Shown: positions 1 to 20,204 of the stretch, one piece after another | Layout: every line of letters starts with the position of its first letter | Numbering within the stretch: the first letter of the stretch is position 1 | From: a virus | IMG/VR virus record: IMGVR_UViG_3300045612_000222 | Location: 1-20,204 of that record | Reading direction: 5' to 3' (one strand) | Length of the DNA stretch: 20,204 nt | The notes under the pieces: generated by a model | The model's database searches: none | The model's input: the letters and a program-made list of their open reading frames with translations, nothing else | What the model was told of the DNA's origin: nothing | Program-made: the position numbers and the translations under genes

Positions 1-1
1 A

Positions 2-154
2 AAGGCACTTAAAAATTCAGAACTGTATTCTGATGAAGAAATTATTTATATGAAAAAATCATTGGATAGTGCAAAAATCAATCTTGCAAAAAAACAATAT
101 ATTAAGCAACAAAGAAAAAACGGTTTTCGTAATTATGAAATCTCCGACAGTTAA
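2..154 (+). CDS. C-terminal end of an unidentified protein (partial)
   Basis: An open frame enters from the left edge and stops at TAA 152-154, giving the last 50 or so residues of a protein. The fragment is charged and lysine-rich (it includes DEEIIYMKKSLDSAKINLAKK) and looks helical. I do not recognise a family. Its end overlaps the proposed thyX start at 135 by 20 bases, which fits the dense packing elsewhere here, but the overlap also means part of this frame could be non-coding. It is the only open frame explaining bases 1-134. Confidence 0.5.
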   Translation, partial: KALKNSELYSDEEIIYMKKSLDSAKINLAKKQYIKQQRKNGFRNYEISDS

Positions 155-806
155 GTTAGTTAGAGTCACACCAGAGGCAGAGAAACATATTGCATATTGT
201 GCTCGTGTAAGTAATCCAAAAAATCAAGAGAATTCAAACTTTGAAGGTCTTCTCAGATACTGTATCAAGAATCAACATTGGAGTATTTTTGAACACGCAT
301 ATTTAACTCTTGAAATTAATACTTCTCTTGCGATCGCAACTCAAATACTTCGTCATCGTAGTTTTACTTTTCAGCAGTTCTCTCAAAGATATGCTGATAG
401 TACAGAACTTCAATTAGAACTTGAGGTTCCTGAGTTGCGTAAACAGGATACTAAAAATCGTCAAAATTCAACTAATGATTTGGATTCTATTTTTGTGAAC
501 CTAATGCAAAATAAAATCAAAACTTATTTTGAACAAGGTTTGTCTCTTTATAAGCACATGTTGGAGAACGGAGTTGCAAAAGAAAGTGCTCGTTTCATAC
601 TTCCACAGGCAACACATACGAGAATATATATGACTGGAAATGTAAGGTCTTGGATACATTATATTGCCCTCCGCGAAAAAAATGGAACTCAATCAGAACA
701 TATGGTAATTGCTGAAAGATGTAAATGTATTTTCGTACAAGAATTTCCTACAATTGCATCTGCACTTGACTGGGTTTGTTTTGAACCACCTTCATTAACA
801 TTCTAA
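135..806 (+). CDS. thyX: FAD-dependent thymidylate synthase ThyX
   Basis: Flavin-dependent thymidylate synthase makes dTMP from dUMP using methylene-tetrahydrofolate and NAD(P)H, supplying thymidine for phage DNA synthesis. The 223-residue product carries the ThyX signature RHR-x7-S at residues 73-83 (RHRSFTFQQFS), the preceding W-S-I-F-E-H block around residues 49-54, and the later block around MTGNVRSWIHYIALR that contributes substrate-binding residues. Length is normal for phage ThyX. I chose ATG 135 because family similarity begins at this methionine; an ATG 22 codons upstream (69) would add an unrelated lysine-rich extension overlapping the previous gene. There is no clear Shine-Dalgarno. 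Common in marine cyanophages. Confidence 0.93.
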   Translation: MKSPTVKLVRVTPEAEKHIAYCARVSNPKNQENSNFEGLLRYCIKNQHWSIFEHAYLTLEINTSLAIATQILRHRSFTFQQFSQRYADSTELQLELEVPELRKQDTKNRQNSTNDLDSIFVNLMQNKIKTYFEQGLSLYKHMLENGVAKESARFILPQATHTRIYMTGNVRSWIHYIALREKNGTQSEHMVIAERCKCIFVQEFPTIASALDWVCFEPPSLTF

Positions 807-810
807 ATAT
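803..810 (+). promoter_or_regulatory. Candidate T4-like late promoter motif CTAAATAT
   Basis: CTAAATAT overlaps the thyX stop codon and lies 21 bases before the ATG at 832. The same 7-base core is found 24 bases before the ATG at 9908 and, on the other strand, 23 bases before the gp4 ATG at 9143. It resembles the T4 late promoter core TATAAATA. No other promoter is visible in the 25-base gap. The assignment rests on motif and spacing only. Confidence 0.45.
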
Positions 811-831
811 CTCTGTATATTATTTTAACAA

Positions 832-1077
832 ATGCCTACATATCCAGTTAAAAATAAAGAAACTAGTGAAAGAAAAGAACTTTATATGACTATGATTGAG
901 TATGAAGAATGGAGAGAAAATAATAAGGAATGGGATAAGGATTGGTCTGCTGGTGTTGCCGGGGTTGGAGAAATCGGAGAGTGGAAAGATAAACTTATCA
1001 AGAAACATCCTTCCTGGAATACCATATTAGATAAAGCAGGAAAAATGCCCAATTCAAACGTAAAACGCATTTCTTAA
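832..1077 (+). CDS. Small conserved cyanophage protein (MPTYPV / GEIGEWKDK family), function unknown
   Basis: An 81-residue charged protein starting MPTYPVKNKETSERKEL, with a central MTMIEYEEWRENN block and a conserved-looking GEIGEWKDKLIKKHPSWN segment. I recall near-identical small proteins beside phoH in marine T4-like phages, sometimes loosely annotated as FmdB-like because of the MPTY start. There are no cysteines, so an FmdB-type zinc ribbon is not supported. It has no signal peptide or membrane segment. Its TAA directly abuts the phoH ATG, so the two are probably co-transcribed. Function unknown. Confidence 0.75.
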   Translation: MPTYPVKNKETSERKELYMTMIEYEEWRENNKEWDKDWSAGVAGVGEIGEWKDKLIKKHPSWNTILDKAGKMPNSNVKRIS

Positions 1078-3096
1078 ATGGCAAGAAAAAGAAGAAACAA
1101 TGATAATCAACCTATTGGAGTTGGTTTGACAACAAAGCAATCAAAAAGAAGAAAACCAATTGGATCAGAATTGCTTTTAGATATTGAACCACTTACAGAA
1201 AATCAAAAAAAATTATTTGAGTCTTATGATTCTGGTAAACATTTAGTTGCTCACGGAGTTGCTGGTTCTGGTAAAACATTTTTATGCCTCTTCAAGGCAC
1301 TTCAAGATGTATTGTGTGAATATACTCCATATGAAAAGATTTACATCGTCAGATCTCTTGTACCCACTCGTGAGATAGGATTTTTACCAGGACCACAACC
1401 ACTTGATGCAAAAATACTTACTCCGAGTGGATGGACTACGATGGGTCAAATAAAAGTTGGAGATTATGTGATTGCTAAAAATGGAAAACCAACAAAAGTT
1501 CTTGGCGTTTATTCAAAAGGAAAAAAATTGATTTATAAAATTACGACAACCGAAAATACATCTACAGAATGTTGTGAAGATCATTTATGGATGACTAAAA
1601 CATTTGAAGATAAAAAACGACAAAGAACTGGTAATGTAAAATCTACTAGACAAATTATTAATACTCTTTATGATAAAAATGGAAAAATAAATCACTATAT
1701 TCCGAGAAATGAACCAATTCAATTTCCTAAAAATAATCTTCCAATATCTCCATATGTTTTAGGTGTTATTTTGGGTGATGGTTCAATATCTAATTCTATT
1801 GCTATAGCAAATACAGATATTGAATTAATCGAAAAAGTTGAAAATGAAGTAAATAAAATTGGGTGTTATTTAAAAACTTCTTCATCTTCTAATAATATTC
1901 AATATACAATCAGTTCAAAAGATTTGAAGTGCAATAAACCCGCAAGAAGAGTTCTACTTAAAAATATCAATAATGATAAAAAAATTGAATATTATTCAAT
2001 TGGAGATGCCATAAAAAATCTCAACTTATCCAAAAATGTAATCACAAAAAGATGTAAAGAAAGTAAAATAATTAATGAATATGAGTATAAATTTTTACCA
2101 CCATTAAATAGATGGCAAAATCCTATTAAAAATTATTTATATGAACTTGGATTGAGTGGTAAAAAAGCATATGATAAGTTTATTCCAGATTTATACAAAT
2201 ATTCTTGTGTAGATGATAGAATAGAACTTCTTCGTGGACTCATGGATACCGATGGAACAATCAAAGATATATGTGGTGGTTGTTGTTCTTATACAACTAT
2301 TTCAAAACAATTAGCAGATGATGTGGTAGAGTTGGTTCAATCTTTGGGTGGAAGAGCAACTTATAGGAGTAGAAATAGAATTAATAGAGAAAAGAAAAAT
2401 GTTTTAATTGATAAGAATGGAAAAAAAAGATTGATAATAACAAAACATATATCATATGAATTAAATATTTCTCTACCAAAAGAAATAAATCCTTTTTATA
2501 TTTCAAGAAAAGCAGATAGATTTAAACCCAAATATATGCATTACGTTGGTATAAAATCTATAGAACCAGTATGCGAAAAGGAAGTTCAGTGTATCTCAGT
2601 TGAAGATCAAGAACATCTTTATATTACTGATCAATATATTGTGACTCATAATAGTCACGAAGATAAAGCATCTCTTTATCAAATTCCTTATAAGAATATG
2701 GTAAAATACATGTTTCAGATGCCCTCTGATGCTGATTTTGAAATGCTTTATGGAAATCTCAAGGCACAAGAAACGATTAGTTTCTGGAGCACTTCTTTTA
2801 TTCGTGGTACAACTCTTGATAATTGTATTATTATTGTAGATGAATTAGAAAATTTAAATTTTCATGAATTGGACTCCATCATTACTCGTGTAGGTGAAAA
2901 TACTAAAATTCTTTTTTGTGGTGACATTTCTCAAAGTGATTTACTTCGTCAAAATGAAAAAAATGGTATTGTAGATTTTATGAGAATTATTCGTCAAATG
3001 CCATCATTTGATATTATTGAATTTCAAATCGCAGACATAATTCGTAGTGGACTAATTAAGGAATACATTCTTACAAAAATGGAACTTGGTTTATGA
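1078..3096 (+). CDS. phoH: PhoH-like P-loop ATPase interrupted by an intein
   Basis: The 672-residue precursor is PhoH split by an in-frame intein (residues 106-525). After splicing the product would be 252 residues, the usual size for phage PhoH. The Walker A motif GVAGSGKT is at residues 60-67 in the N-extein; Walker B (IIIVDELENL, D588-E589) is in the C-extein. The insertion is inside the conserved GFLPG...K motif: joining G105 to S526 restores GFLPGSHEDK, with the lysine five residues after the glycine as in bacterial PhoH (GFLPGDLQQK). PhoH is a predicted ATPase/helicase-like protein, sometimes linked to phosphate stress in hosts; its phage role is unresolved. Upstream gene abuts; the next gene overlaps by ATGA. 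Confidence 0.93.
   Translation: MARKRRNNDNQPIGVGLTTKQSKRRKPIGSELLLDIEPLTENQKKLFESYDSGKHLVAHGVAGSGKTFLCLFKALQDVLCEYTPYEKIYIVRSLVPTREIGFLPGPQPLDAKILTPSGWTTMGQIKVGDYVIAKNGKPTKVLGVYSKGKKLIYKITTTENTSTECCEDHLWMTKTFEDKKRQRTGNVKSTRQIINTLYDKNGKINHYIPRNEPIQFPKNNLPISPYVLGVILGDGSISNSIAIANTDIELIEKVENEVNKIGCYLKTSSSSNNIQYTISSKDLKCNKPARRVLLKNINNDKKIEYYSIGDAIKNLNLSKNVITKRCKESKIINEYEYKFLPPLNRWQNPIKNYLYELGLSGKKAYDKFIPDLYKYSCVDDRIELLRGLMDTDGTIKDICGGCCSYTTISKQLADDVVELVQSLGGRATYRSRNRINREKKNVLIDKNGKKRLIITKHISYELNISLPKEINPFYISRKADRFKPKYMHYVGIKSIEPVCEKEVQCISVEDQEHLYITDQYIVTHNSHEDKASLYQIPYKNMVKYMFQMPSDADFEMLYGNLKAQETISFWSTSFIRGTTLDNCIIIVDELENLNFHELDSIITRVGENTKILFCGDISQSDLLRQNEKNGIVDFMRIIRQMPSFDIIEFQIADIIRSGLIKEYILTKMELGL
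1393..2652 (+). mobile_element. Class 3 intein with LAGLIDADG homing endonuclease inside PhoH
   Basis: A 420-residue intein runs from P106 to N525 of the precursor. The start block is PQPLDAKILTPSGW, and it ends QYIVTHN followed by +1 serine (S526). Residue 1 is proline rather than Cys/Ser/Ala. The three residues that define class 3 inteins are present: W171 in block B (EDHLW, with block-B His169), C505 in block F (VQCISV) and T523 in block G (VTHN). In class 3 the block F cysteine is the known first nucleophile. Two LAGLIDADG motifs keep their acidic residues: VLGVILGDG (227-235) and LLRGLMDTDG (384-393), so homing activity is plausible. The boundary is fixed by the conserved PhoH motif it interrupts. 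Confidence 0.92.
1942..2097 (+). other. NUMOD1-like DNA-binding segment embedded in the intein endonuclease
   Basis: Residues 289-340 of the PhoH precursor, between the two LAGLIDADG motifs, fit the NUMOD1 pattern: a short beta part (RRVLLKNINNDKKIEYY), then SIGDAIKNLNLSKNVITKRC like the NUMOD1 helix-turn-helix SIxxAAxxLxISxxTIxxxC, ending EYEYKFLPP. NUMOD1 is a modular DNA-binding repeat typically attached to GIY-YIG or HNH homing endonucleases. Here it would extend target recognition. The match is by eye, without a profile search. Confidence 0.6.
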
Positions 3097-3770
3097 CATT
3101 TATACATGTTGATGTTAAACTTCCTTTATTGGAAAGGACTACAATTGATGGAGTTAGATATTATTCCATTCAAGAAGGAGATGAATTATTAAAACTTGTT
3201 TCTATCACTTCTGTTACCAGTTATATTAATCGTCAGATTTTTTTAAACTGGAGAAAAAAAATAGGAGAAGAAGAAGCAGACAAAATAACTAAAGCAGCAA
3301 CTAGTCGTGGAACTGATATGCATACTTTGGTTGAAAAATATTTACATAATATAGAACTTCCATCAGTTCAACCCCTATCAGAGTTTTTATTTAAGATTGC
3401 AAAAACAGATTTGGATAAAATTGATAATATACATGCTCTTGAGCAGTCTATGTATAGTAAAGTTCTTGGAATTGCCGGAACATGTGATTGTATAGCAGAA
3501 TATAATGGAGAATTAGCTGTTATTGACTTTAAAACTTCTAAAAAACCAAAACCAAAAGAATGGATCGATCATTATTTTGTGCAATGTGCTGCTTATGCTT
3601 GCATGTTATATGAAATTACTGGTATAATGGTAAAAAAATTTGTAATTATTATGGCTTGTGAAAATGGAGAATGTGAAGTATATGAAGAATATAATAAGCA
3701 AAAGTATATCAAATTACTTACCCAGTATATTAGAGACTTTGTTAGATATAAACTTCAATCCTATGAATGA
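3093..3770 (+). CDS. PD-(D/E)XK exonuclease, RecB/MGME1-like
   Basis: A 225-residue single-domain nuclease. Visible motifs in order: RGTDMHTLVEKYL (H77, the RecB-type histidine motif), ALEQSMYS (E117), LGIAGTCDCIA (D132), AVIDFKTSKK (D145-x-K147, the metal-binding D-x-K core), and VQCAAYA (Q164, Y168). This is the layout of the Cas4/RecB/MGME1 branch, which degrades single- or double-stranded DNA ends with Mg2+. Cyanophages often carry such an exonuclease near the replication genes, probably for host-DNA recycling or recombination. It overlaps the phoH stop by ATGA and the gp33 start by 8 bases, so the genes look translationally coupled. Confidence 0.82.
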   Translation: MTFIHVDVKLPLLERTTIDGVRYYSIQEGDELLKLVSITSVTSYINRQIFLNWRKKIGEEEADKITKAATSRGTDMHTLVEKYLHNIELPSVQPLSEFLFKIAKTDLDKIDNIHALEQSMYSKVLGIAGTCDCIAEYNGELAVIDFKTSKKPKPKEWIDHYFVQCAAYACMLYEITGIMVKKFVIIMACENGECEVYEEYNKQKYIKLLTQYIRDFVRYKLQSYE

Positions 3771-4017
3771 AGAAATTAAAAAAGAATTAAGTTCTAAATT
3801 TTTATGTCCGCAAAAATTTGCACAAGATATAGAAAGTATTGTTCAAATCTCAAAAGTCAATTATATTGATGCAATTGTATTATATTGTGAAGATAACAAT
3901 ATTGAAATTGATGTTGTATCTAAATTGATTTCAAAACCACTCAAAGAAAAGTTAAAATGTAATGCAATTGAACTTAATTTCTTAAAGAAAACTACAAAAG
4001 CAAAATTAGTGTTTTAA
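3763..4017 (+). CDS. gp33: gp33 late transcription accessory protein
   Basis: An 84-residue helical protein matching cyanophage gp33: the core YIDAIVLYCEDNNIEIDVVS and the end SKLISKPLKEKLK...NFLKKTTKAKL are the parts I recognise. In T4, gp33 is the co-activator that links RNA polymerase to the gp45 sliding clamp for late transcription; it binds the beta-flap. The position directly before gp59 and gp32 is the T4 order. The frame is open from 3658, but that stretch lies entirely inside the nuclease gene; ATG 3763 (8-base overlap with the previous stop) matches where the family begins. Confidence 0.82.
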   Translation: MNEEIKKELSSKFLCPQKFAQDIESIVQISKVNYIDAIVLYCEDNNIEIDVVSKLISKPLKEKLKCNAIELNFLKKTTKAKLVF

Positions 4018-4045
4018 TTCCATACAAATAAAGAGTGTTTGAAAA

Positions 4046-4636
4046 GTGACTCCATTTGATACCTATAAATGTTATCTGTCTTTAAAAAATCATTTTGTAA
4101 AAGATTCGTATGATTATTTTAGATATTGTGGCAAATCAAGGTCTACAATAAAATCTTTCCATGATAGACGAGATAGGTTCTGGTTTGAAAAAGTTGCACG
4201 ACAGAAATCAGATCGAGAAGTCGTAGATTTTTTCGTTGCTAATTTTGTTTCCTGTTCAGATCCAGAGAGGCTCTGGATTGGAGATATTATACGAGAAGGT
4301 GAAGATGTATATATGGATTGGTTAAGAAAGTCGCAAAGTATGTTTTATTTGTTTAAAAGTGAAATTGAAAGTTTTGTAAATAAAAAAAATTTCAATCAAT
4401 TATTTAATTATAAAGTCGGAACACATCCAGAAATTATTAAAAGATATTTACAAAAAGATATTACAATTGAAACTTTAACTATTTTGGATATGATATTAAA
4501 TTTCGTCAAAGATTTTGATAAAAAAATCACAGATCCAATTTGGAATTTTGTAAGTTTAAGAATTCGTAAATACAAACCTTTTTTAAATATTGATATAGAA
4601 AAGTATAAAAATGCACTTAAGGAGATTGTATTATGA
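4046..4636 (+). CDS. gp59: gp59 loader of DNA helicase
   Basis: A 197-residue counterpart of T4 gp59 (217 residues), which loads the gp41 helicase onto gp32-coated forked DNA. Shared features with T4 gp59 are the start (xDxYKxYLxxKxHF), a R-RDRFWFEK motif like T4 RRDKYFFQK, a VANFV...WIGDI segment like T4 ISNLVANQDAWIGDI, and a helical C-terminal half containing TLTILDMILNFV and YKPFLNID, comparable to T4 FETFILLDSFLNII and YRKILNID. The start is GTG 4046: an in-frame TGA at 4040-4042 lies just upstream and the next in-frame ATG is far inside conserved sequence. It ends in an ATGA overlap with the next gene. Confidence 0.88.
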   Translation: MTPFDTYKCYLSLKNHFVKDSYDYFRYCGKSRSTIKSFHDRRDRFWFEKVARQKSDREVVDFFVANFVSCSDPERLWIGDIIREGEDVYMDWLRKSQSMFYLFKSEIESFVNKKNFNQLFNYKVGTHPEIIKRYLQKDITIETLTILDMILNFVKDFDKKITDPIWNFVSLRIRKYKPFLNIDIEKYKNALKEIVL

Positions 4637-4965
4637 ATGAGTTTTTTGATTCTGAAATGGTTAGAGAAGATATGAAAGAACTTGAAAAAATGCAAACCAA
4701 ACTCTTTAATGATATGATGCATGTTCCTTTTTATAATAAGGAACAGAGAAAAAAGCATTTAATTTTGATGAAAGATTTTTTAGAAAAACAAAAACTTTTT
4801 GTTTTTAGACTCTCTCTTTCTGATGATTTGGAAGCAATAGAAATGAAAGAACGATTGCTTGATTCCATAGAATTTCTTGGATTTGATAAAGAACTAGGAT
4901 TTAATTCGTTTTTTCAAATACTTGAAAATACTATTAATTCACTTGAAAAGACACTTGACAAGTAA
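4633..4965 (+). CDS. DUF1825 family protein
   Basis: A 110-residue helical, charged protein. The start FFDSEMVREDMKELEKMQ, the middle RLSLSDDLEAIEMKERLLDS and the LGF segment match DUF1825, a family I know from cyanobacteria and their T4-like phages, with no established function. Its presence is one of the better hints that the host is a cyanobacterium. It lies between gp59 (ATGA overlap) and gp32; the -35 element of the gp32 promoter sits inside its last codons. Confidence 0.8.
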   Translation: MNEFFDSEMVREDMKELEKMQTKLFNDMMHVPFYNKEQRKKHLILMKDFLEKQKLFVFRLSLSDDLEAIEMKERLLDSIEFLGFDKELGFNSFFQILENTINSLEKTLDK

Positions 4966-4983
4966 TTTTAGATTTATTATAAT
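4955..4983 (+). promoter_or_regulatory. Consensus sigma-70 promoter for gp32
   Basis: TTGACA at 4955-4960 and TATAAT at 4978-4983 are separated by exactly 17 bases, a perfect match to the bacterial housekeeping sigma-70 consensus. The predicted transcript would start near 4990 and give a leader of about 40 bases before the gp32 ATG. This points to gp32 being transcribed by unmodified or early-modified host RNA polymerase independently of the upstream operon. Confidence 0.85.
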
Positions 4984-5017
4984 AAATGAGTTTAATACAA
5001 TACAATATTATTAATAC

Positions 5018-5021
5018 GGAG
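5018..5021 (+). promoter_or_regulatory. Shine-Dalgarno GGAG of gp32
   Basis: GGAG lies 7 bases before the ATG at 5029 and decides that start over an out-of-frame ATG at 5025. Most genes in this window have no recognisable ribosome binding site, so this one suggests high gp32 translation. Confidence 0.75.
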
Positions 5022-5028
5022 AATATGT

Positions 5029-5937
5029 ATGAGCTTTTCTGATTTAAAAAAGCAATCAAAAATGGGTTCTTTGACCGAAAAACTCATTAAACAAGTTGAA
5101 AAATTAAATGAAACTGGTTCAAAGGATGATGATCGTTTTTGGAAACCAGCAATGGATAAGGGTGGAACTGGTTCTGCTGTGGTTCGTTTTCTTCCTGCTT
5201 CAGAAGGATGTGAACTTCCTTGGGCGCAAGTGTGGTCTCATGCCTTTCAGGGTCCTGGTGGTTGGTTGATAGATAATTGTTTAACTACAAACAAAGATCA
5301 GTGTCCCGTATGTGAAGCAAATCGTGAGTTATGGAATACTGGAAGTAAAGATAATCAAAATATTGTTCGTGATCGTAAGCGTAAACTATCTTATTATTCA
5401 AACATTTATATAGTTAAAGATCCCGCTGCTCCTCAAAATGAGGGTAAAGTTTTTTTGTATAAATTTGGTAAAAAAGTTTTTGATAAAATTATGGCTGCAA
5501 TGCAACCAGAATTTGATGATGAAAAACCAATTAATCCTTTTGATTTTTGGGAAGGTGCTAATTTTAAACTTAAATTACGTAAAGTAGAAGGTTATTGGAA
5601 CTATGATAAGTCAGAATTCTCTGAATCTGGACCTCTTCTGGATGATGATGATGAATTAGAAAGAATTTATAAATCACTTTATGATTTAAATGAATTCACT
5701 GGTCCAAAAAACTTTAAATCTTATGATGATTTGAAGAAAAGATTGGATCAAGTTCTTGGAACAAAATCCACATTAAAGCGTCAAGACCCAGAAACAATTG
5801 ATGAAGAAGAAGAAATGATATCAACAACAAGAGATGACTCTACATTTACTTCGTCTTCAAAAACAAAAGTTGAAGAAGATGATGAAGATGAAAACGATGA
5901 TGCTTTAAGTTATTTTTCAAGATTAGCAAATTCTTAA
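5029..5937 (+). CDS. gp32: gp32 single-stranded DNA-binding protein
   Basis: A 302-residue T4-type ssDNA-binding protein that coats replication and recombination intermediates and organises gp59, the polymerase and recombination proteins. The zinc-binding set of T4 gp32 (His64, Cys77, Cys87, Cys90) has its counterpart in H71, C84, C92 and C95 (SHAF...DNC...QCPVC). A basic/aromatic core with FWKP and AVVRFLP follows the N-terminal cooperativity region. The C-terminus is strongly acidic (EEDDEDENDD) before a final SYFSRLANS, as in the protein-interaction tail of this family. It has its own promoter and terminator, so it is a separately controlled unit. Confidence 0.95.
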   Translation: MSFSDLKKQSKMGSLTEKLIKQVEKLNETGSKDDDRFWKPAMDKGGTGSAVVRFLPASEGCELPWAQVWSHAFQGPGGWLIDNCLTTNKDQCPVCEANRELWNTGSKDNQNIVRDRKRKLSYYSNIYIVKDPAAPQNEGKVFLYKFGKKVFDKIMAAMQPEFDDEKPINPFDFWEGANFKLKLRKVEGYWNYDKSEFSESGPLLDDDDELERIYKSLYDLNEFTGPKNFKSYDDLKKRLDQVLGTKSTLKRQDPETIDEEEEMISTTRDDSTFTSSSKTKVEEDDEDENDDALSYFSRLANS

Positions 5938-5964
5938 TTTGAAAATCACTTTTTAATTACTTTT

Positions 5965-5995
5965 ATCCCCGAAAAAAATTTTCGGGGATTTTTTT
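5965..5995 (+). terminator. Intrinsic terminator after gp32
   Basis: An 11-base perfect stem (ATCCCCGAAAA / TTTTCGGGGAT, 5965-5975 with 5979-5989) closes a 3-base AAA loop and is followed by a run of T ending at 5995. It sits 27 bases after the gp32 stop. The opposite strand lacks a T-run after the stem, so it should stop rightward transcription only, even though the gp53 operon converges on it. Confidence 0.92.
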
Positions 5996-6008
5996 GTCTG
6001 TAAGGTTT

Positions 6009-6668
6009 TTATACTCCAGTAAGATTTGGATTATAAGTTTGTTTGGTATTTTGATTTATATATTGCGATGATATATCATATTTCATAATATTTCTCAAAT
6101 CGGTAATTACAACAGATAAGTATTGTGGTTTAAGAATACGAATTTGTCTTTTCTTTTCATTTTTATTGACTTCATATTCATAATTTGAAACTGTTTTGAT
6201 TGGTTTGGTGGTAACCAGATTTTTATCAAGTTTAGAATATGTAATACTAAAATTTGAATCTACTCTGAGTCCTGATGGAATTATAAGTCTATCATATTCA
6301 TCTCTTACTTCTGTTGTTTCATGATGATGTATTTTTGATATATCTTCATCAGATCCATATTTATCTAACATATGATAGTATAAATCTTGATTATTTAACG
6401 GCCATTGCTCTCTTATATTTGTGATATTGTTTGTAATTAAAATAACCCAATCAAGTTCTGGATTATCATAAACTTTTGATGCAACTATATCTGGGCGTTC
6501 ATTATCTTCAATTTGATAAGATACAAAAGAAGTAATAATATTAATAATATCAGTTCTTAATTTTGCTCTTTTAAATAAATTTTTAACTGTAATAAAAGTT
6601 TGATTTGTATCTGCATCTGGTAATTGTGATAGATATTCCAGATTTGGAAGTTCGTTGAAGTATCCCAT
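6009..6668 (-). CDS. gp53: gp53 baseplate wedge protein
   Basis: A 219-residue homologue of T4 gp53 (196 residues), a baseplate wedge component. The family block is RPDIVASKVYDNPELDWVIL...NNI, matching T4 RPEELANAIYGNPQLYWVLL, followed by a tryptophan at the WPL motif. A second shared block near the C-terminus is NEKKRQIRILKPQYLSVVITDLRNIM, matching T4 NEKLRQIKIIAKSDINSFMNDLIRIM. It is the last gene of the leftward block, one base after gp48, and converges on the gp32 terminator. Confidence 0.88.
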   Translation of the reverse strand: MGYFNELPNLEYLSQLPDADTNQTFITVKNLFKRAKLRTDIINIITSFVSYQIEDNERPDIVASKVYDNPELDWVILITNNITNIREQWPLNNQDLYYHMLDKYGSDEDISKIHHHETTEVRDEYDRLIIPSGLRVDSNFSITYSKLDKNLVTTKPIKTVSNYEYEVNKNEKKRQIRILKPQYLSVVITDLRNIMKYDISSQYINQNTKQTYNPNLTGV

Positions 6669-6669
6669 T

Positions 6670-8172
6670 TTAATAACCTACATCGTCGTCTTCTACTGGA
6701 TCTAAATCATCTTTTCTAGTATTGAAAATATTTGTTTGGTAATCAGTATTATAAACTGGTTCAAGTTCTGCGAATTGCATTGCCATGGTAAGTGTAACTG
6801 GTTGTCCTTCGTCATATGCAGACCATGCACCCTCGGGAGCATAATTTACACTAAAACTCGTAAGAGCACATACTTTAAATTTATTTAATCCAGAAATTGA
6901 TTTATTTCCTGTTGTTTTGTATTTTAATTTAAATACATTTGGAGTTCCAAGAAAATATGATGCTTGGCCTGCCTGTCCTCCTTGGTCGGTTATTTTTCTT
7001 GGGGCCATACCTTGTTTGAAAAAACGAATAATTCTTTTTACATTTCTTGCTTCTTCTTTACTTCTTGGACTCATACGATATGCAAATGAAAATTGACGAA
7101 GAGAAGGAGCATTGAATAAAAGTTCCAAGTTTGAGTTTGGAATAATACCAAATCCTCTTGCAAGAATACTTTCTGGAGATGTTTCAAATCCTGCTATTTT
7201 AAGAATTTGTGAAGTTAATCCAGCAGAAAGGTCGCCTTTTGCTCCATCAGAAGCTGCTGCAGCTCTAAATACATCTGCATAAATTGCACCAGCTATAGCA
7301 GTTTTAGCTGCTTGTAATGGTCCAAAAGGATTTTGACCTTTTGTTGCTATGTCAAGAGCAGTAGCAATAGTACCAGTACCTAAAGCAATAGCTAAATTTG
7401 TTCTCATATCGTTCATTGCTTTTCCAATTGCAGTTGCGGATAAATTATTCATTTGATCGTCACCCCAAGAAACGTTGTTTCCATCTGATACTCCATTTGG
7501 AATTGGTAAAATTACCATTCCGATACGATCTGATAATGGACTTGTTCTTTGTAATCCTGATTGAAGTATTTGGTTTGGATTTTTTAATAATGCATCTACA
7601 CCTGTTGGTTTATATCTAAATTGTTGTATTTCTAATCTATCCTGTTTTGATGTAATCATATCCATTGGATATATAAGTAATTTTGATTCACTAAATAATC
7701 TCTTTTCGTTTTTGTCTTCAAATTTATTTCCAGAAACATCAAAAGGAGTTAATGCTCCAATGGGATCAGATACTGCGTTTAGTATACTCAAACTTATTGG
7801 TATAACACCTTGTGGTCCAGTTGGAACTATTGTTCCTCCTACACCTATGTCTTGGGATCCTGCATTATTCACTACAAATCCAGGAAGAACTCCGGTGCCA
7901 GTAGTTTTTTTTATATCTTTAATTTTATCTTTTACTTTATCGTGAATTTTTTCTCTTTCGTTAGGATCATTTATTTCAGACAAAGGATCCCATACACCAT
8001 TTTTATATATTTCTGATTTTTTTGTTTGAACTCCGCCCACATTAACTATAAGATATAATTTGGTATCTCCGTTGATCGGATCATAAGTAAGTTCTATTTT
8101 TCTATCTCCAGGTGAAGGTAGAATTGTTGCAGGTGCTGGGTGGAAATTTGAGTTTACTATTTTTTCAGCCAT
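6670..8172 (-). CDS. gp48: gp48-like baseplate tail-tube cap
   Basis: A 500-residue protein whose C-terminal half has the gp48/gp54 tube-junction features: LELLFNAPSLRQFSFAYRMSPRS, an arginine-rich RNVKRIIRFFKQGM helix, a PNVFKLKY strand, and ALTSFSVNYAPEGAWSAYDEGQPVTLTMAMQFAELEPVY near the end, with its recognisable SVNYAPEG and FAELEPVY motifs. T4 gp48 sits on the hub and starts the tail tube. It is longer than T4 gp48 (364): the N-terminal 200 residues are low-complexity and glycine/proline-rich, and residues 255-310 hold an alanine-rich helical stretch. The stop of the preceding gene abuts its start. Confidence 0.78.
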   Translation of the reverse strand: MAEKIVNSNFHPAPATILPSPGDRKIELTYDPINGDTKLYLIVNVGGVQTKKSEIYKNGVWDPLSEINDPNEREKIHDKVKDKIKDIKKTTGTGVLPGFVVNNAGSQDIGVGGTIVPTGPQGVIPISLSILNAVSDPIGALTPFDVSGNKFEDKNEKRLFSESKLLIYPMDMITSKQDRLEIQQFRYKPTGVDALLKNPNQILQSGLQRTSPLSDRIGMVILPIPNGVSDGNNVSWGDDQMNNLSATAIGKAMNDMRTNLAIALGTGTIATALDIATKGQNPFGPLQAAKTAIAGAIYADVFRAAAASDGAKGDLSAGLTSQILKIAGFETSPESILARGFGIIPNSNLELLFNAPSLRQFSFAYRMSPRSKEEARNVKRIIRFFKQGMAPRKITDQGGQAGQASYFLGTPNVFKLKYKTTGNKSISGLNKFKVCALTSFSVNYAPEGAWSAYDEGQPVTLTMAMQFAELEPVYNTDYQTNIFNTRKDDLDPVEDDDVGY

Positions 8173-8688
8173 TTATGGTGCCGATAAATTATCTGGGTAA
8201 TCCCAAACTTTGGATTTAAATACTGGTTGTCCTCTTTTATCTACAAATCTTTCGGTTGGAAGTAGAGATACTTCTCTCCATTCATTTTTAGGAACTTTGA
8301 AAAAATCACTACTTACACCCGAAAACAAATAATTATGTAATGTTTTTCTTGGTGCATTTACATTTCCTGCTTTATTTATGTAAGAATTTGCAATTCCTCC
8401 ACGATATTGTGGATTTAGGTAATGAAGATTGGAACCAAGAAATTTTCCTTCTCTTGGATTTACATCAATAATATATGCTAGTGGTTGCCTATCCCAAAAT
8501 TGATATTTTTGTGGATATTTTGCAGAATACATAAAAAATACTAAATCGCCAGGAATGATAAAATAAGTATCAATTTCACTTATATCATCGTCTTTATATT
8601 TTGAAAGTTCATTCATTAATGCATTTGTATACCAACTGGTGGAACGAAACTTTTTTCCTGCTTCTTTGATTATTTTATCGGCAATCAT
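8173..8688 (-). CDS. Conserved T4-like phage protein of unknown function (FLGxNLHYL motif)
   Basis: A 171-residue soluble protein. It has a PGDLVFFMYSAK strand pair, then FWDRQPLAYIIDVNPREGKFLG and the motif SNLHYLNPQYRGGI. I recall related proteins (D-PL...F-GxNLHYLPPxxR) in T4-like phages, unnamed and close to tail or head-completion genes, but no function. It overlaps gp4 by ATGA and abuts gp48, so a virion or assembly role is likely by context only. Confidence 0.7.
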   Translation of the reverse strand: MIADKIIKEAGKKFRSTSWYTNALMNELSKYKDDDISEIDTYFIIPGDLVFFMYSAKYPQKYQFWDRQPLAYIIDVNPREGKFLGSNLHYLNPQYRGGIANSYINKAGNVNAPRKTLHNYLFSGVSSDFFKVPKNEWREVSLLPTERFVDKRGQPVFKSKVWDYPDNLSAP

Positions 8689-9143
8689 ATTTGAATTCCC
8701 AAATCACGTTCGGTAAAAATACGGAATTCCCAATTTCTATCTGTACAATATTCACGACATGCTTTCCATTTTGCTTGATTAATTGCCCAGTTTTTGACGG
8801 CATAAGCCCAAGATTTTGTTCTTTTTTCTGGACTTTTTTGTGGTTCTTTTAAATCTTTTGCTGGTTTGATTTCTATAACTACTATTCTTATATTATTATC
8901 TTTATCTTTGTATTTGAGTTTCATATCTGGAAAATATCTGTGAACTTTTTTGTCTATTGGTGATACATAAGGAATCCAAAATTCTTCACTTTGATATGAA
9001 ATTACATTTTCTGTTAAATCACAATATTCAAACATTTTGAGTTCATAAGAACTACGATATATAATATTTGTTGGGTCTCCATTATATTTTTCCGGATGTT
9101 TTGGTTTAAATTTTCCTTGTTTGTAGTTCTTATTTATAGACAT
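8685..9143 (-). CDS. gp4: gp4 head completion protein (PD-(D/E)XK fold)
   Basis: A 152-residue match to T4 gp4 (150 residues), needed to finish heads before tail joining. Shared blocks include KYNGDPTNIIYRSSYELKMF, comparable to T4 KYRGDPKKITYRSNWEKFFF; RYFPDMKL, matching T4 RYFMDIWM; VVIEIKPAK, matching T4 FIEIKPKK; and KWKACREYC...EFRIFTE near the end. The E...D...ExK arrangement (Glu34, Asp73, Glu91, Lys93) is that of a TnsA-like restriction-nuclease fold, so nuclease activity is possible. It is the first gene of the leftward block, with a candidate late promoter 23 bases before its ATG. Confidence 0.9.
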   Translation of the reverse strand: MSINKNYKQGKFKPKHPEKYNGDPTNIIYRSSYELKMFEYCDLTENVISYQSEEFWIPYVSPIDKKVHRYFPDMKLKYKDKDNNIRIVVIEIKPAKDLKEPQKSPEKRTKSWAYAVKNWAINQAKWKACREYCTDRNWEFRIFTERDLGIQI

Positions 9144-9166
9144 ACATAATATAGGGATTTATATGT

Positions 9167-9174
9167 GTATTTAG
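9167..9174 (-). promoter_or_regulatory. Candidate late promoter motif CTAAATAC for the gp4 operon
   Basis: On the minus strand CTAAATAC reads from 9174 to 9167, 23 bases before the gp4 ATG. It abuts the first base of the rightward gene at 9175. Between them a second AT-rich box, TATAAAT (9163-9157, minus), is too near the start to be the better candidate. I see no convincing promoter for the rightward gene in this 31-base gap. Confidence 0.5.
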
Positions 9175-9879
9175 ATGTCTAATAAAATTGGTAGACTTCG
9201 GGTTAGTATTCCTGAGGTTCAAAGCATATTAGGACCTCTTTCGGTAACTAGTCATTTTAAAGTTTCTTTACTTTTGGGTGGTCCAGATGAGTTATTTTCT
9301 CATTTAAATAAATGTAATTTATTGGGTGCAGATAAGCAAGAAAAATATGATTTTCTTTGTGCGGAAGCAACACTTCCTGGTTCAACTTTTGATATGGCTG
9401 AAGAGTCTGGAAGTCGTCAAGGAATTATAGAAAGATTCCCAATTCGTAGAATTTATAGTGATTTTAATCTTACTTTTTACGTGGATGACAAATATGATGT
9501 GATTCGTTTATTTGAAGAATGGATGAATTATATAGATCCACTTTTTTCTCAGAGTTTAAAATATGATGGTAGTCCTCAGGGACAAGGTAAAGATTTATTT
9601 AAAGAACCGCAGAACTTTTTTAGATTTAGTTATCCGAACACTTATAAAAAAAATATTGCAATTACAAAATTTGAAAGAAATTTTCTTAAAAATCCAAATA
9701 AAAAAGCAACAAGTTCAAATATCACTAATCAACCAACAATGACTTATTATTTTGTAGAAGCATTTCCCACAAATTTAACTGCACTTCCATTATCTTATGA
9801 AGGAAGCACTATAACCAAAACTACAATTAATTTTAGTTATACTCGTTATACTGTAGATAAAAATCTTGGTAAACCCTAA
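9175..9879 (+). CDS. Tail-tube family protein (gp19/gp54-like)
   Basis: A 234-residue protein of the T4 gp19-type tail-tube family. Recognisable stretches are ATLPGSTFDMAEESGSRQGI followed by ERFPIRRIYSDFNLTFYVD (tube beta-sandwich strands), then KYDVIRLFEEWMNYIDPL, the typical helix of this family, and VEAFPTNLTALPLSYEG with its P-x-x-L-x-x-xPLSY motif. It could be a tube subunit paralogue or the gp54-type tube initiator. Its location among baseplate genes, not beside a sheath gene, favours the initiator role. Transcribed divergently from gp4. Confidence 0.72.
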   Translation: MSNKIGRLRVSIPEVQSILGPLSVTSHFKVSLLLGGPDELFSHLNKCNLLGADKQEKYDFLCAEATLPGSTFDMAEESGSRQGIIERFPIRRIYSDFNLTFYVDDKYDVIRLFEEWMNYIDPLFSQSLKYDGSPQGQGKDLFKEPQNFFRFSYPNTYKKNIAITKFERNFLKNPNKKATSSNITNQPTMTYYFVEAFPTNLTALPLSYEGSTITKTTINFSYTRYTVDKNLGKP

Positions 9880-9883
9880 ATAC
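9876..9883 (+). promoter_or_regulatory. Candidate late promoter motif CTAAATAC before gp26
   Basis: CTAAATAC overlaps the stop of the tail-tube gene and ends 24 bases before the gp26 ATG at 9908. It is identical over 8 bases to the motif before gp4 and differs in the last base from the one at 803-810. The 28-base gap holds no other promoter-like element. Confidence 0.5.
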
Positions 9884-9907
9884 TTACACTGAATTTAATT
9901 AACAAAA

Positions 9908-10636
9908 ATGACTTTGCCTAAAATTTCCACACCTCAATATGAGTTAGAATTACCTTCAACTGGAAAAACAATTAAGTATCGTCCATTTCTTGTAAAGGAG
10001 GAAAAAATATTACTTCTTGCTCTTGAAAGTAAAGATACTAAACAAATTACCATAGCAATTAAGTCTGTACTTAAAGAATGTATTCTAAGTAGGGGTATAA
10101 AAGTAGAAGAACTTCCCACATTTGATATTGAATACATTTTTCTAAATATTCGTGGAAAATCAGTTGGTGAAAGTGTTGATTTAATTGTAACTTGTAGTGA
10201 TGATGGTGTAACTGACGTTCCTGTGAAAATTTATATTGATGAAATAAAAGTACAAAAAAATGAAAATCATAAATCTGATATAGATTTGGGTGAAGGTTTA
10301 ACTTTAAGAATGAAATATCCATCATTAAATGAATTCATTAAATCTAATTTTGATTTTAGTGAAGAAAAAACAATTTCAAATATTGATGAATCTTTTGAAA
10401 TTATTGCATCTTGTATAGATATAGTATTCAATCAAGAGGATAGTTGGGCAGCAGCAGATTGTACAAAAAAAGAATTAAAAGAATGGATTGAAACGATGAA
10501 TACAAATCAATTTAAAATGATTGAAAATTTCTTTGAGACGATGCCTAAACTTTCTCATACTATTAAAGTTAAAAATCCAAAAACAGAAGTAGAAAATGAA
10601 GTGACGTTGGAGGGTTTAACCAGTTTTTTCGGTTAA
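9908..10636 (+). CDS. gp26: gp26-like baseplate hub / tail assembly protein
   Basis: A 242-residue member of the T4 baseplate gp26 family (Pfam T4_baseplate as I recall it). The N-terminus ISTPQYELELPSTGK then IKYRPFLVKEEKILL and the segment LPTFDIEYIFLNIRGKSVGE are the recognisable blocks; the middle has a LRMKYPSLNEF motif and the end is acidic with helices. In T4 gp26 helps hub assembly and is not a major virion part. Its last codons contain a slippery sequence that would connect it to the downstream -1 frame, giving a longer form of 302 residues. Confidence 0.8.
   Translation: MTLPKISTPQYELELPSTGKTIKYRPFLVKEEKILLLALESKDTKQITIAIKSVLKECILSRGIKVEELPTFDIEYIFLNIRGKSVGESVDLIVTCSDDGVTDVPVKIYIDEIKVQKNENHKSDIDLGEGLTLRMKYPSLNEFIKSNFDFSEEKTISNIDESFEIIASCIDIVFNQEDSWAAADCTKKELKEWIETMNTNQFKMIENFFETMPKLSHTIKVKNPKTEVENEVTLEGLTSFFG
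10624..10630 (+). promoter_or_regulatory. Candidate programmed -1 frameshift site T_TTT_TTC
   Basis: The gp26 codons AGT TTT TTC GGT TAA place a canonical X_XXY_YYZ heptamer (T_TTT_TTC) two codons before the stop, in the correct phase. After a -1 slip reading continues CGG TTA ATT ATG into the next ORF with no stop until 10813. The -1 frame is open from 10600. Both tRNAs can re-pair (UUU to UUU; UUC to UUU). The exact arrangement resembles the lambda G/GT tail chaperone site. No strong downstream pseudoknot was found by eye. Confidence 0.6.
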
Positions 10637-10638
10637 TT

Positions 10639-10815
10639 ATGGCTCATATGGATTTGGAGTCATATTTTAAACTTAATTTCTCATTAATGCAGTATCATAA
10701 ATATTCACTAACAGAAATAGAAAATATGATGCCTTGGGAAAGAGACATTTATGTTACATTATTACAACAACATATAGAAGAAGAAAACCTGAAACAACAA
10801 TCAAATGGCAATTAG
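10639..10815 (+). CDS. Small ORF, likely frameshift extension of gp26
   Basis: A 58-codon ORF in the -1 frame relative to gp26. The product has YFKLNFSLMQYHKYSLTEIE and a MMPWERDIYVTLLQQHIEEE block. I recall this Y-H-K-x-S-L-x-E-I-E-x-M-P-x-E-R-D-I-Y pattern in small proteins next to gp26 in T4-like phages, and the P-W-E-R-x-x-x element recalls the T part of tail assembly chaperones. The ATG at 10639 has no Shine-Dalgarno near it, so it is made either by -1 frameshifting or by reinitiation two bases after the gp26 stop. It overlaps the next gene by 11 bases. Confidence 0.75.
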   Translation: MAHMDLESYFKLNFSLMQYHKYSLTEIENMMPWERDIYVTLLQQHIEEENLKQQSNGN

Positions 10816-12661
10816 TTCTGCTATCAGACCAGAAGTTATTACTAATAAAAGAAATTTAAATCCTATAAAGGCACAAAATTTTATTTCTGGTAAAACTTCT
10901 TCTGATGTGAGAACATTTGGATCAGCAGCGAATAAAATAGTTAAATTTCAAAGAGCAGGTGTACAACCATCATCAGTAGATATTAATAGTATTATAAAAA
11001 CATTATCAACGGGAATAGTTAATAATTATAATAATCAAGCACAAACAATCAATAATTCAGTTACAAATATAATTAATAAAACTATTGGTAATTTATCAAA
11101 AGATTATCAAGATAAAATTAAAAAAGTAGATGAGGCAAAACCAACTGGTGTTCTTCAAAAAGTTTTGGGTCTTTATAAAGATGTAATTAATTTTATACAG
11201 TTTTTTGGAAGAAGAAAATTTGTAGATGGGTTGCGAGATAATCTAAAAGCACTTCAAACCTCTTTTAGTGAAAGTTTTGAAGTTGCAAAATTAATTCGTC
11301 AGGTTATAATTAAAATTGTAAAACAATTATCTAATTTACCAAAAGCTTCACCATCAGGTGGTGGTGGTATCAATCTTGATGTTGATGTTCCTGGAAATAA
11401 ATTAAAAGGTAGTAATACACCTCTTAATAGAAGAATGAGAGGAGGAATGGGTAAGGGTAAGATGCTTGCTCTTGGTGCCGGTGCTCTTGGATTAGGTGTT
11501 GCTGGTGCTGCTGCAACAAATGCTCTTTCCGATAGTGATGCAATACAACCAAAAAGTTCTACACCAGAAATACCAGAAAACATAGTTGATAGTTTAAGTG
11601 TTATTATTAATAGATTTGCATCTGCGATTGATAGATTAATTAAAGGTAGTTCTGATAAAAAATCATCTGGTTCTTCTGCTAGTTCATCTAGAGGTGCTTC
11701 TAGTGCTTCACCTGGTGCTTCACCTGGTGCTCCGGGAGACCCAGGTGAAACACCAAGTTCTCCAGTAGTCAGTTCTGCGCCTGTAGATGAAAAACTTGCT
11801 GCATATACTTCTGTTTTGGAAGGAACTGCAGGTCAAAATGCTGCAGATGCAATGCAAGTCATGTTGAATCGTGCTGTACAAAATCATGGAAAATTTGGTG
11901 GACTTGGAGAACAAGTTATGGCTGAAGGACAATTTACTCCAATGGCAGCAGCAATTTATGGGACTTCTGGAGACCCTGCTGCAAATAGAGCATATGGTCA
12001 TATTGCTCCAATGCTAGGCAAAACTCCAGCAGAAAGGAAAGCAAAGTTAAGACAGATTGTAGAAACAGAAGGAATGAAAGGATTAGATAAACTATACAAT
12101 AAAAAATTTGCAGGAGAGGCCAATAAAGTGCTTGCAGATTTTAAATCTGGGGGACCATTATCACGAAATGCAGCGCAAGGAGTAAAGGGAAGAGTATACT
12201 TTAAGGGCCAAACTGATCTCCACAATATGAAACCAGGGGATTTTTATAGATACACTGGTGGAAATTACTTTCATACCCTGAATCCAGAAGAAATTAAAGG
12301 AAAAATTGGGACATTACAACAAATTAATCCTGCAACAGTAACACCACAAACTACACAAGCAGTAGCACAACAACGACAACAACAAATTGCACAAGTTTCA
12401 CAAGCAGTAGCACAACAACGACAACAACAAATTGCACAAGTTTCACAACCAGTACAAACACAACCTCAAGTAAATTATATTCCTATTGATATGAGTGGTG
12501 GAGGAAAACAGACACAACAATCATCATCATCTGGTGAAGGTATAAGTGCCCCACCACCAACATCACAGAGTGGGCCTACAGTTCCATTTTTGTCTTCATC
12601 AAATTCAGATAATTTTTTAGTTCTTTATTCAAGAATGATTTATAATTTGGTGGATGGGTGA
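10805..12661 (+). CDS. Tail protein with SleB-like cell wall hydrolase domain
   Basis: A 618-residue multi-part protein. Residues 1-180 are mostly helical with a polar N/Q-rich stretch. Residues 219-241 form a glycine/alanine-rich hydrophobic segment (membrane-like). Residues 281-326 are a Ser/Pro/Gly collagen-like linker. Residues 328-495 resemble the SleB/CwlJ cell wall hydrolase fold: VLEGTAGQNAADAM with E339 in the position of the catalytic glutamate, MLNRA (N355, R356), GQF (Q376-F377), and a late His in NYFH (H490). Then a Q-rich repeat and a terminal helix. It sits between the gp26 module and a second hydrolase protein, so it probably travels in the tail and opens peptidoglycan. The position after a chaperone also fits a tape-measure-like role. 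Confidence 0.75.
   Translation: MAISSAIRPEVITNKRNLNPIKAQNFISGKTSSDVRTFGSAANKIVKFQRAGVQPSSVDINSIIKTLSTGIVNNYNNQAQTINNSVTNIINKTIGNLSKDYQDKIKKVDEAKPTGVLQKVLGLYKDVINFIQFFGRRKFVDGLRDNLKALQTSFSESFEVAKLIRQVIIKIVKQLSNLPKASPSGGGGINLDVDVPGNKLKGSNTPLNRRMRGGMGKGKMLALGAGALGLGVAGAAATNALSDSDAIQPKSSTPEIPENIVDSLSVIINRFASAIDRLIKGSSDKKSSGSSASSSRGASSASPGASPGAPGDPGETPSSPVVSSAPVDEKLAAYTSVLEGTAGQNAADAMQVMLNRAVQNHGKFGGLGEQVMAEGQFTPMAAAIYGTSGDPAANRAYGHIAPMLGKTPAERKAKLRQIVETEGMKGLDKLYNKKFAGEANKVLADFKSGGPLSRNAAQGVKGRVYFKGQTDLHNMKPGDFYRYTGGNYFHTLNPEEIKGKIGTLQQINPATVTPQTTQAVAQQRQQQIAQVSQAVAQQRQQQIAQVSQPVQTQPQVNYIPIDMSGGGKQTQQSSSSGEGISAPPPTSQSGPTVPFLSSSNSDNFLVLYSRMIYNLVDG
11714..11754. repeat. GC-rich inverted repeat in the linker of the SleB-like gene
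   Basis: A 14-base arm at 11714-11727 (GGTGCTTCACCTGG) pairs with 11741-11754 (CCAGGTGAAACACC) with one mismatch around a 13-base loop. The arms overlap codons for a Ser/Pro/Gly linker and part of the short direct repeat TTCACCTGGTGC. It is the most GC-rich potential hairpin in an AT-rich region. There is no T-run, so it is not an intrinsic terminator. Confidence 0.65.
12356..12445 (+). repeat. Perfect 45-base tandem duplication (two copies)
   Basis: Two identical, adjacent 45-base units (12356-12400 and 12401-12445) encode QAVAQQRQQQIAQVS twice. A degenerate third start (QPVQTQPQV) follows. The copies do not differ even at silent positions, so the duplication is recent or maintained by slippage. 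It lies after the hydrolase domain in a glutamine-rich linker, where length change is harmless. Confidence 0.92.
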
Positions 12662-14766
12662 TGGCTAAAGTTTTTTCTTCTCCTCTTGTTTCTGCATCAA
12701 ATAATATTATTCTTTTTTCGAGAGGAGCAAAACAACTATCAAGAGTTCAAAGGCAGTTAGTTCAGTTTGATGCATTTATAAAAACTAAAACTATTGAAAT
12801 TGAAAAAGATAAACTACCAAGTAAGAAAAAAATCAAAGAACTTGCAAATTTAAATGTTGCATCAACTTTTGGTTCTCCCAGTGGTTTGTTGAGTGGATTG
12901 GCTAGTGGTGCTCTTGATATTGCTGGTTTTCTTGGGAATATGTTTCCAGCAAGAGGAAAAACAGGAAAACCAGGAAGATTACCAGCAAGAATAAAAGCAC
13001 CAAAACCAACAGTCAGAGGTTCAAACTTAAAACTTGGTGGATTGAGAGCAGTTGGAGTTGTAAATGCTTTATTTGCTGGACTTGATTTTGCGACTGGATT
13101 GCAAGAAGGCGAAAGTGTAGGAAAATCAGCAACTGGTGCTGTTGGTTCTCTTGCTGGAAGTTTACTTGGTGGTGCAATCGGACAAGCACTTATTCCAATT
13201 CCCGGAGTTGGATTTGTACTTGGAAGTATGGCTGGTGGATTTTTGGGTGGTTATACTGCAGATAGAGTATATGAAGGTGGAAGTTATATAAAGAAAAAAT
13301 TAAATGAAAGATTGAAGAAACAAGAAGCAGCACAGGCACAGAAGGTGGCATCTAATAATAATTTTGATGATATAGTGAATAAATTTAGTGAGTCTGTAGG
13401 AAAGTTTGAAAACTTTGTATATAATTCATTTGCAAATGTAATCAATGCTGCAGCATCTGCTTCTGGTTCTGCTCAAGAAGGTGCTCCAATGGAATATGGT
13501 CCACCAGAACCAGAACTTCAACCAGGAAAAGATACTGGACAAGAACTGCAAGATGTAGAAGCAGAAGGTGGAAAAAAACCTAGCCGATCAATTATAACTT
13601 CTCGTTTTGGTCCACGTAATGGTAGGCAACATTACGGAACAGATTATGGAGAAAATGCTGGAACTCCCGTAAGTGTAATTCAACCAGGAAATGTTCAATT
13701 TGCTGGATATACTAGTGGGGGTGGAAATACTGTACATATAGATCATCCAGATGGTTCTCAGACTAGATATTTGCACTTTCAAAAAACACCAAATGTAAAA
13801 ACTGGACAACAAATAGAACCAGGTACAGTTATTGGATATGTCGGAAATACTGGTAGATCTAGGGGACCACATTTACATTTTGAATATGCTCCACCGGGTC
13901 AAGGATCTATAGATTCAGCTCCTTATGCAGACAAGTATTTTAGATTCGGTGGAAATGTTAAAGTAAAACCAAAGGCAGGAGTTTCGAGAGCAGGTTCTAA
14001 CCCTTTTGTTTTAGAATTACACGCAGACCCAAATGCAAAAGGACAAAAGACAGGATTAATCCCAAGCAATATCAGTCCAGATACTGCTGTCTCACAAGCA
14101 CTTGTGTCTAGTTTTGGAACTTATGGTAAAAATTATAGAGGAGGGTTGGGTGTTACAAATAGAGGTGGAAATATTCTAGAAACAGATATGGCAGTGGGCG
14201 CTAAAAAAAATGCAGAAGAAATAGTTAAAGCAATGTTGAAAGACCCTAAACGTGCATATCACATTTTTGCAGGACACGCTGATGTAACAAAAGGTGAAAC
14301 TGGTGCTCCTGGAGAAAAGGAATATAATTTGAGAACTGCTGAATTGGTTGAAAAATTAGCAACAGCACGGGGACTAAATTTAATTTATCATAGATCTATT
14401 AATGCAAATAATCCAGGTGATCCAAATTCAAATTTTTCTAGAATTGAAGCAATAATGAAAAATGCTTCAAAATCACAAGCAACACAACCAACAACAACAC
14501 CACAAGTTCAATCGATACCTAAACCACTGGTAACACAAAAAAAATTAGAGCAATATCCAACATACAATCAGCAACAATCAAGTGTAACTATAATGCCAAT
14601 AATGATGGGAGGTAATCAAGGTGGTGGTGGACAACAACAAAAACCTGTTTTTATTCCAGTTGGTGGTGGTGGAGGTGGAACTGTTGTTCTTCCTGGACCA
14701 AGTGAAGGACAGATAGTAAATAGTTTAATAAAATCTATGTTACTTACAAATCTTTCAGGTACATAA
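12661..14766 (+). CDS. Tail protein with M23 peptidase and permuted amidase-like domain
   Basis: A 701-residue protein starting at ATG 12661, which overlaps the previous TGA by one base (TGATG); an in-frame GTG sits just before it. Residues 70-205 are Gly/Ala-rich and hydrophobic, including a glycine-zipper-like stretch (GSLAGSLLGGAIGQALIP). Residues 310-409 are an M23 (LytM-type) metallopeptidase: H324 and D328 (HYGTD), H372 (YLHF), H404 and H406 (HLHF), as in LytM. Residues 446-602 resemble an N-acetylmuramoyl-L-alanine amidase (Amidase_3) with its halves in swapped order (see findings). A Q-rich and Gly-rich tail (SVTIMPIMMGG) ends the protein, similar to the neighbour. Probably a tail-borne peptidoglycan hydrolase or tape-measure-like protein. 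Confidence 0.8.
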   Translation: MAKVFSSPLVSASNNIILFSRGAKQLSRVQRQLVQFDAFIKTKTIEIEKDKLPSKKKIKELANLNVASTFGSPSGLLSGLASGALDIAGFLGNMFPARGKTGKPGRLPARIKAPKPTVRGSNLKLGGLRAVGVVNALFAGLDFATGLQEGESVGKSATGAVGSLAGSLLGGAIGQALIPIPGVGFVLGSMAGGFLGGYTADRVYEGGSYIKKKLNERLKKQEAAQAQKVASNNNFDDIVNKFSESVGKFENFVYNSFANVINAAASASGSAQEGAPMEYGPPEPELQPGKDTGQELQDVEAEGGKKPSRSIITSRFGPRNGRQHYGTDYGENAGTPVSVIQPGNVQFAGYTSGGGNTVHIDHPDGSQTRYLHFQKTPNVKTGQQIEPGTVIGYVGNTGRSRGPHLHFEYAPPGQGSIDSAPYADKYFRFGGNVKVKPKAGVSRAGSNPFVLELHADPNAKGQKTGLIPSNISPDTAVSQALVSSFGTYGKNYRGGLGVTNRGGNILETDMAVGAKKNAEEIVKAMLKDPKRAYHIFAGHADVTKGETGAPGEKEYNLRTAELVEKLATARGLNLIYHRSINANNPGDPNSNFSRIEAIMKNASKSQATQPTTTPQVQSIPKPLVTQKKLEQYPTYNQQQSSVTIMPIMMGGNQGGGGQQQKPVFIPVGGGGGGTVVLPGPSEGQIVNSLIKSMLLTNLSGT

Positions 14767-16082
14767 TGTCAATCGCAGTCGCCGCATTTAAACCAAATTA
14801 TTTTGGTATACAATCTTTGAATGGTAAAAATACTGTTGATGTAACTAATTCTTTATTATTTTTTGATTATTTTGAAGATTTATTATCTCCTTGTGTAACA
14901 GCAATCGCTCAAATTATAAACTCATCTTCATTATTTAATATTCTTCCAATTCGTGGTGGGGAGAAGGTTTCGATTAGTATAAATACTGCTTCTGGTGAAT
15001 TCTTACTTGATGGTGATACTGCATTATATGTGAATAAAGTAAGTGGATTAGATGCACAAACTCCAAGTGAAACTTTTACATTACATATGGTTTCTCGTGA
15101 AGCACTTACAAATGAAACTTCAAGATGTGAAAGAAAATATAATGAAACTACAATCGATAATCACGTAAATAGCATACTTAAAGATGTTTTAAAAACAAAA
15201 AAAATTAATAGTAAAAATATAGAAACAACATCTAATAGTTATTCTTTTATTGGAAATAATAAAAAACCTTTTCATATTTTAACTTGGTTGGGACCGAAAT
15301 CTGTATCTGCAGTATCTGGTGGCGGAGGAATTTCGGGAGATGGTGAATATGCTTCCGCAAAAGGTACGGCAGGATTTTTGTTTTATGAAAATAGAGATGG
15401 ATTTAATTTTAGAAGTATTGACAGTTTAGTTTCAAATACACAAGTACAAAAACAAAGTGCAAATAAAGAACAAATACCAACTTATTTTTATACCCAAATT
15501 ATAGAAAATAGTGTCGAAAATAATGAATTTAAAATATTAAATTATGAATTTGAAAAAAATATAGATTTGATGAAATCATTAAGAGTTGGAATGTATGTAA
15601 ATAAAAGTTATTTTTATGATTTATATTCAAATACTTTGGATATTTATACTTATAAATTAAAAGAAGAAATTGGCAACAAATTAGGTAATAAAGATATTAG
15701 TCTTTCTGATGAATTTGGTGATAGTATTAGTCGTATTATGGTTCGTGTTTCTGATAGAGGCGTATTGAATAATGATGGATCTATTTCTGCAAAATTAAGA
15801 AGTGGTGCTGATATGGCTAAATCTTTTTCAAGATATAATATTTTGTTTACTCAGGCACTAAATATGATTGTACCTTGTAATATTACATTAAAAGTTGGAA
15901 GTATTATTCGCGCAGTTTTTCCGAGAATAGATAGAACTGATAATAAAAGCGCCGATGATGAACAAAGTGGAAATTATTTAATTAAAAATTTGAGGCACCA
16001 TTTTGAGGGTGGACAAATGATTACGAGCCTGAGATTAATTCGTGATAGTTATGGTTTTTATGGAAAAAATAATATTTTTTAA
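14766..16082 (+). CDS. gp27: gp27-like baseplate hub protein
   Basis: A 438-residue hub protein. The start FKPNYFGIQSLNGK followed by VDVTNSLLFFDYFEDLLSP, then VSREALTNETSR, and the mid-protein GTAGFLFYENRDGFNFRSID are blocks I recognise from gp27-type hubs of marine T4-like phages. In T4 three gp27 molecules form the channel at the baseplate centre and hold gp5. The ATG shares one base with the preceding TAA (TAATG). It is followed by a 5-base gap, a small protein, and the gp5-like gene, as expected for hub partners. Confidence 0.75.
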   Translation: MSIAVAAFKPNYFGIQSLNGKNTVDVTNSLLFFDYFEDLLSPCVTAIAQIINSSSLFNILPIRGGEKVSISINTASGEFLLDGDTALYVNKVSGLDAQTPSETFTLHMVSREALTNETSRCERKYNETTIDNHVNSILKDVLKTKKINSKNIETTSNSYSFIGNNKKPFHILTWLGPKSVSAVSGGGGISGDGEYASAKGTAGFLFYENRDGFNFRSIDSLVSNTQVQKQSANKEQIPTYFYTQIIENSVENNEFKILNYEFEKNIDLMKSLRVGMYVNKSYFYDLYSNTLDIYTYKLKEEIGNKLGNKDISLSDEFGDSISRIMVRVSDRGVLNNDGSISAKLRSGADMAKSFSRYNILFTQALNMIVPCNITLKVGSIIRAVFPRIDRTDNKSADDEQSGNYLIKNLRHHFEGGQMITSLRLIRDSYGFYGKNNIF

Positions 16083-16087
16083 AAAAT

Positions 16088-16294
16088 ATGAAAATTCAAG
16101 AAATTATTTATAATATATGTGAAGAACTAAATTCTTCTCCAAACGAACAAAGAAGAAGGTATCTTGAAGAATATCTTCAGGATATTTTATCCTATCAAAA
16201 GAACAATTCAAATCAAGTTATGGTTCCAACTTCACTGGAATTATATTACAACGAACATCCAGAAGCACTAGAGTGTAGAATATACGATGATTGA
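16088..16294 (+). CDS. Small conserved phage protein between gp27 and gp5 (function unknown)
   Basis: A 68-residue helical protein rich in charged residues, with an RRRYLEEYLQDILSYQKNN helix and a C-terminal VPTSLELYYNEHPEALECRIYDD. I recall the LELYC-x-x-NP-x-A-x-EC-x-x-YE/D ending from small cyanophage proteins, with no known role. Coding is supported by the 8-base overlap with the gp5-like gene and by the absence of any gap on either side. Confidence 0.7.
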   Translation: MKIQEIIYNICEELNSSPNEQRRRYLEEYLQDILSYQKNNSNQVMVPTSLELYYNEHPEALECRIYDD

Positions 16295-19100
16295 AGAAGC
16301 TTTATTAAAATCTAATTATATTGGAAAAGATGGATTTATTTGGTGGATAGGTCAAGTTGCACATTCATCTGTTTGGGCAGAAAAATCTGAGATTTCTTTA
16401 GAAGATACTGGTGAAGTATGGGGATCGAGATGTAAGGTAAGAATTATTGGTTATCATTCTTTTGATGGTAATATTCTCCCCGATAATGATTTACCTTGGG
16501 CACAAATAATGTTGGATCCTTCTTTTGGAAGTGCTCAAGGAGGTATTGGAGGAACGATACATCTGAGAGGTGGCGAAACTTGTTTTGGATTTTTCTTAGA
16601 TGGAGATGATGCACAACAACCAGTAATTGTTGGATTGCTTTATCGTAGCAGTGGAACTAAAAATTTACAAACAGAAGGTGTTATAGAAAAAGAAAAAAGT
16701 TCAAGATTTAAACCTTTTAGTGGACATCCTGGAAATTTAGTTAAACCATCACAAAGAGATAGTAGAACTTCAAAGGTTTTTACTACTCAACTAGAAACTC
16801 CTCCTATTTCTCAATCGGACATAACAAAAATTGCCTTTAACTCAAACTTTGGTTTTTCGAGTTCATTCACTACAAATGTTTCAGCAATACCACAATATGG
16901 TGATAAAATTGCAGGAGTTAAATTGGGTATTCCTGCTGCATCAACTCTTGCAGTAGAAAAAAAAGCAGATATTACTTTGGTTAAGCCAAATGGATGTCAA
17001 AATAATTTAATCGGTCAAATATCACAAATACTGCAAAATTTTAAAGCAGTTACGAATGGACTTGATAGATATTTAAATTCTTATATTGATCCAATATTAA
17101 ATGAAATTGTAAATATTAAAAATTTAATTAAAAAAACAGCAGGACAAGTTCTTGGAATTGTAAAATTAATTATTAATAATTTAAGAGCAACTATTTTTAA
17201 GTGTATTACAAAATTATTTACTAAGTTGGTTGGATTGATAGTTCCAATTCCTCAACAGGTATTTATTTTAGAGGCAATGAAAAAAATATTAGATATAATT
17301 TTTTGCATTCTTGAAAAACTTCCTGGAAATCTTCTTAAATTTATTGAAGATATGCTTAATGAATTAGTTTCTCCAATAAATGCACCCGTCTGTGCAATCG
17401 ATCAACTTACTGCTGGTATTCTTTCTCAATTAATGAGTTTGATTGAAAATGCACTTGAGAGTGTTATGTCTGGAATTAGTTGGTTGACTGGTGGTATTTC
17501 TTCGATTAGTGGAATTTTAAATGAAGCAAGTTCACTAGCATCACAAATTTTAAGTTTTCTTGAATGTACTGGACTTGCCTGTAAAAAACCAAGTGTTTGG
17601 GCTTCTAAATTTGGACCAAATGAAAAAGATGTTGATAACTGGCAAGATATGGTATCTAATGTGAATGTGCTAAATGCATTGAGTAAAGATTTAGGATCAA
17701 TTGAAAATGCAATTAAGGAAACTCCAATTTATGGTGGAATAAATAGAAGATTTAATTCATTATTTGATACTTGTAATCAAAAAGTATCAAATCCAACAAA
17801 TCAAGACGATATAATTCCACTTCCTCCTGGAGTTAAATATCCAAATTGTATTCCTCCAATCGTAAGAATTGTTGGAGATGGAACTGGTGCAAGTGCAATT
17901 CCAGTTGTTGGACAAAATGGATCTATTTTTTCAATAGAAATGACTAATACTGGGAATGGATATACAATAGAACCAACAGTATCAATTGTAGATAATAGTG
18001 GTTATGGTAATGGAGCTACGGCACAGGCAATTGTCGAAAACGGAAAAGTTACATCAATTTATGTAATTACTTATGGTTCTGGTTATTGTCCTGGAAATTA
18101 TACTGGAATTGGGACAACTAGACCTGGAATTGGAACAACCAATACCAATAGTCCATCTATTTTATTGAAATTATTTTCCACTAAAAATGATATTTTAGAA
18201 GGAGATAATTTTGATGTTGTCTTGAATACTGAAAATGTAAAAGATGGTGCAACATTTGATTATACTATTTCTGGTGTTGGAATAAATCAAATCGATAAAG
18301 ATTTAAAGGGAACCTTTACAATAAATAATAAAAATTCTGTTTTACCAATTAAAACAAAAAATAATTTTATAAATGATAAAGAATTATTTACATTAAAATT
18401 AGATAATTATAGTAATTTTGTAGATGTTTTAATTCGTAAAAAACAAATACCAGTTGAAGACACTCTATATACTTTAACTTCCTCTCGTAATTATATTACT
18501 GCTGGTGAAGCATTTACTATTATTTTATCCACAAAAAACATACCAGACAATACTTTGGTTTCATATTCAATCTCTGAAATTGATAATAGGTTAATAAATA
18601 ATTTACCCTTAATTGAATCCTTTAAAATTATACAAGGAAAATCACAATTATTAGTAAAAACAAGAGATGATATAATTACAGATAATGTAGTATTTAAATT
18701 ATCATTGGATAATAAGCAAGCATCAATTTCAGTATTAATTAAGGCAAAAATAAAAGCACCATCACCTCCTCCTCCTGGAATTCGAACTGATGTAACTGGG
18801 TGTATTGAAAAAATTGTAGTATTATCTCCTGGATATGGTTATACGACTGGTGATAGAATTACTGACGGTAAAAATTTATATACTCCAATTGTTTCTCCAA
18901 ATAGTGGTGCAATTGTAAATGTATTATCATTAAATAATCCAATTTGTGGATTTGATACACCACCAAATCTTATTATAAATACAAACACTGGTATTGGTGC
19001 GGAAGTTATTCCACTTATGAAGTATTATCCTTCTTATGAAACACTAAACCAACAAAAAATATCAATAGTAGGAATCAAAACAGTGATAGATTGTGTATGA
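16287..19100 (+). CDS. gp5: gp5-like hub protein with OB-fold, helical core and adhesin-like repeats
   Basis: A 937-residue protein. Residues 1-125 match the gp5 N-terminal OB-fold: WWIGQVAHSS..., CKVRIIGYH, LPWAQIMLDPSF, GGIGGTIHLRGG, GFFLDGDDAQQPVIVGLL, comparable to T4 gp5 WFVGVVE... VRVRVVGLH... LPWMSVIQP... SGIGGSV... YGHFLD. No lysozyme catalytic region follows. Residues 240-430 are long amphipathic helices. Residues 525-600 form a beta domain with a GNGYTIEPTVSIVDNSGYG repeat unit, with a second weaker copy at residues 838-912. Residues 625-717 and 725-820 are two Calx-beta/SASxxSVNEG-type Ig-like repeats. A proline run (SPPPPG) separates the last part. In T4 gp5 with gp27 forms the needle-bearing hub. 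Confidence 0.8.
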   Translation: MIEEALLKSNYIGKDGFIWWIGQVAHSSVWAEKSEISLEDTGEVWGSRCKVRIIGYHSFDGNILPDNDLPWAQIMLDPSFGSAQGGIGGTIHLRGGETCFGFFLDGDDAQQPVIVGLLYRSSGTKNLQTEGVIEKEKSSRFKPFSGHPGNLVKPSQRDSRTSKVFTTQLETPPISQSDITKIAFNSNFGFSSSFTTNVSAIPQYGDKIAGVKLGIPAASTLAVEKKADITLVKPNGCQNNLIGQISQILQNFKAVTNGLDRYLNSYIDPILNEIVNIKNLIKKTAGQVLGIVKLIINNLRATIFKCITKLFTKLVGLIVPIPQQVFILEAMKKILDIIFCILEKLPGNLLKFIEDMLNELVSPINAPVCAIDQLTAGILSQLMSLIENALESVMSGISWLTGGISSISGILNEASSLASQILSFLECTGLACKKPSVWASKFGPNEKDVDNWQDMVSNVNVLNALSKDLGSIENAIKETPIYGGINRRFNSLFDTCNQKVSNPTNQDDIIPLPPGVKYPNCIPPIVRIVGDGTGASAIPVVGQNGSIFSIEMTNTGNGYTIEPTVSIVDNSGYGNGATAQAIVENGKVTSIYVITYGSGYCPGNYTGIGTTRPGIGTTNTNSPSILLKLFSTKNDILEGDNFDVVLNTENVKDGATFDYTISGVGINQIDKDLKGTFTINNKNSVLPIKTKNNFINDKELFTLKLDNYSNFVDVLIRKKQIPVEDTLYTLTSSRNYITAGEAFTIILSTKNIPDNTLVSYSISEIDNRLINNLPLIESFKIIQGKSQLLVKTRDDIITDNVVFKLSLDNKQASISVLIKAKIKAPSPPPPGIRTDVTGCIEKIVVLSPGYGYTTGDRITDGKNLYTPIVSPNSGAIVNVLSLNNPICGFDTPPNLIINTNTGIGAEVIPLMKYYPSYETLNQQKISIVGIKTVIDCV

Positions 19101-19657
19101 GAAACCCATTTGCTAGACAACTTCCAGGATTTAGAATTGAAGCAGGAACAGATAGTGCTAAAAATGGAAAAATAGATGTTGCCTGTACGACTGATAAAGG
19201 GCAGGGAATTATTATGTACGATAATGGAAATTGTGATTTTGTTGTGAATAAAACTTCAAAAGAGGTTGTTGGACATAATATTGATGATGATAATTCTCCA
19301 GCAAAAATAATTGAGGCTATAAATGGAGATATTCATTTAAAAGCATCTAATGGAACTATTATTCTTCAAGCAAAAAATATTCGTATTGTTGGTATAGATG
19401 GAACGGAGGGGGAAGTTACAATTGAAGCATCTAAAATTGTAAAAATAAATGCTCCAAACGTAGAAATTCAATCTAGTGGTGCTGCAACAATTGCAGCAGC
19501 ACAAGCAGTAAATATTTCAGGATCCACTACTGACATTTCTGCTAATACTCAAACCACAATTTCTAGTGGTATAGATGCAGCATCTTCTTCAATTTTGGGT
19601 CAAGTTATAACATCGATTAAAAAATTCAAAAATTTCTTTAATTCTATTTGTGAATAA
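19097..19657 (+). CDS. Beta-helical spike protein (gp5 C-terminal/VgrG-like)
   Basis: A 186-residue protein starting at ATG 19097, which overlaps the preceding TGA by four bases (ATGA); an upstream TTG is less likely. The N-terminal 60 residues form a globular beta part. Residues 75-150 have regular short strands of alternating hydrophobic residues (GDIHLKASNGTIILQAKNI..., GEVTIEASKIVKINAPNVEI, AATIAAAQAVNISG), like the triple-stranded beta-helix of gp5/VgrG spikes. It probably supplies the membrane-piercing needle that T4 encodes as the C-terminus of gp5. Its last 25 residues are helical. Confidence 0.72.
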   Translation: MRNPFARQLPGFRIEAGTDSAKNGKIDVACTTDKGQGIIMYDNGNCDFVVNKTSKEVVGHNIDDDNSPAKIIEAINGDIHLKASNGTIILQAKNIRIVGIDGTEGEVTIEASKIVKINAPNVEIQSSGAATIAAAQAVNISGSTTDISANTQTTISSGIDAASSSILGQVITSIKKFKNFFNSICE

Positions 19658-20204
19658 TGGCTGATCTCACAATTGCAAATGTAGGTGAAAAATTAATAGT
19701 CGGTCAAGTTGATACTTCATTTTTGACTGCTAGTTCTAGATTACTCCCTGGTACTTCTGTTTTGAATGGTCCTGTTTATATTGGAATGCCCACTCAAATA
19801 GGAGTAGCAAGAGCGGCTTGTATGATTGGACCACCAATTTCAATTGCACTTCCAGTATCTTTAGAAGTTACAGGTATTACAAATCTTTTAGGTAATTTGA
19901 ATGTTTTTGGTCTTTCTACCTTTAATGGTGCTTCTATTTTTAATGGTGTTGCGACAAAAAATGGAGCAGATATTTCAAATGGTGTGAAACTAAATAATGG
20001 TTCTCATCTTACAAATGCATCAAAGATAGTTAATGGATCATTACTTGTAAATGGTCTTTGTACTGTTACTGGATTATTTACTGCTGCTGGTGGTATTACT
20101 GCACCATCTAAGTTCTTTGATATTTTACATCCAACAAAAGAAAATCATAGACTTAGACACGGATGTTTAGAAGGACCAGAAAATGCAGTTTATATTCGTG
20201 GTCG
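19657..20204 (+). CDS. Fibre- or spike-tip-like structural protein (N-terminal part)
   Basis: The ORF begins at ATG 19657 (one-base TAATG overlap) and runs off the window after 182 codons. Residues 1-62 (VGEKLIVGQVDTS...LLPGTSVLNGPVYIGMP...AACMIGPPIS) are compact and glycine/proline-rich, a little like PAAR-type tips. Residues 70-145 contain a beta-solenoid with repeated N-G strands (NLNVFGLSTFNGASIFNGV...). It then has FFDILHPTKENHRLRHGCLE, a segment I know from cyanophage fibre and tail proteins, where it precedes VYxRGR. A tip or fibre role is inferred; the end is missing. Confidence 0.7.
   Translation, partial: MADLTIANVGEKLIVGQVDTSFLTASSRLLPGTSVLNGPVYIGMPTQIGVARAACMIGPPISIALPVSLEVTGITNLLGNLNVFGLSTFNGASIFNGVATKNGADISNGVKLNNGSHLTNASKIVNGSLLVNGLCTVTGLFTAAGGITAPSKFFDILHPTKENHRLRHGCLEGPENAVYIRG

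Follow-up and report, generated by a model that had tools for sequence, protein, structure and literature searches.

A conserved heptamer and flanking elements support a predicted -1 frameshift joining gene 26 to a gp51-like frame in marine T4-like phages

Frameshifting in tail assembly chaperone genes is reportedly conserved in several groups of T4-like phages, T4 itself being said to have genes 26 and 51. In phage lambda, the slip site of the G/GT pair is G_GGA_AAG, which differs from the T_TTT_TTC that concerns us here. The G:GT ratio in lambda is about 30:1 (PMC5009743). The chaperone genes of T4-like phages were identified by Vladimirov, Gautam and Davidson (2022, Virology 566:9-15), whose work we cite through PMC10885494 and PMC12846349; the former ascribes to it separate short and long chaperone genes in some T4-like phages, and the latter polyT slippery signals in the TAC-N genes of these phages. 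Cyanophage gp51 is described as being without the first ~200 amino acids of other gp51 proteins (Sullivan et al. 2010, PMC3037559). Given these prior reports of chaperone frameshifts in T4-like phages, the kind of system analysed below is known, and the present case is a well-supported addition to it. The window, i.e. the whole stretch of viral DNA analysed, comes from a marine cyanophage and comprises 20,204 nucleotides (positions 1 to 20,204 of IMG/VR record IMGVR_UViG_3300045612_000222), and the chaperone locus and its immediate neighbours lie on the + strand.

The gene 26 junction and its heptamer

Gene 26 (9908-10636) encodes a protein of 242 amino acids ending in SFFG*, which matches PF12322 (T4_baseplate) at 1.8e-72 and phrog_150 at 2.5e-78. 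Read base by base, its last codons are AGT (10622), TTT (10625), TTC (10628), GGT (10631) and TAA (10634). The heptamer T_TTT_TTC, which has the X_XXY_YYZ form of -1 programmed frameshift sites, occupies 10624-10630 in the phase for -1 slippage, exactly as the original prediction had claimed. The 0-frame stop (10634-10636) is found one codon past the heptamer, and in 83/83 relatives it stands 0-2 codons past TTC. The same reading agreed with the prediction that the -1 frame has no stop between 10600 and 10812 and is closed by TAG at 10813-10815, that the products would have 242 and 302 amino acids (241 + 61 = 302), and that the junction peptide would read SFF-RLIMAHMDLE. The -1 frame coding region, TAC-C (10630-10815), contributes 61 amino acids after the slip and then TAG.

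Absence of the heptamer from close relatives had been named beforehand as an observation that would count against a frameshift. In a first comparison set of 80 IMG/VR loci, with gene 26 identities of 62-100%, T_TTT_TTC was present in phase in every locus. The set was then widened with ME01-group cyanophages, KVP40-like vibriophages, a Stenotrophomonas phage and others to give 83 non-redundant sequences, and the heptamer was again found in all of them. It is invariant even where gene 26 identity is only 27-33%, as between cyanophages and the KVP40-like vibriophages and Stenotrophomonas phages. If codon usage is taken into account and phylogeny is left aside, the probability of its presence in all 83 has a log10 of about -74. 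On a tree of 78 sequences there were 0 changes at all seven positions, while third codon positions of gene 26 immediately before them (10603-10621) underwent 9-31 changes. The residue before the two phenylalanines varies (Ser in 61, Asp in 12, Ala in 6, Asn in 4), but its codon invariably ends in T. The Phe pair itself is always TTT then TTC, while TTT and TTC are mixed at other conserved Phe columns of the gene. Judged from these comparisons, the conservation of the heptamer is not a product of chance.

The region after gene 26 was also viewed in some other phages. Two of Ackermann type, Cba120 (L082, 3010-3974) and Vibrio phage D495 (L083, 2983-3896), have a TAC-C-like -1 frame with a PWH motif after gene 26, that of Cba120 giving phrog_9633 and weak phrog_634 matches. 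The site in these two is ATT TTC or CTT TTC, not a perfect heptamer, so that the -1 frame there may be reached by a different kind of slip or by re-initiation. Rhizobium phage RHph_I1_18 (L084, 3001-3878) has the overlapping heptamers T_TTT_TTA and T_TTA_AAC several codons before the 0-frame stop. In Stenotrophomonas phage IME-SM1 (L103), the gene 26 frame is broken near its end (near 3253) in comparison with the nearly identical L102, perhaps by a sequencing error. Alignment-based scans for very distant relatives were unsuccessful, and a D495 query against viral contigs found no relatives.

Elements flanking the heptamer

Upstream of the heptamer we noticed an SD-like element, GGAGGG (10609-10614). 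The distance from the end of GGAGG to the heptamer is exactly 10 nt in 52 of the 83 relatives, and GAGG occurs at the same spacing in another 18/83. The Glu codon within the element is GAG in 70/79 sequences; at other conserved Glu columns GAG makes up 13-39%. By its spacing and codon bias, this element may act as a 5' stimulator of slippage.

On the 3' side, folding energy scanned along the locus had one sharp minimum, starting 6 nt past the heptamer. The mean z in a sample of one third of the main cyanophage group was -3.1, at the hairpin position only, and in the ME01-like group the minimum was at the same place (z -2.4) with an unrelated stem sequence. In the window, the stem pairs a 5' arm at 10638-10645, which begins 7 nt past the heptamer and includes the ATG at 10639-10641, with a 3' arm at 10657-10664; this falls within the 5-9 nt downstream at which a 3' stimulatory structure is expected.

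The stem was tested for covariation on an ungapped alignment of 72 sequences with a nine-pair model, whose outermost pair (10637-10665) is unformed in the window. Stem cells were paired in 86% of cases, against 28-49% when the partner was slid. Compensatory changes on both sides were observed in 29 cells; the shuffled mean was 6.6, and none of 500 shuffles reached 29. An example is 10644-10658, where U-A is replaced by A-U or G-C, and on the tree this pair and 10642-10660 each showed about five coincident changes. Three of the nine pairs carry the covariation signal, which overlaps with coding constraint. Folded alone, the window hairpin was no more stable than its shuffles (z about -0.4 over 70 nt), and since the window sequence by itself is thus not significant, support for the hairpin comes from the comparative profile and the covariation. 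The hairpin is predicted to promote slippage.

These elements also bear on whether the RNA polymerase, rather than the ribosome, might slip on the T run and add a base, so that some mRNAs would encode an in-frame fusion. A run of six T is indeed present in every relative, but it is never longer than six and always terminated by C, while slippage of bacterial polymerase is described for A or T tracts of about nine (PMC5009743). Ribosomal slippage, moreover, requires a heptamer in phase and a hairpin at ribosomal spacing, as found here, and we regard transcriptional slippage as extremely improbable.

The -1 frame and the downstream ATG

The -1 frame is open in all relatives and matches phrog_634 (baseplate hub assembly catalyst gp51) at 2e-31. 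A second match, at 2.2e-8, is to the C-terminus of phrog_150, to which gene 26 itself belongs, and may be taken as a first sign that fused forms exist. On the tree, the base after the heptamer (10631) changed once, and the next two positions changed 12 and 22 times. The 0-frame residue there is free to vary (Gly, Ala, Val, Glu, Ser or Asn); in the -1 frame, 77 of 90 loci have Arg (CGN) at the codon straddling the slip. This pattern of change at 10631, together with the retained Arg, therefore points to selection on the -1 frame before the ATG at 10639 is reached. A -1 codon that is translated would change in this way, and re-initiation at 10639 would not give such a pattern.

A stand-alone ORF of 58 amino acids (10639-10815) begins at this ATG, and the GenBank records of P-SSM2 and S-PM2, among others, annotate the TAC-C region as a separate small gp51. 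(In the records of S-PRM1 and DSL-LC03, gp51 is missing altogether and the region is unannotated; it lies at 1529-1712 in L106 and 1529-1696 in L107.) One could therefore argue for a separate gene reached by termination and re-initiation at ATG 10639, the heptamer being incidental. Such a route would gain from the nearness of the gene 26 stop, with only two bases between it and the ATG, and from the presence of an ATG at 10639 or at most two codons away in 85/89 loci. It leaves unexplained, however, the invariant heptamer, the -1 Arg encoded before the ATG, the fixed spacing of the SD-like element and the hairpin that contains the ATG. Four loci from two lineages (L054, L064, L073 and L074) have no ATG before -1 codon 19, yet keep the full C-terminal domain; the downstream ATG having been lost there, fusion is the sole evident route to that domain. 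In T4, too, the TAC-C domain is made fused to a gp26-like domain. We therefore consider re-initiation without a frameshift very unlikely, and the 58-residue ORF is probably not the main product.

The original prediction had further argued that the small ORF has no ribosome-binding site of its own. This is true, and an SD-like element is missing before the downstream ATG in 84/85 loci. As evidence it is weak, because most starts of gene 26 (63/83) and of the next gene (68/77) in these phages are without one too, and we have dropped the argument.

The conserved ATG could also be used in addition to the frameshift, the latter giving the long form TAC-NC and the former free TAC-C. Its retention in nearly all loci, though it is dispensable in the phages without it, would fit such a double use. 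The ATG is, however, also constrained as a Met codon of the protein and as part of the hairpin arm, and the lack of an SD-like element before it, common though this is in these phages, does not favour independent initiation. We think this combination unlikely, though less so than re-initiation alone. A frameshift that yields the fused product remains our preferred reading.

Protein identity, neighbouring genes and comparison with known systems

To identify the two products we compared them with the T4 proteins. T4 gp26 consists of PF12322 only (8.8e-64), and T4 gp51 of a PF12322 domain (3.9e-52) followed by a phrog_634 domain (residues 147-246, 1.2e-23). T4 gp51 therefore has the same build as the predicted fusion, in which PF12322 is found in the first frame and phrog_634 in the second. 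An AlphaFold2 model of gene 26 (pLDDT 83, pTM 0.77) was compared with 998 solved chains. The best was the HK97 tail assembly chaperone 2ob9 (Z 8.0, 84 residues), followed by 3fgx (Z 7.7) and YqbN 3klu (Z 7.0), both of which we take to be TAC-like proteins, with 84-86 residues aligned; the best clearly unrelated chain had a Z of 2.9. Foldseek alone placed 2ob9 at rank 6 (E 1.3), and because of this weak result the model gives moderate support for a TAC fold. When the gene 26 profile was run against PDB sequences, only chance matches came back. Based on the domain make-up of T4 gp51 and a predicted gp26 fold closest to solved tail assembly chaperones, gene 26 is most likely the short tail assembly chaperone, TAC-N, and the frameshift product of 302 amino acids TAC-NC.

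Gene 26 follows a tail tube protein-like gene (9175-9879; PF23849 8.2e-17, phrog_45 tail tube 3.5e-33), as expected of a chaperone gene. Two large genes come next, as the original prediction had stated; both are putative tape measure candidates, neither being identified as such by homology. The first (10805-12661, 618 amino acids) overlaps the end of TAC-C by 11 nt. It gave no match in the PDB or curated families and almost none elsewhere, a weak one being to a cyanophage gene annotated as SleB hydrolase, and its sequence is nearly unique to this lineage. The second (12658-14766, 702 amino acids) has an M23 peptidase domain (PF01551 5e-26), through which its best PHROG matches are to endolysin and tape measure families. 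Both genes thus have probable peptidoglycan-cutting domains, given the weak SleB similarity and the M23 domain respectively.

Two other genes of the window may be mentioned. A CP12 domain gene (16088-16294; PF02672 4.8e-8), a Calvin-cycle regulator carried by cyanophages, lies between tail genes. A PhoH-like ATPase gene (1078-3096; PF02562 2e-32) contains an in-frame intein with a LAGLIDADG homing endonuclease domain (PF14528 1.5e-9). If its extein junction is GFLPG^...HN^SHEDK, residue 1 of the intein would be Pro (or Gln), not Cys/Ser, indicating an unusual splicing class.

The prediction of a -1 frameshift with G/GT-type chaperone logic is thus supported by the heptamer in 83/83 relatives, the hairpin, the SD-like element, the -1 Arg, the relatives without the ATG, T4 gp51 and the HK97 TAC match. 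We hold it highly probable that the frameshift is real and makes the long chaperone form. Gene 26 and the small frame downstream would then be one tail assembly chaperone gene. The majority of ribosomes would stop at the end of gene 26 and give TAC-N. In a subset, two tRNA-Phe would slip one base back at T_TTT_TTC and re-pair, aided by pairing of the upstream GGAGG with 16S rRNA and by the hairpin holding the ribosome; these ribosomes would continue in the -1 frame to give TAC-NC. By analogy with lambda G/GT, TAC-N may coat the tape measure protein, and TAC-NC, through its additional C-terminal domain, may recruit tail tube subunits.

The residues missing from cyanophage gp51 would accordingly be supplied by gene 26 through the frameshift, which would account for the old oddity of a gp51 without its first ~200 residues (PMC3037559). 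Because gene 26 would provide these residues, the short cyanophage gp51 in GenBank is probably not a separate gene, and in several hundred public cyanophage records it would be better annotated as a joined product. The finding is useful for annotation and will be no surprise to specialists. The conserved signal also offers a compact, testable case of how a phage sets the proportions of two forms of a chaperone, and of how related lineages answer one need by frameshifting or by gene duplication.

The papers examined, among them those citing Vladimirov et al. (2022), make no mention of the SD-like element or the covarying hairpin, and the 2022 paper itself may have them. As described in the citing papers, the T4-like chaperones are alike in belonging to the PF12322 family, in having short and long forms and in having a polyT slip site. 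The TAC genes of Vandenendeviridae/Andersonviridae (phage Adele, PMC12846349) are also alike, with a -1 frame open in every relative, a conserved polyT motif and a downstream frame misannotated as a separate gene, but their motif is GTTTTT. T4 differs in that its genes 26 and 51 are separate and lie on opposite strands, and lambda G/GT is not known to be related in sequence to the gene 26 system. The dnaX cassette of E. coli shares the layout seen here, with an SD-like element ~10 nt 5' of the heptamer and a hairpin a few nt 3' of it. Its heptamer is, however, A_AAA_AAG, and its shift, at ~50% efficiency, leads to a shorter product, whereas the shift at T_TTT_TTC would lead to a longer one. 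We tentatively suggest that marine T4-like phages may use this full three-part, dnaX-like cassette to set finely a share of the long form far above the ~1/30 of lambda, and that the T4 branch may have replaced the cassette by duplication, giving genes 26 and 51.

Follow-up and report, generated by a model that had tools for sequence, protein, structure and literature searches.

The window analysed here (the whole stretch of DNA, 20,204 nucleotides) is a 20.2-kb fragment of the virus record IMGVR_UViG_3300045612_000222, with the gene content of a T4-like cyanophage: ThyX, PhoH with an intein, a gp32-like protein, a gp53-like wedge, tail tube cap, tail tube, baseplate hub and a gp5-like hub lysozyme. 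In its tail and baseplate region we examined a gene encoding a predicted lysin, which lies between the baseplate hub region and a tail protein followed by the gp5-like gene, and which carries an M23 domain and then an amidase-like domain, as do the M23-amidase tail lysins of S-H9-1-type cyanophages. The features of the locus are as follows:

9908-10636, upstream of the lysin gene: baseplate hub region (phrog_150)
12661-14766, plus strand: lysin gene of the tail/baseplate locus, an open reading frame of 701 aa from the ATG (702 aa from an in-frame GTG at 12658)
13627-13890, plus strand: M23 endopeptidase domain (Pfam PF01551, E 5e-26, residues 324-411)
about 13999-14469, plus strand: circularly permuted Amidase_3-like domain, delimited by an HMM of unpermuted homologues, hhalign and the element order of AlphaFold (AF2) models
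14766-16082, directly after the lysin gene: tail protein (phrog_350)
16287-19100, after the phrog_350 tail protein: gp5-like hub/lysozyme

Residue numbers count from the ATG at 12661; counting from the GTG adds one. The M23 assignment is clear (91.2 bits, against a cut-off of 28.7). Immediately upstream of the lysin gene, a 618-aa protein (10805-12661, plus strand) had no Pfam or PHROGs match; its stretch VLEGTAGQNAADAMQVMLNRA...EGQFTPMAAAIYG presumably resembles wall hydrolases of the SleB/Hydrolase_2 type, and this protein is a candidate, from its sequence, for a third lytic domain that the locus may carry.

Elsewhere in the window, the PhoH-like protein (1078-3096, plus strand) is split by an intein that contains a homing endonuclease of the LAGLIDADG type. 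Judged against PhoH proteins in general, the insert would start with proline (PQPLDAKIL), which is unusual as a first residue. Many phage helicases and terminases contain distant inteins. The tail region also contains a TnsA-like nuclease (8685-9143, minus strand; Pfam E 5e-23), as it does in RB11-B; in relatives, this position is taken by a gene with the annotation head completion or head closure protein.

A preliminary description of this DNA had proposed that the region after the M23 domain is an Amidase_3 domain whose two halves are swapped around one breakpoint. The motifs on which it relied proved to be in frame where it had placed them, with H454, E507, H539 and E552 at these numbers when counted from the ATG. 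The domain is laid out as follows, all on the plus strand:

13999-14190: half that comes first in the sequence but is normally C-terminal, ELHAD...RGGLGVTNRGG.ILETDM, with H454 and E507 (canonical HMM positions 77-140, 31.7 bits, E 4e-7)
14191-14256: joint of the original ends, where a predicted C-terminal helix, GAKKNAEEIVKAML, leads via KDPKRA to the strand that is normally N-terminal (AF2 helix 88-99, then strand 106-111 of the modelled stretch)
14257-14469: half that comes second but is normally N-terminal, HIFAGHADV...GAPGEKEYN...YHRS...PNSNFSRIEAIM, with H539 and E552 (canonical HMM positions 2-51, 23 bits, E 2e-4; Pfam Amidase_3 profile positions 3-51, E 0.009)
14020-14022: H454, corresponding to the second zinc His (motif SIHAD/EIHMD), invariant
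14179-14181: E507, corresponding to the catalytic Glu (motif LVETAF/LIELGN), invariant and in register with the Glu of ILVETAF in E. coli AmiC
14275-14277: H539, corresponding to the first zinc His (motif DPGHGG/VPGHAA), invariant
14314-14316: E552, corresponding to the zinc Glu (motif EKDV/GAPGEKE), invariant

Unpermuted homologues of the domain were found in MaMV-DC (gp95), S-CREM2, S-B43, RB11-B, S-H9-1, S-MbCM6, S-MS29 and many IMG/VR contigs, which encode, in the canonical order, the pattern GH...E...(strand and helix)...EIHxDA...RGGL.xTNRG.sliELGN or a diverged form of it. At the S-B43 locus (L025; MN018232.1 162818-165334) the annotated product is a tail fibre-like protein; as it is encoded on the strand opposite the unpermuted-amidase frame, we set this annotation aside. 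The amidase frame there seems truncated, reading SLIEFLSTGVEI and then a stop.

We built a canonical HMM (model length 146) from 20 unpermuted cyanophage-type domains only, and searched it with Z set to 50,000. In its native order the window domain gave two significant matches, in which the second part of the model (77-140) preceded the first (2-51), whereas the same domain rotated by computation gave a single match spanning model positions 2-140 of 146 (63.5 bits, E 6e-17). The maximum among 1,789 scored shuffles was 7.8 bits. Profile-profile comparison by hhalign likewise rose from a score of 57 in the native order, covering one half only, to 103 over the full length after rotation. Halves compared with the wrong halves gave Z values of at most 2.6, with no signal worth naming. 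The proposed swap of Amidase_3-like halves around one breakpoint, in a protein that also carries an M23 endopeptidase ahead of them, is therefore supported by these sequence profiles as well as by the models described below.

The preliminary description had also stated that all four key residues are present, and had made their conservation among homologues a test of the idea. Indeed, H454, E507, H539 and E552 are invariant across four divergent unpermuted and two permuted rows, and also in all eight permuted rows aligned. At the sequence level, the three zinc ligands of Amidase_3 (His, Glu and His) and its catalytic Glu are thus all found in their motifs, in the order IH, VE, GH, E rather than the GH, E, IH, VE of that family.

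The Pfam Amidase_3 profile (PF01520) detects the domain weakly: 16.5 bits (E 0.009) in the native order, matching only its C-terminal half, and 20.2 bits (E 0.0007) after rotation, short of the curated cut-off of 27 bits. The unpermuted relatives behave similarly, with weak matches in four of 16, the best at E 0.0037 and below the cut-off. A search of PDB sequences found no relatives for either the rotated domain or the unpermuted alignment, and a search of NCBIfam with the rotated domain gave no match. According to Foldseek, an unpermuted relative modelled with AlphaFold (pLDDT 84, pTM 0.84) has the Amidase_3 fold: its six best matches in the PDB were all Amidase_3 enzymes, with Nostoc AmiC2 first (prob 1.00), and its neighbours with E below 0.001 were amidases without exception. 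A profile of rotated and unpermuted members aligned to E. coli AmiA/B/C placed both His and both Glu in register, at a probability that is low by itself.

The window domain was modelled with the canonical halves supplied as separate rows, so that no pairing of the halves was provided by the alignment. The resulting model (pLDDT 74, pTM 0.72, with low confidence at the ends and at 154-158) has the element order E(IH) E H E(LE) H E(GH) H E H, and that of the unpermuted relative is E(GH) H E H E(IH) E H E(LE) H; the strands and helices correspond, and one order is a circular shift of the other. A sequential Foldseek search of the window model against the PDB returned no significant match, which is expected for a permutant from an order-dependent method but is not positive evidence for one. 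Against BFVD, the best match was the unpermuted S-H9-1 protein (A0A873WGP8; E 1.8e-3, prob 0.98); the search recognised no relative with the permuted order.

We found the permuted order on 21 IMG/VR contigs, all of one clade (77-100% identical) and including a contig of 247 kb; our searches found no permuted form outside this clade, no permuted copy among 50,697 records of isolated phages, and no relatives in the bacterial genome contigs searched. Three of the four longer contigs of the clade contain two psbA/psbD-type genes each. In a tree, the permuted rows form one group (98/96), placed beside S-CREM2 with modest support and on long branches. The dN/dS ratio is well below 1 in most comparisons, and about 0.5 for the normally N-terminal half between the window and L002; the joint is the most variable part of the domain, with 68% amino acid identity between the same two. 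One of the 21 copies (L020, on the contig shared with L077 and L113) has a frameshift inside the domain near position 5264, which is either natural decay or a sequencing error.

These observations bear differently on the explanations that can be offered. A chance resemblance of motifs, or an artefact of assembly, might be suspected from the Pfam match alone, which is marginal. We consider this explanation vanishingly improbable: the rotated domain reaches E 6e-17 against the unpermuted homologues, far above the shuffles, and an accident of assembly is ruled out because 21 contigs, among them one of 247 kb, share the arrangement. Together with the rise in the hhalign score from 57 to 103, these results refute it. 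A more substantial alternative is that the permuted domain belongs to the fold but has changed in activity, for example to another peptidase specificity or to peptidoglycan binding, such that it is no longer an L-alanine amidase. The sequence is indeed far from characterised Amidase_3 enzymes, with permuted and unpermuted members alike below the Pfam cut-off. This explanation nevertheless appears unlikely, given the zinc ligands and catalytic Glu that align with those of E. coli AmiC and the exclusively amidase neighbours (E below 0.001) of the unpermuted model.

It may also be that the two halves do not close into one site per chain, either because they are swapped between neighbouring baseplate protomers or because the domain is a non-catalytic structural remnant. 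Baseplate hub proteins are generally oligomeric, the confidence of the window model is moderate, and a frameshifted copy exists, all of which would fit such a scenario. We regard it as quite unlikely, however, since the model obtained from unpaired halves is a compact single domain (pTM 0.72), the link joining the original ends is short, and the four catalytic residues are kept in every one of the eight permuted rows aligned.

The permutation is thus supported by the unpermuted homologues, the native and rotated profiles, the conservation of residues, the order of elements in the AlphaFold models and the Foldseek results of the unpermuted relative. The swapped order of the sequence is established, along with the kept residues, the matching succession of elements and the genomic setting. 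On the basis of sequence and models, we consider it probable (roughly 0.83) that the gene encodes a virion-associated peptidoglycan hydrolase of a T4-like cyanophage with two catalytic domains, an M23 metallo-endopeptidase and a naturally permuted, Amidase_3-like zinc N-acetylmuramoyl-L-alanine amidase. In such a protein, the original N and C termini would be joined via the former C-terminal helix and the short KDPKRA link, the new termini would open in the loop ahead of the strand with the second zinc His, and the permuted chain would fold back to the same three-dimensional amidase. H539, E552 and H454 would then bind a single zinc, with E507 as the catalytic residue. The M23 domain would cut the stem peptide and the permuted amidase the bond between peptide and glycan, and the phage may cut both bonds while penetrating the cyanobacterial wall at entry.

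How the permutation arose can be addressed more tentatively. No tandem or 1.5-copy duplication intermediates were found, and four contigs of the permuted clade show only two half-matches in one gene. The two halves have different nearest relatives: the normally N-terminal half is closest to S-CREM2 (Z about 15-16), and the normally C-terminal half to domains of the Microcystis-phage and S-B43 type (Z 10-14, as compared to 1.1-1.4 with S-CREM2). This difference hints that halves from two amidases were joined. Among unpermuted domains, those of MaMV-DC and of the S-B43 type (L028, L039) have clearly homologous second halves (Z 24) and first halves that are barely so (Z about 1), which suggests, from sequence comparison, that half-domains were exchanged, or that rates are very unequal, here as well. 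Since the halves clearly evolve at different rates in this family, a two-parent origin is a lead and not a result. The fullest reading, in which no natural permutant of an Amidase_3-type zinc amidase precedes this one and it was made by joining halves of two different cyanophage amidase lineages, not by duplicating one amidase, seems to us doubtful as a whole. As S-H9-1 has an unpermuted amidase at the same position, the permutation would have arisen within an established M23-amidase tail-lysin locus, or the permuted domain would have replaced the domain there.

As far as we have searched, the open-access literature contains no earlier description of a permuted Amidase_3, and hence no precedent for a circular rearrangement occurring naturally in this well-known type of zinc amidase. 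Natural circular permutants that keep their active site are known among wall- or polysaccharide-active enzymes of other folds, unrelated to that of Amidase_3, including the permuted NlpC/P60-papain groups (PMC6403190) and the CE4 deacetylase PgaB (PMC5855634). The Amidase_3 (PF01520) enzymes, such as AmiC2 of Nostoc (5EMI), AmiA/B/C of E. coli and the CD27L endolysin, share the H...E...H...E pattern and the fold of the unpermuted relatives; the window domain differs from them in the opposite order of its halves, in scoring below the Pfam cut-off, and in lacking a regulatory helix like that of AmiA/B/C. Order-dependent tools such as Pfam and Foldseek, as this case shows, can overlook wall-lytic domains of phage tails, and the permuted domain would offer an unusual scaffold for enzyme engineering.

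The baseplate protein of the Microcystis phages MaMV-DC and LMM01 (phrog_30576), which carries a baseplate annotation, is closely similar in its second half (25 of 55 positions identical), but it is unpermuted and its M23 domain lies in the next gene. The combination of M23 and amidase is in itself not unusual, since normal-order versions occur in S-H9-1 and in several marine and freshwater contigs. In the M23 protein of Synechococcus phage S-H9-1 (QPB08112.1; BFVD A0A873WGP8) and in the freshwater and marine relatives L078-L082, an M23 domain is followed by an amidase with the same four residues as in the window protein, and the amidase halves are in the normal order. The S-H9-1 gene occupies the same position as that in the window, upstream of a tail protein and a gp5-like hub. 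A permuted enzyme and its unpermuted counterpart at the same gene position in related organisms provide a useful test case for domain rearrangement, in which S-H9-1 and the permuted clade can be compared directly.
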